This document shows, in pieces, positions 1 through 56,653 of a stretch of DNA of 56,653 nucleotides. The stretch comes from Phycisphaerae bacterium. Its GTDB lineage: Bacteria > Planctomycetota > Phycisphaerae > Phycisphaerales > SM1A02. The notes under the pieces were generated by a model. It did no database searches and was not told where the DNA came from. It was given only the letters and a program-made list of their open reading frames with translations. Position 1 is the first letter of the stretch; the number at the start of each line of letters is the position of its first letter. Location: contig VGXO01000013.1 of NCBI GenBank assembly GCA_016873275.1, positions 1 to 56,653 on the forward strand, read 5' to 3'. Made by a program: the position numbers and the translations under genes.

Positions 1-156
1 GGCGAGGAAGCAGTTATGTCCAAATGTGCGAAACTGATACCAATGCCCATTCCCGGCGTCCTCGACGCGCCACTGCACGGCCTCCTGGGCGTGGGCGATC
101 GGCGCACCGACCGCTGCGATCAGCGCCGCCACCGCGACCCCGTTCAAGCTCTTCAT
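1..156 (-). CDS. Secreted lectin-like protein, N-terminal fragment (runs off window)
   Basis: The 52 visible residues start at an ATG at 156, with GGGAG about 6 nt upstream. They begin with a clear signal peptide (MKSL, then an Ala/Val/Ile-rich core, then AHA-QEA). The mature N-terminus follows as AVQWRVEDAGNGHWYQF. This QWRVED..GNGHWY opening is typical, from memory, of secreted planctomycete proteins with a C-type-lectin-like domain. The domain itself lies outside the window, so its function cannot be confirmed. The gene has a roughly 25-75-nt leader holding two hairpins (181-203 and 212-232). An extracellular or periplasmic location is inferred from the signal peptide. Confidence 0.6.
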   Translation of the reverse strand, partial: MKSLNGVAVAALIAAVGAPIAHAQEAVQWRVEDAGNGHWYQFRTFGHNCFLA

Positions 157-861
157 TCCACGTCTCCCAGAACAGTCCCCGGCACCCAGAACGCCCGGGT
201 GCCCCGTGAAGCGTCGTCCCCGGCGGACGACGATGTCTCCACCCTAGCACCAAGGTCCACGCGGACCAATCGCCGCCCGGCGGAAGTCCGAGATGGCGAC
301 GACGCCCGGCAGGCTGGGCAGGACCACGGTTCGGACCTCATCGCGCCGCTCGCTCCCCGACGAGGTGATTGCATCCCCGGGACGCGTGAACCGGGAGGAG
401 CTCGCTACCTGTCAAGCGGACCGGGGTGGGGGTGCGGTCAGGAGATCCGTCGGCGTCGAGGGCACGGTGGAGGGGAGGCGACGGCGGTGGGCGGGCGCGT
501 GGTTGGCGGTTCCGCAGACCCGGAGGACGACGGCACCCGACCAATGCCGACGAGCCGCTCCAACCACCCCCACCCCCCCCCGCCCCTCGACTCCGCCAGT
601 TCGTCCGAGCGACGGGGCGACGCGGCACGGGTGGGCGGGGGATCGGGTGCATGGCGTACCTCTGGTTCGGCGACCGCGCCGGGCGGCGCGTACTTGGTAG
701 GAGCGAGTCAAGACGAGATCGGTCTCTCGAACGCGGATCGCGGCAGTTGACGAAGCATCGCCCAAGGGGTTCCTCCACCGCCCCGCGGCGACCAAGCGGC
801 TCTGTCCGCGTTTGCGGCAGCTTCTCCAAGCGCGGCCCGCGCGGCTTCGGCAAGGGCAACT
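157..861. other. Non-coding stretch with leader hairpins and a G-rich tract
   Basis: No frame here has convincing codon usage. Near the lectin-like gene are two inverted repeats: GGCACCC/GGGTGCC (181-187 with 197-203) and CGTCGTCC/GGACGACG (212-219 with 225-232). Both would lie in that gene's 5' leader. A C-rich tract at about 563-587, including nine consecutive C, gives four G-runs on the minus strand and could form a G-quadruplex. At 708-861 a minus-strand frame looks like a possible frameshifted tail of the neighbouring transporter (see findings). Nothing else is recognised. Confidence 0.5.
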
Positions 862-2286
862 TCAAGGCGCTCTTCGAGGCGATCGAGATCGAGCTGCGCC
901 GCGGGAACCTCTGACCGGTCGGTGATGGGCTCGCGGCGGCGCCCCATCCATCGGCTCGGGCATCGAGATCGACGAGGCGCCGGGACGCACCGAGAGCGTC
1001 TTGAGCCCGAGCAGGCGCCCGCGGAACTTCTCCCGCATCGCGATCGGCGAGATCGACGCGAGCATGAAGAGCGTCACCAGGCGCATCACGCCGGTCGCCC
1101 CGAAGAGCACCGCGTAGCCCCAGGCGCCCACGCCGACCTCGCGGAGGATCACCGCGCCGATCAGGGACCCGAGCACGATCGAGACCGCGTTGGCGAGGGT
1201 GAAGACGGTGAGGACGGGCGTGCGGCGGTCCTCCGGGATCGTGTCGAAGACGAGCAGGAACGTCGCCATCTCCCAGCACGCCCAGCCGGCGCCGACCACG
1301 AACTGCAGCGCCATCAGGTACCAGAAGTTCCCGGAGACCAGCCACAACGTCGCGGCGGGCGTGATCGCGAGGCCTCCGATCCAGAGCAGCCGCCCCGGTC
1401 CCTGGCTCTTGGCGAAGCGCCCGATCACCGGCAGGAACATGACCTTCGAGAGGACGTTCGCGACGGTCATGAGCATGAGCTCGAGGTAGTTGAAGCGGAG
1501 CTCCTCGAGCATGTAGGCGGTGAAGAACGGTCCGGAGACCTGCACGCTCATGGTCACCGCCAGCATGTAGAGGAGGACCATGCGGCCCTTGCCCTCGGCG
1601 AGGAAGGGCGCGATCGACCTCCAGTTCAACGGCTCGATCCGCCGCTCGAACCCCGGCGGCGCATCGCTGTGCCGGGAGAGGAGCCACGAGGAGGTCGTGC
1701 GGGCGAGGAACGCGATGAAGAAGACCGCGCCGAATGCCCCGAGCTCGAATCCCGCGGACTTCCCCCACTGGAGGATCGCGCCGCCGCCGGCGACCCCCAC
1801 GATGAGCCCGATCTGGGCGACCCGCGAGCGATGGGCGAAGAACCTCGCCCGAAGCGGCGAGGGCACGAGCGTCGTGACCCAGGTGTTCCACGCGGGCGCG
1901 GTGGCGAGACCGCCCGCCCAGTAGATCGAGGCGAGGACGAAGATCGCCCACGCCGGGGCGTACTGGATCTCCGCCATCACGACGAGCGGCACGAGCGAGA
2001 GCGCCTGGATCCCCGCATTGGAGGCGATCCAGCCACGAAGGCTGCCGAACCTTCGGATCCCCCACGGCGAGATCATCTGCGCCGCGGCGCCGATCAGGAG
2101 CGGCACCGTCGCGAGCAGGCCGGAGCTGACTTCTCCGAGACCCGCGGCGAGACCGAACGCGACGAAGTACGCCTCGCCGCAGCCGGTCATCAGGGCCCAC
2201 GCGAACGCGTCGGCATTGAGGAGTCGCAGGTTGCGTCGAAGCACCCGCGGATCGCTGGTCCGCTCCTTCGGACCGTGGCTGGTCAT
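862..2286 (-). CDS. MFS transporter
   Basis: A 474-aa polytopic membrane protein with about 12 hydrophobic segments in two halves separated by a polar loop near residue 210-225, the usual major facilitator layout. The substrate is not evident. The ATG at 2286 opens MTSHGPKERTS, and frames further upstream run into the preceding gene. It lies 32 bp downstream of the ArsR-methyltransferase and is probably in its operon. The last 35 or so residues are Arg/Pro-rich with poor codon usage, and a neighbouring frame looks more protein-like, so the C-terminus is uncertain. Family assignment rests on topology and general MFS character; no transport specificity is claimed. Confidence 0.8.
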   Translation of the reverse strand: MTSHGPKERTSDPRVLRRNLRLLNADAFAWALMTGCGEAYFVAFGLAAGLGEVSSGLLATVPLLIGAAAQMISPWGIRRFGSLRGWIASNAGIQALSLVPLVVMAEIQYAPAWAIFVLASIYWAGGLATAPAWNTWVTTLVPSPLRARFFAHRSRVAQIGLIVGVAGGGAILQWGKSAGFELGAFGAVFFIAFLARTTSSWLLSRHSDAPPGFERRIEPLNWRSIAPFLAEGKGRMVLLYMLAVTMSVQVSGPFFTAYMLEELRFNYLELMLMTVANVLSKVMFLPVIGRFAKSQGPGRLLWIGGLAITPAATLWLVSGNFWYLMALQFVVGAGWACWEMATFLLVFDTIPEDRRTPVLTVFTLANAVSIVLGSLIGAVILREVGVGAWGYAVLFGATGVMRLVTLFMLASISPIAMREKFRGRLLGLKTLSVRPGASSISMPEPMDGAPPRAHHRPVRGSRGAARSRSPRRAP

Positions 2287-2318
2287 GGAGGTTCCGATCC
2301 TAGCGACGGCGGGATCGC

Positions 2319-3290
2319 TCAGCGGCGGACGAAGGTCGCCGCGAAGAGTCCGGGACCTCGACCATGCGGATCCGGGCGCAGCCGACGCACGAGGGGCGTG
2401 GGAACGCCCGCCTTCGTCGCCCACGCCGCGAGATCCTCCGGCGCGAAGCCAAGGTGGCGATGCCCCATCGCCGCGACGTACGCCTCGCGGTCATGGCGCA
2501 CCATGTCGATGACGAGGAGCACGCCGCCCGGACGCAGCACGCGGATTCCCTCGCGCACCGCCGCGCAGGGATCCTCGAGGTGGTGCAGCACCAGGGAGAT
2601 CACCGCCGCGTCGAGCTCGCCATCGTCGATGGGCAGCGACTCGAGCTGCCCCTCCCGCACCTCGGTGTTCGGGAACTCCGCGAGGCGCCGCCGCGCCGCC
2701 TCGATCATGCTCGGCTCGCGGTCGACCGCCACCACCCGACGCACGATCCCGGCGAGCCGCGCGGAGATCTCGCCGGTGCCGCAGCCGAGATCCGCCACCG
2801 TCCAGCTCGGCGGCAGGAGCCCGAGCAGCGCCTCGTCGATGAAGTGGATGCCGAAGAGCTCGCGCCGGATTGCGTCCCACTCGCCGCCGACGCGTCCGAA
2901 GAACGACCGACCCTCGAAGCGCCTTGCCGCGAGCACCTCGGCGAGGCGGCGGCGATCCTCGGCAAGCGGCTCGGCAAGGTCTCCGGAGGAAGCCACCTGC
3001 TCGCTGGTCAGGCTCCAGAGCGAGCGGATCGACGCGTCGAGGTCCTCCTCGACGAGGCGGAAGAGCGAGGTCGGCCCTTCCACCCGCCGACGCAGCCAGC
3101 CGCCCTCATGCAGGGGCTTCAGCTGCCGGCTGACCGTGGACTGGGGAAGCTGCAGGGCGCGGGCGATCTCGCCGACCGCCAACTCCTCGCGTGCGCAGAG
3201 GGCGAGGATGCGCAGGCGGGTCGGATCACTCAGGATCGCGAGGCGATCGAGCCAGCCTTCCGAAGCCTTGACGCGACCGCTCTTCGCCAC
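2319..3290 (-). CDS. ArsR-family regulator fused to SAM-dependent methyltransferase
   Basis: 323 aa starting at a GTG (3290). Residues about 13-80 form an ArsR/SmtB winged helix (LSDPTRLRILALC, then LPQSTVSRQLKPLHEGGWL). Residues about 150-270 form a class I methyltransferase with motif I DLGCGTG at 166-172, the acidic VDREPSMIEAA strand and the LRPGG motif. No obvious metal-binding cysteine pair is seen in the HTH half. Such fusions are known, and some are linked to S-adenosylmethionine/homocysteine metabolism, but the small-molecule target here is unknown. It sits 12 bp after the TPR lipoprotein gene and 32 bp before the MFS transporter, suggesting a three-gene minus-strand operon. Confidence 0.85.
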   Translation of the reverse strand: MAKSGRVKASEGWLDRLAILSDPTRLRILALCAREELAVGEIARALQLPQSTVSRQLKPLHEGGWLRRRVEGPTSLFRLVEEDLDASIRSLWSLTSEQVASSGDLAEPLAEDRRRLAEVLAARRFEGRSFFGRVGGEWDAIRRELFGIHFIDEALLGLLPPSWTVADLGCGTGEISARLAGIVRRVVAVDREPSMIEAARRRLAEFPNTEVREGQLESLPIDDGELDAAVISLVLHHLEDPCAAVREGIRVLRPGGVLLVIDMVRHDREAYVAAMGHRHLGFAPEDLAAWATKAGVPTPLVRRLRPDPHGRGPGLFAATFVRR

Positions 3291-3302
3291 CGGCGACGTG
3301 TC

Positions 3303-4013
3303 TCACTTCCCGGGCGGCAGCGCGATCGTCGGTCCGGGCACCTCGCCGTACTCGACGAGACCCGCGATCACCCGCGGATCCTCCGGGGCGATCCCGTACG
3401 CCTGCCGGAGCCGACGGATCGCCTCCTTCTGGTTGCCGACCCGCTCCGCGAGCCGTGCCGCCTCGAGGTAGGGATCCGCGCTGCGGGCGCCGCTCAGTTC
3501 GAGCGCCGCCACGATCGCCATCTGCGCCGTGTCGGGGTCATCGAGTCGCAGCGCGAAGTCCGCCATCGCGAGCCACGCCTCGACCCGCCCCTGCTCGACC
3601 GCCCGGTCGCGCAGGAGCTGGTAGAGCCGCTCGGTGTCGCGCTGCTCGTAGAGCACCTCCGCGAGGGCGAGCGAGATCTCGAGGTCGAGCGGTCTCGCGA
3701 CCGACGCGGTCTCGAGCGCCATCCGCGCCTCCTCGAGCCGTCCCATCGCCTCCATGGTCCGTCCGTAGCCGAGGTTCGCCGCCGGATCGCCGGGGTAGCG
3801 GTCGAGCACCCGCTTGAAGTCGCGCTCCGCCTCCTCGTAGCGACCGTAGTCGTAGGCATGGTTGCCGCGGGCGATGAGGTCCTCGGTGGTGCGCCCCTTC
3901 TGGCAGCCGGCGGATGCCGCGAGGACGACCGCGGCGATCGCGGCGAGCCGAACGATGCGTCCGGCGCCGGCGCGTCGATGGCTTGTCGGGGCGTGGGGCG
4001 AGTGCTGCGTCAT
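3303..4013 (-). CDS. TPR-repeat lipoprotein
   Basis: 236 aa. The N-terminus has a basic region, a hydrophobic core and the lipobox ASAGC (Cys37), so a lipid-anchored envelope protein is likely. The rest is tetratricopeptide-like: GNHAYDYGRYEEAERDFKRV, then a repeat around YGRTMEAMGRLEEARMAL and later helical pairs. TPR proteins scaffold protein complexes; no partner can be named from sequence. It heads the operon with the ArsR-methyltransferase and MFS genes. ATG start at 4013. Confidence 0.75.
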   Translation of the reverse strand: MTQHSPHAPTSHRRAGAGRIVRLAAIAAVVLAASAGCQKGRTTEDLIARGNHAYDYGRYEEAERDFKRVLDRYPGDPAANLGYGRTMEAMGRLEEARMALETASVARPLDLEISLALAEVLYEQRDTERLYQLLRDRAVEQGRVEAWLAMADFALRLDDPDTAQMAIVAALELSGARSADPYLEAARLAERVGNQKEAIRRLRQAYGIAPEDPRVIAGLVEYGEVPGPTIALPPGK

Positions 4014-4223
4014 GGTCGGATCCTTCCTCCTCGTCCGGCGGCGTCCTTCCTCGAGACCTCCTCGCGGGTTTCACGAGGAGGAGACTCGCGTGCGGTCGCT
4101 CGCCGAGGGATGCTGGCGATCCTCGCCAGCCCGGGGTCCGGATCAGGCCGCTCCGACGACGGAAGCGATCGCATCCGGACGGGCGGCGATGATACCGAAC
4201 GCCTCGAATCCGTTGAGTCGCGC

Positions 4224-4643
4224 ATGACCGCCCGAACCCTCCGAACCGCGATCCTCCGGCACGACCTTCCGGGGCATCGGTCGCACTTCGACTGGCTGGT
4301 GGAGTGGTCGCCGCCGCCCGTGGACTCAGGGGCGACGCTGGTGCCGACCTTCCGCGTCGACCGACGCCTCGATGCGGCGGCTCCGGGGACCGTCCTGCGG
4401 GCAACTCGAATCCCCGACCATCGACCGCTCTACCTCGCGCTGACGGAGGTCCGGGTGCTGGACGGAGGTCGGGGCGTCGTCACCCCCCGCCGCCAGGGTC
4501 GGGTGGTCGGCGCCCGGCGCCTCGGCGAGGGGTGGCGCCTCGACCTCGCGTGGGAGGACGCCGCGCGACCGAGCCTGATCGAAGCGATGCCCGTCAAGGG
4601 AGACGAGTGGCGGATCCGAGTGCTGGATTCCCGAAGTACTTAG
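4224..4643 (+). CDS. Stand-alone LigD 3'-phosphoesterase-like protein
   Basis: 139 aa from the ATG at 4224. The N-terminal block RHDLPGHRSHFDWLVE resembles the EH...LHYDLRLE core of the 3'-phosphoesterase domain of bacterial DNA ligase D. The later IPDHRPLYLALTEVRVLDGG block resembles the matching IPDHPLeY..y.G.I..G region. Both core histidines of the first block are present. In LigD this domain trims 3' ends during non-homologous end joining. No ligase or polymerase domain or Ku gene is nearby, so a repair role is only an inference. Small planctomycete proteins of this type are often annotated 'DNA polymerase ligase'. The short size and weak overall match keep confidence moderate. Confidence 0.55.
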   Translation: MTARTLRTAILRHDLPGHRSHFDWLVEWSPPPVDSGATLVPTFRVDRRLDAAAPGTVLRATRIPDHRPLYLALTEVRVLDGGRGVVTPRRQGRVVGARRLGEGWRLDLAWEDAARPSLIEAMPVKGDEWRIRVLDSRST

Positions 4644-4725
4644 ATTCCCCGAGGGCTGGATTCCCAATGAGTTGCCTGACGCCCGCCCGCGAGCCGAACC
4701 GCCCCCTTCCGGAGACGATCACCTG

Positions 4726-5304
4726 ATGGATCCGACCCCCGTCACGACCGCGCCCCTCGACCTGGCGTGGATCGCCTACCCGGTCGCGGGGGTGTTCACG
4801 CTGCTCGGGCTTGCCTGCGTGGTGCTCACCATCCTCGGCATCCCCGGGACGTGGATCCTGATCGCCTTGGCGGTCGGGGTCGATCTCCTCGATGGCTGGT
4901 GGCTCGCCGAAGCGGAACGCCCCACCTTCTCGATCACGATCCTCGTGGTCGCCGTGGGTCTCGCGCTCCTCGGCGAGTTGATCGAGTTCCTCGCCTCCGC
5001 CTTCGGTGCGCAGCGGGGCGGGGCATCCCGTCGAGGGATCCTTGGGGCATTGGTCGGCTCCCTCGTGGGGGCGGTCCTCGGGACGGTGCTCATCCCGGTC
5101 CCGGTGGTCGGCACCCTCGCCGGCGCGGTCCTCGGCAGCTTCGGCGGGGCGCTCCTGGGGGAGGTCTCGGCGGGATCCTCGGTCGAACGCAGCATGCGAC
5201 CGGCGACCGGCGCCGCCATCGGGAGGGTGCTCGGCACGCTCGGCAAGCTGCCGCTCTCGATCGCGGTCTGGGCGGTCCTCTCGGTCGCCGCGTTCCTCGG
5301 CTAG
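4726..5304 (+). CDS. DUF456 family membrane protein
   Basis: 192 aa from the ATG at 4726, with GGAG 11 nt upstream. An in-frame TTG at 4672 would add 18 Pro/Arg-rich residues and is less likely. Hydrophobic segments flank the ILGIPGTWIL motif characteristic of DUF456. A Gly-rich segment with repeated G-x3-G spacing (ALVGSLVGAVLGTVLIPVPV) follows and continues to the end. The function of the family is unknown. It converges on the GspE/PilB gene with only 10 bp between stops, so no separate terminator is visible. Confidence 0.8.
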   Translation: MDPTPVTTAPLDLAWIAYPVAGVFTLLGLACVVLTILGIPGTWILIALAVGVDLLDGWWLAEAERPTFSITILVVAVGLALLGELIEFLASAFGAQRGGASRRGILGALVGSLVGAVLGTVLIPVPVVGTLAGAVLGSFGGALLGEVSAGSSVERSMRPATGAAIGRVLGTLGKLPLSIAVWAVLSVAAFLG

Positions 5305-5314
5305 GCGTGGTCGA

Positions 5315-7153
5315 TCAGTCGCCCGACTCGGTCACGCGGAAGACCTCCTCGATGGTGGTCTGACCCTTGGCGACCTTCTCGAAGCCGTCGGTGCGGAGCG
5401 TCTTCATGCCCTCGTCGAGGCAGGCGCGGCGGAACTCGCTGAGGCTCGGGTTGCCCGCGATGCGGTCCCGCAGGCGGTCGTTGATCGCGAGGAGCTCGAA
5501 GATGCCCACCCGTCCGCTGTAGCCGGTCTGGCGGCAGTGGTCGCAGCCCTTCCCCGCGAGGAGCGAGTCGGGATCGACCCCGTGCTTCTCGAGCACCGCG
5601 CGGAACTCGGGTCCCGGCGTGAACTTCTCACGGCAGTGGCTGCAGGTGCGCCGCACGAGCCGCTGCGCGAGCACCGCGTTGAGGGCGGCGCCCACGAGGA
5701 ACGGCTCCACGCCGATGTTGATCAGGCGGGTCACCGCGCCCGCGGCGTCGTTGGTGTGCAGCGTCGAGAGCACGAGGTGCCCGGTGAGCGCCGCCTGGAT
5801 CGCGGTCACGCCGGTCTCGAGGTCGCGGATCTCGCCGACCATCACCACGTCGGGATCCTGCCGCAGCAGCGCCTTGAGCGCCCGCGCGAAGGTCATGCCG
5901 ATCTTCTCGTGGGTCTGGATCTGGGTGATCCCCGAGAGGTGGTACTCGACGGGATCCTCGACGGTCGAGACGTTCATCCGCCGGATGTCCATCTTCCGGA
6001 TCGAGCTGTAGAGGGTCGTGGTCTTGCCGGATCCGGTCGGACCGGTGACGAGGATGATCCCGTGCGGCTGGTTGATCTGCTCGTTCCACGCGGAGAGGGT
6101 CTCGCTCGCGAAGCCGAGCTCCTCGAGCTGCACCTGGATCGAGCGGTTGTCGAGGAGGCGCATCACCGTCTTCTCGCCCTGCGGCGTCGGCACGGTGGAG
6201 ACGCGGATGTCGAGCTGACGTCCGCCGACGGTCGCGCGGATCCGACCGTCCTGCGGCATGCGGCGCTCCGCGATGTCGAGGTTCGCCATGATCTTGATGC
6301 GGCTCGTGAGCGCCGCGTGCATCCGCCGCGGCGGCGTCATGGCGTCGAAGAGCACGCCGTCGATGCGGAACCGCACCCGCAGCTGGCGCTCGTCGGGCTC
6401 GACGTGGATGTCGGACGCCCCCTCCCGCACCGCGCTCTGGATGATGTGGTTGACGTAGCGGACGACCGGCGAGCTCTCCGCCTGCCGCTCGATGTCGTCG
6501 GAGACCTCCTCCTCGCGCTGCACCTCGACGTCATCCTCCGCGACGTCGGCGAGGATCCGGGAGATGTCCGGCTCATCCGCGTCGCCCGAGGCGGACTCGA
6601 GCGCGACCTGCAGGTCGGCGCTGGTGATCAGCACGTGACGGAGGAGCTCGGCGCCGAAGCGCCGCTTCACCTCGTCGAGGATGAAGACCTCGTCCGGGCT
6701 GACCGTCCCGACCACGAGTCGACCGCCCTCGCGACCGAGGGGCAGCACGCCATGTCGGCGGCAGTACTCGCGACCGAGCCGGGCGAGCAGCTCGGAGTCG
6801 ATCGCGCCCTCGATGCGGCGGAAGGCGAGACCGGCGATCGCCGCGGCATGCTCCTGCACCACCGCCTCCGCGACGCCCATCCCGATCAGGATGTCCGCCG
6901 CGCGGCGACCGGGGGTCTGCTTCTCGAGCCGCCGGACCGTGGTCAGCTGCTCGGCGTCGAGGGCACCGACCCGATGGAGGCGGTCGGCGAGGTCCTCGCG
7001 ACCGTGGACCTCCGGATCAGGCACGTAGAGCGCGCTGAGCGAGACGTCGCCACCCTCGTTGCTCGACCCCGTGCTCGCGTCGGGGGCGGTCGCCAACTCC
7101 CCCGAGAGGGGAAGACCGAATCGATCGGTTCGTGCTCGCTCGGTCGTCGACAT
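5315..7153 (-). CDS. gspE: GspE/PilB-type secretion or pilus assembly ATPase
   Basis: 612 aa. An MshEN/GspE N-terminal domain covers about residues 50-190. The ATPase core has Walker A GPTGSGKTTT (371-380), Asp box, Walker B-like region around DPDVVMVGEIRD (433-444) and His box around LTGHLVLSTLHTNDA (456-470). A zinc-binding tetracysteine follows (C504, C507, C537, C540). These are hallmarks of the hexameric cytoplasmic motor that drives type IV pilus or type II secretion assembly. It is the last gene of the cluster pilM-pilN-pilO-PilP/GspC-like-gspE, 37 bp after its neighbour. PilB and GspE cannot be separated by sequence alone. ATG start at 7153. Confidence 0.93.
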   Translation of the reverse strand: MSTTERARTDRFGLPLSGELATAPDASTGSSNEGGDVSLSALYVPDPEVHGREDLADRLHRVGALDAEQLTTVRRLEKQTPGRRAADILIGMGVAEAVVQEHAAAIAGLAFRRIEGAIDSELLARLGREYCRRHGVLPLGREGGRLVVGTVSPDEVFILDEVKRRFGAELLRHVLITSADLQVALESASGDADEPDISRILADVAEDDVEVQREEEVSDDIERQAESSPVVRYVNHIIQSAVREGASDIHVEPDERQLRVRFRIDGVLFDAMTPPRRMHAALTSRIKIMANLDIAERRMPQDGRIRATVGGRQLDIRVSTVPTPQGEKTVMRLLDNRSIQVQLEELGFASETLSAWNEQINQPHGIILVTGPTGSGKTTTLYSSIRKMDIRRMNVSTVEDPVEYHLSGITQIQTHEKIGMTFARALKALLRQDPDVVMVGEIRDLETGVTAIQAALTGHLVLSTLHTNDAAGAVTRLINIGVEPFLVGAALNAVLAQRLVRRTCSHCREKFTPGPEFRAVLEKHGVDPDSLLAGKGCDHCRQTGYSGRVGIFELLAINDRLRDRIAGNPSLSEFRRACLDEGMKTLRTDGFEKVAKGQTTIEEVFRVTESGD

Positions 7154-7190
7154 CGTCGTCCCCTGTCGGCTCGGACGGATCGCGGGAAGG

Positions 7191-7934
7191 TCAGAAGGGT
7201 CGAGGCTGGCGGAGCACCGCGTCCTGCTCGATGCCGAGCCGGGGGTTCCTCGCCTTGAGGACCACCGAGTCCCGCTCGATGCGGACGACGCGGAACTCGG
7301 CCTCCGCCTCGGCGACGGTGAAGACGTCGCCCGGACGGATGATGCGGCCGTTCACGTTCGCCATCGCGGAGGACGAGCCGCCGCCGATCACCGACTTGAG
7401 CTGGAGCAGCCCCACGACGCGCTCGACCTCCCGACCCCACGCCTCGCCGGATCCGGCGCGATCATCGACGGCGACCGCCGTCGCATCCGGCGCTGGCGCC
7501 GAGGGATCGCGCCACAGCACGAACGGGTCGCGCCCGAGCTGCTCGAAGGGCACCTGCAGCGTCGCGCGATGGTCGGTGTCGAGCATCGCGAAGAGCGCCG
7601 AGTCGTCGACCGAGGGAAGGTTCTGGACCGCCCCGGCACCAGCGTCGCCGTTGGTCGGCAGCACCGACGCGATGAGCTGCTCGATCTCCCGGCTGATCCC
7701 GGTCGAGGCGGAGATCCGGCCGATGTTCCGCATGCTGTAGAGCCCCACCACCGCCACCACGGCGAGCAGCAGGACCACCAGCGAGCCGGAGGTCATCCGT
7801 CGGATCGGACGGCGGTCGGTCGGGGCGGACTCGTCCAGGTTGGCATCGGGCATGCCTCCGAGGCGGAGGTCGCCCGGACGGCTCCGCTCGTCGGCGTTGC
7901 CCCGCAGGGTGGAGTCACGGGTGAGGATCGGCAC
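7191..7934 (-). CDS. PilP/GspC-like inner-membrane alignment protein
   Basis: 247 aa from a GTG at 7934 with GGAG 6-7 nt upstream. An ATG at 7853 is a weaker alternative. A cytoplasmic tail of about 46 residues precedes one membrane segment (GSLVVLLLAVVAVVGLYS). The C-terminal part matches the beta-rich module of GspC/PilP (LLQLKSVIGGG, ANVNGRIIRPGDVF, VVRIERDSVVLKA). In type II secretion and type IV pili this module links the inner-membrane platform to the outer-membrane secretin. Its place between pilO and gspE supports the call, though sequence similarity is modest. Confidence 0.65.
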   Translation of the reverse strand: MPILTRDSTLRGNADERSRPGDLRLGGMPDANLDESAPTDRRPIRRMTSGSLVVLLLAVVAVVGLYSMRNIGRISASTGISREIEQLIASVLPTNGDAGAGAVQNLPSVDDSALFAMLDTDHRATLQVPFEQLGRDPFVLWRDPSAPAPDATAVAVDDRAGSGEAWGREVERVVGLLQLKSVIGGGSSSAMANVNGRIIRPGDVFTVAEAEAEFRVVRIERDSVVLKARNPRLGIEQDAVLRQPRPF

Positions 7935-7946
7935 GGGTCGTCTCCG

Positions 7947-8522
7947 TCAGGGAACCAGCGCCACCGAGGTGGGCTCGGGGTCGAAGAAGATGCTCATGGT
8001 CAGGTCAACCTTGAGTCCGGCGAACTTGTCGGTCTCGGTCGCCTTGCCCTCGATCACTCGGGTCGCCTTGAGGTGATGCACGCGGGTGATCCGCTCGAAC
8101 CGCTCGAGTTCGGCGAGGAAGCGGTAGAGCCCCTCGAACTCGCCCTCGATCGACATCCGAAGCGGCAGCTCCATGTAGAGCGGCGCCGCGACGGGTCGCT
8201 CGCCCTTGACCGAGCGGATCTCGAGCTGGTGCTTCATCGCCAACTGGGTGATCTGCTCCAGGATCGCGTCGATCCCGGAGCGGTCGGGGATCTTGCGGTC
8301 GAGCTTCCGCAGCGCCTCCTGCCCCGCCGCGATGTCGGCGCGGAGGTCCTCGATGCGGTTGGTGACCTTCGCGAGCTGCCGAAGCGTCGCCTGCTTGACC
8401 TCGATCTCCTCCCGCGCCCGCTCGATCTGCGCGTGGCGAGGCTGGAAGACCATCATCCACGCCGCGACCGGCACGGCGAGGAGAAGACCCAGGAAGATCA
8501 GTTCTCGAAGTCCGACTCTCAT
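7947..8522 (-). CDS. pilO: PilO-like pilus assembly protein
   Basis: 191 aa from the ATG at 8522. The start is only 1 nt after the pilN stop (TGA-C-ATG), implying coupled translation. One N-terminal membrane segment (LIFLGLLLAVPVAAWMMVF) is followed by a coiled coil (residues about 32-80) and an alpha/beta ferredoxin-like periplasmic domain containing LPLRMSIEGEFEGLYRFLAEL, typical of PilO. PilO pairs with PilN in the inner-membrane alignment complex between the PilM ring and the secretin. Size is close to the family norm. Confidence 0.85.
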   Translation of the reverse strand: MRVGLRELIFLGLLLAVPVAAWMMVFQPRHAQIERAREEIEVKQATLRQLAKVTNRIEDLRADIAAGQEALRKLDRKIPDRSGIDAILEQITQLAMKHQLEIRSVKGERPVAAPLYMELPLRMSIEGEFEGLYRFLAELERFERITRVHHLKATRVIEGKATETDKFAGLKVDLTMSIFFDPEPTSVALVP

Positions 8523-8523
8523 G

Positions 8524-9381
8524 TCAACGCTCCTCCGCGGCGGCGGATCCGCCCGCCATGACCGCCGGGTCGAACCGACCACCCGATCCCACGAACTCGT
8601 CGTCGGCGCCCGGCGTCGCGGGTCCGCTCATGGGGGTTGCCGCGACCGCCGTCTCCGGCGCCCGCTCGACGCCGACCATCAGCGAGCGGCTGAGGCGGAT
8701 GTCCGCCTGCGGCGAGATCCGGATCGCGATCCGAAACTGCCGCGACGGCACGCCGAGCACCTGCTTCTCCTCGCTGACCTCGAGGCGCACGCTCTCGAGG
8801 AGGTCGAACTCCCCGAGCGCCTGCAGGTACCGCGAGAGGTCGAGGTCGGTCGGCGCGATCCCCGTCAGCAGGACCGTCACCGCGAAGCGGACGGGCTCGG
8901 GCTTCGGGGGCGCGGTCGGCTCGCCGTCCGGCTTCGCCTTGCGGCGGCTCGCGGCGGCCTTGCTGCGCGGCTCGTCGGTGACCTCCGCCGCGGGACGCGG
9001 ACGCGGCATCTTGATCGGCTCGCTGCGGAGGTCGAGGTCGACGAGGCTGACCTTCTCCGGCATCCTTCGGACCAGCTCGCCAAGCAGGATCGACCGCGGG
9101 ATGGGATCCACGAGGGAGAGGGCAAGCTGCGCCTTCTCCACCATCTCGCGGCGGGTCTTCTCCTGCTCCTGCATGTCGCGGATCTGCTCGGCGACCGCGG
9201 TGAAGGACGCCCCGACCTGCTCCTGCCGATCGCGGATCTCCCGCCACTCGAGGTTGGTGCGGGTGAACCAGACCGCGACGCCGCCGAGCACGACCGCGAA
9301 CAGGGTCAGACCGAGGATGTTGGTCCGCCGCTCGCGGGCCTCGGCGAGGTAGTCGTCGGGAAGAAGGCTGACGTCGGGCAT
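8524..9381 (-). CDS. pilN: PilN-like pilus assembly protein
   Basis: 285 aa, ATG at 9381. The short N-terminal cytoplasmic peptide MPDVSLLPDDYLAEARERR contains the NLLP-like motif by which PilN docks on PilM. One membrane helix (ILGLTLFAVVLGGVAVWF), a coiled coil and a periplasmic domain follow. It is longer than typical PilN (about 180-200 aa). A Pro/Arg/Lys-rich insert lies at about residues 125-160 and the C-terminal tail is Gly/Ala-rich. The gene lies 25 bp after pilM and 1 nt before pilO. Confidence 0.85.
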   Translation of the reverse strand: MPDVSLLPDDYLAEARERRTNILGLTLFAVVLGGVAVWFTRTNLEWREIRDRQEQVGASFTAVAEQIRDMQEQEKTRREMVEKAQLALSLVDPIPRSILLGELVRRMPEKVSLVDLDLRSEPIKMPRPRPAAEVTDEPRSKAAASRRKAKPDGEPTAPPKPEPVRFAVTVLLTGIAPTDLDLSRYLQALGEFDLLESVRLEVSEEKQVLGVPSRQFRIAIRISPQADIRLSRSLMVGVERAPETAVAATPMSGPATPGADDEFVGSGGRFDPAVMAGGSAAAEER

Positions 9382-9406
9382 CGTGGGGACTCCGAGGAAC
9401 GCTCGT

Positions 9407-10552
9407 TCAGAGGTCGACCGGCGCGGTGCAGAGCCCGCACGCGACCGCCCAACCCGGGTGAGGTCCGGCAGGCAGACCGGATCGATCGAGTCCGGCGAGC
9501 CGGGCGATCGGATCGCCAAGCTGCGCCGGGAGGCGAAGCACGCGGGCGATGCTCTGGCAGAGCTCGGTGCGGCGGGCCTCGCCGCCGACGAAGATCGACC
9601 GCTCGATCGGGCGGTCGGGGAAGATCGACTGGTAGTAGCGGACGCACATCGCCAGCTCGTGCCCGAGCCCCTCCAGCGCCTCCGCCGAACCGAGGGAGGG
9701 CGCCGCCGGCTCGAGCGGTCGCCCGAGCGCCGCCGGCTGGCTTCGACCTCGACGATCCTCGGCGAGCGACAGCGACGCGGTCGGCCCGCGGCCACGCAGC
9801 GCGTCGCGGGCGCGAGCGCCGATCGAGGTCTCCGGCTCGGGCGTCGTCTCCACCGCCTCCGCGGCGGCGCTCGGCGAGGCAAGATGCCGTCCGCCCATCG
9901 GGATGCTCTTCGCGAAGACCAGACGCGTGCCGTGGGCGATCGCGACGCGGGTATGGCTCCAGCCGAGGTCCACGTACATGGTCCGGCGGTCCTGATCGCC
10001 CTCGCGGCGATGGAGGTGGTCGAACGCCCGCACCATCGACTGCACGCCGTCATGCACGCCGACGACCTGCAGGCGGAGGCGACGGAAGAGCTCGACGATG
10101 CGCATCACCTCGTCACGAGGGATCGCGATGCCGAGGTGCTCGTGCCGCACCTGCCCGTCCCGCGGACACTCCGCGACCTGCCAGTGACGCACGACGAGGT
10201 CCGCCTGGCTGCCGCCGAGCTTCGTCAACAGCTGGACCCGAACCTGCTCGCCGGCATCGACGCCCTCGGCGGGAGTCAGCTGCAGATGCTGGATGAAGAC
10301 GCTCTCGGCGCGGGGAGCAAAGACCACGCGGCGACCGCGGAACGGTCGGCTCCGGAGGACGGCGGCGAGGCGGTCCGCGACGTAGCGATCGCGGGCGGCC
10401 GGCTCGAGCCGAACATCCTCGGGAATGGGCAGCTCCGCAGCGGCGGTCAGGCTCGGCACGCCCCCCCCCACGACCTGGAGGAACTTCACCGTCGACGCGC
10501 CGAAGTCGACGACGATCGGCGAGACCTGGCCCGAGAAGAGGGGAAACACCAT
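9407..10552 (-). CDS. pilM: PilM-like actin-fold pilus assembly protein
   Basis: 381 aa from the ATG at 10552. The actin-like ATPase fold is indicated by the N-terminal phosphate-1 motif VVDFGASTVKFLQV, the internal TMYVDLGWSHTRVAIA (phosphate-2 region) and IERSIFVGGEARRTELC (adenosine motif). PilM forms the cytoplasmic ring of the type IV pilus alignment complex and binds the PilN N-terminus. A polar insert at about residues 235-280 (ETTPEPETS onward) is longer than usual. It starts the pilus cluster, 154 bp downstream of mqnB, so the cluster may have its own promoter. Confidence 0.85.
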   Translation of the reverse strand: MVFPLFSGQVSPIVVDFGASTVKFLQVVGGGVPSLTAAAELPIPEDVRLEPAARDRYVADRLAAVLRSRPFRGRRVVFAPRAESVFIQHLQLTPAEGVDAGEQVRVQLLTKLGGSQADLVVRHWQVAECPRDGQVRHEHLGIAIPRDEVMRIVELFRRLRLQVVGVHDGVQSMVRAFDHLHRREGDQDRRTMYVDLGWSHTRVAIAHGTRLVFAKSIPMGGRHLASPSAAAEAVETTPEPETSIGARARDALRGRGPTASLSLAEDRRGRSQPAALGRPLEPAAPSLGSAEALEGLGHELAMCVRYYQSIFPDRPIERSIFVGGEARRTELCQSIARVLRLPAQLGDPIARLAGLDRSGLPAGPHPGWAVACGLCTAPVDL

Positions 10553-10706
10553 GGCGGCAACGACTCCGGAGGTCGGGGGGGACCCGTGGAGGAGATCGGC
10601 GCGAGCGGTGCGCCGGTTCAGTGCCTTCGACGCGTTTCCCGGAACCGCCTCCTCGTGGACCAACGGGCCCGTCGACGCGACCCCTAAGGTCCGAGAGCGC
10701 TCCGAC

Positions 10707-11351
10707 CTACTCGCCGCGGAGGAGACGGAGGATCGCAGGCGCGGCGTGCCGCAGGGTCGAAAACGCCTTCCCGATCTCCCATCGCTGGCGGTCGCGGTCG
10801 CCGGTCGAGTTGCTGATGGCGCGGACCTCGAGGGCAGGAGTCCCCTGCCGCCGCGCCGCATGCAGGACCGCCGCGCCCTCCATCGCCTCGGCGATCGCCC
10901 CGGTGCGGCGCACGACCTCCGCCGCGAGACGGTCGGTTCCCGAGCAGGTCGCCACGGTCGCGATCGTTCCCACCCGACCGATCTCCGCGACGCGGGCGAG
11001 GAGCGTCGGGTCGCCCGGCACGCGGTTGCCCGGGAAGTCACCGAGCGGGAACCCCAGCCTCGTCATGTCGCCGAAGCCTTCCGGCGTCTCGAGTCCCTCC
11101 TCGACGTAGACCGACTCGCGTCCGACGACGAGGTCGCCGATCGCGAGGTCGGACCCGGGCAGCGAGCCCGCGACTCCCCCCGACAGCACCGCGGCGAAGG
11201 GACCGCGGCGCAGGATCGCCTCGGTCGTCGCGCACGCGGCGTTGGTGCGACCGATGCCCCCCACCACGAGCTCGACTCCTGGCTGGTCGCCGATCGCACT
11301 CGCCTCGGCATCGACCGCGACCACGACGAGGATGCGGCGCGCGTCCTTCAT
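10707..11351 (-). CDS. mqnB: Futalosine hydrolase (menaquinone biosynthesis)
   Basis: 214 aa, a PNP/MTAN-fold nucleosidase. Features are GGIGRTNAACA near the N-terminus, an SGGVAGSL loop, EAMEGAAVLHAA, where the Glu contacts the ribose, and VRAISNSTGDRDRQRW, the (I)SN..GDR signature that separates futalosine hydrolase from MTA/SAH nucleosidase. The reaction splits futalosine into dehypoxanthine futalosine and hypoxanthine. This implies the futalosine route to menaquinone rather than the classical Men pathway. It lies 10 bp after hisS and is probably cotranscribed with it. Confidence 0.82.
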   Translation of the reverse strand: MKDARRILVVVAVDAEASAIGDQPGVELVVGGIGRTNAACATTEAILRRGPFAAVLSGGVAGSLPGSDLAIGDLVVGRESVYVEEGLETPEGFGDMTRLGFPLGDFPGNRVPGDPTLLARVAEIGRVGTIATVATCSGTDRLAAEVVRRTGAIAEAMEGAAVLHAARRQGTPALEVRAISNSTGDRDRQRWEIGKAFSTLRHAAPAILRLLRGE

Positions 11352-11361
11352 CGGAGGGCGC

Positions 11362-12708
11362 TCACTCCGCCGGACCCGACGCGAGGCGGCTCGCGAGCTC
11401 GGCAGGCAGGTTCGCGATGGCGACCTCGACCTGACCGCCGCTCGCGAGGTCCTTGAGCGTCGCTCGCCCCTCGCTCGCTCCCGCGTCGAGGATCACCGCG
11501 AACCTCGCGCGGCACTTGCTCGCGTCGCCAAGGAGCTTGCCGAGGTTGCGGGAGGCGCGATGGCTGAGGCGGGCATGGTGCCCCGCGCGGCGCAGCGAGC
11601 GGACGATCGCGAGTGATCGAGGGGTTGCCTCCGGGTCGAGCGCGATCACGAAGGCATCGGGGCGCGGCAGCAGCGACTCGCCCTCGTCCTCGCCGAGGAG
11701 CCCGCGGTCCTTCAGGACGAGCGAGAGCACCACGTCACCCATGCCGAGCCCGCACGCGGGGAGGTCGGGACCGCCCACGAGCGAGATCAAGCCGTCGTAT
11801 CGACCACCGCCCGCGACGGCGCGCTCCGCGCCGCCGGTCTCGTGGACCTCGAACACGATCCCCTTGTAGTAGGCCAGCCCTCGGACGATGGAAGGATCGA
11901 AGGTGCACCACTCGAGGAGCTCCGAGGCGCGGAGCCGCTGCTGCAGCGGCTCGATCGAGGCGAGCGGCGCCGCGGCGATCCCCATCGCGGCGGCGATCGC
12001 GCCGGGACCGTCGGACATCGGCCGGGCGATCACCATCGCCTCGCGGAGACGGGCGACGGCGCCTTCGTCGAGCCCAAGCTCGCCCGCGCGGCGGGCAAAC
12101 TCGTCCGGCGGCAGCCGATCGAAGCGGTCGAGGAGCTCGAACGCGGCGGGAACCCGCGCCTCGCCGACCCCGAGCGACCGCAGCAGCGCGGCGATCGCCT
12201 CACGATGGCTGAGGCGAACCTGCACGTCGCGCGGGGTGAGCCCGAACCGCTCGAGGGCGAGCACCGCCGCCTCGATGATCTCGACCTCGCCATCCGGCTC
12301 GCCGAGCCCGATGACGTCCACGTTCCACTGCAGGAACTCCCGAAGGCGCCCCCGCTGCGGTCGCTCCGCGCGGAAGTGCGTCGGGATCGCGAACCACTTC
12401 GTGGGCAGCGGCAGCGACGCGCCCTTCGCCGCCGCCATGCGGGCGAGCGTCGGGGTGAACTCCGGTCGAAGCGCGTAGTCGTCCTCGCCGCCGGCGCGGC
12501 GGAACGAGAAGAGCTCGGAGACGATCCCCTCGCCGCTCTTGACCGTGTAGAGGTCGAGATGCTCGAAGGTCGGTCCTTCGATCTCCTCGAAGCCGCAGTC
12601 GATTGACGCCCGCCGCCACACCTCCTCGATGCGGCGCCTCGCCGCCATCTGCGGCGGGTAGAAGTCGCGGGTGCCCTTGGGCGCCTGGAACGTTCGTCGC
12701 GAGGTCAT
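11362..12708 (-). CDS. hisS: Histidyl-tRNA synthetase
   Basis: 448 aa. Class II synthetase: N-terminal APKGTRDFYPP, motif 2 around FAIPTHFRAERPQRGRLREF, the histidine-specific VRGLAYYKGIVFEV and the motif 3 region GLGMGDVVLSLVL. A C-terminal anticodon-binding domain follows (ATPRSLAIVRSLRRAGHHARL). Length is near the family norm. It charges tRNA-His with histidine. It starts 3 nt after the upstream membrane-protein stop and ends 10 nt before mqnB. ATG at 12708. Confidence 0.96.
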   Translation of the reverse strand: MTSRRTFQAPKGTRDFYPPQMAARRRIEEVWRRASIDCGFEEIEGPTFEHLDLYTVKSGEGIVSELFSFRRAGGEDDYALRPEFTPTLARMAAAKGASLPLPTKWFAIPTHFRAERPQRGRLREFLQWNVDVIGLGEPDGEVEIIEAAVLALERFGLTPRDVQVRLSHREAIAALLRSLGVGEARVPAAFELLDRFDRLPPDEFARRAGELGLDEGAVARLREAMVIARPMSDGPGAIAAAMGIAAAPLASIEPLQQRLRASELLEWCTFDPSIVRGLAYYKGIVFEVHETGGAERAVAGGGRYDGLISLVGGPDLPACGLGMGDVVLSLVLKDRGLLGEDEGESLLPRPDAFVIALDPEATPRSLAIVRSLRRAGHHARLSHRASRNLGKLLGDASKCRARFAVILDAGASEGRATLKDLASGGQVEVAIANLPAELASRLASGPAE

Positions 12709-12711
12709 GGG

Positions 12712-13302
12712 TCAGGCTCCGACCGGCGGTCGCGGTCGCACGATCGCCGCCATCGCGAGGGTGCCGATCGTCCAGGCGATGATCTGGTCGGCGGTCATCG
12801 CGGTGGTCCAGTCGTCGGGGAAGGCGAACCAGTTCCAGTACATCCCGTGTCCCGTGAGGGCGGCGAAGACCGCCATCGCGAGCCCCGCCGCGAACCGCCG
12901 CCCGTAGCCGCCTCCGACCGCGACCATCACGGCGCTCACGAGGAGCGCCGCCACGAAGTCGAGGGCAACGCCGGTCAGCATCGTCGAAGGCGCCATCGGC
13001 TCCTCGCCCTCCTCCTGGTAGACCACCATCGCGATCGGACCCTCGCGATGCCGTGCCATCCAGGCGTCCGTCGCCTGCATCCGCTCCGCCTCCGACGCAT
13101 CCGCCGCGTGCCGGGGCGGCTGGGGCACGAAGGCGACGCCGGATCCATCGAGGACCGCGTCGAGCGACTCGACGAGCCGCGACTCGTCCTCCGCCGAGAT
13201 CGTCGTCGCGGCGTCGCCCCACAGATCGAGCGCCGCCCAGGAGATCGCCCCCCACAAGAAGACGAAGAGGGCGCCGACCGCGCTCGAGACGAGGATCCGC
13301 AT
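12712..13302 (-). CDS. Uncharacterised membrane protein
   Basis: 196 aa. One N-terminal hydrophobic segment (ILVSSAVGALFVFLWGAISW) is followed by an extracytoplasmic loop of about 80 residues rich in charged amino acids. Four hydrophobic stretches follow, ending in a short Arg/Pro tail. No family is recognised. It stops 3 nt before hisS begins, so the two are translationally linked, but this gives no clue to function. ATG at 13302. Confidence 0.65.
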   Translation of the reverse strand: MRILVSSAVGALFVFLWGAISWAALDLWGDAATTISAEDESRLVESLDAVLDGSGVAFVPQPPRHAADASEAERMQATDAWMARHREGPIAMVVYQEEGEEPMAPSTMLTGVALDFVAALLVSAVMVAVGGGYGRRFAAGLAMAVFAALTGHGMYWNWFAFPDDWTTAMTADQIIAWTIGTLAMAAIVRPRPPVGA

Positions 13303-13424
13303 GGGAGGGAACTCCGCGACGCAGCGGCGCCCGAGACGCTCGGGGACCGCGGACGACGGATGCTACCGGCGCGGGATGACGGTCAGGCAGCACGCCGAGG
13401 CGGGGTCGATGCCCCGCGACCGCA

Positions 13425-15098
13425 TCACCACTCCGGTCCGCCCGAGTAGCGACCGTAGACGTCCGCCATCGCCTGCACCATCTCGCCGAGCGTGCAGCCG
13501 GCGTCGGCGCCCTCGACGAGCGAGGGCATGGCGTTCTCGCCCTTGCGGCAGGCGGCGCGGATCGCGTCGAGCGAGGACTTCACCCGACCGGCGTCGCGCC
13601 GGCGGCGGAACGCGGCGAGCCGCCCGCACTGATCGGTCTCGACCTCGTGCGGGATCTGCAGGATCTCGACCGCCCGCTCGTCGTTCCCCTCGGGGTACGC
13701 GTTGACGCCGACGATGATCCGGTCGCCCGCCTCCATCTCCTGCCCGAAGCGGTAGCTCGCCTCCGCGATCGAGCGGCGGAAGTACCCCTTGTGGATGCCG
13801 GAGACGACGCCGCCCATCTCGTCGATCTCGCGGATGATCGCGTCGCCGTCCGCCTCCATCTGATCGGTCAGCGCCTCGACGAACCAACTTCCGCCGAGCG
13901 GATCGACGGTGCGGTGGACGCCGGTCTCGTGGGCGAGGATCTGCTGCGTCCGCAGGGCGAGCCGCACCGCGTTCTCGGTGGGAAGCCCGAGGGTCTCGTC
14001 CATCGAGTCGGTGTGGAGGCTCTGGCAGCCGCCGAGCACGCCCGCGAGCGCCTGGTAGGCGACGCGCACGACGTTGTTGAGGGGCTGCTGCTCGGTGAGG
14101 GAGCACCCCGCGGTCTGGACGTGGGTCCGCATCAGCCACGACCGCTCCTGCCTGGCGCCGAAGCGGTCCCGCATCGCCTTCGCCCAGATCCGCCTCGCCG
14201 CGCGGAGCTTGCAGATCTCCTCGAAGAACTCGTTGTGGCTGTTGAAGAAGAAGGAGAGCCGCGGCCCGAACGAGTCGACGTCGAGCCCGCGCTTGAGGCA
14301 CGCCTCGACGTACTCCATGCCGTCCCGCAGGGTGAACGCGAGCTCCTGCGTCGCGGTCGAGCCCGCTTCGCGGATGTGGTAGCCGCTGATCGAGACGCTG
14401 TTCCACTTCGGGAGGTGCTGGGTCGCGAACTCGATGGTGTCCACGACGAGCTTCACGCTCGGCTCGGGCGGATAGATGAACTCGTTCTGGCTGTGGAACT
14501 CCTTGAGGATGTCGTTCTGCAGCGTGCCGCCGAGCGAGGACCAGGAGATCCCCCGCTGCCGCGCCATCGCGAGGTACATCGCCCAGATGACCGCGGCGGG
14601 CCCGTTGATCGTCTGGCTGACCGTCACCTCGCCGATCGGGATGTCCGCGTACAGGCGGTGCATGTCCTCGACGGTGTCGATCGCCACGCCGCAGCGACCG
14701 ACCTCGCCCGCGGAGAGCGGATCGTCCGAGTCGCGGCCCATCAGCGTGGGAAGATCGAAGGCGGTCGAGAGCCCCGTGTTCGCCTTAGTGCCCTTCGCGT
14801 TCCCGAGGAGGTACTTGAATCGCCTGTTGGTGTCGTCGGCAGAGCCGAAGCCCGCGAACTGGCGCATGGTCCAGAGGCGGCTTCGGTACATGGTCGAGTG
14901 CACGCCGCGGGTGAAGGGAAACTGCCCCGGCTCGCCGATCCGCGGATGCGCCTTCGCGGGATCGCGGGGATCGCGGGTCTCGACGGTGTCCGGACCGTAG
15001 AGGCGATCGACCGCGTACCCCGACAGGGTCACCGTCTCCGGATCGACCTTCGAGGGCGCGGGGACGGAGGAGGCGGCGCGGGGATCGGCGGTGCTCAT
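13425..15098 (-). CDS. B12-dependent acyl-CoA mutase large subunit, isobutyryl-CoA-mutase type
   Basis: 557 aa, the catalytic TIM-barrel half of the methylmalonyl-CoA mutase family (SGYHIREAG with the corrin-side His, [21 protein letters not shown]). The C-terminal cobalamin domain (DxHxxG) is absent, so a separate small B12-binding subunit is needed and is not in this window. At the two substrate-selecting positions it has Phe81 (RQF) and Gln204 (KEFHSQ), where methylmalonyl-CoA mutase has Tyr89 (RQY) and Arg207 (FMVR). Phe/Gln is the isobutyryl-CoA mutase pattern. Automated annotation would probably say methylmalonyl-CoA mutase. The neighbouring 3-hydroxyacyl-CoA dehydrogenase and citrate-synthase-family genes suggest short-chain acyl-CoA metabolism. 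Confidence 0.85.
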
Positions 15099-15230
15099 GC
15101 GGTGATCCGGGAGCGGGCGGGGTTCGATCGAGTTAGGTTCATCCTACGACCTTGCCCTGCCGGAAACGAGGATTCATCGCGGTCTGGTCGCGAGGCGCGT
15201 GATCGAGGCGATGCCGCGTCGATTCTCGGG

Positions 15231-15263
15231 CGAAGGGAGGGCGAAGGAAGGTCGAAGGGAGGT
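15231..15263. repeat. 11-bp tandem repeat, three units
   Basis: Three near-identical units, CGAAGGGAGGG, CGAAGGAAGGT and CGAAGGGAGGT. They lie in the 270-bp gap between the mutase and 3-hydroxyacyl-CoA dehydrogenase genes, about 130 bp upstream of the mutase start. No promoter or operator role can be shown. Confidence 0.6.
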
Positions 15264-15368
15264 CGACCCGCGAGGAGCGAGCCGGTCAGCGTCGCCTCGA
15301 CCGCGTGGATCATCCCGGATCTCGCTCGGACTCGGATCGCGGCGCGCGAACCGGTCGCCACCGCCCGC

Positions 15369-16229
15369 TCACCTGGCGTGGTCGTAGACGCCGCGACCGG
15401 TCTTGTCGCCGAGCCGTCCGGCGGTGACGAGCTGCCGCAGCAGCGGGCAGGGGAAGAACTTGGGGTCCCCCAGCTCCCGATGAAGCACCATCATGATGTC
15501 GTGGCACACGTCAAGGCCGATGAAGTCGGCGAGCCGCAGCGGTCCCATCGGGAAGTTGCAGCCGAGCTTCATGATCTCGTCGATGTCCTCCGGCCGGGCG
15601 ACGCCCTCCATCCACGCGAAGAACGCCTCGTTGATGAGCGGCATCAGCACGCGGTTCGAGACGAAGCCCGCACGGTCGTTCGCCGGGATCGGGGTCTTGC
15701 CCATCGTCTTCGCGAGGGCGATCGTCCGTTCGACGGTGGAGTCGCTCGTCGCGAGCCCCTTGATCACCTCGACGAGCTTCATCACCGGCACCGGGTTGAA
15801 GAAGTGCATGCCGATGACGCGGTCCGCGTGCGCCCCCACCGAGGAGGCGATCTCGGTGATCGAAATGCTCGAGGTGTTCGTCGCGAGGACCGCGTCGGGA
15901 AGCGCCACCTCCGCGAGCCTTCGGAAGAGGTCCTTCTTGAGGTCCACCCGCTCGCTCGCCGCCTCGATCGCGAAGCGGGTCCCCTTCGCGGCGCCGAGGT
16001 CCTTCTCGTAGCGGATTCGCCCGAGCAGCCCCTTGGCGTCCGCCTCGAGGAGCCTGCCCTTCTCGACGCTGCGGGCGGCGGTCTTCCCGTGGTAGTCCTT
16101 CGCCTTGCCGAGGGCAGGCTCGTGCACGTCGATCACCACCGCGGAGAGCCCGGCGCTCGCCGCGGCGAAGGCGATGCCGGATCCCATGGTGCCGGCTCCG
16201 ACGATGACGATCGAGTCGACGTGGCTCAT
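15369..16229 (-). CDS. 3-hydroxybutyryl-CoA dehydrogenase
   Basis: 286 aa from the ATG at 16229. Rossmann NAD motif IVIVGAGTMGSGIAFAAA at residues about 7-24. The family signature follows as VIGMHFFNPVPVMKLVEVI, with the catalytic His in HFFNPVP. The C-terminal dimerisation domain contains GFVSNRVLMPLINEAF and GPLRLADFIGLD. It oxidises (S)-3-hydroxybutyryl-CoA to acetoacetyl-CoA, or the reverse, with NAD(P). It lies between the acyl-CoA mutase and the citrate-synthase gene on the same strand, separated by 270 and 116 bp, so it may not be in a single transcript with them. Confidence 0.93.
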   Translation of the reverse strand: MSHVDSIVIVGAGTMGSGIAFAAASAGLSAVVIDVHEPALGKAKDYHGKTAARSVEKGRLLEADAKGLLGRIRYEKDLGAAKGTRFAIEAASERVDLKKDLFRRLAEVALPDAVLATNTSSISITEIASSVGAHADRVIGMHFFNPVPVMKLVEVIKGLATSDSTVERTIALAKTMGKTPIPANDRAGFVSNRVLMPLINEAFFAWMEGVARPEDIDEIMKLGCNFPMGPLRLADFIGLDVCHDIMMVLHRELGDPKFFPCPLLRQLVTAGRLGDKTGRGVYDHAR

Positions 16230-16272
16230 GCTTCGGTCCTCGAGGAGGGCGGGCGGGTGTCTTCGCAAGCGA

Positions 16273-16302
16273 CACGGCGGCGGACGAGTCGCCGCCGCCG
16301 TG
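16273..16302 (-). terminator. GC-rich hairpin downstream of the citrate-synthase gene
   Basis: CACGGCGGCG (16273-16282) pairs with CGCCGCCGTG (16293-16302) across a 10-nt loop. It lies 44 bp past the citrate-synthase stop on the minus strand and lacks a clear U-run. It may end or stabilise that transcript. Confidence 0.35.
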
Positions 16303-16345
16303 ATGAACTTCGATTCGGGACGCCGTGGCGGATCGCCGCCCTGGC

Positions 16346-17533
16346 TCAGCCGTTCCACTTCCGCCGGTCGGCGCCGACGTAGCTCGCGAGCGGACGGATG
16401 ATCCGGTTGTTCGCGTGCTGCTCCATGACGTGGGCGCTCCAGCCCACGATCCGGGCGGCGACGAAGATCGGCGTGTACTGCGGGACGGGAATCCCCATCA
16501 CGAAGTAGGTCATGCCGCAGGGGAAGTCCACGTTGGGGTGGATCGCCTTGTCGCGGAGCATGATCGCCTGCACCTCGTCGCCGAGGTCGAACCACTTCTT
16601 GGACGCCGTTCCCTGCTGCTCGGCGAGCTTGAGCCCCCACCGCCGCAGGATGCCCGCCCGATGGTCGCCGTTCTTGTAGACGCGGTGCCCGAAGCCCATG
16701 AGCTTCCGCTTCGTCTCGAACGCCTGCTTCATCCACGCGTCGACGGACATGCGACCGCCCGCGCAGTCGCGGTCGATCTCCTTGAGCATCTCCATCGCCA
16801 TCTCGTTGGCGCCGCCGTGGAGCGCTCCCTTGAGGGCGCCGATGCCGCCGCAGATCGCCGAGTGCAGGTCGGTCTCGGTCGAGGCGATGACGCGGCAGGC
16901 GAAGGTGCTCGCGTTGAAGTCGTGCTCGGCGTAGAGGATCAGGCTCACGTCCATGATCCGCGCCGCGAGCTCGGTCGGCTTCTTGCCGGTGAGCATCAGC
17001 AGCAGGTACGCCGCGTGCGTCATGCCCGGATCGTTCGCCGGCACCGCGCGACCATCCCACGCCGCCTGCCCGATGCCGATCAGGGTGGGGATCTTCGCGA
17101 GGAGCCGCTTCGCCTTCCGCAGCTCCGCGTCGGGCGCGTTGTCCTCGCACTCGGGATCGCGGTGCGAGAGGAGCGACACGCCGGTCCGAAGGAGCGACAT
17201 CGGGTGCGTCGTCGGGCTCGCCTTGACGATCGCCGCGAGCATCGAGGCGACCTCGGCGGGCACGTCCCGCATGCCGGCGAGCTCCGCGTGGAAGCTCTTC
17301 GCCTGCGCGGGCGTGGGCTTCTCGCCCATCAGCAGGAGATAGGCGACCTCCTCGAAGGTCGCGTGCTCCGCGAGGTCGGCGATCTCGTAGCCGCGGTAGA
17401 TGAGCTCGGTCTGGGTCACCGCGCAGATCGAAGTGTCGCCGACGGTCTGCCCCGCCAGACCACGGGTGTCGGGCGCCTTGGCGTCGGGCTTCGAGGGGGA
17501 CTTGGAACCGGCGGCTTCGGTGCTGGCGGACAT
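16346..17533 (-). CDS. Citrate / 2-methylcitrate synthase
   Basis: 395 aa, small type II citrate-synthase fold without the long Gram-negative N-terminal domain. Catalytic regions are YAEHDFNASTFACRV (His and adjacent Asp), GGANEMAMEML (second His region) and MGFGHRVYKNGDHRAG (active-site His and the CoA/oxaloacetate loop). Length and sequence resemble the GltA/PrpC group that often accepts both acetyl-CoA and propionyl-CoA. The methylisocitrate lyase gene about 1 kb away suggests a 2-methylcitrate role, but citrate synthesis is equally possible. An upstream tail of about 25 residues is Ser/Lys/Pro-rich. ATG at 17533; divergent from the CpeT-like gene. Confidence 0.92.
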   Translation of the reverse strand: MSASTEAAGSKSPSKPDAKAPDTRGLAGQTVGDTSICAVTQTELIYRGYEIADLAEHATFEEVAYLLLMGEKPTPAQAKSFHAELAGMRDVPAEVASMLAAIVKASPTTHPMSLLRTGVSLLSHRDPECEDNAPDAELRKAKRLLAKIPTLIGIGQAAWDGRAVPANDPGMTHAAYLLLMLTGKKPTELAARIMDVSLILYAEHDFNASTFACRVIASTETDLHSAICGGIGALKGALHGGANEMAMEMLKEIDRDCAGGRMSVDAWMKQAFETKRKLMGFGHRVYKNGDHRAGILRRWGLKLAEQQGTASKKWFDLGDEVQAIMLRDKAIHPNVDFPCGMTYFVMGIPVPQYTPIFVAARIVGWSAHVMEQHANNRIIRPLASYVGADRRKWNG

Positions 17534-17680
17534 GGCGGACTCGGGCGATGGCGAGAGGAAGGGGGTCGTGCGTCAGACCCCGTCGAGTTCAGGCGAGCCT
17601 CGCATCGTAGCGGATCCCTCCCCTCCGGCGACGTTCAAGAATGATCCATCCACGCGGGTCGCGGGGGTATCTTCCGGGGC

Positions 17681-18388
17681 ATGCCGACGCTTCTGCCGAA
17701 CCCTCGCTGCTTCGCCCTTCCCACCCTTGCCGGATGCGTGCTTCTGGGAGCCGCGTCCTGCGTCAACGTGGTCGAGGCACCCCTGCCCCCGAGCGAGTCC
17801 GCCTCCGTCCCGACGGGCTTCACGCCGGAGGTCAAGATGGTCACGGACTGGCTGACCGGGTCCTTCTCGAACCACGCTCAAGCCGCCTCGGACCCCCGCT
17901 TCCGGGAGGTCGAGGTCCACATGACCCCGATCTGGCCCGACCGCAAGGATGGACCGTGGCTCTACGTCGAGCAGGCGGTGACCACGGCGCTCGACCGCCC
18001 CTACCGCCAGCGGATCTACCAGATCGGACCCGCCCTCGCCGCCGACGGCAGCCCGGCGGTCCTCAGCATGATCTACTCGCTCCCGGGCGACCCGCTCGTC
18101 TACGCCGGTGCCTGGAAGGACCCCAGCCGCTTCGGAGACGTCATCCCGGGAATGCTCACGCCGCTCGAGGGCTGCGGCGTGACGCTGGTCGCGGATGGGC
18201 CCGCCGCCTTCAAGGGCGGGACCGAAGGCACGAACTGCGCCTCGACCCGAGGCGGCGCCGCCTACACGACGAGCGAGATCCATCTCGACGCGACGACGCT
18301 CGAGACCCTCGACCGCGGCTTCTCCGCCGACGGCACGCAGGTCTGGGGCTCCGAGCACGGTCCGTACCGGTTCGAGCGGGTGCAATAG
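17681..18388 (+). CDS. CpcT/CpeT-family lipoprotein
   Basis: 235 aa. Signal peptide with lipobox LLGAASC near residue 27. The mature domain resembles the CpcT/CpeT chromophore-lyase family: WLTGSFSNHAQAASDP at the start, then WLYVEQAVTTALDRPYRQRIYQI, LSMIYSLPGDP and a short EGCGVTLV. In cyanobacteria these proteins attach bilins to phycobiliproteins. No bilin or phycobiliprotein gene is present here, and the lipid anchor points to an envelope role, so lyase activity should not be assumed. It is divergent from the citrate-synthase gene and convergent with prpB. Confidence 0.75.
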   Translation: MPTLLPNPRCFALPTLAGCVLLGAASCVNVVEAPLPPSESASVPTGFTPEVKMVTDWLTGSFSNHAQAASDPRFREVEVHMTPIWPDRKDGPWLYVEQAVTTALDRPYRQRIYQIGPALAADGSPAVLSMIYSLPGDPLVYAGAWKDPSRFGDVIPGMLTPLEGCGVTLVADGPAAFKGGTEGTNCASTRGGAAYTTSEIHLDATTLETLDRGFSADGTQVWGSEHGPYRFERVQ

Positions 18389-18416
18389 ACGCGGTCGACG
18401 CAGGCTCGCGAGCGCG

Positions 18417-19277
18417 TCACGACCGCCGGATCCGCCACGGCCTCCCCGGCTCGTAGCCGAGCGTCGCGTAGAGCTGCGTGCGGGTCTGCATGCGGTCGAC
18501 GAGCGACTCGACCGAGCCCTCCCGCTTGAGGACGGCGAGGCTGCGGACCACCTCGCCCATCGCGAGGCGCAGCAGGCTCACGGGGAAGATCACCATCCGG
18601 TAGCCAAGCTCGCCGAAGCGCCTGAGCGGGATGAAGGGCGTCTTGCCGAACTCGGTCATGTTCGCGAGCAGGAGACCGGGGCTTCCCTTCGCGAACGCGG
18701 CGAACTCCCCCTCGCTCTGGAGCCCCTCGGGAAAGATCGCGTCCGCGCCGGCGGCGCGGTAGGCGTTCGCGCGGGCGATCGCGTCGTCCATGCCGCTTAC
18801 CCCGCGGGCGTCGGTCCGCGCGATCACGAGGAAGCTCGGATCGCGCTTCGCCGAGACCATCGCCTCGACCTTGAGCGCCATCTCCTCCATCGGGACGAGG
18901 TCCTTGCCGTCGAGGTGACCGCAACGCTTCGGGAAGACCTGGTCCTCGACGTGCAGTCCGGCAGCCCCCGCCCGCTCGTACTCGACCACCGTCCGCAGCG
19001 CCTGCTCGTACTCGCCGAAGCCGGTGTCGGCGTCGGCGATCACCGGGAGACCAGAGGCATCCGCGATGCGGCGGATCTCGACGGCGAACTCGGTGAGGGT
19101 CAGGAGCCCCACGTCCGGCACGCCCGCCGAGACGCTCATCGCCGCGCCGGAGACGTAGCAGCCCTCGAAGCCCGCGTCGGCGATCGCCCGACCGGCGAGG
19201 GCGTTGAAGGCTCCCGGGAGGGCGACGGGTCCTCGTTCGATCGCGGCACGCAGCCGCGCGGCGGGCGTTTGACTCAT
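18417..19277 (-). CDS. prpB: Methylisocitrate lyase (isocitrate lyase/PEP mutase superfamily)
   Basis: 286 aa from the ATG at 19277. TIM-barrel features are ALPGAFNALAGRAI, VIADADTGFG (metal-binding Asp), HVEDQVFPKRCGHLDGK with the KRCGH catalytic loop typical of methylisocitrate lyase, and FLVIARTDARG. It cleaves 2-methylisocitrate to pyruvate and succinate at the end of the 2-methylcitrate cycle for propionyl-CoA. Its ATG overlaps the stop of the upstream kinase gene as ATGA, so translation is coupled. No 2-methylcitrate dehydratase is present in the window. Confidence 0.9.
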   Translation of the reverse strand: MSQTPAARLRAAIERGPVALPGAFNALAGRAIADAGFEGCYVSGAAMSVSAGVPDVGLLTLTEFAVEIRRIADASGLPVIADADTGFGEYEQALRTVVEYERAGAAGLHVEDQVFPKRCGHLDGKDLVPMEEMALKVEAMVSAKRDPSFLVIARTDARGVSGMDDAIARANAYRAAGADAIFPEGLQSEGEFAAFAKGSPGLLLANMTEFGKTPFIPLRRFGELGYRMVIFPVSLLRLAMGEVVRSLAVLKREGSVESLVDRMQTRTQLYATLGYEPGRPWRIRRS

Positions 19278-22201
19278 GACCAGATTGTGACAGATCGACG
19301 GCGGTCGCGCCGGGAGCGGACCCTCGCCGCGGCGGCGCCGACCCGCGAGGGCGATCGCTCGACGCGGCGAGCCCGGAGGGCGCACGCGGCACGCCGGCGG
19401 CGTGGCGATCCACGCCTCGCGGTCACCGACCCGCGCGAGGCAGCGTCGGGTCGCGACGCCTCGACGAGCGAGACCGTCCCCGCCTGCATCGCGATCGCCT
19501 CCCCTTCGATGCCCCGCGAGAGCGGCTTCGACTCGCGGATGCGGCAGAGCTCGACCGCGTCGTAGCGCTCGAGGGCGAGCCGCACCTGCTCCTGGACCTC
19601 CGGACCGGTCCGGTCGCCCGCGAGCCACACCGCAAGCTCCGCCGCGTCCGCGGCGTCAGGCTCGATGATCTCGATGCCGAGGCGGTCCCACAACGCAAGA
19701 TCGCTGTTCGAGAGCGACGCGGTCGCGGTCGGGTCCCGAAGCAGCAGCACCCGCGAGCCCGGACGGGCGGGGAGGAGCGTCGAGAGATCGACGGAGTCCC
19801 CGAGCCACGTGGTGCCCGAGTCGGTGAAGAGCTCGATCGCGCCATCCCACCACGAGAGATCGGCGCCCGGACGGGCGAAGACCATCGTGGCGCGACCGCG
19901 GTCGGGATCGAGGACGACGACGCCGCGGAGCGCGGGCGAACTCTCTCCCTGCTCGCGGCGCCGAAGCTCGCGCCGGATCGTCGCGACGGGATCGCTCGCC
20001 ATGCCCGACGCCGAAGGCGTCACCGCCGCCGCGAGCCGCGCCGGCGCCTCCACCACCTCCACCTCGCCGAGCCGCGGGCGCAGCATCTCCGCGAGCGACG
20101 CGGTGGGCTCGCCGCCCTCGAAGAGCTGCGAGAGGTCGCCCTCCGGTCCGATGACGAGGACGCGGGCAGGACCGCGCTCGTCGCGCGAGGCGTCGAGCAC
20201 CGAGGCGAAGACGAGGGCGACGATCAGTCCCACCACGAAGAGGATCAGCGCGGCGACCGTGCGCCCCGCGCCACGCGTGCCGCCGGACGAGGTGAGCCCC
20301 CAGCGCGGTCTCGCGTCGCGGCGATCCGACCCTCGGCTGGCGGCGCGGACCCTCGAGTCCTCGAGCTCCTCGATCGGAGGCGCTCCCGCGCGGTCCGCGC
20401 CGACGAGGAAGTCCGCCGCAGGCTCGGCGGCGGAGATCACCACGGCGGAGCGGAGGACCGCCGCCTCGTCACGGAACGACGGCAGCATCGCGGGCTTCAG
20501 GCTCCATGGATCCTGCGCCGCGAGGATCGCCTCGAGGTCCCGGCGCATGGTGGCGGCATCGGCGTACCGCTTCGCGTAGTCCGCCATCGCCCGCCGCACC
20601 ACCCACCGGACGCACTCGGGGCTTCGCTTGCCGAAGCCGCTCAGTCCGCCGTGCGCCGGGAAGGTGTCCTCGATCCCGAGGTAGAGCATCGCGCCGACGC
20701 CGTAGAGGTCGAATCGCCCGCCATCGACCTCGTGGACCTTCACGCCCCGCAGCGCGAGTCGCACCATCTCCGGATCGCGGAAGTACTCGGTGCCGTGCGT
20801 GGTCAGCGTCATGCCCGAGGAGAGGCTCGTCACGAGCCCGATGTCCACGAGCCGCGCCTCGCCCGCGGAGACGATCACGTTCTCCGGCTTCACGTCCTTG
20901 TGCCAGAGACCCGCGCGGTGGTAGCGGTCGAGGGTCGCCACGAGCCCGGTGGTCCACTCGAGGACCCGCCGAAGCGACGCGACCTCGAGACCATCCTCCG
21001 GACCCATCCGGTGCAGCGATCGCACCGCGTCGCCGAAGCTTGCGCCCGGGTAGTAGGGCATCGCGTACCAGAACCGCCCGGGCTCGAGGCGGTGCTCGAG
21101 GACCAGCCCGAGGCGGGTCGCCGCGTCCATCGCCCGAGACTCGCGGACGATCTGCGGCAGCGTCGAGCCTTCGGTGAACGCGAACACCTTGATCACCACG
21201 CGGTCGATGCCGGCGGGCAGCCGACGCGCGACGGTCGCCGAGGGCTTGGCGACATGGAGCCTCGCCCCGGAGCCGCCTGCGGGAAGGGAGCCGACGAGCT
21301 CGTAGCCGGGGAAGCCGGAGCCCGCCGCGACGAGCGGCGTCGAAGCAACCCCGCCCGCGCTCGCCGGCACGCGCGGCGGAACAAGCCGCAGGCAGAAGGG
21401 ATATCGCCAACGCTCGCCACGCTGCGCCCGCACCGCGGCGACGATGACCAGCACGATCCACGCGACCGCGACCACCGGCGCGAGGACGAAGACGACGAGC
21501 GAGAGGAGCCCGACGATGCACGCGGTGATGTTGAAGTTGATCGCCTCGCGCCCCTGCTCGTCGACGTAGGGCATCGAGTCCTTGCGGGCGAGCCAGACGA
21601 CGAGCGGACCGAGGATGTTGACGCCGGGCAGCAGAAGTCCTGCGAGCGCCGAGAGGTGGGCGATGGTCGCCATCTCCCGCTCCTTCGCCGGGACGTCCGG
21701 CGGATCGATCGGCGAGTCCGGCGCGATCCGTGGCGGCGGTGGTGGTGGTGGTGGTGGTGTCCAGGTCGCCGCGCGATCGACCCTCGCCGCGCTCGCGGGC
21801 TCCACCCGCTGCGGGGTCGGTCCCCGCGCGACCCACCTCGCCAGCGACGCCGGACGTCGCCATGCGGCGTGCGCCAGGCGACCGCCGATCGAGTCGAGTC
21901 GGGTCTGGATCCTTGCGGCACGGGATTCGGCGCTGGTCCAGCGACCGAAGACGACGAGCGCCAGCGCGAACCCGGCGTTCAGGAGGATCGGGATCACCGA
22001 GAGCACCGCGACGAGGAGGTCGATCGCGCCCCCGACCACGACGCCGATCACCGCGAGGACCGCACGGATGAGGATGCCGAGCACGCGAAACACCAGCCCG
22101 AGCCCGAGGACGAGGAGCCCGACGACGAACGCCGCCAGCAGGATCGCGAGGAGGACCGCCGGGATCACCGCGATGCTTGCAAGCGCGACCTCGGGTCCCA
22201 T
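19274..22201 (-). CDS. Multi-domain membrane protein kinase with DUF4870 module
   Basis: 975 aa. In order: an N-terminal membrane region (residues 1-87), a linker with nine prolines (149-157), a DUF4870-like module with three hydrophobic segments (about 176-275), a Ser/Thr kinase-like domain (about 300-560), one membrane segment (about 648-667) and an extracytoplasmic region of about 300 residues with no known domain. Kinase residues seen are Lys338 (VVIKVF), Glu354, HKD at 434-436 followed by VKPEN (instead of HRD), and DIG at 453-455 (instead of DFG). DPE at 476-478 stands where APE is usual. The key Lys, both Asp and Asn are kept, so activity is plausible. The glycine loop is degenerate. 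It sits 27 bp after a sigma factor and overlaps prpB by 4 nt. The C-terminal 50 residues are Arg-rich. Confidence 0.8.
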   Translation of the reverse strand: MGPEVALASIAVIPAVLLAILLAAFVVGLLVLGLGLVFRVLGILIRAVLAVIGVVVGGAIDLLVAVLSVIPILLNAGFALALVVFGRWTSAESRAARIQTRLDSIGGRLAHAAWRRPASLARWVARGPTPQRVEPASAARVDRAATWTPPPPPPPPPRIAPDSPIDPPDVPAKEREMATIAHLSALAGLLLPGVNILGPLVVWLARKDSMPYVDEQGREAINFNITACIVGLLSLVVFVLAPVVAVAWIVLVIVAAVRAQRGERWRYPFCLRLVPPRVPASAGGVASTPLVAAGSGFPGYELVGSLPAGGSGARLHVAKPSATVARRLPAGIDRVVIKVFAFTEGSTLPQIVRESRAMDAATRLGLVLEHRLEPGRFWYAMPYYPGASFGDAVRSLHRMGPEDGLEVASLRRVLEWTTGLVATLDRYHRAGLWHKDVKPENVIVSAGEARLVDIGLVTSLSSGMTLTTHGTEYFRDPEMVRLALRGVKVHEVDGGRFDLYGVGAMLYLGIEDTFPAHGGLSGFGKRSPECVRWVVRRAMADYAKRYADAATMRRDLEAILAAQDPWSLKPAMLPSFRDEAAVLRSAVVISAAEPAADFLVGADRAGAPPIEELEDSRVRAASRGSDRRDARPRWGLTSSGGTRGAGRTVAALILFVVGLIVALVFASVLDASRDERGPARVLVIGPEGDLSQLFEGGEPTASLAEMLRPRLGEVEVVEAPARLAAAVTPSASGMASDPVATIRRELRRREQGESSPALRGVVVLDPDRGRATMVFARPGADLSWWDGAIELFTDSGTTWLGDSVDLSTLLPARPGSRVLLLRDPTATASLSNSDLALWDRLGIEIIEPDAADAAELAVWLAGDRTGPEVQEQVRLALERYDAVELCRIRESKPLSRGIEGEAIAMQAGTVSLVEASRPDAASRGSVTARRGSPRRRRAACALRARRVERSPSRVGAAAARVRSRRDRRRSVTIWS
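21731..21757 (-). repeat. CCA/CCG microsatellite encoding nine prolines
   Basis: Nine consecutive proline codons, seven CCA and two CCG, lie inside the kinase gene between its N-terminal membrane region and DUF4870 module. Codon-identical trinucleotide runs can change length by slippage without breaking the frame, altering linker length. Confidence 0.85.
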
Positions 22202-22228
22202 CGAGTTCCTCCTGATCCAGCGCGGGCG

Positions 22229-22945
22229 TCAGCCGCCGACGCGACCCCGCATGCACTCGAGCCGATGGATCTCGCCGACCGCCTCGTCGAAGAGGCGGTC
22301 ATCCTCGCCAAGACCCGCGGACTGCGCCTCGCGTCGCTCCTCGTCGGTGAAGCTGTAGAGGACGATGGTCTCCTCGAGGCGCGACCGCAGGCGCTGCCGG
22401 ACCGCCGCGAGATGCCGGCTCACCGTCGGCTCGCTGAGACCGAGTTCCGCTGCGACCTCGCGCCCGGGACGCCCGTCGAGGACCCGCAGTCGGAACACCT
22501 CGAAGGGGATCAACTCGCTCTCGCCCTGCACCTTGCGGAGGGCGGCGAGGACCTTCGCCCGGAACATCGCGGTCTCGAACGCCTCATCCGGGCGGGGCTC
22601 GTGGCTCGCCACGGACCCGGGCTGGAGCTCCATCCCGCGCCGTCCGTTCCCCCGCTTCGCGGCGAAGCGCCGGTCGAGCTCGTCGCCGAGGGCGTGCCGC
22701 GCGATCGCCAAGATCCAGGTGCTGAACCTCGCCCCGCGCGCCGGGTCATACCGGTCGATTGCGCCGGACGCCGCCGCGAGCGTCTCCTGCGTGAGGTCCC
22801 GCACCGTCTCTGCGCCGACGGTTCCCCGACCCCAGCGGGTGAGTTGCCCGCGGATCACCGGGCCGAACGCCTCCCACAGCTCGAACCACGCGGTCTCGTC
22901 GCGGTCACGCAGGCGGTTGACGAAGGTGGTGGTCAGCGGATGCAT
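22229..22945 (-). CDS. Sigma-70 family (ECF-like) RNA polymerase sigma factor
   Basis: 238 aa from the ATG at 22945. Region 2 is around GAETVRDLTQETLAAA, then YDPARGARFSTWILAIARHAL. The linker is charged, and region 4 has a helix-turn-helix (GREVAAELGLSEPTVSRHLAAVRQRLR). A 35-residue acidic tail follows. The layout without region 3 fits extracytoplasmic-function sigma factors. In planctomycetes these are often paired with Ser/Thr kinases, and a membrane kinase gene follows after 27 bp. The target regulon is unknown. The divergent coiled-coil gene at 23200 shares the upstream region and may be controlled by it (inference). Confidence 0.85.
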   Translation of the reverse strand: MHPLTTTFVNRLRDRDETAWFELWEAFGPVIRGQLTRWGRGTVGAETVRDLTQETLAAASGAIDRYDPARGARFSTWILAIARHALGDELDRRFAAKRGNGRRGMELQPGSVASHEPRPDEAFETAMFRAKVLAALRKVQGESELIPFEVFRLRVLDGRPGREVAAELGLSEPTVSRHLAAVRQRLRSRLEETIVLYSFTDEERREAQSAGLGEDDRLFDEAVGEIHRLECMRGRVGG

Positions 22946-23199
22946 GGGCGACCAAGGTTGTTGGGAGCAGCGAGGGAGGGGTTTCAGGACCCCGCCTCGG
23001 ATGGCAAGGTCCGGGGAAGCGAGTTCCGCCCGGCGAGCCGATCCTATTGAGTCTGGGAGCTCCGCCCCGCCTGCGCCCCCGCAGGTCAAGCTCAAGGGCT
23101 GAAAGCAACCTCGCGGGCTTCCCAACAAGGTGATCGAAGCACCCCTGCGGCGGAGCCTGCGGACCTCGGAGGTCCCAGGCGCCCGACCGGGAGAACAAC

Positions 23200-24123
23200 A
23201 TGAGCCTCAGCAAGAGCATCCTGCGATGGACCCTCGTGGGCGGCGTCGCCCTCGGCGTGGTGACCTTCCTCGTCGGCCCCTCGCGGGTCGGCGCCGCGAT
23301 TGATCAGGTCCGCACGAGCCTGATCGAGGCGACCGAGGACCTCGTCGATGATCCAGTCGCCCTCCGACGGCAGCTCTCGGAGCTCGCGGAGGAGTACCCC
23401 GCCCGCGTCGCGGAGGTCCAAGGCGAACTGGCGGCGGTCGAGAGCCAGCTCCGGCAGATCCAGCACTCGCGGGACGTCGCCGAGCGGGTCGTCGCGATGA
23501 CCGGCGACGACCTGCAGAAGCTGCGGGCGCTCGCCGAGACCGCAGCAGACGGGCGGCGCACCGTGTCGCTCCGCACCGGTCGGGCGAGCGTCGCCTCGGA
23601 GCAGGCGCTCAGCGAGGCGCAGCGGATCCGCACGATTCGCGAGGCCTACCGAGACCGCGCCGCCAGCGATGGGCAGCAGCTCGCGATGCTCGAGACGCAG
23701 CGCGACCGCCTGCAGCAGATCCTCGACAAGCTCCAGCACGAGCAGACCCGCTTCCAGTCGCGGATGTGGCAGCTCGACGGGCAGATCGACGCGATCGCCA
23801 GGAACGATCGGCTGATCGAGCTGACCAAGCAGCAGCAGGAGATCCTCGCGGAGTACGACCGCTTCGGCCGGGTGGGGAACCTCGACCAGCTCGAGAGCCG
23901 CATCGCGCAGATCCGCGCGGAGCAGGATGCCCGGCTCGAGAGCCTCGCGAGCGGAGGCGGGCACGACTACGAGTTCGCCGCCGAGGAGAACCTCGCGAAC
24001 GAGCGGAGCGGTCTGATCGATCCCTTCGCCGACCTCGATGAGGCGGACGGCTCGTCGGCGGTCGACGATCCGATGGACGGGACGCTCTCTCCCTCGCGCC
24101 GAGAGCCGGTGGTCCGCCGCTGA
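23200..24123 (+). CDS. Membrane-anchored coiled-coil protein
   Basis: 307 aa; ATG at 23200 with GGGAG 6 nt upstream. One N-terminal hydrophobic segment (residues 8-26) is followed by an almost continuous coiled coil, residues about 33-250, rich in Glu, Arg, Gln and Leu heptads. The last 60 residues are acidic and probably disordered. No enzymatic motif is present. The overall look is like PspA/IM30 or other envelope coiled-coil proteins, but no specific family signature is recognised. It is transcribed away from the sigma factor gene with a 254-bp shared upstream region. Confidence 0.7.
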   Translation: MSLSKSILRWTLVGGVALGVVTFLVGPSRVGAAIDQVRTSLIEATEDLVDDPVALRRQLSELAEEYPARVAEVQGELAAVESQLRQIQHSRDVAERVVAMTGDDLQKLRALAETAADGRRTVSLRTGRASVASEQALSEAQRIRTIREAYRDRAASDGQQLAMLETQRDRLQQILDKLQHEQTRFQSRMWQLDGQIDAIARNDRLIELTKQQQEILAEYDRFGRVGNLDQLESRIAQIRAEQDARLESLASGGGHDYEFAAEENLANERSGLIDPFADLDEADGSSAVDDPMDGTLSPSRREPVVRR

Positions 24124-24136
24124 ACCGAAGGCTCGG

Positions 24137-24178
24137 AGGCGAGACTTCGAAGGCGAAACTTCGAGGGCAAAATTCTCG
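24137..24178. repeat. 14-bp imperfect tandem repeat, three units
   Basis: Three units starting AGGCGAGACTTCGA, AGGCGAAACTTCGA and a degraded GGGCAAAATTCTCG directly downstream of the coiled-coil gene. It resembles the other short-period repeats in intergenic regions of this window. Confidence 0.5.
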
Positions 24179-24248
24179 GGTGGGCACGAACCGCCCCGGA
24201 GACTCGTGCGTCCTCCACGTGCTCCTCTTCAAGTCTCGTCTCCGCGTC

Positions 24249-24275
24249 GACGCCGAGGCCTTTCGCCTCGGCGTC
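24249..24275 (+). terminator. Hairpin terminator downstream of the coiled-coil gene
   Basis: A perfect 10-bp stem, GACGCCGAGG (24249-24258) with CCTCGGCGTC (24266-24275), and a 7-nt loop. A TTCGCTTTC tail follows, only moderately U-rich. It lies 126 bp after the stop of the coiled-coil gene. Confidence 0.6.
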
Positions 24276-24883
24276 TTCGCTTTCAGCCCCGACGCGACCC
24301 GCTGCTGCACGATGATCGAGAGATCGCCGCAACCGTTGGCGAGATCGGGACTTCGATTCTCTCCGTCGATCCTCCTCAAGGGGCAACACCCCCCGCGCCC
24401 CGCCGGCTGCGGGCAAAAATCTCGTGAATCCCGGGGTTGGCTCTTGCATGCCCCCGTTCATGAAGCACAATCCGTCGTGGAGGCTCGTAAGACCTCAAGG
24501 CGTCGCTAGGGAGGGAGTTTGGCTGCGGCGTCTTGGGTCGGGTCGTGCAGGGAGCAAGGGACCCTCGTCACGGCTCGGCTTGGGTTGGAGGATCGCTGGA
24601 GCACTGAGTCCCGCGTAGAAAAGGGCGCGGACCACTCGGAGGTCGACGGGAAAGGGAACCCCGAACACCTACGCTCCCCGGAAGGGTCTCACGACCCCGA
24701 CCAAAGCAATCGTCTGACTCGTTCGGTCTTGGAGCTTGAGGGAAAGGGAGACCGGCCGCGATCTGAAAAGGGCGCGGCCGTGTCTACTTTTGGGCTTGCT
24801 CAGCGGGGCGGGGAGTCGACCTCCCGCGGCGATCGTCGTTCCCATCAGTCAACTCGGCGTCGACGAGTCGGCGCACGGCGGCT
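24276..24883. other. Long non-coding stretch with two related hairpins
   Basis: About 600 bp without a credible gene; open frames here have poor codon usage. Hairpin 1 is GTCC(C)GCG (24608-24615, one bulged C) with CGCGGAC (24626-24632) and loop TAGAAAAGGG. Hairpin 2 is CGGCCGCG (24753-24760) with CGCGGCCG (24773-24780) and loop ATCTGAAAAGGG. Both loops contain GAAAAGGG next to a CGCG stem base. Two GGGAAAGGGA motifs lie at 24648-24657 and 24740-24749. This could be a structured RNA or a protein-binding region. It does not match RNase P RNA, tmRNA or SRP RNA signatures that I know. Confidence 0.4.
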
Positions 24884-26302
24884 TCAGGTCCAGCCGGTCT
24901 CGAGGGTCGCGCCCGGGTAGTAGCGGCGCAGGATCGACTCCGCATCACGCCCTCGACGCGCCATCGCCTCGGCGCCGTGCTGGCACAAGCCCACACCGTG
25001 CCCGTGACCTCGCCCGTCCAGGATGACCACGTCGCCAGCCACGCGGGGCTCGATGAACGCAGAGTAGAGCCGCCCGGAGAATCCCTCCGTCGCGAACGCG
25101 AGCGCCCGACGCCCCCGTTCGGCGCGAAGCTCGACGTGTCGACCTCCGGCGTCCTCGACGCGAAACCGGACGGGTCGTCCATGCCGTCCCACCGCCGAGA
25201 CCTCCATCGAGCGCACGGCACCGAAGCCGGCGAGGTCCGCGACGCCCTCGCGCCGTCCCCACTCGGCGAGCCTGCGACCAAGGAGTTGGGTTCGGATCGT
25301 CACCGACCACCGATAGGTCGATGCCCAGTCGCAGCATGATTCGCGGTCGCTCCGACCCGCGAGCGGCGCAATCTCGTTGGCGGGGTTCTGCGAGATGGCA
25401 TCACGCGCCTCGGCGGGAAGCCCGCCGCAGCAGCTGCTGTAGTAGGCAGGCACCACCCGTCGATCCCAGGCAAGAAGGATGCCTCTGGTCTCTCCCGTCG
25501 CCGTCGCGGCAAGACCGCTCGCGACGAGTCCCGACCACGCCTGCGTGTCGGGACCGGTCGTGACATCGTAGTGCCGACGGTTGCGCCAGTGCGCCGCCTC
25601 GCAGGTCGCGAAGCTCCGCGCTGCAACTGCCTGGGCGCGAAACGTCGCGGGACTCCAGTTCGAGTAGAGCTCCTTGGCGAGGACGCCGGGGAGGTAGACC
25701 TCCATCGGCAGGCGGGCGACGAGGTCGAATCCCTTCTGGTCCGCGGTCGGCACGAGGTCCACCGCGTCCCCGAGCGGCGTCCACGACGCCCCGCGCCGCG
25801 TCGAGAGTGGTCCCGACTCGCCAGGCGGCACCGACACGGAGATGGCGCCCGCCGGGATCCGGAACGGCACGCCGCCCGTGGGAACGATCCGCCACGAGCC
25901 GTCGATCAAGGTGCACTCGATCGGGCCACCAAGCACCGTCCCGCCGGCACCGGACCGGTCCTGCAGGCGGATCCACCGTCCCGTCGACCGCACGGCGATC
26001 TTCGCCCCGACGGTCCCGACGGGCTTGACCTCCTCGCACAGGATCCGCACGACTGGCTCGACGGTTGGCAACGTCGGTCGCGGATCGACCGGAGGTGGTG
26101 CGACGGGTCGCGTCTGCGCGACTGCACGAGGCGGCGTCGCGACGTCCGGCTCCCGAGCGCCGCTGCACCCCGCCAGCGTCAGCCCCCCGCCCATGGCGGC
26201 AAGACCGGCAAGCAGGACCTGTCGACGTGAGGCATCGACCTCGACGACGCTCGAGGCATCGCGCCCTGCGGAGTTCCGTTCGCTCAGGCGGGGATCGTCC
26301 AT
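24884..26302 (-). CDS. SpoIID/LytB-domain Tat lipoprotein
   Basis: 472 aa from the ATG at 26302. The N-terminus has a twin-arginine-like SRRQVLLAGLAAMGG and lipobox LTLAGC (Cys46), so export by Tat with lipidation is predicted. A Pro-rich linker leads to the SpoIID domain, with the family hallmarks LPMEVYLPGVLAKEL, FRAQAVAARSFA and near the end GRGHGHGVGLCQHGAEAMA. SpoIID of Bacillus is a peptidoglycan lytic transglycosylase. Homologues without sporulation act in, or assist, cell-wall turnover. A CCGG pair and other cysteines occur in the middle of the domain. No sporulation gene is nearby. It is transcribed away from the 74-aa gene. Confidence 0.87.
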   Translation of the reverse strand: MDDPRLSERNSAGRDASSVVEVDASRRQVLLAGLAAMGGGLTLAGCSGAREPDVATPPRAVAQTRPVAPPPVDPRPTLPTVEPVVRILCEEVKPVGTVGAKIAVRSTGRWIRLQDRSGAGGTVLGGPIECTLIDGSWRIVPTGGVPFRIPAGAISVSVPPGESGPLSTRRGASWTPLGDAVDLVPTADQKGFDLVARLPMEVYLPGVLAKELYSNWSPATFRAQAVAARSFATCEAAHWRNRRHYDVTTGPDTQAWSGLVASGLAATATGETRGILLAWDRRVVPAYYSSCCGGLPAEARDAISQNPANEIAPLAGRSDRESCCDWASTYRWSVTIRTQLLGRRLAEWGRREGVADLAGFGAVRSMEVSAVGRHGRPVRFRVEDAGGRHVELRAERGRRALAFATEGFSGRLYSAFIEPRVAGDVVILDGRGHGHGVGLCQHGAEAMARRGRDAESILRRYYPGATLETGWT

Positions 26303-26629
26303 GATCGCTCCTGTCGTCGTGACCGGGAGAGACTGTACGCGGAGTGCGGTTCGCAGGTCGCCCGGGGCTCCGACCTCCGCGGGATCGAAGGTCCGACTTC
26401 GAGACGCCTCGTCCGACGCAAATTGCCGGGGACCACGACCGGCAGTGGTCCCTCCGACGCCGCCATCCACCATGCCGTGGTCCGAGCGACTTCCCGTCGG
26501 CGTGAGCTCGATGCCGGTGGAGTTATCGACTCGTCGGTCGCTCGACCACCATCCGATGCCCGTCCTGCCGCACCGATGCGGCGAACTCGGGGTCCGACCG
26601 GACCCCTCGAACTCCCGGAGCATGGACGC
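26303..26629. other. Divergent intergenic region
   Basis: This lies between the SpoIID gene (minus) and the small-protein gene (plus). It must hold their promoters, but I see no convincing -35/-10 pair, operator palindrome or RNA element. Frames through it look non-coding. Confidence 0.4.
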
Positions 26630-26854
26630 ATGACGGTCGAGACCCCCGACGCGACGCAGCGTCTCGAGCGAGAGGAACTCATCGAGGCGATCATGGAGAC
26701 CAACCGAGGTGTCGGTCGGGCGTGGCTGGAATCCTTCCCAACCCCCTCGCTCCGCGAGTATCTCGCCCACCTTGATCTCGTGAATCAGCCCCGCGGCACC
26801 GCCTGGGTTCGGTCGTCGAGCCCTGGTCCTGCGATCGAGCGGCGGGCGGCCTGA
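26630..26854 (+). CDS. Small conserved-looking protein, 74 aa
   Basis: 74 aa from the ATG at 26630, with CGGAG about 10 nt upstream. The core is EELIEAIMETNRGVGRAWLE, then FPTPSLREYLAHLDLVNQPRG and AWVR. It is predicted mostly helical, with no signal peptide or membrane segment. The pattern ETN.G....WL..F.T..LREYL.HL....QPRG seems familiar from uncharacterised planctomycete proteins, but I cannot name a family. It is convergent with the response-regulator gene 58 bp away. Confidence 0.6.
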   Translation: MTVETPDATQRLEREELIEAIMETNRGVGRAWLESFPTPSLREYLAHLDLVNQPRGTAWVRSSSPGPAIERRAA

Positions 26855-26912
26855 GCCACCGCCCCGCTCGAGGCTGCGTCCCAAGGCTGGTCGGAGACTG
26901 GTTCCTGAAGCG

Positions 26913-27419
26913 TCAGGACCCGCGGCGCGGGGCGTCCCGCCGCATCAGTTCATCGAGCCTCCGCCGCAGCAAGCTGACCCGCAGAAGGCTGCGGATGCGG
27001 GTGAGCAACTCCAGCTTGTTGACCGGCTTCGAGAGGAAGTCGTCCGTTCCGCTCTCGACGGCACGCTCGTAGTCGGAGACCTCGTTGAGCGCCGTCACCA
27101 TGATGACCACGATCTGGCGGGTGGCAGGATTGCTCTTGACCCGGCGGCAGACCTCGAAGCCGCTCATCCGCGGCATCATCACGTCAAGCAGGATGAGGTC
27201 GGGGACGTGCCTCGCCACGAGGTCCATCGCCTCGACCCCGTCGTGCGCGACCAAGACCCGGCAGGGAAGCGACTCGAGGTAGGCCTGGATCAGCTCGAGG
27301 TTCTGCAGGTTGTCGTCGACGAGCAGGATCGACGCCTGGGAGAGGTCGATCGGCTCGGCGCCCTCAGCGGACGGATCGGTCGCCGCGTTCAGGGGATCAA
27401 CGGAAGGGGTTCGGCTCAT
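26913..27419 (-). CDS. Stand-alone response regulator (receiver domain only)
   Basis: 168 aa from the ATG at 27419. A 28-residue acidic/polar tail is followed by a CheY-like receiver. It shows ILLVDDNLQNLELI (acidic pocket), LILLDVMMPRMSG with the phospho-acceptor Asp, VIMVTALN (Thr switch) and DDFLSKPVNKLELLTRI (conserved Lys). No output domain follows; a short Arg-rich C-terminal helix ends the protein. It may act by protein contact or phosphorelay, as CheY, DivK or Spo0F do. No histidine kinase is encoded nearby, so the partner is unknown. Confidence 0.9.
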   Translation of the reverse strand: MSRTPSVDPLNAATDPSAEGAEPIDLSQASILLVDDNLQNLELIQAYLESLPCRVLVAHDGVEAMDLVARHVPDLILLDVMMPRMSGFEVCRRVKSNPATRQIVVIMVTALNEVSDYERAVESGTDDFLSKPVNKLELLTRIRSLLRVSLLRRRLDELMRRDAPRRGS

Positions 27420-27569
27420 GCGTCGTTCTCCCGGGGACCCCTCGCCGGGGGTCGTCCGCGGGGCAAGGGAGAGTTCCTTGACCCGCCCTGCGGATCCTAC
27501 TCCCTTCGGCGATCCCCCCCTGACCGCGGTCCACGAACCGACGCCACGCTCCAACAGCCCCAACGAACG

Positions 27570-27597
27570 CCGGACCCGGTCGTTGGACCGGGTCCGG
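27570..27597 (-). terminator. Strong hairpin downstream of the TlpA-like gene
   Basis: An 11-bp perfect stem, CCGGACCCGGT (27570-27580) with ACCGGGTCCGG (27587-27597), and a 6-nt loop. It lies 33 bp past the TlpA-like stop on the minus strand. Its U-run is weak. Confidence 0.6.
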
Positions 27598-27630
27598 TGC
27601 TCATCAACCTGAGAACTTCGACGTGGGCAC

Positions 27631-28908
27631 TCAGCTCTGCGAGCTCATCGCCGCCTCGATGTCCTTCTTGAGGGTGTCGGCGAGGTCGGGGCTGAAGCCG
27701 ACGTGCACGCCCTTGATGGTGCCATCCGGACCGATGACCACCGTCGCGGGAATGCCCGTGAAGCCGTACTCGCCAACCACCGCATTGTCCGCGTCGATGA
27801 GGGTCGGGAAGGTGAACTTCTGCGTGGTCCAGAACTCCTTGACCTTGGTCATCCGCTCGTCGGGGCTGCCCTGCTCCCACACGTTGACCGCGAACACCTT
27901 GACGGGCTTGCCCTCGGCCCAGCTGGCGAGCTCCTGGATCTTCGGAAGACCCTGACGGCAGGGACCGCACCAAGTCGCCCAGAAGTCGAGGACCACGACG
28001 TTCCCCTTGAGCGAGGCGAGGCTGAACTCGGCGCCGCCGAGGTCCTTGAGGTCGAAGCCCGGCGCCATGTCGCCGACCTTCACCGGCTGGGGCTCGAGCT
28101 CCTCCATCGACTTGACCGCGGTGCGTCCAGCGGCGTCGAAGGCGATCGGCGGCGAGAGCGCCTCGACGATCGCGGGCTTCATCGTGAAGGTGAGGTTCAT
28201 GGAGAAGTCCATGCCCTCCGGAAGACCCGGCGGGGTCATGGTCGCCTTCATCGAGTCGATGAGCCCCGCCTTGTTGACCTGGACGAGGAGCATGGCGCCA
28301 TCGTCCTCGAAGAGGAACATCTCCTTGTCGCCCTCGGCGCGGTAGCCGGCGAGCTCTGGCTCCTCCATCAGTCCGAGCCCGAAGACCTCCTTCTCGCGGA
28401 ACTCCGGCTGATATCGAAGCGCCACGTGCGGCACCGGCAGCGACATCCCCGGCACCACCGACGCGAGCGAGGCGATCGGGTCGCCCTCCATGTCCACCTG
28501 CAGGAACTTGTCCTTCGAGAGCGAGGAGACGAGCAGGTTCACCTTGCCGTCGACCGCGATGATCTCCGCCTCGCCGCCGAGCCCGAAGCGGGCGGCGCCC
28601 TTGGGACCGAACGCGAGGGTGAGGTCCTGGTTCTGCGATCCCATCGGGCTCGCGATCTCCATCGAGACCGAGTCGGTGATCGAGGGCGCGTCGCGATAGA
28701 TCACCGCCACCGCCTTCATGCGGTCGAGTCCCTTGAGGAGCGCATCATTCGAGCGGTGGTCGGCGGTGAAGTCCTTGCCGAGGTCCACCTTCGGGACGGT
28801 GGGCAGCACGGCCGCGGGCACCGCCTCGCCGCCGTCGTCTTGGGGAAGCGCCACGGCGACGGGCGCCACCAGCGAGAGTGCGAGCACACCAACCAAGGCG
28901 GATCTCAT
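27631..28908 (-). CDS. Secreted TlpA/AhpC-like thioredoxin with large N-terminal domain
   Basis: 425 aa. Signal peptide MRSALVGVLALSLVAPVAVA. Residues about 45-270 form a beta-rich domain, with Asp/Lys-rich strands and alternating hydrophobics, that resembles LolA/DUF2092-type lipid-binding folds. Residues about 275-425 are a TlpA-type thioredoxin with active site WCGPC (313-317), FWATWC context and cis-Pro region around GFTGIPATVVIGPDG. Envelope TlpA proteins reduce or re-form disulfides in exported proteins. The fusion suggests a redox step combined with binding of a lipid or lipoprotein. ATG at 28908; a hairpin terminator follows at 27570-27597. Confidence 0.85.
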   Translation of the reverse strand: MRSALVGVLALSLVAPVAVALPQDDGGEAVPAAVLPTVPKVDLGKDFTADHRSNDALLKGLDRMKAVAVIYRDAPSITDSVSMEIASPMGSQNQDLTLAFGPKGAARFGLGGEAEIIAVDGKVNLLVSSLSKDKFLQVDMEGDPIASLASVVPGMSLPVPHVALRYQPEFREKEVFGLGLMEEPELAGYRAEGDKEMFLFEDDGAMLLVQVNKAGLIDSMKATMTPPGLPEGMDFSMNLTFTMKPAIVEALSPPIAFDAAGRTAVKSMEELEPQPVKVGDMAPGFDLKDLGGAEFSLASLKGNVVVLDFWATWCGPCRQGLPKIQELASWAEGKPVKVFAVNVWEQGSPDERMTKVKEFWTTQKFTFPTLIDADNAVVGEYGFTGIPATVVIGPDGTIKGVHVGFSPDLADTLKKDIEAAMSSQS

Positions 28909-29061
28909 GCGTGTCTCCTCGAACCGAGGTCGGGGACTTCGTCGGACCTTCCGACCAAGCTCCCGACCGGCGGCGCGGCTCCGGGCGGCGCCACGACGAC
29001 GTGCGGATTGGATGGCGGCACCAGCCCTCCCCCGGCGACGCGCCGCGCTCGTCGCCGGACC

Positions 29062-29562
29062 TCAACAACGCACCGCGGCGACAGGCTCCGCCGCCGTTCT
29101 GAGGCGAAGGGATTCTACAGACGCCTGCAGGGCGGGGTGCACCCACTCGGGCGCGATCTCCGCGAGCGGCTCGAGGACGAACGCCCGCGACGCCATGGCG
29201 GGATGGGGAACCTGGAGACCCGGCTCGTCGATGACCTGATCGGCGTAGAGCAGGAGATCGAGGTCAAGGGTCCGGGGTCCATGCCGCTCGCCGGTCGAGC
29301 GATCCCGACCATGCCGCCGCTCGATCGAGAGCAACGCGTCAAGGAGCCTTCGCGGCGGCAGCGAGGTCTGCACCACGGCGGTCGCGTTCAGGAAGGGATC
29401 CTGGGGCACCGGTCCCACCGGTTCGGTCTCGATGATCCGGCTGACCCGGATGAGGCGGAGTCCCGGGATCGCGTCCATCGCCGCGAGCGCCGAGCGGATG
29501 GACGCCTCGCGGTCGCCGAGGTTCGAGCCGAGTCCGATCGCGGCAGAGACCCGCACGCTCAT
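29062..29562 (-). CDS. folK: 6-hydroxymethyl-7,8-dihydropterin pyrophosphokinase
   Basis: 166 aa; HPPK family. Features are AIGLGSNLGDRE at the N-terminus, TEPVGPVPQDPFLNATAVV, the metal-binding region ERRHGRDRSTGERHGPRTLDLD cut by a polar loop, and PHPAMASRAFVLEPLAEIAP. The enzyme transfers pyrophosphate from ATP to hydroxymethyl-dihydropterin in folate synthesis. Its ATG overlaps the cinA stop as ATGA; it ends a chain of overlapping genes that begins at pyrF. Confidence 0.95.
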   Translation of the reverse strand: MSVRVSAAIGLGSNLGDREASIRSALAAMDAIPGLRLIRVSRIIETEPVGPVPQDPFLNATAVVQTSLPPRRLLDALLSIERRHGRDRSTGERHGPRTLDLDLLLYADQVIDEPGLQVPHPAMASRAFVLEPLAEIAPEWVHPALQASVESLRLRTAAEPVAAVRC

Positions 29563-30836
29563 GGTCGGACCTCCCAAAGAAGCGGCGTCTCGTCGAGGTC
29601 CATCAGGCGCAGGCGAAGCATCATCAAGGCGAGCCGCGCCGAGCGGTCCCGCACCACCTCGCGGTCGCCGGGAATGAGGAACCGCCGCGTGCTCCCGCCG
29701 CGCCGGCGGTCGAAGCACCCGACGAACACGGTGCCCACCGGCTTCGTCGGGGTCCCGCCGCCCGGTCCGGCGATCCCGGTGATGGACAGCGCGCAGGTCG
29801 TTCCCGACCGGGTCGCCGCCTCGCGGGCGAGCACCTCCGCGACCGCCGCCGAGACCGCCCCGTGCTCGGCGAGCATCTCCTGCGGCACGCCGAGGAGGGC
29901 GTGCTTCAGCTCGTTCGAGTAGACCTGCCAGCCTCCTGCGAAGTAGCGGCTCGCGCCCGAGGCGGAGACGATCATCTCGCCGAGCATCCCGGCGGTGCAG
30001 CTTTCGGCGACCGACAGCGTCAGACCCTGCTCGACGAGGAGCTCGCCCACCGCCATCGCAAGCGTCGCCTCGCCTCGCCCGAAGACGTAGGGCGCCCAAC
30101 GCGACTCGATCTCCCTCGCCGCCCTCTCGAGGCGATCGACCGCCTCGGCGCCGCCGCGCGTGCGAAGCCGCGCGGAGACGCCTCCGGCGCTCGCGGTGGT
30201 CCCGACGCTTGGATCACGGTCACGATCCATCAGCTCGGCGATCCGCTCCGCGAGCCTCGACTCGCCCTCGCCGAAGGAGTGCACCACCAGCGTCCGGACC
30301 GGCGCCGCCGTGGCGAGTTCCGCCGCGAGCGGCAGGACCTCGCGCTCGAACATCGGCTGCATCTCGCGAGGCGGTCCCGGCAGGCAGACGATCCATCCAT
30401 CACCGCATCGCACGCGGAGCCCGGGCGCGGTCCCGTGGCCATTCGCAAGCACGCTCGCAAGGAAGGGACGCCGTGCCTGCGAGAGGTTGGAGGCAGGCAT
30501 GGTCCGACCGCGCGAGGCGAACCACGCCTCGATCGCCTGCCGGGCCGCGGCGTCCTCGACGAGGCGATCGCCCGTCGCCGCCGCGAGCGCCTCGCGGGTG
30601 AGGTCATCCTTGGTCGGTCCGAGCCCCCCGGTCGCGACGACCAGCGCCGCCCGATCGCGCAGCTCGCGGAACGCCGCGGCGATCGCGTGCCCGTCGTCGG
30701 CGACGGTCCGATGCTCGACCGTCTCGAGCCCCACCGACAGCAGGCGGTCGGAGATCCAGGCGCCGTGGCGGTCGAGCGTCTGTCCGAGCACCAGCTCGTC
30801 CCCGATCGAGACTACCGCGGCGCGCGGCGGGCTCAT
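29559..30836 (-). CDS. cinA: CinA-like protein (competence/damage-inducible; NMN deamidase family)
   Basis: 425 aa from the ATG at 30836. The N-terminal half is the MoCF-like fold with ISIGDELVLGQTLD-type motif (AVVSIGDELVLGQTLD) and TGGLGPTKDDLTREA. The C-terminal half is the CinA domain with VAESCTAGMLGEMI, ALSITGIAGPGGGTPTKPVG and an Arg-rich end. Homologues include ADP-ribose pyrophosphatase/NMN deamidase enzymes that recycle nicotinamide mononucleotide. Both domains look intact. The start overlaps the pyruvate-kinase stop and its stop overlaps the folK start, each by 4 nt. Confidence 0.93.
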   Translation of the reverse strand: MSPPRAAVVSIGDELVLGQTLDRHGAWISDRLLSVGLETVEHRTVADDGHAIAAAFRELRDRAALVVATGGLGPTKDDLTREALAAATGDRLVEDAAARQAIEAWFASRGRTMPASNLSQARRPFLASVLANGHGTAPGLRVRCGDGWIVCLPGPPREMQPMFEREVLPLAAELATAAPVRTLVVHSFGEGESRLAERIAELMDRDRDPSVGTTASAGGVSARLRTRGGAEAVDRLERAAREIESRWAPYVFGRGEATLAMAVGELLVEQGLTLSVAESCTAGMLGEMIVSASGASRYFAGGWQVYSNELKHALLGVPQEMLAEHGAVSAAVAEVLAREAATRSGTTCALSITGIAGPGGGTPTKPVGTVFVGCFDRRRGGSTRRFLIPGDREVVRDRSARLALMMLRLRLMDLDETPLLWEVRP

Positions 30837-32293
30837 CGCCGATCCCCACGAAGCGGCGGCACCGGCCGCACGCCGCCGTGCACGAGCCGACCCACCACCA
30901 CGGTCGGACCCTCGCCGGCCGCGAGCCCGAACCGATCCCGCGCCATGCGTCGGGCGAGGTCGACCGCCGCCTCCCGGTCGATCCCCCGCGGGATCACCAG
31001 CGGCAGCACGCCTCGATGCAGCAGGAGCGCCCGGATCTCCTCCGGCTCGTCGCCGACGGGCACGATCGGCACGGCGAGACCGTTCTGCCCGAGCTCGCGG
31101 ACGATCTCGCGATCGCGGGCGTCGACGAGGACCATCACCGCGCGGAGGTCCCTCGCGAGGTGCCACGCCGCGTGGGCGAGCGCCGCCGTCGCCCGTCCGG
31201 CGCTCTGCGGGGTCGGCGACGCGCGGGCGTCCTCCGCCCGCCACTGCTCCGCCCGCGCGAGCACCGTCGCGGCGGTGGAGACCACGAGCGCCGGATGGCG
31301 TCCGACCGCGGTCTCGCCGCTGAGCATGATCGCGTCGGCGTCATCGAGGACCGCGCGTGCAAGATCTCCTACCTCGGCGCGGCTCGGCTGGGCGTGGCGC
31401 TGCATGCTCGCGAGGACCTCCGTCGCGACGATCGTCGGGCGACCGCACGCCTGCGCCGCGGAGAGAATCCGCCGCTGCAGGCGAGGGACCGCCTCCAAGC
31501 CCATCTCCGATCCGAGGTCGCCGCGCGCGACCATCACCGCGTCGGCGGCACGCACGAGCGAGTCGATCGACTCGATCGCCTCCGGGCGCTCCACCTTCGC
31601 GACGATCTGCGGGCGCCAGCCGCTCCGCCGGCCGCCGCATCGATCGATGAGGCGCCGCAGCGAGCGCAGGTCCTCCGCGTGGCGGACGAAGCTCATCGCG
31701 AGGAAGTCGAGACGCGACGCGACTGCCCAGCGGGTGCAGTCCTCCTCGTGGGCTCCGAGCAGCGGCAGGGAGACCCGCGAGTCCGGCAGATTGAGCCCCT
31801 TGCCCGCGTGCACGATCCCCCCGACCTCGACCGACGCCGTCGCGCGTCCGCGCGACGCCCGGAGGACGCGGAGGCGGATCGTGCCGTCCGCGATCAGCAC
31901 GCGATGACCGACCCGCAGGTCCTCGAGGATCCGAGGTTCGGTGACCGGCAGCACCGCCGCGGTGCGCCGTCCCGCCGACGCCTGCCCGCGGAACTCGACC
32001 TCCTCGCCGACGCGAAGGCGGACCCCCCTCGGCGCGACGCGACCGATCCGGATCCGTGGTCCGCGCAGGTCGCCGAGCACGGCGACGGCGACTCCGAGCT
32101 CCGACTCGACCGCCCGCACCGCCGCGAGGCGCTCGGCATGGTCATCGAGGGATCCGTGACTGAAGTTGAGCCGCACGATCGAGGTGCCGGCGGCGATGGT
32201 CCGCCGCAGCACCAGCGGCGAGTCCGTGCGCGGACCGAGCGTCGCGACGATCCGCGTCAAGGGTCGAGGGTGCCGTCCATCGGCGTCGGTCAT
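30833..32293 (-). CDS. pyk: Pyruvate kinase
   Basis: 486 aa from the ATG at 32293. Conserved regions are TRIVATLGPRTDSP, IVRLNFSHGSLDDH, LGDLRGPRIRIG (a K-to-P variant of the usual D.GPKIR), IVAKVERPEAIESID with the catalytic Lys, VMVARGDLG and MLSGETAVGRHP. The C-terminal domain is near normal length. It makes pyruvate and ATP from PEP and ADP. Start and stop overlap the neighbouring genes by 4 nt on each side, an unusual place for a central glycolytic gene. Confidence 0.95.
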   Translation of the reverse strand: MTDADGRHPRPLTRIVATLGPRTDSPLVLRRTIAAGTSIVRLNFSHGSLDDHAERLAAVRAVESELGVAVAVLGDLRGPRIRIGRVAPRGVRLRVGEEVEFRGQASAGRRTAAVLPVTEPRILEDLRVGHRVLIADGTIRLRVLRASRGRATASVEVGGIVHAGKGLNLPDSRVSLPLLGAHEEDCTRWAVASRLDFLAMSFVRHAEDLRSLRRLIDRCGGRRSGWRPQIVAKVERPEAIESIDSLVRAADAVMVARGDLGSEMGLEAVPRLQRRILSAAQACGRPTIVATEVLASMQRHAQPSRAEVGDLARAVLDDADAIMLSGETAVGRHPALVVSTAATVLARAEQWRAEDARASPTPQSAGRATAALAHAAWHLARDLRAVMVLVDARDREIVRELGQNGLAVPIVPVGDEPEEIRALLLHRGVLPLVIPRGIDREAAVDLARRMARDRFGLAAGEGPTVVVGRLVHGGVRPVPPLRGDRR

Positions 32294-33876
32294 GCGCGGT
32301 CTCCCTCGGCGGCGATCTCGAGCACGCGGCGGTACTGCGCCTCGAAGAAGGACGCGGCCCGCCGACGAAACTCGGCGGCGGGGAACGCCTCGGTCGGCCA
32401 CAGCCCCGCGTCGCGCCATCCACCCCGCAGCCATCCCTCGCGCACCCTCGCGCGAGCGTCGGGGTTCGCGAGCGACGTCACCGCTCCCTCCGGCGCCTCG
32501 ACCTCCGGCATCGCATCGAACGCCTCGAGCATCCGGCGGAGACGCGGATCGTCCACGTCCTCCGGTCGGACGAGCGGGCGGTCCTTCGGGAACGCGGGAT
32601 GCTCGATGATCGCCCGCCACGCCTCGCGGAGGAGCGGTCCGTGGTCGATCGCCGCCGCCGAGAAGATCGGCGCGATGAACGACCGCATCGCGCGATCGGG
32701 GCTCGGCACGCTGCTCGCGATCTGAAACGGTCGCGCGTCGTCGATCATCCGATCGGCGAATCGCTCGTAGAACTCGCGGCGCACCGGCATCCGACGCAGC
32801 TCGAACCGCTCCGGACCCGGCGGAATCCCGGCGGCGGGATCGCCGACCTCGCCTGCGGCGAACTGCCAGAGCGCCTGCCCCTCCACGGAGAGGACGAACT
32901 CGACGAAGCGGCGGGCGAGCGCCGGATCCGGCGCGCCCGTGAGCATCGCGATGGGGTCCGGATCGATCACCGTCTGCCCCAGCGGATCGACGTACGCGAG
33001 GCGGTCGAGCGCCGGATCACCGAGTGCTCGCGCCGCGTCGCGGAGGCTCTGCGCCTGGAACCTCCCGTAGAAGTCGATGCACAGCCCCGCGGCGGCGTCG
33101 CCCGCCGCGACGTCGATCGGCGCCTTCGGGGCGCTCGAGACGATCGAGCGGGAGTTCGCCGCCATGCGCCGCAGGATCGCCCAGCCCTCGGCCCATCCCC
33201 GCCGCTGGAGGATCGCCTCCATCGCGGTGGCGACGGATCCCGACTGGGCGGGATTCGCGAGCACGACCCACCCGAAGAGCCTGCGGTCGCAGAGGTCGGC
33301 CCACTCGCGCGGCTCCGGCACGCCCAGCCTCGCGAGCACGTCGAGGTTCGAGACGATCCCGAAGCCGCTCAGCGCCACGCCGAACCACCGGCCATCTGGG
33401 TCGAAGAGCGGGTCGTCGCCGATCCGGTTCTCCCCGTAGACCTCCGCGAGGAACTCCGGGGCGAACTCGATCGGCGCGAGGATGCTCGCCCGCCGCCGCT
33501 CGCCCCCGACCTCGACCTCGATCGGTCGCGCGAGCTGACCGAACTCGTAGGACCCGCCTCCGAAGAGGAGGTCGGCGCTGCCGCCGAGGGGACGTCCATC
33601 GCGGAGCGAGGACTCCGCCGCGGCGGTCAGCATGCGGCGGATCTCGCTCGTGCCGCCGGGAGTGCTCCACGCGACCTCGACCGCCTCGCCATGCCGCGCC
33701 TCATGCCACCGCGAGAACGCTCGCCCGAGCTCGCTGCGGATCTGCTCGTTGTGCGGGGAGAGGATCACGAGCTGCCGCCGCCCGCCGCTCGACTCCGCCT
33801 GCTCTGGCCTGACGAGCAGCGGAACGCCGACGATCACGACGAGCGCCGCGAGCGGCCACCAGCGGGCGAGGCTCAC
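32290..33876 (-). CDS. Extracellular solute-binding protein (iron-type ABC transporter fold)
   Basis: 528 aa from a GTG at 33876. One N-terminal membrane segment (WWPLAALVVIVGVPLLV) anchors or exports it. The binding domain starts with QLVILSPHNEQIRSELGRAF, then VEVAWSTPGGTSEIRRML and SADLLFGGGSYEFGQLA, followed by GWVVLANPAQSGSV and TVIDPDPIAMLTGAPDP. This resembles Fe(III)-type solute-binding proteins. It is longer than the usual 330-350 aa, with about 150 extra C-terminal residues. No permease or ATPase gene is adjacent; neighbours are pyrF and pyk, both overlapping by 4 nt. The ligand is unknown. Confidence 0.8.
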   Translation of the reverse strand: MSLARWWPLAALVVIVGVPLLVRPEQAESSGGRRQLVILSPHNEQIRSELGRAFSRWHEARHGEAVEVAWSTPGGTSEIRRMLTAAAESSLRDGRPLGGSADLLFGGGSYEFGQLARPIEVEVGGERRRASILAPIEFAPEFLAEVYGENRIGDDPLFDPDGRWFGVALSGFGIVSNLDVLARLGVPEPREWADLCDRRLFGWVVLANPAQSGSVATAMEAILQRRGWAEGWAILRRMAANSRSIVSSAPKAPIDVAAGDAAAGLCIDFYGRFQAQSLRDAARALGDPALDRLAYVDPLGQTVIDPDPIAMLTGAPDPALARRFVEFVLSVEGQALWQFAAGEVGDPAAGIPPGPERFELRRMPVRREFYERFADRMIDDARPFQIASSVPSPDRAMRSFIAPIFSAAAIDHGPLLREAWRAIIEHPAFPKDRPLVRPEDVDDPRLRRMLEAFDAMPEVEAPEGAVTSLANPDARARVREGWLRGGWRDAGLWPTEAFPAAEFRRRAASFFEAQYRRVLEIAAEGDRA

Positions 33877-34766
33877 CGCGGCGCCCTCACGACCTCCGCG
33901 ACCTCCGCGCGGAACCGCGCCGCCGCCTCCGCGACCGCGTCGATCCAGTGCTCGCTCTCCGGCTCGAAGGCGAAGATCACCGAGCGGCTCGCCGTGATGA
34001 CCGCTCCGCGCCCATCGCCGCGGAAGCACGCCCGCACGTCGTCCGCGGAGCCGCCCTGCGCACCGAAGCCCGGCACGAGGAAGATCTGCCGGGGCATGCG
34101 GCGACGCAGCGCCGCCGCATCCGCGGGATGCGTCGCCCCGACCACGGCGCCGACGTCGCTGAAGCCGCTGGCGCCGACCGACTCGTCGCCCGCCTTCGCC
34201 ACCATCTCCGCGACCGCCTCGGCGACGGTCCTTCCGTCGTCGAGGCGAAGCGACTGCACCAGACCGCCGTCGGGGTTGCTCGTCCTCACCAGCACGAACG
34301 CGCCTCGCCCGCGGCGGAACGGCGCGAAGCCCTCCGGACCGAGGTAGCCGTTCACGGTCGTCCAGTCCGCGTCGAAGCGACCTCGCGCCGCCTCGGCGTA
34401 GTGCTCCGCGGAGACGCCGATGTCGCCGCGCTTGGCGTCGAGGATGACGACGAGGTCCCTCGACCGCGCCCGCGCGGCGACCGCCGCGAGCGCCGCGAAG
34501 CCTTCCGCGCCGTACCGCTCGAAGCACGCCGACTGCAGCTTCACCGCCGCGGCGCGGCCGGCGACCGCATCGACCACGCCCTCGGAGAACCGCTGGATGC
34601 CGACCACCTCGGGGAGGCTTCGGCGAAGCACCGCCGGCAGCTTCGACCAGACCGGATCGATGCCCACGCAGACGGGAGATCCGACCCGCTCGATCGCGTC
34701 GAGCAGCCGGTCGGCGGGATGACCGGTGACGGAGGGCGCGGTGCGGGCGGTCGAGGTGGTCGCCAT
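33873..34766 (-). CDS. pyrF: Orotidine 5'-phosphate decarboxylase (subfamily 2)
   Basis: 297 aa from the ATG at 34766. TIM barrel with CVGIDPVWSKLP, AAVKLQSACFERYG, LVVILDAKRGDIGVSAEHYA containing the DAKRGDI catalytic motif, and FLVPGFGAQGGSADDV. Length fits the long (type 2) OMP decarboxylases. It catalyses the final step to UMP. It heads a five-gene overlapping chain and is divergent from the DUF971 gene (62-bp gap). pyrD is elsewhere in the window (53880). Confidence 0.95.
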   Translation of the reverse strand: MATTSTARTAPSVTGHPADRLLDAIERVGSPVCVGIDPVWSKLPAVLRRSLPEVVGIQRFSEGVVDAVAGRAAAVKLQSACFERYGAEGFAALAAVAARARSRDLVVILDAKRGDIGVSAEHYAEAARGRFDADWTTVNGYLGPEGFAPFRRGRGAFVLVRTSNPDGGLVQSLRLDDGRTVAEAVAEMVAKAGDESVGASGFSDVGAVVGATHPADAAALRRRMPRQIFLVPGFGAQGGSADDVRACFRGDGRGAVITASRSVIFAFEPESEHWIDAVAEAAARFRAEVAEVVRAPR

Positions 34767-34828
34767 TCCCGCGATGCTACCGGCGCGTCGCGACCGCCCC
34801 GGACTCGGGGCTGCCGTAGCATCCGCTC

Positions 34829-35161
34829 GTGGACGCTGCCTCCCTCCCCCCCACCCGACTGCACCTCGACCGCGCCCGCGGGTTGGAAGTGGAGTGGTCC
34901 GACGGTCGCACGAGCTTCTATCCCGTCGCCTACCTGCGGCGGATGAGTCCCTCGGCGGATGCACGCACGCTGCGGGAGGAGATGTCGCGGAACCCCCTGA
35001 CCGTGCTGCCCTCCTCATCGAGCGGTCCCCTGCAGGCGACTTCGGCGGAGTTGGTCGGTCAGTACGCCGTCCGCATCGACTTCTCCGACGGGCACTCGAC
35101 CGGGATCTACTCCTGGCGCTACCTCCGCGAGATCGATCCGGACCGGACCAGCGCGTCATGA
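34829..35161 (+). CDS. DUF971 domain protein
   Basis: 110 aa from a GTG at 34829. DUF971 (gamma-butyrobetaine hydroxylase-like N-terminal) features are LEVEWSDGRTSFYPVAYLRR, the middle VGQYAVRIDFSDGHSTGIYSWRYLRE and a short end. Stand-alone DUF971 proteins have been linked to iron-sulfur assembly in some bacteria, but that cannot be read here. Its TGA overlaps the ATG of the thioesterase gene (ATGA), so the two are coupled. Confidence 0.88.
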   Translation: MDAASLPPTRLHLDRARGLEVEWSDGRTSFYPVAYLRRMSPSADARTLREEMSRNPLTVLPSSSSGPLQATSAELVGQYAVRIDFSDGHSTGIYSWRYLREIDPDRTSAS

Positions 35162-35673
35162 CCGACGGCGGAGCCTTCGACGATCTCGAGCGAGTGCGGT
35201 GGACCGCCGACTCGCTGCGGGCGGCAGGCATCGCGCATCCTTCGCCTCATCTCGTGCGGATCACGGTGGATGCGCGGAGCCTGAGTCCCCTCGTGCCGCA
35301 CCTCAACAACGTCCAGATCGTCCAGCTCATCGACCGTGCCGCGGAGGATCACCTCGACCTGCACGGATGGACCCGCGCCGCGCTCCTGGCGTCACGACGA
35401 ATGTGGTTCGTGCGGCGCCACGAGATCGACTACCTCGCCGAGTCCTTCGCGGGTGATCGCCTCGTCGTCGCCACCTCGGTGCGGTCCTTCAGCCGCACGA
35501 CCTCGCTCCGGGCGACGCGGATCATCCGCGAGCATGACCGGGCGGTCGTGGTGGAATCGCTCTCCCGGTGGGTGCATGTCGATCTCGACACGCGGCGTCC
35601 GGTGCGGATCCCCGCCGAGGTCCTCGCCGCGTGCCCCGCCGAGCCCGCCTCCGAGCCGACCGGCACGACCTGA
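35158..35673 (+). CDS. Hotdog-fold acyl-CoA thioesterase-like protein
   Basis: 171 aa; ATG at 35158 within the ATGA overlap. It has the layout of 4-hydroxybenzoyl-CoA/YbgC-type thioesterases. After LVRITVDARSLSPLVPHLNN comes VQIVQLIDRAAEDHL (the helix with a conserved acidic residue). The core strands follow as IDYLAESFAGDRLVVATSVR and AVVVESLSRWVHVDL. The usual catalytic Asp of HMDxxxH.NN is missing: the HLNN motif is kept, but its preceding residues are LVP. Activity is therefore uncertain. Acyl-CoA hydrolysis is inferred from the fold. Confidence 0.7.
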   Translation: MTDGGAFDDLERVRWTADSLRAAGIAHPSPHLVRITVDARSLSPLVPHLNNVQIVQLIDRAAEDHLDLHGWTRAALLASRRMWFVRRHEIDYLAESFAGDRLVVATSVRSFSRTTSLRATRIIREHDRAVVVESLSRWVHVDLDTRRPVRIPAEVLAACPAEPASEPTGTT

Positions 35674-36028
35674 CGCCGTCGCCGGTGGACTGGGCATCAC
35701 CGGGCCCGACGAGGGTGATCCCGACGAGAAATCTTGAGGTCCGGATGCCCGTCGGAATCGCCCTGGTCCTCGTCGCCTGCTTCAACTGATTGCCCAATTG
35801 AGGTTTATGGCGGATTGGGGAAGCGAGCGAAGCCGGGTGGAATTTTCGTCGGAACACTCAAGAACTGCCGGGCGTCCGGTCGAATAACTAGTCGGAGACA
35901 GGGTCTCCCCTACCTCGCATCTTTCTCCCCTCCGCCCCGTTGATGCCTCGTGCTTCAACGGGGTTTTTCGTTGGTGAGCGTCGGGCTCCCCACCGCGGTC
36001 GGCACCGACGTTGCCGTACGCTCCACGG
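35674..36028. other. Intergenic region holding a terminator without an evident gene
   Basis: A relatively A/T-rich stretch (about 35775-35830) is followed by short inverted repeats, for example GGAGAC/GTCTCC at 35894-35908, and then the strong terminator at 35935-35968. No good reading frame lies in between. The terminator is 262 bp past the thioesterase stop, so either a long 3' end or a separate small RNA of about 100-200 nt is possible. Confidence 0.35.
35935..35968 (+). terminator. Rho-independent terminator
   Basis: Stem CCCCGTTGA (35935-35943) with TCAACGGGG (35955-35963), 11-nt loop, followed directly by TTTTT (35964-35968). It is the clearest intrinsic terminator in the window. Confidence 0.85.
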
Positions 36029-37981
36029 ATGTCTCGACTTCCTCCCGGCGCGGCGCGGGGCACGGCTTGCCTGACGCTCCTCGGCGCGGTCATGACCGCC
36101 TCCGCCAACCCTCCGGTCGACTGGGCGATCGGTCCTGACGGGCGCCCGCTCGAGCGGCAGACCATCACGGTGGACCTCCCGCCTCGACCTCTCCGCATCG
36201 CCATCCTGCCGGACCGGACCACCGGTCGCGCGTGGGGACTTCCCTACCTCCGCGCCGCCGTGCTCGACCTCGAGCGGCTCCAACCCGACGTGATCTTCAC
36301 CATCGGCGACATGGTGCAGGGCTACACCCGCTCGGTCGCGCGATGGAACGAGGAGGTTGCGGAGTGGAAGGCGATCGTCGAGCCGCTTGATCGAGCGCCC
36401 TTCCCCGTCGCCGGAAACCATGACGTGGTGTCGGGTTCTCGCGATCCTGCGGACGACGCCTTCGAGACGCTCTACCGCGAGGCGTTTGGACCCCTTCGCT
36501 ACGCGGTTGACCTTCCCGGCGCGACGGTCGTCGTCGGCTTCAGCGACGGACGGCGGGCGCAGGAGGGCGTCGCGTTCTCGGAGGAGGACCTCGCGTGGCT
36601 CGACGCGACGCTCGGGGACGCCGCGACGAGGGGCGAGCCGATCATCCTGCTGATCCACCGCCCCATGTGGCGCTCCGCCTCGTCTCGCTGGAGCGAGCTG
36701 GTGCATCCCATGCTCGTCCGCCACGGCGTCGACGCGGTGATCGCCGGGCACTTCCACGCCCTGCAGCGGGATCCAGACCTTGACGGCGTCCAGTACCACA
36801 TCCTGAGCGCCTGCGGCGGGATGATCGACCAGCATCCGCTCACCGGGCAGCTCCAGCACCTGAGCTTCGTCCACGCCCTCGCCGACGGCTCGGTCGAGGT
36901 CCACCATCAGCTCGTCGGCGCGACGCTCGGACCGAATCAGGTCTCGGCGGCGGATCAGGATCGCGCCTTCCGCATGAAGCGGGACGCCGAGGTCGCATCG
37001 ATCCTCGGCGCCATCGAGGAGCCCCTCACGGGTCCCGCGCAGGGCTCGCTCGGACTCGAGCTGTTCAACCCGCTCGACGTCCCGGCGACGTTCGCGTGGA
37101 GTCCGCTCCGAGAGCCGCCTGGTGTCGAGCTGGTGCCGCCCGCAAGCGACGGCGGGCTCTCTTGGAACTCGCGCACGTCGATCGACTCCTTCAACCCCTT
37201 CACGATGAGGACCGACTCGCCGCTCTCGGTCGCCGCGGGCGGTCCCATCGAGCTCGCGCCAGGCGAGCGACGACGCGTCGATCTCGGATGGTCGATCGCC
37301 GCCACGCCCACCGCGCCGCTCCCGCCCACCGAGGTACGGATCCGCGCGACGTACGCAGACTCGCTGGGGCGATCGGTGCCGATCACGCTCATCCGCCGAG
37401 TCCCCGTGCAGCGTGTCGTCTCGCCCTCCAAGGAACCCGCCGCGCGTGGCTGGCACGCTGCGCCGCATCCGCTCCCGATCTCCGCCTGGGACTTCTCCCC
37501 CTACGACACCTTGGAGCCGGACGCCGAGGCGAGGCTCGCGTTCGACGACCGCGGCGACCTTCGAGTCACCATCGAGGCGGCGGACGGTCTCGTCGCCGCG
37601 GCGGTCGAGGACGTCCGGCTCGATCGCACCCGCCTCGCCGATCCGATGGTCGACGCGGTCCTGATCGAGCTTGGCGAGGAACCCGCGTGCCGCCGCTGGC
37701 TCGTCGAGCTTGATCCCGACGGTCTCGAGGAGATCTTCGAGGCGGTCGGCGACCGCGTGGTGGTCGTGCCTCCCGAGCAGGCCGATCGTCCCTTCGTCGA
37801 CTGGGATCGGATCCCCGGGGGCTGGCGGGCGGAGATCCGGGTGCCAAGGACCTGCTTCCCGAGTCCCTCCGCCGCGAGGCTTCCGCTGCAGATCGGCGTC
37901 GCCGACAACGACGACACCTATCACACGCAGTGGCGCTGGATCGCCCCCCGACGCGCCCCCCTGCAACTTCAGGTCCCTTGA
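36029..37981 (+). CDS. Secreted metallophosphoesterase with long C-terminal extension
   Basis: 650 aa from the ATG at 36029. The N-terminus looks like a signal sequence (ACLTLLGAVMTASA). Calcineurin-type motifs are GD at 93-94 (FTIGDMVQ), GNHD at 129-132, LIHRP and GHFHAL. The first motif, normally DxH, reads DRT (62-64), so one metal ligand is missing or replaced. Residues about 360-460 look beta-rich, and the last 180 residues (AWDFSPYDTLEPDAEARLAF onward) resemble a carbohydrate-binding, CBM9/DOMON-like module. Substrate unknown; an exported phosphodiesterase or phosphatase is plausible. Confidence 0.8.
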   Translation: MSRLPPGAARGTACLTLLGAVMTASANPPVDWAIGPDGRPLERQTITVDLPPRPLRIAILPDRTTGRAWGLPYLRAAVLDLERLQPDVIFTIGDMVQGYTRSVARWNEEVAEWKAIVEPLDRAPFPVAGNHDVVSGSRDPADDAFETLYREAFGPLRYAVDLPGATVVVGFSDGRRAQEGVAFSEEDLAWLDATLGDAATRGEPIILLIHRPMWRSASSRWSELVHPMLVRHGVDAVIAGHFHALQRDPDLDGVQYHILSACGGMIDQHPLTGQLQHLSFVHALADGSVEVHHQLVGATLGPNQVSAADQDRAFRMKRDAEVASILGAIEEPLTGPAQGSLGLELFNPLDVPATFAWSPLREPPGVELVPPASDGGLSWNSRTSIDSFNPFTMRTDSPLSVAAGGPIELAPGERRRVDLGWSIAATPTAPLPPTEVRIRATYADSLGRSVPITLIRRVPVQRVVSPSKEPAARGWHAAPHPLPISAWDFSPYDTLEPDAEARLAFDDRGDLRVTIEAADGLVAAAVEDVRLDRTRLADPMVDAVLIELGEEPACRRWLVELDPDGLEEIFEAVGDRVVVVPPEQADRPFVDWDRIPGGWRAEIRVPRTCFPSPSAARLPLQIGVADNDDTYHTQWRWIAPRRAPLQLQVP

Positions 37982-38196
37982 CCGCTCCATCGACGACCGA
38001 TCCCGGGCAGGTCGGTCGAACATCGCCGAGCGATGCTGCGGAGTCCTTGGCGGCGGGTTGACGAGTCCGTCGCCGTCTCGTTGAATCCCCGCCTGCCGCC
38101 GGTTCGGTCGCCGGAGGCTTCCGCGGATCGCCGGTGCCCCGACCCCGGCTTCTCCCATCGCCTCGTCGGGCACGGCGCTGCCGTGAGGAGCACGAC

Positions 38197-38388
38197 ATGA
38201 AGACTCTCGCCCGCACGCTCGCCGGACTGCTCGTCGCCACCACCTTCGGCGTCACCCTCGTCGGATGCGGCGGCTCCGACGGAGGCTCGCCTGACCAGGT
38301 CGCCGAGCCGAAGCCGGTCGATCCCGCCAACCAGGTCAGCCCCGGCTCGTCGAAGTTCCAGAATCCCGAGCAGCGCTCCGGCAACTGA
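38197..38388 (+). CDS. Small lipoprotein, 63 aa
   Basis: 63 aa from the ATG at 38197, with GAGGAG 8 nt upstream. Signal peptide with lipobox TLVGC (Cys25). The mature peptide of about 39 residues is Gly/Ser/Pro-rich, with no domain. Envelope attachment is inferred. It stands alone after the phosphoesterase, followed by a strong terminator at 38412. Confidence 0.75.
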   Translation: MKTLARTLAGLLVATTFGVTLVGCGGSDGGSPDQVAEPKPVDPANQVSPGSSKFQNPEQRSGN

Positions 38389-38411
38389 CTCCGATCACGA
38401 GATCGAGCCTG

Positions 38412-38440
38412 AAGGCGGGCGAGTCACCCTCGCCCGCCTT
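38412..38440 (+). terminator. Intrinsic terminator, possibly bidirectional
   Basis: Stem AAGGCGGGCGAG (38412-38423) with CTCGCCCGCCTT (38429-38440) and a 5-nt loop. It is followed by TCTC on the plus strand and preceded by AGGCTC-type sequence. It lies between the small lipoprotein gene and the convergent aminotransferase gene and may serve both. Confidence 0.75.
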
Positions 38441-38486
38441 TCTCATGCGCGAGGACCTTCACTCGAGGACGCGGGATGCCGGCCGA

Positions 38487-39698
38487 TCAGTCGAGCAGTC
38501 GCGACAGCACCGCGAGTCCCGCGCGGAGCCGATCCTCGGCGACGGCGAAGCTGACCCGGAAGTGGGTGTCGCGGTGGCTGAAGACCTTGCCGGGAATCAC
38601 CAGCAGCTGCTCGGCGAGCGCCCGCTCGACGAACTCGCTGCCGCTCACCCCGAGCCGCGGCGGCACCTCGATGAAGGCGTAGAACGCCCCGCCCGGCCGG
38701 GCGATGGAGACCTTGTCCCCAAGGGCGTCGAGCAGCAGATCGCGCCGACGTTGGTAGGCATCGACCTGCGGTCGCATCGAGATCGCGAACGACTCGACCA
38801 CGCCGTGCTGGAGCGGCGTCGGCGCGCAGATGTAGCTGTGCTGCTGCAGCTTCAGCATCTCCGCGATGATCGGCGCCGGCCCCGTCGCGTAGCCGAGCCG
38901 CCAGCCGGTGCACGCGTAGGTCTTGCCGAATCCGCCGATCACGAGCACGTCCTCGCTGTACCGCGCCGGCGTGGGGCAGGTGCCGTGCTCGAGGGCGTCC
39001 TCGAAGACGAACTCGTCGTAGATCTCGTCGGAGATGAGGAGCACGCCGCGCCGGGCGCAGAGGTCCACGAGGTCCCGCACCTCCGACTCCCGCAGCACCA
39101 CGCCGCAGGGATTCGAGGGACTGTTCACGATCACCGCCTTGGTGCGGGGACCGATCAGCGGCTCGACCCGCTCCGCGGTCATCCGGAAGTCGGGGTAGGT
39201 CGGACAGGTCACCATCCGCGCCCCGGTGATGGGACCGATCTGCGGATACATGACGAAGTACGGATCGGGGATCACGATCTCGTCGCCCTCGTCGGCGATG
39301 GCGAGGCACGCAAGCAGCAGCCCGCCGCTGGTGCCGCTCGTCACCATCGTGCCGATCGAAGGATCGTCCAGCCGCCAGCCCGCACGGTCCCGCGTGCGCT
39401 CGCGGATCGCCGTCAGGAGCGCGGGCAGTCCCTGCGTCGGCGTGTAGCCGTTGCGGTCGCCCTCGATCGCGGTGATCGCCGCCCGCTTGATCGGCTCCGG
39501 CACGGGGAAGTCCGGCTGCCCGATCGACAGGTTGATGGGGTTCGCCATCTTCGCGCCGAGGTCGAAGATCCGGCGGATGCCGGAGGCATCGACCGCACGG
39601 GCGCGGCGCCCGATGAGCGCCTCGGCATTCAGCCGAACGCCGCGGGGGCGAGGGTCGTCCAACGCGACCACGCCGCGAGCGTCCTTCGGGAGGGTCAT
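38487..39698 (-). CDS. PLP-dependent aminotransferase, class I/II
   Basis: 403 aa from the ATG at 39698. Fold-type I features are NLSIGQPDFPVPEPIKRAA, NGYTPTQGLPALLTAI, VTSGTSGGLLLACLA, NSPSNPCGVVL, SDEIYDEF and GGFGKTYACTGWRLGY, with the Schiff-base Lys in GK. The C-terminal Arg (HFRVSFA) binds the substrate carboxylate. It belongs to the aspartate/aromatic aminotransferase group, but amino-acid specificity cannot be fixed. It ends a long same-strand run that begins at 43694. Confidence 0.93.
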   Translation of the reverse strand: MTLPKDARGVVALDDPRPRGVRLNAEALIGRRARAVDASGIRRIFDLGAKMANPINLSIGQPDFPVPEPIKRAAITAIEGDRNGYTPTQGLPALLTAIRERTRDRAGWRLDDPSIGTMVTSGTSGGLLLACLAIADEGDEIVIPDPYFVMYPQIGPITGARMVTCPTYPDFRMTAERVEPLIGPRTKAVIVNSPSNPCGVVLRESEVRDLVDLCARRGVLLISDEIYDEFVFEDALEHGTCPTPARYSEDVLVIGGFGKTYACTGWRLGYATGPAPIIAEMLKLQQHSYICAPTPLQHGVVESFAISMRPQVDAYQRRRDLLLDALGDKVSIARPGGAFYAFIEVPPRLGVSGSEFVERALAEQLLVIPGKVFSHRDTHFRVSFAVAEDRLRAGLAVLSRLLD

Positions 39699-39747
39699 GC
39701 GGGCATCTGAGCCAGGGTGCGATCCGAGGATCGACCGCCCGGCGGGG

Positions 39748-40032
39748 TCACTTCTTCGCGGGCGACTTCGCCGCCTTCGCGTCCTTCGCGGCAGGCGCTG
39801 CGGCCGCCGGCGCGGCAGCGCCACCCTCCGCGGCCTCGCCCTCGGTCTTCTTGGGCTTCTTGCCCGCGGCGACCTTGATGCTGCGGACCTTGGGCAGCGA
39901 CAGCGCCGACCCGTTGCTCGGATCGAACCGCTGCGACTCGGTGAGGCGAGCGATCCGCTCCGCGCGGGTCAGCACGTTGCGATGCTGCTGAAGGGCACCA
40001 GAGGCGGACTTGAGGCTCGAATGGATGCTCAT
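39748..40032 (-). CDS. Small basic protein (Planctomycetes/Verrucomicrobia/Chlamydiae type)
   Basis: 94 aa from the ATG at 40032. The N-terminal part, MSIHSSLKSASGALQQHRNVL followed by TRAERIARLTESQRF and SALSLPKVRSIK, matches the small basic protein family (TIGR04137-like) that opens M..HSSLK......RNVL.R.ERI. Known members are about 50-70 aa; here a C-terminal extension of about 40 residues is rich in Ala and Lys (AAAAPAAKDAKAAKS), histone-H1-like. Ribosome or RNA association is the usual guess. It is a useful lineage marker. Confidence 0.85.
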   Translation of the reverse strand: MSIHSSLKSASGALQQHRNVLTRAERIARLTESQRFDPSNGSALSLPKVRSIKVAAGKKPKKTEGEAAEGGAAAPAAAAPAAKDAKAAKSPAKK

Positions 40033-40072
40033 GGGTCGCTCGAAGAAGGGTCTCGGACGATCGAGGGGACGC

Positions 40073-40747
40073 TTAGCGAGAGGACGCCGGCGGTCCTCGA
40101 AACAACTCAGGGTAGGCACCGGAGAAGTCGGCGTTGCCCCGCCGAGAGGACTTCCAGCGAAGTCCGACCTCGCGGATCCGACGCTCCAGCGCCTGCACCT
40201 CGTCGCTTCGACGGGCTCCGTCGGCGTAGCCGGGGGTCACGATGACCTTCCGGAGCACCCCATTATGGTCGGACACCACGCTCGCCTCAAGTCCTTGCTC
40301 GCGGCAGAACGCCGCCAAGGCGGGAGCCGTGTCGGGCGTGGCGTGGGCAATGACGAAGTAGTTCAGACCCGCCCGCCGGGGATCGCCCCCGGCACCAAGG
40401 GCAGCCGGCGGACTCGGGACGCCTTCGCTCGGAGCGGCGGGACTCGTCGCCTCGGCGGTCGGCGTTCCGAGCGGATCCTGCACGGACCGCCCGACGACCG
40501 CCTGCTCGAGGGTCCTTGCCAGCTCGGTCCGCGTCTCGTCCCTGCCCCGCGAGAAGCCCCAGGTGAACGCCACGACTCCGATCCCAAGGGCGACCGCCAG
40601 CGCCACCAGCAGGTAGCCGACCGGAACCCGGACCGAGCGACCAGGTCCGAGCGGCACCTCATCGCCGGGACTCCGCCCTCGACCGGGCTCGAGTCCCCGC
40701 GTCCGGGAGATCAACTCATAGGGCACGGGACCCCGTCGCCGCAGCAT
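40073..40747 (-). CDS. Membrane-anchored SPOR-like protein
   Basis: 224 aa. A cytoplasmic N-terminus of about 40 residues, rich in Arg/Gly, is followed by one membrane segment (GYLLVALAVALGIGVVAFTWGF) and a Pro/Ala-rich linker. The C-terminal domain, LNYFVIAHATPDTAPALAAF, then ASVVSDHNGVLRKVIVTPGY, has a beta-alpha-beta layout like SPOR domains that bind denuded peptidoglycan. The match is weak and the conserved SPOR residues are few. It lies 40 bp downstream of the capD-like gene. Confidence 0.6.
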   Translation of the reverse strand: MLRRRGPVPYELISRTRGLEPGRGRSPGDEVPLGPGRSVRVPVGYLLVALAVALGIGVVAFTWGFSRGRDETRTELARTLEQAVVGRSVQDPLGTPTAEATSPAAPSEGVPSPPAALGAGGDPRRAGLNYFVIAHATPDTAPALAAFCREQGLEASVVSDHNGVLRKVIVTPGYADGARRSDEVQALERRIREVGLRWKSSRRGNADFSGAYPELFRGPPASSR

Positions 40748-40787
40748 GGTCGGATGGTAGCGACCGGTCCGAGCGGACCCCGTGGAC

Positions 40788-42437
40788 TCAGGCGCGGGCG
40801 GAGCCCGCGGTCGCCTCCGCGACCGGCTCCTCCGTGATGAGCTCGCGGAGCAGGGTCCGGAGCTCCATCGGGTCGTGACGGTCGCAGACCGCCTCGATCG
40901 CGGCGAGCACCTGATGGAGCGGCTCGCCGCGGAGTCCCGGCTCGCTGGCGCGGCGGATGCGGCGGTGCTCGGTCGGCTCGGACTTCGTCGCCGCGAGCAG
41001 CTCCTCGTGCAGCTTCTCCCCCGGCATCAGCCCGCAGAACTCGACCGGCACGTCGCCCGCGCCGCGCTCCGACTCGCGCAGGACCTTGCCGCGTCGCCGG
41101 GCGAGGTGCCGAGCCAGGTCGATGATCCGCACCGGCGCGCCCATGTCGAGGAGCAGCACGTCGCCGCCACGACCAAGGCTTCCCGCCTGGATCAAGAGCT
41201 CCACCGACTCCGAGAGCGTGATGAAGAAGCGGGTCGCGTCGGGATGGGTCACCGTGACGGGCCCGCCGAGGTCGATCTGCCGCAGGAACTTCGGGACCAC
41301 GCTCCCGCTCGAGCCGAGCACGTTGCCGAATCGCACGATGACGAACCGCGTGGGACAGCCAAGCGGCGACTCGCGGCGGCTGCGGCTCGGTCGGCTCTCG
41401 ACGACGCCGGTCCACGATCCGGAGGCGAGGTCCTGCAGGACGAGCTCGGCAAGCCGCTTGCTCGCGCCCATGACGCTCGAGGGTCGCACCGCCTTGTCCG
41501 TGCTGACGAGGACGAAGGTCTCCACCCTCGACTTGATCGCGGCGCGGGCGAGGGTCTGCGTTCCGAACACGTTGACGGCGACGCCGGTGACCTCGTTGCT
41601 CTCGACGAGCCCGACGTGCTTGCACGCCGCCGCGTGGTAGACCGTCTGCACGCGGTGCGAGCGCATCAGCTCCTCGACGAGGACGCCGCTCGCGACGCTG
41701 CCGAGGACGGCGTGGATCGGCACCTTGGCGACGAGGGGATCGCGCCGGGCGAGCTCCGCGAGCTCCTGCTCGATCTGATAGAGCGCAAACTCGGAGTGCT
41801 CGAGCAGGACGAGCCGCGATGGTCGAAGCCGCGCCACCTGCCGGCAGAGCTCGCTGCCGATGCTGCCGCCGGCGCCGGTGATCAGCACGCACCGCCCCGC
41901 GACGCAGCGGCCGGCGAGGTGCGGGCGCACCGGCAGGCGAGGGCGCCCGAGGAGCTCCGCGAACTCCTCCTCCCTCAGCGGAGCCCCCGACGCCGGCTCC
42001 GCGGGCGGCGCCACGACCTGCGAGGCGACCTCGCCGCCCGAACGGGCGGCGATCAACCGCTCGGCGAGGCTTCCCCACGCCGCGAGAAGCCCGGCGATCG
42101 CGTAGAGCCCCACGGTCGGTCCCCGCTCGCCGGCGAGGAGCGCCATCGCCGCCACGAGCAGGGAGGTCACGATCGAGGGCGCGAGAAGCCGGACGTCGCG
42201 TCGATCGTCGGAACCCGCGACCGATCGAAGGATCGCGAGGACGACCGGACCAAGCACCGCCGCGCCGAGGACGACCGCGAGACCTCGGGGCTCCGCGATC
42301 GCGTCCCATCCGTGGGCGATGCCCCGGGCGAGCAGCGTCGCGCCCCCGAACCACGCGCCATGAATGAGGACGTCGAGGGCGCGACCGATCGTCCTGATCC
42401 GCCGTCCGCGGGCGAGCGAGTGCTGCCGTCCTGGCAT
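40788..42437 (-). CDS. CapD/FlaA1-type nucleotide-sugar dehydratase or epimerase
   Basis: 549 aa. Membrane part of about 110 residues with four hydrophobic segments. After a linker comes a short-chain dehydrogenase domain: VLITGAGGSIGSELCRQVAR (NAD-binding), a YHAAACKHVGLVESN block and VSTDKAVRPSSVMGASKRLAE, which carries the TDKA...SK catalytic motif (most CapD/WbpM members have S/T-M/T-D-K). The C-terminal end follows. Such enzymes change UDP-GlcNAc to 4,6-dehydrated or epimerised sugars for surface glycans. No other glycan gene is nearby. Confidence 0.87.
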   Translation of the reverse strand: MPGRQHSLARGRRIRTIGRALDVLIHGAWFGGATLLARGIAHGWDAIAEPRGLAVVLGAAVLGPVVLAILRSVAGSDDRRDVRLLAPSIVTSLLVAAMALLAGERGPTVGLYAIAGLLAAWGSLAERLIAARSGGEVASQVVAPPAEPASGAPLREEEFAELLGRPRLPVRPHLAGRCVAGRCVLITGAGGSIGSELCRQVARLRPSRLVLLEHSEFALYQIEQELAELARRDPLVAKVPIHAVLGSVASGVLVEELMRSHRVQTVYHAAACKHVGLVESNEVTGVAVNVFGTQTLARAAIKSRVETFVLVSTDKAVRPSSVMGASKRLAELVLQDLASGSWTGVVESRPSRSRRESPLGCPTRFVIVRFGNVLGSSGSVVPKFLRQIDLGGPVTVTHPDATRFFITLSESVELLIQAGSLGRGGDVLLLDMGAPVRIIDLARHLARRRGKVLRESERGAGDVPVEFCGLMPGEKLHEELLAATKSEPTEHRRIRRASEPGLRGEPLHQVLAAIEAVCDRHDPMELRTLLRELITEEPVAEATAGSARA

Positions 42438-42477
42438 GGGGTGGAAGATAGCCTGACGCGTGCGGGAGGGGAACCGA

Positions 42478-42918
42478 TCAATGACCGGCGACTTGGGCTC
42501 TATCGGCGAGCCCCCCCGAGTTCCCCCACGCGATGGCGCTCGCGATCGAGAAGCCGCCGCTGTGCGAGAGCGAGAGGTGCCACGAGTCGATCCCGAGGCG
42601 CGCGGCGATCATCCTCGCCTCTCCCCCGAGCCGGACGGTCGGTCGTCCGGACGCCTCGCGCACGACCTCGACGTCGGTCCACGCGATGCCTCCGCGCCAC
42701 CCGGTGCCAAGCGCCTTGAGCACCGCCTCCTTCGCGGCGAACCGCGCCGCGAGCCGCTCGACTCGTCCGGCACCGCCTGCGTCCGACCGCTCCCCCGGCG
42801 TGAAGATGCGCTCGAGGAAGCGATCGCCATGCTCCTCGACCATGCGGGCGATGCGGTAATCCTCGACGAGGTCGATCCCGTGCCCCACGATCCGCGGCGC
42901 CCCGTCACGATCGCTCAT
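42478..42918 (-). CDS. acpS: Holo-[acyl-carrier-protein] synthase
   Basis: 146 aa from the ATG at 42918. AcpS family: IVGHGIDLVEDYRIARMVEEH (first metal Asp in GIDLVE), FLERIFTPGERSDAG and ARFAAKEAVLKALGTGW, where the Glu and Lys are catalytic. SWHLSLSHSGGFSIASAIA completes the fold. It transfers phosphopantetheine from CoA to apo-ACP. Its ATG overlaps the stop of the upstream TIM-barrel gene (ATGA). Confidence 0.94.
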   Translation of the reverse strand: MSDRDGAPRIVGHGIDLVEDYRIARMVEEHGDRFLERIFTPGERSDAGGAGRVERLAARFAAKEAVLKALGTGWRGGIAWTDVEVVREASGRPTVRLGGEARMIAARLGIDSWHLSLSHSGGFSIASAIAWGNSGGLADRAQVAGH

Positions 42919-43694
42919 CGCGGGGTCCTCCCGGAGGACGCGTCCTCCGGAACGCCCGCCGCCTGCCACGCCGCGACCGTCTCGACGATCCCATCGAGGG
43001 GATCGCGCCACTGCCTCGGGTCGATGACGACCGCCGGTCCCTTCCCGGCGACCTCGATCGCCACCCGAAAGCGACGAAGGTCGAGACGACCGTCTCCGCC
43101 GCTCGAGCGAGGCGCGAGGCGCACCCCGTCGCGACCGAGGTCGGCGAGCCGCGCGACCGCGACCTTCGCACCCTGCTCGAGCATCGCCGCGGCGGGATCA
43201 AGCCCCGCCGCGAGGAGCGCCACCGGATCGAGCCCCACGCCGAGCATCGCCGAGTCGCCGGCGGCGCCGAGGGGCAGCTCGTGATCCGCAAGGCACACCC
43301 CCGCCCGCTCGGCGATCGCCAGGAGCGGCGCGACCGCCTCCGGCGCCTCGCGCGGAAGACGCAGGCTCACCGGGACGCGGGCGAAGTCCGCGGCGAACCG
43401 CACCGCCTCCTCGACCGCCGCGACCGCCCGATCCACGCGGGTCGCGTCACGGAAGTGCTCCGGAGGAATGAAGAGGTCGATCCCGACGAGGACGAGCCCG
43501 AGCCGCCGCAGCGATGCCCTCAGGTCCCGCCGGGCGCTCGCGTCGAGCTCCCGCGGGCGCACGCCGGGCATCGTCGCCGACCACTGGACCCCGCGCACGC
43601 TCCGCGCCGCGATCGCCTCGAGCGCCTCGCGCGGCGGAAGCCCGAGCGAGTCGAAGGAAGCGGCGAGGCTTGATCCCTCATGCGGTCCGAGCAT
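42915..43694 (-). CDS. Xylose-isomerase-like TIM-barrel protein
   Basis: 259 aa from the ATG at 43694. The layout (SFDSLGLPPREALEAIAARS, VRGVQWSATMPGVRPREL, then VGIDLFIPPEHFRDAT) fits the sugar phosphate isomerase/epimerase (AP endonuclease family 2) TIM barrel. The region KVAVARLADLGRDGVRLAP is plausible, but several family Glu/His metal ligands are hard to place. Function cannot be named. Its stop overlaps acpS by 4 nt; it heads the long minus-strand run to the aminotransferase. Confidence 0.65.
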   Translation of the reverse strand: MLGPHEGSSLAASFDSLGLPPREALEAIAARSVRGVQWSATMPGVRPRELDASARRDLRASLRRLGLVLVGIDLFIPPEHFRDATRVDRAVAAVEEAVRFAADFARVPVSLRLPREAPEAVAPLLAIAERAGVCLADHELPLGAAGDSAMLGVGLDPVALLAAGLDPAAAMLEQGAKVAVARLADLGRDGVRLAPRSSGGDGRLDLRRFRVAIEVAGKGPAVVIDPRQWRDPLDGIVETVAAWQAAGVPEDASSGRTPR

Positions 43695-43738
43695 CGAGGG
43701 CGAGTGTAAGGGGTGAAGCGAACTCGTAGCATGAGGTC

Positions 43739-44329
43739 GTGGCGCACCTGCCCGACGGCGAACGATCCGACCGCCTGCTCGCCGCGACGCTCGCGGTGGC
43801 GCTGATGCTCTGGCTTGCGTGCGGGATCAGCGTGGCGGTCGCGGCGATCTCGGCATTCCCGGTGCTCGCCGAGCGGGGAGCGACCGTGCCGGGACTCGAG
43901 GCGCTCGCGGCGGGCGATCCGGCGGCGGCGGGGCGGATGGTCGCGGGGTTCGTGATGGACCGCGTCTTCGCGATCACCGACCTGGCGCAGGCGATCCTCG
44001 CGGGAGTGGCGATGCTCCTCGCCACGATCCTCGCCTGGCGCCGCCGGGGCGCGGCGGGCGGACCGACCTCGACCGTCCTGCTGCTCTGCGTCCTCGCGGC
44101 GGCATCGCTCGTCGCGGCGCACGAGGTCGCGATCGCGCCTCCGATGCAGGCGGCGCTCGCGGAGCACCGGGAGCTTGCGATGACCGCGAGGCTCGAGGAT
44201 GCCGAGAGGGCTCGCCGGGCGTTCGACTCGCTCCATGCCCTCGCCGACCGCACCTACGGTCTCCGCCTCCTCGCGGTCGCCGCGGCGTTCCTCCTCCTTC
44301 TCCTTCTCCCTCCCCGGGCGACGCGATGA
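43739..44329 (+). CDS. Four-helix membrane protein (DUF4149-like)
   Basis: 196 aa from a GTG at 43739. Four hydrophobic segments: residues about 13-33, 62-88 (shorter), 98-120 and 174-191. A central helical loop follows the third. The spacing and short loop Ala-rich segments resemble DUF4149/TMEM205-like proteins, but the match is uncertain. Its TGA overlaps the nth ATG (ATGA), so it is likely cotranscribed with nth. Confidence 0.55.
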   Translation: MAHLPDGERSDRLLAATLAVALMLWLACGISVAVAAISAFPVLAERGATVPGLEALAAGDPAAAGRMVAGFVMDRVFAITDLAQAILAGVAMLLATILAWRRRGAAGGPTSTVLLLCVLAAASLVAAHEVAIAPPMQAALAEHRELAMTARLEDAERARRAFDSLHALADRTYGLRLLAVAAAFLLLLLLPPRATR

Positions 44330-45102
44330 AGGAGACGCCCCTGCCGCGGAAGTCGGACGCGAAGCGGGCTCGCGCCGCGGAGATCCTCGCGGCGCTGCGG
44401 GCGCGTCACCCCGACGCGAGGTGCGAGCTCCACTGGACCACGCCGCACGAGCTCCTCGTCGCGACGATCCTCTCCGCGCAGTCGACCGACGTGGGCGTCA
44501 ACAAGGCGACGCCGGGACTCTTCCGGGCGCTGCCGACCCCGGCCGCGCTCGCGGCGGCGGGACCCGCGGGCATCGAGCCTCACGTCCGGACGCTCAACTT
44601 CTTCCGCAACAAGTCGCGGGCGATCGCCGAGAGCATGCAGGCGATCTGCGATCGCTTCGGCGGCGAGGTCCCGCGGACGATGGAGGAGCTCCTCACCCTC
44701 CGCGGGGTCGCGCGGAAGACCGCGAACGTCGTCCTCGGGAACGCCTTCGGGATCAACGAGGGCGTCGTGGTGGACACCCACGTCGCCCGGCTCGCCAAGC
44801 GCTTCGGGCTCACCCGCCACGACGACCCCGCGAAGATCGAGCGCGACTTGATGGCGCTCTTCCCGCGGGAGACCTGGACCGACCTCAGCCACCTCCTCAT
44901 CTTCCACGGTCGACGCGCCTGCAAGGCGCGCGGCGGCTCCTGCGCCGAGGACGCGATCTGTCGCCGCTTCTGCCGCGAGGGGGCTCGCGCGGCCAAGATC
45001 CAGGCGATCCCGGCGAGTCCGGCGACCCCGCCTCGGCGACAGGCGTCGCCCGCCCGATCCGGGTCCGCGACGAGCTCCCGGCGCCGCTCGACCCGCGGCT
45101 GA
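44326..45102 (+). CDS. nth: Endonuclease III (DNA glycosylase/AP lyase)
   Basis: 258 aa from the ATG at 44326. HhH-GPD fold: LLVATILSAQSTDVGVNKAT, LTLRGVARKTANVVL with the catalytic Lys, and VVDTHVARLAKRFGL with the catalytic Asp. The C-terminal cluster cysteines read C-x6-C-x5-C-x3-C, whereas canonical Nth is C-x6-C-x2-C-x5-C. The four cysteines are present but with unusual spacing. A 45-residue Ala/Arg/Ser tail follows. The enzyme removes oxidised pyrimidines from DNA in base-excision repair. Confidence 0.9.
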   Translation: MKETPLPRKSDAKRARAAEILAALRARHPDARCELHWTTPHELLVATILSAQSTDVGVNKATPGLFRALPTPAALAAAGPAGIEPHVRTLNFFRNKSRAIAESMQAICDRFGGEVPRTMEELLTLRGVARKTANVVLGNAFGINEGVVVDTHVARLAKRFGLTRHDDPAKIERDLMALFPRETWTDLSHLLIFHGRRACKARGGSCAEDAICRRFCREGARAAKIQAIPASPATPPRRQASPARSGSATSSRRRSTRG

Positions 45103-45136
45103 TCGTCGGCACTCCGACAGTCCCTCGCCGGCAACG

Positions 45137-46636
45137 CTACTTGTCGTCCACCACGCCGAAGCCTCCGTCCACGCTGACGAAGGTGACGCGGGTGCCGACC
45201 CGCTGCGGGAAGAGGTACTTCACCGGCCCATCGAGGAGGAGTCCGCCGACCCGCCCGAACCGCGGCTCGGGCTCCTCCTTCGTCGGCGGCTCGAAGCGGA
45301 AGAGCTCGAGCCCGCGGTCGTGCCCGACCCAGAGGCTCGATCCCACCGAGAGCAGCGTCCACACCGTGCCCTGCGGCTCCGGCGCCCACTCGAAGGGCGG
45401 CAGACCGGCGACGTTCACGGTGATCCCCTGCTCGTCCTGGTCGATCGTCGCCGAGCCCCAGATCGCCACCGCCTCGCGCTCGGGCGTCGCCGACTGCGCC
45501 TCGGGCTTCCCCGTCCGCTGCGCGCCGCGCAGCGGGTCGTAGACCCACGCCTCCTCGTCGTGCCCGGCGACGACGAGCTTCCCGTCGTGCACCGCGTAGA
45601 CGAGCTCCGACGGCTCGCGGGTCACCGCGAAGAACTCGTCGCCCAGCGTGCCGGGCGTGCCCCGCAGCCGATAGAGCCCGCGACCGAAGCGACCGGCGAC
45701 CGCGAAGACGTTGCCGTCGACCGAGGCGATGTCGAGCGCGCCGAGGATCCGGATGATCTCCGGGTCGCCGAGCTCGCCGTCCTTGATCGGGTAGCCGGTG
45801 ATCGCGACCTCGTCGACCGCCCACAGCACGCCGTCGAGGACGCGGATCCGCGAGACCTTGCCCGGCACCGCCGCCATCGCGATGACCCGCAGGTCGCGAC
45901 CCATGATCCCGACCTCCGCGACCTCGCGATCCTGCAGGACGAAGGCGAGCCCGCCCTCGGGCCCCACGCCCTCCGGGAGCGCCTCGAGCCAGGTCGCGGC
46001 GCCGAGGTACTTCTCGCCCTCGATCCGATGCACGCGACGACCGGTCGCCGCCGCCGGACCTTCCGCGGTCGGCACCACCGGCGAGGAGACCTTCGCGCCC
46101 GCCTCGGCGAGCGACGCGACGAGGCGCGGCGAGCCCGGCGCCGCCAGCGGCACCACGCCGCCGAGCCCGCTCACGAAGATCGTGCCGTCCACCTCCCGGA
46201 CCGAGCGGGGGGCGATCCCGAGGTCCTTCGCGGTCGTCTCGAGCTCGACCTCCGGTCGAAGCGGATCGAGCAGCGAGATCTCGAAGACCGCGGTGTCCTC
46301 GAGCACCGCGAGCATCCGGTCGTCCTCGAGGATCACGAGGTCGCAGAGCGGTCCTCCCTCGCCATCCTCGCGGAGCTCAAGCGTCCGCCGAAGGCGCCCG
46401 GTCGCGGCGTCGAGGACCAGCAGCGACGAGCCGAACCCGCAGTACCACACGTCGCCGTGCACGATCGAGACGTGGTGCGTGCCGCCGGTGCGGTCGAGGA
46501 GCCTCGCCCTCGGCTTGGGCGGCGGACCGAGGTCGCGCGGCTTCGGCGGCGTGAAGCAGCCGCCGAGGAGAAGAACCGCCGGAAGCAGGACGAGCGGGAG
46601 CCGGGCGAACGCGGTGCATCGGGGGACGCTTCGCAT
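45137..46636 (-). CDS. Beta-propeller-like lipoprotein
   Basis: 499 aa; ATG at 46636. Signal peptide with lipobox LLGGC (Cys27), so an envelope lipoprotein is predicted. The mature part shows repeats of about 40-50 residues of the form 'VxVxDGVLWAVxExxxxx', for example VLDGVLWAVDEVAITGY, VDGNVFAVAGRFGRGLYRL and VHDGKLVVAGHDEEAWVYDP. This suggests a WD40/YVTN/PQQ-like propeller. No catalytic or cofactor motif is seen; it may act as a scaffold such as BamB. It is convergent with nth (34 bp between stops). Confidence 0.7.
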   Translation of the reverse strand: MRSVPRCTAFARLPLVLLPAVLLLGGCFTPPKPRDLGPPPKPRARLLDRTGGTHHVSIVHGDVWYCGFGSSLLVLDAATGRLRRTLELREDGEGGPLCDLVILEDDRMLAVLEDTAVFEISLLDPLRPEVELETTAKDLGIAPRSVREVDGTIFVSGLGGVVPLAAPGSPRLVASLAEAGAKVSSPVVPTAEGPAAATGRRVHRIEGEKYLGAATWLEALPEGVGPEGGLAFVLQDREVAEVGIMGRDLRVIAMAAVPGKVSRIRVLDGVLWAVDEVAITGYPIKDGELGDPEIIRILGALDIASVDGNVFAVAGRFGRGLYRLRGTPGTLGDEFFAVTREPSELVYAVHDGKLVVAGHDEEAWVYDPLRGAQRTGKPEAQSATPEREAVAIWGSATIDQDEQGITVNVAGLPPFEWAPEPQGTVWTLLSVGSSLWVGHDRGLELFRFEPPTKEEPEPRFGRVGGLLLDGPVKYLFPQRVGTRVTFVSVDGGFGVVDDK

Positions 46637-46722
46637 CGCCGCAGGGTAGCCCGCGATGGACGACGAGGGCGAGGCGGTCGGCGAGCACGAGAGGAGCCCG
46701 AGTCCACCCGTACACTGCGGCG

Positions 46723-47043
46723 ATGCCGGACTCCCCCCGCCTCCTTAAGCTTCGCGCGATGCTCGACGCCGAGCCCGGGGACTCCTTCTGCCTCTACGCG
46801 ATCGCCCAGGAGTGCACGAGGCTCGACCGCCACGCCGAGGCGATCGACTGGTTCGACCGCACCATCGCCGCCGACCCCCGCCACGCCTACGCCCGCTTCC
46901 ACAAGGCCCGCCTCCTCGAGCGGCTCGGTCGCGCCGCCGACGCCCGCCGCGAGCTCGAGCTCGGGCTCGCCGCGGCGAGGGCAAGCGGCGACGAGAAGGC
47001 GGCGAACGAGATCGCCGGCGCCCTCGCGGCGATGCCGGCATGA
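46723..47043 (+). CDS. Small TPR protein
   Basis: 106 aa from the ATG at 46723. It consists of tetratricopeptide-like helices: LRAMLDAEPGDSFCLYAIAQE, RHAEAIDWFDRTIAADPRHA and LERLGRAADARRELELGLAA. No signal peptide; cytoplasmic. Its TGA overlaps the start of the RecX-like gene (ATGA), giving translational coupling. Partner unknown. Confidence 0.75.
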   Translation: MPDSPRLLKLRAMLDAEPGDSFCLYAIAQECTRLDRHAEAIDWFDRTIAADPRHAYARFHKARLLERLGRAADARRELELGLAAARASGDEKAANEIAGALAAMPA

Positions 47044-47525
47044 TCCGCTCGAAGCGCTCCGCGCCCGCGAAGTCGAAGCCGACGTCGAAGTCGAGCTCGA
47101 AGACGGCAACGAGGACGACGACGCTCGCTCGCGCCAGGAACTCGATCGCCTCGCGCGTGCAGGCGGTGGCGATCGATCCGCAGGATCCCGCCGAGGCGAC
47201 GGTGCTCGTCGGCGGTCGCGTCGTCCTGCGGGCGGCGATCCTCGACCTCGACGAGCTCGGCGTCCGCGCGGGGGTCGCGTGGTCGGCGGTCCTCAAGCGA
47301 CGGATCGAGCAGTCAGGCGCGGTGCGGCAGGCGCGATCCGACGCGCTTGAACTCCTCGCGGACTCGCCCCGCGGGGAGCCCGCCCTGCGGCGGGCGCTCG
47401 CGCGGCAAGGGCACGCCCCCGCAAGCGTCGCCGCGGCGATCAAGGCACTCCGCGAGGAGGGCTGGATCGCGACCGCCGCGACGACCCGGCGCGGCGTGAA
47501 GTCCCGGCGAAGATCCTCGGCGTGA
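47040..47525 (+). CDS. RecX-like regulatory protein, single-repeat form
   Basis: 161 aa from the ATG at 47040. The first 30 residues are Lys/Ser/Thr-rich and basic. After AVAIDPQDPAEATVLVGGRVV comes a helical region (VRQARSDALELLADSPRGEP, ALRRALARQGHAPASVAAAI, KALREEGWIA) that resembles one RecX triple-helix repeat. RecX proteins usually have about three repeats and inhibit RecA. This one is short, so RecA binding is an inference. No recA lies in the window. Confidence 0.55.
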   Translation: MIRSKRSAPAKSKPTSKSSSKTATRTTTLARARNSIASRVQAVAIDPQDPAEATVLVGGRVVLRAAILDLDELGVRAGVAWSAVLKRRIEQSGAVRQARSDALELLADSPRGEPALRRALARQGHAPASVAAAIKALREEGWIATAATTRRGVKSRRRSSA

Positions 47526-47590
47526 GACGCGAGGCGTGAGGCGCGCGACCCGCGGCAGCGACCGCGTCGCCGACGCTACCATCCGCCACG

Positions 47591-48163
47591 ATGCTCTCGC
47601 CCCGATCGAACGCCCTCGTCCCGGCGCTTGCGACGTCCCTGCTCGTCGCCTGCACGGGTCGCCTCAACGAGGCGGAGGGACCCATGGGCGCATCGCTTCC
47701 GGATCTCTCCCCGACGGTGCCCCCGACCGCCGAGACCGCGCCGCCCGAGGTCGATGCGTCGTGGCGACCGAGCGTCGTCGATCGCTCGCAGTGGACCGTC
47801 GTCGAGATCGCCGCGCCGCGAGGGCAGGTCGAGACGAACCCGACCCCCGCGTTCGAGGTCGTCGTGATGCCGGGTCGGAGTGCCCCGAGCGACGCGATGC
47901 CGACCGCCGGCTCCGCGGTCTCGGTCTCCGAGGATGGCGGTCGCGTCGCGCTCGAAGGGGTCGCGGATCCCTTCCGAAGCGCCTGGAGCCTGATCGAGTC
48001 GCCCTACGGGCTCGTCGTGCGACCGCCGTGGGCGAGGGTCATCGGACCTCGTCCGGCGTACTCGGTCACCGCGGCACCGTCGACCGCTGGAGCGTCCGCG
48101 GCGGCGATCGTGCGCGAGCCGACCGGCGCCGAGCCGCCCGCGTCGGACGACGCGGCGCCATGA
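47591..48163 (+). CDS. Lipoprotein of unknown function
   Basis: 190 aa from the ATG at 47591. Signal peptide with lipobox LLVAC (Cys21). The mature part is Pro/Ala/Thr-rich with short beta-like segments (WTVVEIAAP, FEVVVMPG, GLVVRPPWARVIG) and no recognised domain. It overlaps the rhodanese start by 4 nt (ATGA), so the two genes are coupled. Confidence 0.65.
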   Translation: MLSPRSNALVPALATSLLVACTGRLNEAEGPMGASLPDLSPTVPPTAETAPPEVDASWRPSVVDRSQWTVVEIAAPRGQVETNPTPAFEVVVMPGRSAPSDAMPTAGSAVSVSEDGGRVALEGVADPFRSAWSLIESPYGLVVRPPWARVIGPRPAYSVTAAPSTAGASAAAIVREPTGAEPPASDDAAP

Positions 48164-48549
48164 TGCACGGCTCGCGCGACGGCACTCCCGGCCCGCCGCC
48201 GCCCCGCGCCGGACTCGAGGTCTCCGCGGTGCAGGTCGCCCGGGCGATCGCCGAACGCGAGCCATTGATCCTCGTCGACTGCCGCACCGAGGAGGAGCGA
48301 CGGATCGCCTCGATCGCCGGCAGCGTCCACGTCCCGATGTCGGCGGCGGCGGAACTCGTCGCGGAGCTCCTCGAGGAGCATGGCGAGGTTCCCGCGATGC
48401 CGCCGGTCGTGGTCCACTGCCACCACGGCATGCGCAGCCTCCGGATGGTCTGCGAGCTCCACGCCCGTGGACTTCCCAACGCCCGCTCGATGGCGGGCGG
48501 GATCCACCAGTGGTCGCTCCTCGTCGACCGCTCGGTGCCCACCTACTGA
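48160..48549 (+). CDS. Rhodanese-like sulfurtransferase
   Basis: 129 aa; starts at the first of two adjacent ATGs (48160, 48163). Rhodanese features are LILVDCRTEEERRIASIAGS near the front and the active-site loop VVHCHHGMRSLRM. The catalytic Cys is in CHHGMRS, the six-residue loop typical of single-domain rhodaneses. It moves sulfur, often thiosulfate- or persulfide-derived. It lies between a lipoprotein gene and cdsA. Confidence 0.87.
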   Translation: MMHGSRDGTPGPPPPRAGLEVSAVQVARAIAEREPLILVDCRTEEERRIASIAGSVHVPMSAAAELVAELLEEHGEVPAMPPVVVHCHHGMRSLRMVCELHARGLPNARSMAGGIHQWSLLVDRSVPTY

Positions 48550-48569
48550 GCCCCGCCCGGATCGATCGC

Positions 48570-49487
48570 GTGCTGAAGCATCGACTGCTGACCGGCTCGC
48601 TCCTCATCGCCCTCCTCGTGGGCGTGACCTGGCTCGATGGTCGCGTCGGCGGCGCGTTCGTCTCGATCGAGGCATGGCAGCGCGCCTTCGGCGCGGGCGC
48701 GACGCCGCCGCGCGGCGCGGTGATCGTCGCCTTCACGCTGCTCCTCGTCGCGCCGCTGCTTGGGCTCGAGATCGGTCGCCTGCTTCGCGCCTGCGGCAGC
48801 GTGGTGCCGGCGTCGATCGTCGCCGTCGGCGTCCCGCTCCTCGCGGCGGCAGTCCTCCTCGCCGGCACCGCCGGCGCCGGCGCGGCGCCCGCGCTCCTCC
48901 CGATCGCCGCGGCGATCGCGGTCGGACTCGCCGCGCTCCTCGCCTCGGCACGACCGGGCGCGTTCCTCCCCGCGGTGCAGTCGGTCGGCGGCACGGTGCT
49001 CGCGGCGGTCTACGCGGGCGGATGCCTCGGCGGATGGCTTCTTCTTCGCCAAGGTCACTCCGCGTGGATCCTTGGCGGCGCGGTCCTCCTCGTGAAGAGC
49101 TCGGACATCGGGGCGTACTTCACCGGCATCACCCTCGGGCGTCGCAAGTTGATCCCGTGGCTCAGTCCGGGCAAGACCTGGGAGGGCACCGCGGGCGGCA
49201 TCCTCCTCGCGATGCTCGTCGGGTGGATCTGGGCGTCGTGGTCCGCGGGAGCGCCGAACCCCGCCGACCGCGTCGCTCCTGCCCTCGGGATCGCGCTCGG
49301 CGCGGTGCTTGCGGTCGCGGGTCAGGCGGGCGACCTCGCCGAGAGCCTCCTCAAGCGCGCCGCCGGGGCGAAGGACTCCGGGAACACCCTGCCGGGGCTC
49401 GGCGGCGTCTTCGACGTGATGGACTCTCTGCTCCCCGCCGGGGTGATCCTGCCGCTCGTCCTTCTCGCGGCGGTCTCCGCAGGCTGA
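48570..49487 (+). CDS. cdsA: CDP-diacylglycerol synthase
   Basis: 305 aa from the GTG at 48570, 20 nt after the rhodanese stop; an upstream GTG at 48510 would overlap that gene. At least eight hydrophobic segments and the cytidylyltransferase signature near the end: AESLLKRAAGAKDSGNTLPG followed by LGGVFDVMDS. The invariant His of PGHGG is Leu here (PGLGG), and the Arg of FDRxD is Val (FDVMD). The earlier SSDIGAYFTGITLGR and SPGKTWEG blocks are standard. It makes CDP-diacylglycerol from CTP and phosphatidate for membrane lipids. Confidence 0.9.
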   Translation: MLKHRLLTGSLLIALLVGVTWLDGRVGGAFVSIEAWQRAFGAGATPPRGAVIVAFTLLLVAPLLGLEIGRLLRACGSVVPASIVAVGVPLLAAAVLLAGTAGAGAAPALLPIAAAIAVGLAALLASARPGAFLPAVQSVGGTVLAAVYAGGCLGGWLLLRQGHSAWILGGAVLLVKSSDIGAYFTGITLGRRKLIPWLSPGKTWEGTAGGILLAMLVGWIWASWSAGAPNPADRVAPALGIALGAVLAVAGQAGDLAESLLKRAAGAKDSGNTLPGLGGVFDVMDSLLPAGVILPLVLLAAVSAG

Positions 49488-49617
49488 GCAGGCGCCGACG
49501 CCGGACAAGTCTCGCGTGAATCCTCCGGACTCGGACCTCCCGCCGCAGGCGGGCTCGCGGTACGATCGGCGGTTCGCGTCGTTTCCGCCGAAGACCCCGC
49601 CCCCACCGGATCCGCCC

Positions 49618-50367
49618 ATGAGCCTGATGAGGCAGCTTCTGACCCTCCACCGGGTGAACACCCAAGTGACCGGTCTCAGGCAGCGGCTCGATTCGGCGCA
49701 GCGGTTCCTCGACGCACAGCAACGGACCTTGAACGAGCTCCTCCAGCAGGGCGAGGAGCTCCGCCGCCAGATGCGGCAGCTCGAGGCGACCACCGCCAAC
49801 CTCGAGACCGAGGGGAAGAGTCACGCCGAGCGCATCGAGAAGCTCCGCACCGACCTCAACTCCTCGAAGAACGACCGCCAGTACCAGGCGATCCTCGCGG
49901 ACATGAAGTCGCTGCAGGCGAAGCGCGACGAGCTTGACGCCACCGCGATCGGACACATGGACCGCGTCGAGGCGCTCCGGACCCAGCTCGCCACCCTGCA
50001 GGGCTCGATCGACGAGCGCACCACCCTCCGCGACCGCGCGAAGTCGGAGCTCGACCAGCGGGTCGCCGACGTGAGCACCCGGCTCTCCGAGCTCGAGACG
50101 GAGCGGGAGATCGCCGCCCGCGCCGTGCCCGCGGACGCCCGCAAGACCTTCGAGCGCGTCGCCAAGGAGACCGAGGGCGAGGCGATGGCGCCGGTCATCG
50201 AGGTGAGCCGCCGGCACCGCGAGTACGCCTGCGGCGCGTGCAACCTCGAGATCCCCAAGGAGTCCTTCTCGAAGCTCTCGGGGACCGGGGAGTCGCTCGT
50301 CCAGTGCAAGGCGTGCGCGAGGATCCTCTACATCGACGAGGACGCCCAGGTCGCCGTCGGCGAGTGA
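49618..50367 (+). CDS. Coiled-coil protein with C-terminal C4 zinc ribbon
   Basis: 249 aa from the ATG at 49618 (a GTG at 49516 would add 34 Pro-rich residues). Residues about 10-190 form a long coiled coil. The C-terminus has CGACNLEI...CKACARILY (two CxxC pairs), the C4-type zinc ribbon (PF02591-like, CdsZ-type). Such proteins are common; some have been tied to cell-wall or secretion functions. The NDRQYQAILADMK motif is well kept. Upstream 130 bp has no gene. Confidence 0.85.
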   Translation: MSLMRQLLTLHRVNTQVTGLRQRLDSAQRFLDAQQRTLNELLQQGEELRRQMRQLEATTANLETEGKSHAERIEKLRTDLNSSKNDRQYQAILADMKSLQAKRDELDATAIGHMDRVEALRTQLATLQGSIDERTTLRDRAKSELDQRVADVSTRLSELETEREIAARAVPADARKTFERVAKETEGEAMAPVIEVSRRHREYACGACNLEIPKESFSKLSGTGESLVQCKACARILYIDEDAQVAVGE

Positions 50368-50453
50368 CCGCGAGAGCGACGCGGGCGCCGCCGACGACTT
50401 CATCCGGTCCCGCCGTCGATCCAACCCGTCCGCGCGAGGACGCCTCCTCACCA

Positions 50454-50567
50454 GACTTGACCAGAGGTTCGACCCGAGACTCGACCGGAGCTTCGACCGG
50501 AGACTCAACCCGAGACTCGAATGAAGACTTGGTCGGAGACTCGACCGGAGCTTTCATCGGAGATTCT
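50454..50567 (+). repeat. 12-bp tandem repeat ending in a ribosome-binding site
   Basis: Nine units of 12 bp (50454-50561), consensus GACTCGACCGGA, plus a partial tenth. Most units contribute a GGAG or close relative at the unit junction. The last one (GGAG, 50558-50561) lies 8 nt before the ATG of the CoxG-like gene at the normal Shine-Dalgarno distance. The 12-bp period keeps frame, but the translated four-residue repeat (DSTG-like) is not credible as a gene. Confidence 0.8.
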
Positions 50568-50569
50568 TC

Positions 50570-51025
50570 ATGGCCGCGATTCCTCCCTTCCTCGGCGACA
50601 CCACCCTCCCCTTCCCGCCCCCGGCGGTCCGCGATGCCCTCGTCGGGCTCGAGGGCGTCGCGCGGAACATGGGGGACGTGACGAGCGTCGAGCGGGTCGA
50701 TGCGCGGACGCTGAAGCTGGTGGTGCGGCCGGGCTTCTCCTTCATCCGCGGGACGCTGCGGGTGACCATGACGATCGACGAGGTCGAGCCGGGACGCAAG
50801 CTCGTGCAGACCGCGAAGAGCGAGGGGATCGGTCTCTCGATGACGATCGAGAGCGCCATCACCCTCGAGCCCGCGGGCACCGGCACCAAGGCGTCGTGGG
50901 AGGCGCGGGTCGTCGAGCGGAAGGGTCTTGTCTCCGCGATCGGCGCGTCGCTCATTCAAGCCGCCGCGAACAAGGTCCTCGAGGACGGCTGGAACGCGGT
51001 GCGGAAGACGCTCGGCGCGGGCTGA
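50570..51025 (+). CDS. CoxG/SRPBCC-like protein
   Basis: 151 aa from the ATG at 50570, with the last repeat unit providing GGAG. SRPBCC (START-like) fold with LGDTTLPFPPPAVRDALVGL, RGTLRVTMTIDEVEPGRKLV, SMTIESAITLEPAGTGTKAS and a C-terminal amphipathic helix. It resembles the CoxG family (carbon monoxide dehydrogenase subunit G-like), which binds hydrophobic ligands. No CO dehydrogenase gene is present, so the name does not imply CO oxidation. Array A follows immediately. Confidence 0.7.
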   Translation: MAAIPPFLGDTTLPFPPPAVRDALVGLEGVARNMGDVTSVERVDARTLKLVVRPGFSFIRGTLRVTMTIDEVEPGRKLVQTAKSEGIGLSMTIESAITLEPAGTGTKASWEARVVERKGLVSAIGASLIQAAANKVLEDGWNAVRKTLGAG

Positions 51026-51036
51026 TCGCCTGACGA

Positions 51037-51696
51037 CTCTCCCGCGAGGAGCTCCGCGACGAGCGGGAGAGGTCGGTTCGCGACCGTCGGTCGCGAACCG
51101 GGTGAGGGTGGCATGACTCGAGACGATCGTCGCGGGGCGCACGCATCGCGACGACGCCGGTCCCTCCTCGTCGTGCTGCGGACCGCCCCCACCGGGCTTC
51201 TCGCTGCGCTCGAAGCCCGACTCCCCCGCGTCGCTCCGCTCGCGGGAGAGTGACCGAGCGATCCGCCTACTCCGCCAGGAGCTCCGCGACGAGCGGGAGC
51301 GTGTCGAGCCGACTCTCCCACCTCTCCCGCGAGGAGCTCCGCGACGAGCGGGAGAGGTCGGTTCGCGACCGTCGGTCGCGAACCGGGTGAGGGTGGCATG
51401 ACTCGAGACGATCGTCGCGGGGCGCACGCATCGCGACGACGCCGGTCCCTCCTCGTCGTGCTGCGGACCGCCCCCACCGGGCTTCTCGCTGCGCTCGAAG
51501 CCCGACTCCCCCGCGTCGCTCCGCTCGCGGGAGAGTGACCGAGCGATCCGCCTACTCCGCCAGGAGCTCCGCGACGAGCGGGAGCGTGCCGGGCCGACTC
51601 TCCCACCTCTCCCGCCCGGAGCTCCGCGAAGAGCGGGAGAGGTCGGTTCGCGACCGTCGGTCGCGAACCGGGTGAGGGTGGCCTCACTCGAGACGA
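51037..51696. repeat. Repeat array A: 285-bp tandem units rich in hairpins
   Basis: Two complete, nearly identical 285-bp units start at CTCTCCCGC at 51037 and 51322. A truncated, more diverged third copy starts at 51607 and ends near 51696. Each unit holds four stem-loops: CTCTCCCGC...GCGGGAGAG, a 12-bp stem CGGTTCGCGACC/GGTCGCGAACCG with 3-nt loop (51074-51100 in unit 1), GGGCTTC...GAAGCCC, and an imperfect ACTCCCCCGCG...CGCGGGAGAGT. GGGTGAGGGTGG follows the second hairpin. Open frames through the array encode low-quality protein. It sits between convergent genes (CoxG-like and acyl-CoA dehydrogenase). Confidence 0.92.
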
Positions 51697-51741
51697 ATGC
51701 GAGAGTTCCCCCCGTGCGAACGCACGCCACCCCAAAGCACG

Positions 51742-51771
51742 CGCGGGGTCCGCACGGCTGCGGACCCCGCG
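51742..51771 (-). terminator. Strong hairpin downstream of the acyl-CoA dehydrogenase gene
   Basis: CGCGGGGTCCGCA (51742-51754) pairs with TGCGGACCCCGCG (51759-51771) across CGGC. The 13-bp stem lies 31 bp past the acyl-CoA dehydrogenase stop on the minus strand. No long U-run follows, but stem strength suggests a terminator. Confidence 0.65.
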
Positions 51772-51802
51772 TGATGGATCGATCCTGCCCGTCCGCGACG
51801 GC

Positions 51803-53041
51803 TTACTTGAACGCCTCGAACTCCTTGCCGAGGAGCTTGGCGCCCATCTTGAGCTTCATCACCTCGTCGGTGCCCTCGTAGATGCGGCAGACGCGGACGT
51901 CCTGCAGGTGGCGGAACGGACGGTAGAGCTCGCTCCACCCTCGACCGCCGAAGATCTGCACCGCGTGGTCCGCCGCCTCCCACGCCGCGTTGCTCGCGAA
52001 GAACTTCGCCTGCGCGACCTTGTAGTCGGCGTCCGCGAGGAGCGTCTTGTCGCCGGGGCGGTCGTCGGACGCCTGCTTGGCGAGCGCCGCCCGCTCGATC
52101 ATCGCCTCGCTGGTCGCGCGAGCCATCTCGATCTTCGCGAGGTGGTCCTGCACGAGCTGGTGGCGACCGATCTCCTTGCCGTGCTGGTGGCGGGTCTTCG
52201 CCCACTCGATGCACTCGCTCAGGCAGTCCTCGATCGAGCCGAGGCATCCCGAGGCGACCGAGAGGCGACCCGAGACGAGGGTGTGCATCGCGATCCGGAA
52301 GCCCTCGCCCTCCTTGCCGAGCATGTTGTCGCCGCGGACCGGATGCTCGTTCATCTGGAACATCGCGGTGTCGCAGGTGTACATGCCGGGCTTCGAGTGG
52401 AGCTGCTCCTTCTCGAAGGTCGCGCCCGCGGTGTCCACGATGATCGCGCTCATCCGGCGGTCATCGCCGGTCGCGCCCTCGGGGAAGGCGAAGACGATCA
52501 CCGCGTCGGCGATCGAGCCGTTCGAGATGAGGTACTTGACGCCGTTGAGGATGAGCTTGTCGCCCTGACGGCGGTAGGTCGTGCTGCCCTCGAGGGGATT
52601 CGAGCCCGCCTCCGGCTCGGTGAGACCGAACGCGAGGATCAGGTCGCCGGAACAGGACTTCGGCAGGTAGCGGAGCTTCTGGTCCTCGCTGCCGTACTTG
52701 AGGATCGGGTACTGACCGATCGAGGACTGACCGCTGAAGAAGGTGCGGGGACCGGAGCCCTCGCGGTTGATGCGGGCGAGCATCCGGGCGTAGGTCAGGC
52801 TGTCGGAGCCGCGACCACCGTAGCGCTTCGGCACCGGCATGCCGCAGATCCCGTGCTTCTTCGCGAGCGACGCGATCGCCGGGTTGAACTCGCGCTCGAG
52901 GTACTTGATCTCCTCGATCGGACGGAGTTCCTCGCAGTACGCCTCGACGTCGGCGATGAGCTTCGCGCGATCCTCCGGCGTGAAGGTCTCGGCGGTGGCG
53001 GGTGCGGCGGCAGGGGCGGCGTGCAGGGCGTTGGGAGTCAT
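51803..53041 (-). CDS. Acyl-CoA dehydrogenase
   Basis: 412 aa from the ATG at 53041. FAD-dependent acyl-CoA dehydrogenase. It shows FGLTEPEAGSNPLEGSTTY (family signature 1), HGICGMPVPKRYGGRGSD, the FAD-contacting VQDHLAKIEMA and the C-terminal QIFGGRGWSELYRPFRHLQD, then RICRIYEGTDEV-like sequence (CRIYEGTDEV) with the catalytic Glu. It introduces the alpha-beta double bond of acyl-CoA esters. Chain length cannot be inferred. A leader of about 20 Ala-rich residues precedes the domain. Confidence 0.93.
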   Translation of the reverse strand: MTPNALHAAPAAAPATAETFTPEDRAKLIADVEAYCEELRPIEEIKYLEREFNPAIASLAKKHGICGMPVPKRYGGRGSDSLTYARMLARINREGSGPRTFFSGQSSIGQYPILKYGSEDQKLRYLPKSCSGDLILAFGLTEPEAGSNPLEGSTTYRRQGDKLILNGVKYLISNGSIADAVIVFAFPEGATGDDRRMSAIIVDTAGATFEKEQLHSKPGMYTCDTAMFQMNEHPVRGDNMLGKEGEGFRIAMHTLVSGRLSVASGCLGSIEDCLSECIEWAKTRHQHGKEIGRHQLVQDHLAKIEMARATSEAMIERAALAKQASDDRPGDKTLLADADYKVAQAKFFASNAAWEAADHAVQIFGGRGWSELYRPFRHLQDVRVCRIYEGTDEVMKLKMGAKLLGKEFEAFK

Positions 53042-53460
53042 AGGGTCGATCCTAGTCAGAGCAGGGCGGTCAGGTCAGGACGGCCGGAGCAGGTCGCCGG
53101 AGTCGGCACGGCGACGCCGGGGAGCGGCGAGGAGGCGTGCAACGCGAGCCTCGCCCGAACAACGTTCCTCGGTCGTCATCGGCATGGGCGAGATCGCCCG
53201 CGGAGGAAGGCTCCCTTGATGGCTCAATTGATGGCTCACTTGATGGCTCACTTGATGGCTCACTTCGTGCCTCCCTTGGTGCCTCCCTCGGTCCGACGGC
53301 CGAACGAAGAACCAGTGCCTTCGCCAGAACGCCCTTCCGGAGTCAGGATGCCCCACGGACGGGGTCACGAGGTGGTCGAGATCGCCGATCCGGCGGGGAG
53401 TCGGGTCGGCGCGACGCGATGTGCCCCGGCCGCGACCTCCGCGAGGGGTTTCCGGACCGA
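53042..53460. other. Intergenic region with 12-bp repeat
   Basis: About 420 bp between the acyl-CoA dehydrogenase start (minus) and the end of the metallopeptidase gene (minus). It contains the 12-bp tandem repeat at 53211-53294. No credible gene; the frames with Met-Ala-His repeats are produced by the repeat. Confidence 0.5.
53211..53294. repeat. 12-bp tandem repeat, seven units
   Basis: Seven consecutive 12-bp units, with central copies CTCACTTGATGG, grading into CTCACTTCGTGC, CTCCCTTGGTGC and CTCCCTCGGTCC at the right end. It differs in sequence from the 50454 repeat but has the same period. On the minus strand it lies about 170 bp upstream of the acyl-CoA dehydrogenase start. Confidence 0.8.
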
Positions 53461-53883
53461 TCAGCCGTAGCCGAGCCGGTCGAGGTCATCCTCGTCGAGC
53501 CCGAAGTGGTGCCCGATTTCATGGAGGAGGGTCACCCGGATCTCCTCGCGGACGCGGTCGATGCCGCCCCAGACCTCCCCCGTCTCGTCCTTCCAGCGTC
53601 GCCAGCCTCCCGCCGCCTCGATGATCCCGAGCCGGAAGAGCGAGATCGTCTCGAGGTGCCCGCCCGGATCGCTCACGCTCCGCTCGGTGAGCGGCACCCC
53701 CGAGTGCAGACCGCAGAGGTCCGCGGGGTCCTCGACGCCGAACTCCTTCATGACCGACTCGGGCGGCACGTCCTCGACGTAGACCGGCGCCTCGTCGAGC
53801 AGCCCGCGGATCGAGGGCGGCAGCTCCTCGATCACCCTCTCGAGCAGCCGATCGAAGCGGTCGCGGTCCTCGCGGCGGATCAT
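53461..53883 (-). CDS. Metallopeptidase-like protein (zincin, HExxH)
   Basis: 140 aa from the ATG at 53883. The HEIGHHFGLDEDDL motif near the C-terminus has the zinc-binding HExxH and a following acidic stretch typical of the small PF06262-type zincins (VTLLHEIGHHFGLDEDDLDR). The N-terminal part begins MIRREDRDRFDRLLERVIEE and contains VEDVPPESV. The substrate is unknown. Its ATG overlaps the pyrD stop by 4 nt (ATGA), so it is cotranscribed with pyrD. Confidence 0.85.
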   Translation of the reverse strand: MIRREDRDRFDRLLERVIEELPPSIRGLLDEAPVYVEDVPPESVMKEFGVEDPADLCGLHSGVPLTERSVSDPGGHLETISLFRLGIIEAAGGWRRWKDETGEVWGGIDRVREEIRVTLLHEIGHHFGLDEDDLDRLGYG

Positions 53884-54803
53884 GCCTCGACCCGACCCAC
53901 GAGCTCGCCGATGTTCCCCGCGCCCTGCGCGGCGGTCCAGCGCTCCAAGCCGCGCACCACGCGGGCGGGAATGCGCGGATCGACGAAGAGCGCCGTGCCC
54001 ACGCCGACCGCGGTCGCGCCCGCGAGGATGAACTCCGCCGCGTCGCGCCAGTGCAGGACGCCGCCAAGTCCGATGATCGGCACCTTCGCCGGACCCGCGA
54101 CGGCGCGATGGATCGCAAAGACGAGCCGCACCGCGAGCGGATGCACCGCGGGTCCGCTCAGACCGCCCCTCCCCGCGGAGAGCCGCGGCTTCCGCGAGTC
54201 GACGTCGATCGACATCGCGGGATAGGTGTTCGCGATCGTGAGTCCATCCGCGCCCGCCTCGACCGCCGCTGCAGCGATCGCGATCGGATCCGGCGCATCC
54301 GGCGCCATCTTCACGACGAGCCGCGTGCGCCCCAGCACCGCCCGCACCTCGCGGAGCACCGTGCGGAGCGCCTGCGGGTCATGCCCGAACTGCCGACCAT
54401 CGGCGGTGTTCGGGCAGGAGACGTTGAGCTCGACGATCGGCAGCGCCGCGACCTCGTCGAACGCCCGCGCGACCGCGACGTAGTCGGCGACCGAGTGCCC
54501 CGCGATGGAGCCGATCGCGACCGTCCGCAGCGACGCGATCGCGGAGACCTTCTCGGCGAGGAACCGCTCGAGCCCGACGTTCGCGAGCCCGATCGCGTTC
54601 ATCATGCCCCCCGGCACGTCGATCACCCGCCACGGCGGATGCCCCTCCCGCGACTCGGGGGTGATCGACTTCGTGGTGACCGCGCCGATCCCCCGCGGAT
54701 CCATGAAGTCCGAGACCTCCGGCCCGTAGCCGCAGGTCCCCGCGGCGAGGATCACCGGGTTCGCGAGCTCCACGCCCGCGAGGGAAGTCGAGAGGAGTCC
54801 CAT
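53880..54803 (-). CDS. pyrD: Dihydroorotate dehydrogenase, class 1B-type
   Basis: 307 aa from the ATG at 54803. FMN-binding TIM barrel: NPVILAAGTCGYGPEVSDF, VELNVSCPNTADGRQFGHD with the catalytic Cys of class 1 enzymes (NVSCPN), VVKMAPDAPDP and PIIGLGGVLHWRDAAEFILAG with an AAxTAVGVGTALF phosphate loop. The Cys marks a class 1 (cytosolic) enzyme, and class 1B enzymes pair with a PyrK iron-sulfur subunit, not seen here. It oxidises dihydroorotate to orotate in pyrimidine synthesis (pyrF is also in the window). Confidence 0.92.
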   Translation of the reverse strand: MGLLSTSLAGVELANPVILAAGTCGYGPEVSDFMDPRGIGAVTTKSITPESREGHPPWRVIDVPGGMMNAIGLANVGLERFLAEKVSAIASLRTVAIGSIAGHSVADYVAVARAFDEVAALPIVELNVSCPNTADGRQFGHDPQALRTVLREVRAVLGRTRLVVKMAPDAPDPIAIAAAAVEAGADGLTIANTYPAMSIDVDSRKPRLSAGRGGLSGPAVHPLAVRLVFAIHRAVAGPAKVPIIGLGGVLHWRDAAEFILAGATAVGVGTALFVDPRIPARVVRGLERWTAAQGAGNIGELVGRVEA

Positions 54804-54950
54804 GGATCGAGTCGCGTCGGCGACCGCACGTCGCCGCCTCTATCATCGACCCCCGCGCGAGGGCGTCAAACCGGGAGCGGGCGAGCGGTCCGTCCGCTCG
54901 AGCCTCGCCTCCCTCAAGCTCCCGTCCGTCGCGCGATCGAAGGAGCCCTC

Positions 54951-55604
54951 GTGAGCACCACGCCCACCGACCTTGACCGACGCATCGCCCAGTTCGAGCG
55001 CATGGCGTCCGCGGACCCCGACAACGAGATGGCGCACTTCTCCCTCGGGAACGCCCTGCTGCAGGCAGGTCGGCCGGTGGACGCCGCGCGCTCGTTCGAG
55101 ACGTGCGTGCGGCTGGCGCCCGGGATGAGCAAGGCGTACCAGCTCGCGGGGCAGGCGATGATCGACGCGGGCTGGGCGGACAAGGCGGTCGAGGTCCTCT
55201 CGAAGGGCTACGAGGTCGCCGCGGGCAAGGGCGACCGCATGCCGCAGGAGTCGATGGCGAAGCTCCTCCGCTCGATCGGTCGCGAGCCGCCGCGGCTCTC
55301 CGCGGAGGTCGAGTCCGCCGCCGCGAAGCTCCGCGAGTCGGGCACCTTCCTCTGCCAGCGAACCGGTCGCCCCGGGCACCAGATGGCGAAGCCACCCTTC
55401 AAGGGTCCCATCGGCGCATGGATCCACGCGAACATCTCCGAGGAGACCTGGCAGGAGTGGATCCGCCAAGGCACCAAGGTGATCAACGAGTTGCGCCTCG
55501 ACCTCTCCCGCGAGCACGACGCGGTCACCTACGACCGCCACATGCACGAGTACCTCGGGATCGACGAGGCGGCGATCCGCGGCGAGGCGGCGCAGACCCG
55601 CTGA
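54951..55604 (+). CDS. TPR domain fused to YggX-like Fe(II)-trafficking domain
   Basis: 217 aa from a GTG at 54951 with AAGGAG 6 nt upstream. Residues 1-110 are TPR-like (NEMAHFSLGNALLQAGRPVD, RSFETCVRLAPGMSKAYQLA). Residues about 133-205 resemble YggX: FLCQRTGRPGHQMAKPPFKG, IGAWIHANISEETWQEWIRQ and GTKVINELRLDL...YDRHMHEYLG, parallel to YggX's FC..L.REAEGLD..P.PG..G..I..NIS.EAW..W...QT.LINE.RL and the C-terminal helix. The front Cys is kept. YggX protects iron-sulfur enzymes from oxidative damage. Such a fusion is unusual but has been seen in planctomycetes. Confidence 0.7.
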   Translation: MSTTPTDLDRRIAQFERMASADPDNEMAHFSLGNALLQAGRPVDAARSFETCVRLAPGMSKAYQLAGQAMIDAGWADKAVEVLSKGYEVAAGKGDRMPQESMAKLLRSIGREPPRLSAEVESAAAKLRESGTFLCQRTGRPGHQMAKPPFKGPIGAWIHANISEETWQEWIRQGTKVINELRLDLSREHDAVTYDRHMHEYLGIDEAAIRGEAAQTR

Positions 55605-55642
55605 GGTCGGCCGCCGCGCGGAGACCGCGGAGGACTTCCTCC

Positions 55643-56653
55643 CTCTCCCGCGAGTCGCCACGCGACCATCGGGAGAGCTCGGGATCGCTCCACCTCTCCC
55701 GCGAGTCGCCACGCGACGAGCGGGAGAGGTCGCCTCGCGAACGCAGTTCGCGAGGCGGGTGAGGGTGGTCCGACTCGCGACGATCGTCGCAGGACGCACC
55801 TGTCGCGATGACGCCGGACCCCGCTCGTCGTGCTCCGGACCGCGCCCCACCGGGCTTGCCGCTTCGCGACAAGCCCGACTCCCCCGCGTCGCTGCGCTCG
55901 CGGGAGAGTGCCCGATCGCTCCACCTCTCCCGCGAGTCGCCACGCGACGAGCGGGAGAGGTCGCCTCGCGAACGCAGTTCGCGAGGCGGGTGAGGGTGGT
56001 CCGACTCGCGACGATCGTCGCAGGACGCACCTGTCGCGATGACGCCGGACCCCGCGCGTCGTGCTGCGATCCACCCCCACCGGGCTTGCCGCTTCGCGAC
56101 AAGCCCGACTCCCCCGCGTCGCTGCGCTCGCGGGAGAGTGCCCGATCGCTCCACCTCTCCCGCGAGTCGCCAGGCGACCATCGGGAGAGCTCGGGAACGC
56201 TCCACCTCTCCCGCGAGTCGCCACGCGACCATCGGGAGAGCTCGGGAACGCTCCACCTCTCCCGCGAGTCGCCACGCGACGAGCGGGAGAAGTCGCCTCG
56301 CGAACGCAGTTCGCGAGGCGGGTGAGGGTGGTCCGACTCGCGACGATCGTCGCAGGACGCACCTGTCGCGATGACGCCGGACCCCGCGCGTCGTGCTGCG
56401 ATCCACCCCCACCGGGCTTGCCGCTTCGCGACAAGCCCGACTCCCCCGCGTCGCTGCGCTCGCGGGAGAGTGCCCGATCGCTCCACCTCTCCCGCGAGTC
56501 GCCAGGCGACCATCGGGAGAGCTCGGGAACGCTCCACCTCTCCCGCGAGTCGCCACGCGACCATCGGGAGAGCTCGGGAACGCTCCACCTCTCCCGCGAG
56601 TCGCCACGCGACGAGCGGGAGAAGTCGCCTCGCGAACGCAGTTCGCGAGGCGG
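55643..56653. repeat. Repeat array B: higher-order array of 230/231-bp and 51-bp hairpin units
   Basis: Unit starts (CTCTCCCGC) are at 55643, 55694, 55925, 56155, 56206, 56257, 56487, 56538 and 56589. The order is short (51) - long (231) - long (230) - short - short - long (230) - short - short - long (cut by the window end). The pattern gives a 332-bp higher-order period. Long units contain four stem-loops in the same order as array A, including CGCCTCGCGAAC/GTTCGCGAGGCG (55731-55757) and GGGCTTG/CAAGCCC. The short unit is a nested hairpin with GTCGC/GCGAC inside CTCTCCCG/CGGGAGAG. It lies just downstream of the TPR-YggX gene. Confidence 0.92.

Follow-up and report, generated by a model that had tools for sequence, protein, structure and literature searches.

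The BoxC/PIT/TM_ECO element of E. coli is described as a class II intrastrand purine triplex with the order 5'-CCCTCNCCC N3-6 GGGNGAGGG N3 GGGNGAGGG-3' (Holder et al. 2015, PMC4666352). A count over 262 proteobacterial genomes gave 3610 motifs, often as inverted pairs, and at such pairs in E. coli deletions that leave a hairpin were described. Formation of the triplex was seen in vitro but not by DMS footprinting in vivo, and no promoter or terminator activity was found for PIT elements in E. coli. The published triplex finder is limited to loops of 1-6 nt and would therefore not report cores whose loops are hairpins. Another group of dispersed palindromes, the REP elements, has GTAG and CGTC families that are known in Planctomycetes (PMC3733652). 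The string "planctomycet" does not occur in the main text of PMC4666352, and searches of the open-licence PMC literature for a structured-loop form or for these letters in bacterial repeats returned these two articles as the relevant ones.

The locus described here, array B in the genome of a Phycisphaerae bacterium, is composed of long (L) and short (S) modules. In our proposal, it probably arose by tandem amplification, at this site, of a palindromic repeat that is non-coding and dispersed in the genome and the core of which would be a structured-loop form of the BoxC/PIT/TM class II triplex motif. As in BoxC/PIT/TM_ECO, the strands follow the class II order pyrimidine, purine, third, with arm letters nearly identical to CCCTCNCCC ... 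GGGNGAGGG ... GGGNGAGGG. The copies are likewise intergenic, G+C-rich and frequently arranged as inverted pairs, their number differs sharply between close relatives, and the probable origin of S from L recalls the deletions that leave a hairpin. There are also differences. The arms of the core have 8 nt (pyrimidine arm CCTCTCCC, as compared with CCCTCNCCC) instead of 9, which places them outside the TM_ECO consensus, and the loops between the three strands, both hairpins of 21 and 28 nt, lie outside the published definition of 1-6 nt. Unlike those of TM_ECO, the inverted pairs are joined by a middle of about 75 bp into a 230-bp unit and form long mixed arrays of S and L. They are over-represented between convergent 3' ends, whereas the motifs of E. 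coli MG1655 are more often upstream of genes. Expansion of a repeat is in itself ordinary; what is unusual is that it yields, in Planctomycetota, a variant of a known triplex motif with structured loops, which the papers found do not describe from this phylum.

Layout of array B and its copies in the genome

The window, that is, the whole stretch of DNA that was analysed (56,653 nucleotides), equals the whole of contig C13; the draft assembly of the genome has 136 contigs and 3,233,085 bases (3.23 Mb). An earlier note had described an array at the right end of the window with the module order S-L-L-S-S-L-S-S-L and a 332-bp higher-order period. Both were borne out by the module borders read off the sequence, which give 51 bp for S and 230 or 231 bp for L, and by Tandem Repeats Finder, which returned a period of 332, 2.2 copies, 99% matches and a score of 1467, far above chance. 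The period is the sum of two S and one L (51+51+230), with S-S-L repeating from 56155. The note was also right that arrays A and B have a common unit architecture, that S is a nested hairpin resembling the first hairpin of L, and that the array runs off the window; since the contig ends where the window does, this is also where the assembly is broken by the array. It was confirmed that array B is real and laid out as described. The features of the region are the following.

51037-51700, + strand: array A, a member of the same family with a period of 285 bp, flanked by a CoxG/SRPBCC gene (+) and an acyl-CoA dehydrogenase gene (-)
54951-55604, + strand: left neighbour of array B, TPR + Iron_traffic (PF04362, YggX-type) protein, stop 38 bp before the array
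55643-55693, + strand: S1, one nested hairpin and a 16-nt spacer, without a third strand
55694-55924, + strand: L1, 231 bp, inverted-pair unit, forward core with 8/8 triads
55694-55765, + strand: 72-bp core of L1, consisting of CTCTCCC (pyrimidine strand), loop hairpin, GGGAGAGG (purine strand), linker hairpin and GGTGAGGG
55758-55765, + strand: putative third strand GGTGAGGG of the L1 core
55925-56154, + strand: L2, 230 bp, inverted-pair unit, 8/8 triads
56155-56205, + strand: S2, opens the first 332-bp higher-order unit
56206-56256, + strand: S3
56257-56486, + strand: L3, 230 bp, purine strand GGGAGAAG, 7/8 triads
56487-56537, + strand: S4, opens the second 332-bp unit
56538-56588, + strand: S5
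56589-56653, + strand: L4, 65 bp, cut by the contig end, GGGAGAAG variant as in L3

The copy number of the array is insecure, as the assembly is a draft. The higher-order period could even have arisen during short-read assembly, from a loop through a repeat that had been collapsed; the contig does end inside the array, and 18 contig ends have repeat matches no more than about 410 bp away. The individual copies carry differences of their own, however: L1 has 231 bp, L3 and L4 have GGGAGAAG, and S2 and S4 share one change. Moreover, mixtures of S and L with other spacers and periods are found inside contigs at three other loci (L035, L036 and L048). An assembly artefact is thus very improbable. 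The 18 contig ends at or near copies of the repeat explain why the genome breaks into so many contigs.

Three long open reading frames run across array B on the (-) strand (54843-56588, 55525-56607 and 55529-56434; 581, 360 and 301 aa) only because several frames of the repeat are free of stop codons, and a gene caller might list them as proteins. At gathering thresholds Rfam gave no match in the whole window. The window also holds 12-bp tandem repeats at 53209-53285 (GGCTCACTTGAT) and 50453-50550 (AGACTCGACCGG), which have no relation to the triplex family.

When the genome was searched by blastn with the 332-bp unit, 114 matches were found on 30 of the 136 contigs. Thirty-five stretches around these matches were profiled together with the window by iterated nhmmer, which resolved 43 arrays or single copies. 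These comprise 49 L-type units (140 model positions or more), 30 S-like units and a further 34 that are partial in other ways. Twenty-six are multi-unit arrays, and 11 mix L and S.

Anatomy of the core and the predicted triplex

Each L carries a 72-bp core twice, in opposite orientations, and the core has the arrangement CCTCTCCC-hairpin-GGGAGAGG-hairpin-GGTGAGGG. The forward core is followed, about 75 bp further, by a diverged core on the opposite strand, and owing to this inverted arrangement the profile of L finds L in both orientations. The 35 distinct forward cores are all equal in length (72 bp). Folding with DNA parameters, against 200 shuffles each, gave two hairpins in a row for the 72-bp core of L (z = -6.8) and a single nested hairpin for S (z = -2.4). 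In the linker hairpin (hairpin 2) the letters vary and the pairing is kept: 97.9% of the helix cells are paired across the 35 distinct cores, and 6 of the 11 pairs show changes on both sides. Over the whole core structure, cells with two-sided changes numbered 46, as compared with 10.3 in shuffles, none of 500 shuffles reaching 46.

Conservation was compared in 24 units, one per locus, taken from the well-scoring near-full units alone. The mean pairwise difference was 0.000 for the pyrimidine strand (CTCTCCC), 0.010 for the purine strand GGGAGAGG and 0.009 for the third strand GGGTGAGGG, and it rose to 0.177 in the linker hairpin, 0.164 in the loop and 0.285 in the middle. The third strand, for which the core offers no Watson-Crick partner, is conserved like the purine strand (0.9% versus 1.0% pairwise difference, with 28.5% in the middle). 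Template switching can restore mispaired hairpin arms, but not a single strand related to its partner by a mirror. The constancy of GGGTGAGGG needs another cause.

The triad rules for intrastrand triplexes were taken from the introduction of PMC4666352. When the third strand is read 3'->5' (GGGAGTGG) against the purine strand 5'-GGGAGAGG-3', all 8 of 8 triads are allowed. This is the case in three units of array A, in L1 and in L2, while L3 and the unit on contig C104 have 7/8; the order pyrimidine, purine, third strand is thus accompanied by allowed triads with one mismatch at most. Among the loci of this genome, 8/8 triads were obtained for 47 of 101 hairpins in the mirror register and for 65 of 101 in the parallel register, a comparison that does not separate the two because GGGTGAGGG fits the purine strand either way. 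The mirror test was therefore moved to other Planctomycetota genomes.

A pattern with the critical positions left free was searched in 392 Planctomycetota genomes and matched 158 of them; a backwards control also matched some, usually far less in match-rich genomes. The sample for co-change consisted of 29 motifs at 27 loci of other Planctomycetota, one locus per genome; 19 of the 27 loci were from a single family (f50), and these were mostly short-loop motifs. Position 4 of the purine strand equals its mirror partner (A/A, G/G or T/T) in 25 of the 29 motifs, with a shuffle mean of 10.9 and 0 of 10,000 shuffles reaching the observed value. A direct register would demand an A at the partner throughout, as the aligned purine position is fixed as A. 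In this sample, drawn largely from one family, the third strand is thus tied to the purine strand in evolution. Among the matches listed in the free-position search, the third strand follows the purine strand even where the pyrimidine strand is mismatched, as in CCTCGCCC...GGGAGAGG...GGTGAGGG and CCTCTCCC...GGGGGAGG...GGTGGGGG. Two genomes, G121 (family f65) and G180 (family f79), gave 578 and 493 matches to the free triplex pattern against 59 and 28 in the backwards control, and would be good places for a larger co-change test.

Within the element itself, the forward halves have A/A in 46 of 61 units and A/G in one, the other 14 not being matched, and the inverted halves have G/G in 34 of 61, with 27 not matched. 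This contrast is seen although pairing between the halves would favour equal letters. The homologous unit in another genome of the genus (G001) has C.G/G in all three strands together. The linker hairpin is weaker in other genomes, where p <= 0.05 against shuffles was reached for 13 of the 32 distinct long linkers. The letters of the repeat appear to fit an intrastrand triplex with hairpin loops, and the triplex itself is a prediction.

Growth and probable collapse of the arrays

Spacers were 83% alike within arrays (116 comparisons) and 48% alike between them (1109 comparisons), a difference reached in none of 1000 permutations. As the spacers are more alike within than between arrays, the arrays grow in place. 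The spacers are not strictly private, since one copy at another locus (L053, 5909-6177; C22:28108-28376) carries the spacer of array B, as if unit and spacer had moved together.

The earlier note had suggested that S units derive from L as partial duplications. The derivation from L stands, but duplication describes it less well than deletion: the comparisons support S as an L from which the stretch between the two GGGAGAG arms has been lost. Seven of the 11 mixed arrays were taken into this test, and one of these (L054) had no L to test. In 4 of the 6 evaluated arrays, removal of that stretch leaves the local S length, namely in array B (230 to 51 bp, best identity 0.88), L036 (247 to 53, 0.96), L048 (246 or 297 to 53, 1.00) and L049 (245 to 52, 0.83). 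The expected length was not obtained in L045 and L047 (53 or 50 bp as compared with a local S of 47), nor from the oddly split units of 228 bp in L048 and 225 bp in L049. In the opposite direction, S may have come first and L may have formed by insertion into S. The S units of L049 (6021-6811; C3:123620-124410) measure 52 and 64 bp, and the inner stem of the 64-bp form looks duplicated. Growth of the arrays needs no intact triplex, since L3 and the L on contig C104 have only 7/8 triads and S has no third strand.

Gain of the repeat, its placement and a proposed mechanism

Two contigs of relatives, JAPOKA010000037.1 (L105, identified as contig C161 of G002 by a 100%-identical gene at the matching place) and JAFMML010000003.1 (L130), carry the array B junction. 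In both, the YggX-TPR gene and a BatA/VWA gene face each other with 84 bp and 30 bp, respectively, between them, and the motif is absent. The orthologous BatA gene of this genome starts contig C104, right behind an S tail, an S, an L of the GGGAGAAG variant and the array B spacer. Most likely, array B spans the end of C13 and the start of C104, again as S-S-L, with a gap between them. In the relatives looked at, the fusion of a YggX-type PF04362 domain to TPR, with DHODH alongside, is conserved. At the site of array A, the same relatives have an AAA_28-family gene between the acyl-CoA dehydrogenase and CoxG/SRPBCC genes (L105 5804-6406; L130 5835-6434). Matches to this gene exist in both G001 and G002, and the present genome has none, which indicates that it was lost here. 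These comparisons point to a recent gain of the repeat at the array B junction and to lineage-specific gain at two junctions.

Apart from the genome itself, a blastn search of 40 relatives with L2 gave only three weak matches, with 1 and 0 for the two other genomes of the genus, G001 and G002. In the pattern searches these two had 1 and 0 matches with the letters freed and 0 with fixed letters. In the phylum, the pattern with fixed letters and hairpin-length gaps matched 27 of 392 genomes, and its backwards control none of the 392; one genome of the family (G022) had 28 matches with other stem letters. The repeat is thus dispersed and has multiplied in this species alone: among the three genomes of the genus compared, no other shares its expansion to 48 matches.

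High copy number in one species and 1 and 0 in two others of its genus, together with gain at two junctions in one lineage, would also be expected if REP/BIME- or MITE-type palindromes had been moved in trans by a transposase, the tandem copies being by-products and the triplex-like letters incidental. The intergenic position, the inverted pairs, as in BIMEs, and the inverted repeats at the unit ends (CTCTCCCGCGAG ... CTCGCGGGAGAG) agree with this explanation. MITEs are short non-coding units with terminal inverted repeats, and the present unit resembles them in its non-coding nature, its length of about 215-230 bp and its termini, which are such repeats. Unlike MITEs, it is built of two inverted double-hairpin cores, and no partner transposase was identified in a search for Y1_Tnp alone. 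With the GTAG and CGTC superfamilies of REP/BIME (PMC3733652) it shares dispersed intergenic palindromes, inverted pairs, clusters and species-specific expansion. A REP is, however, a tagged palindrome of 20-40 bp, whereas the 35 cores have 72 bp and end in CTCTCCC and in GAGGG or GGGGG, without GTAG or CGTC tags; the unit is also much longer and has an invariant G-rich single strand beside its hairpins. Y1_Tnp (RAYT-type) is present in 14 of the 25 genomes searched but not in this one. Mobilisation in trans with incidental triplex letters is therefore an unlikely account of the repeat. A RAYT-type transposase was rejected as the driver because of the absence of Y1_Tnp matches in this genome, with which past mobilisation is still compatible.

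Placement was analysed with a home-made codon-usage gene caller, the weak point of which is gene calls beside open repeats. A called gene was present on both sides within 1.5 kb for 25 of the 43 arrays; the other 18 had none within that distance on one side, often because of a contig end. The flanking genes were convergent in 13 of the 25 arrays, tandem in 7 and 2, and divergent in 3. Among the 90 repeat-free gaps that measured 100 bp or more, 11 had convergent flanks (Fisher p = 7e-5 in comparison with the arrays), as had 35 of all 233 repeat-free gaps (p = 7e-5). Gene ends facing arrays were 3' in 45 of 68 cases versus 68 of 180 in repeat-free gaps.

This convergent placement, the excess of 3' ends and the compensatory changes that keep the linker helix are what a DNA or RNA hairpin at gene 3' ends would lead one to expect, that is, a bidirectional terminator or a stabiliser of mRNA 3' ends with G-rich tails related to protein binding or a G-quadruplex. 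Such a function would not predict the mirror co-change of the third and purine strands, arrays of over 1 kb are far above the need of a terminator, and PIT elements did not have terminator activity in E. coli (PMC4666352). We regard this explanation as improbable.

Under the triplex reading, when the strand becomes single at a replication fork, in a transcription bubble or under strong supercoiling, CCTCTCCC would pair with GGGAGAGG. GGTGAGGG could then fold back on the purine strand as a reverse-Hoogsteen third strand, the two connecting loops being hairpins, and L would present two such cores head to head. In the cell, triplex formation would be transient. Stalling or slippage at the fold and unequal recombination among existing copies may drive the growth of S-S-L and its collapse, and the excess of arrays between convergent gene ends may mean that a roadblock is best tolerated there. 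What can be read from the sequences compared is how the core is built, its mirror relation, the constraint that keeps the third strand constant, growth in place, collapse and gain at the junctions; the function and spread of the repeat are what we infer from them. A more far-reaching idea, which we consider doubtful, is that Planctomycetota possess a distinct, selected class of DNA elements formed by hairpin-loop triplexes, in which a stem-loop would offer the third strand to the purine strand. In this species they would have become a set of head-to-head double triplexes across the genome, the arrays acting as adjustable bidirectional roadblocks to replication or transcription at convergent ends, and S would be spent units that record earlier fork events.

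The Planctomycetota copies bear on whether intrastrand triplex motifs are selected or are by-products. The E. coli motifs show almost no variation in the third strand, so that co-change offers no test there. The variable copies of Planctomycetota, in which mirror partners change together, make the triplex reading testable by comparative sequence alone, and the S/L arrays may be a visible record of collapse and re-amplification at a triplex motif.
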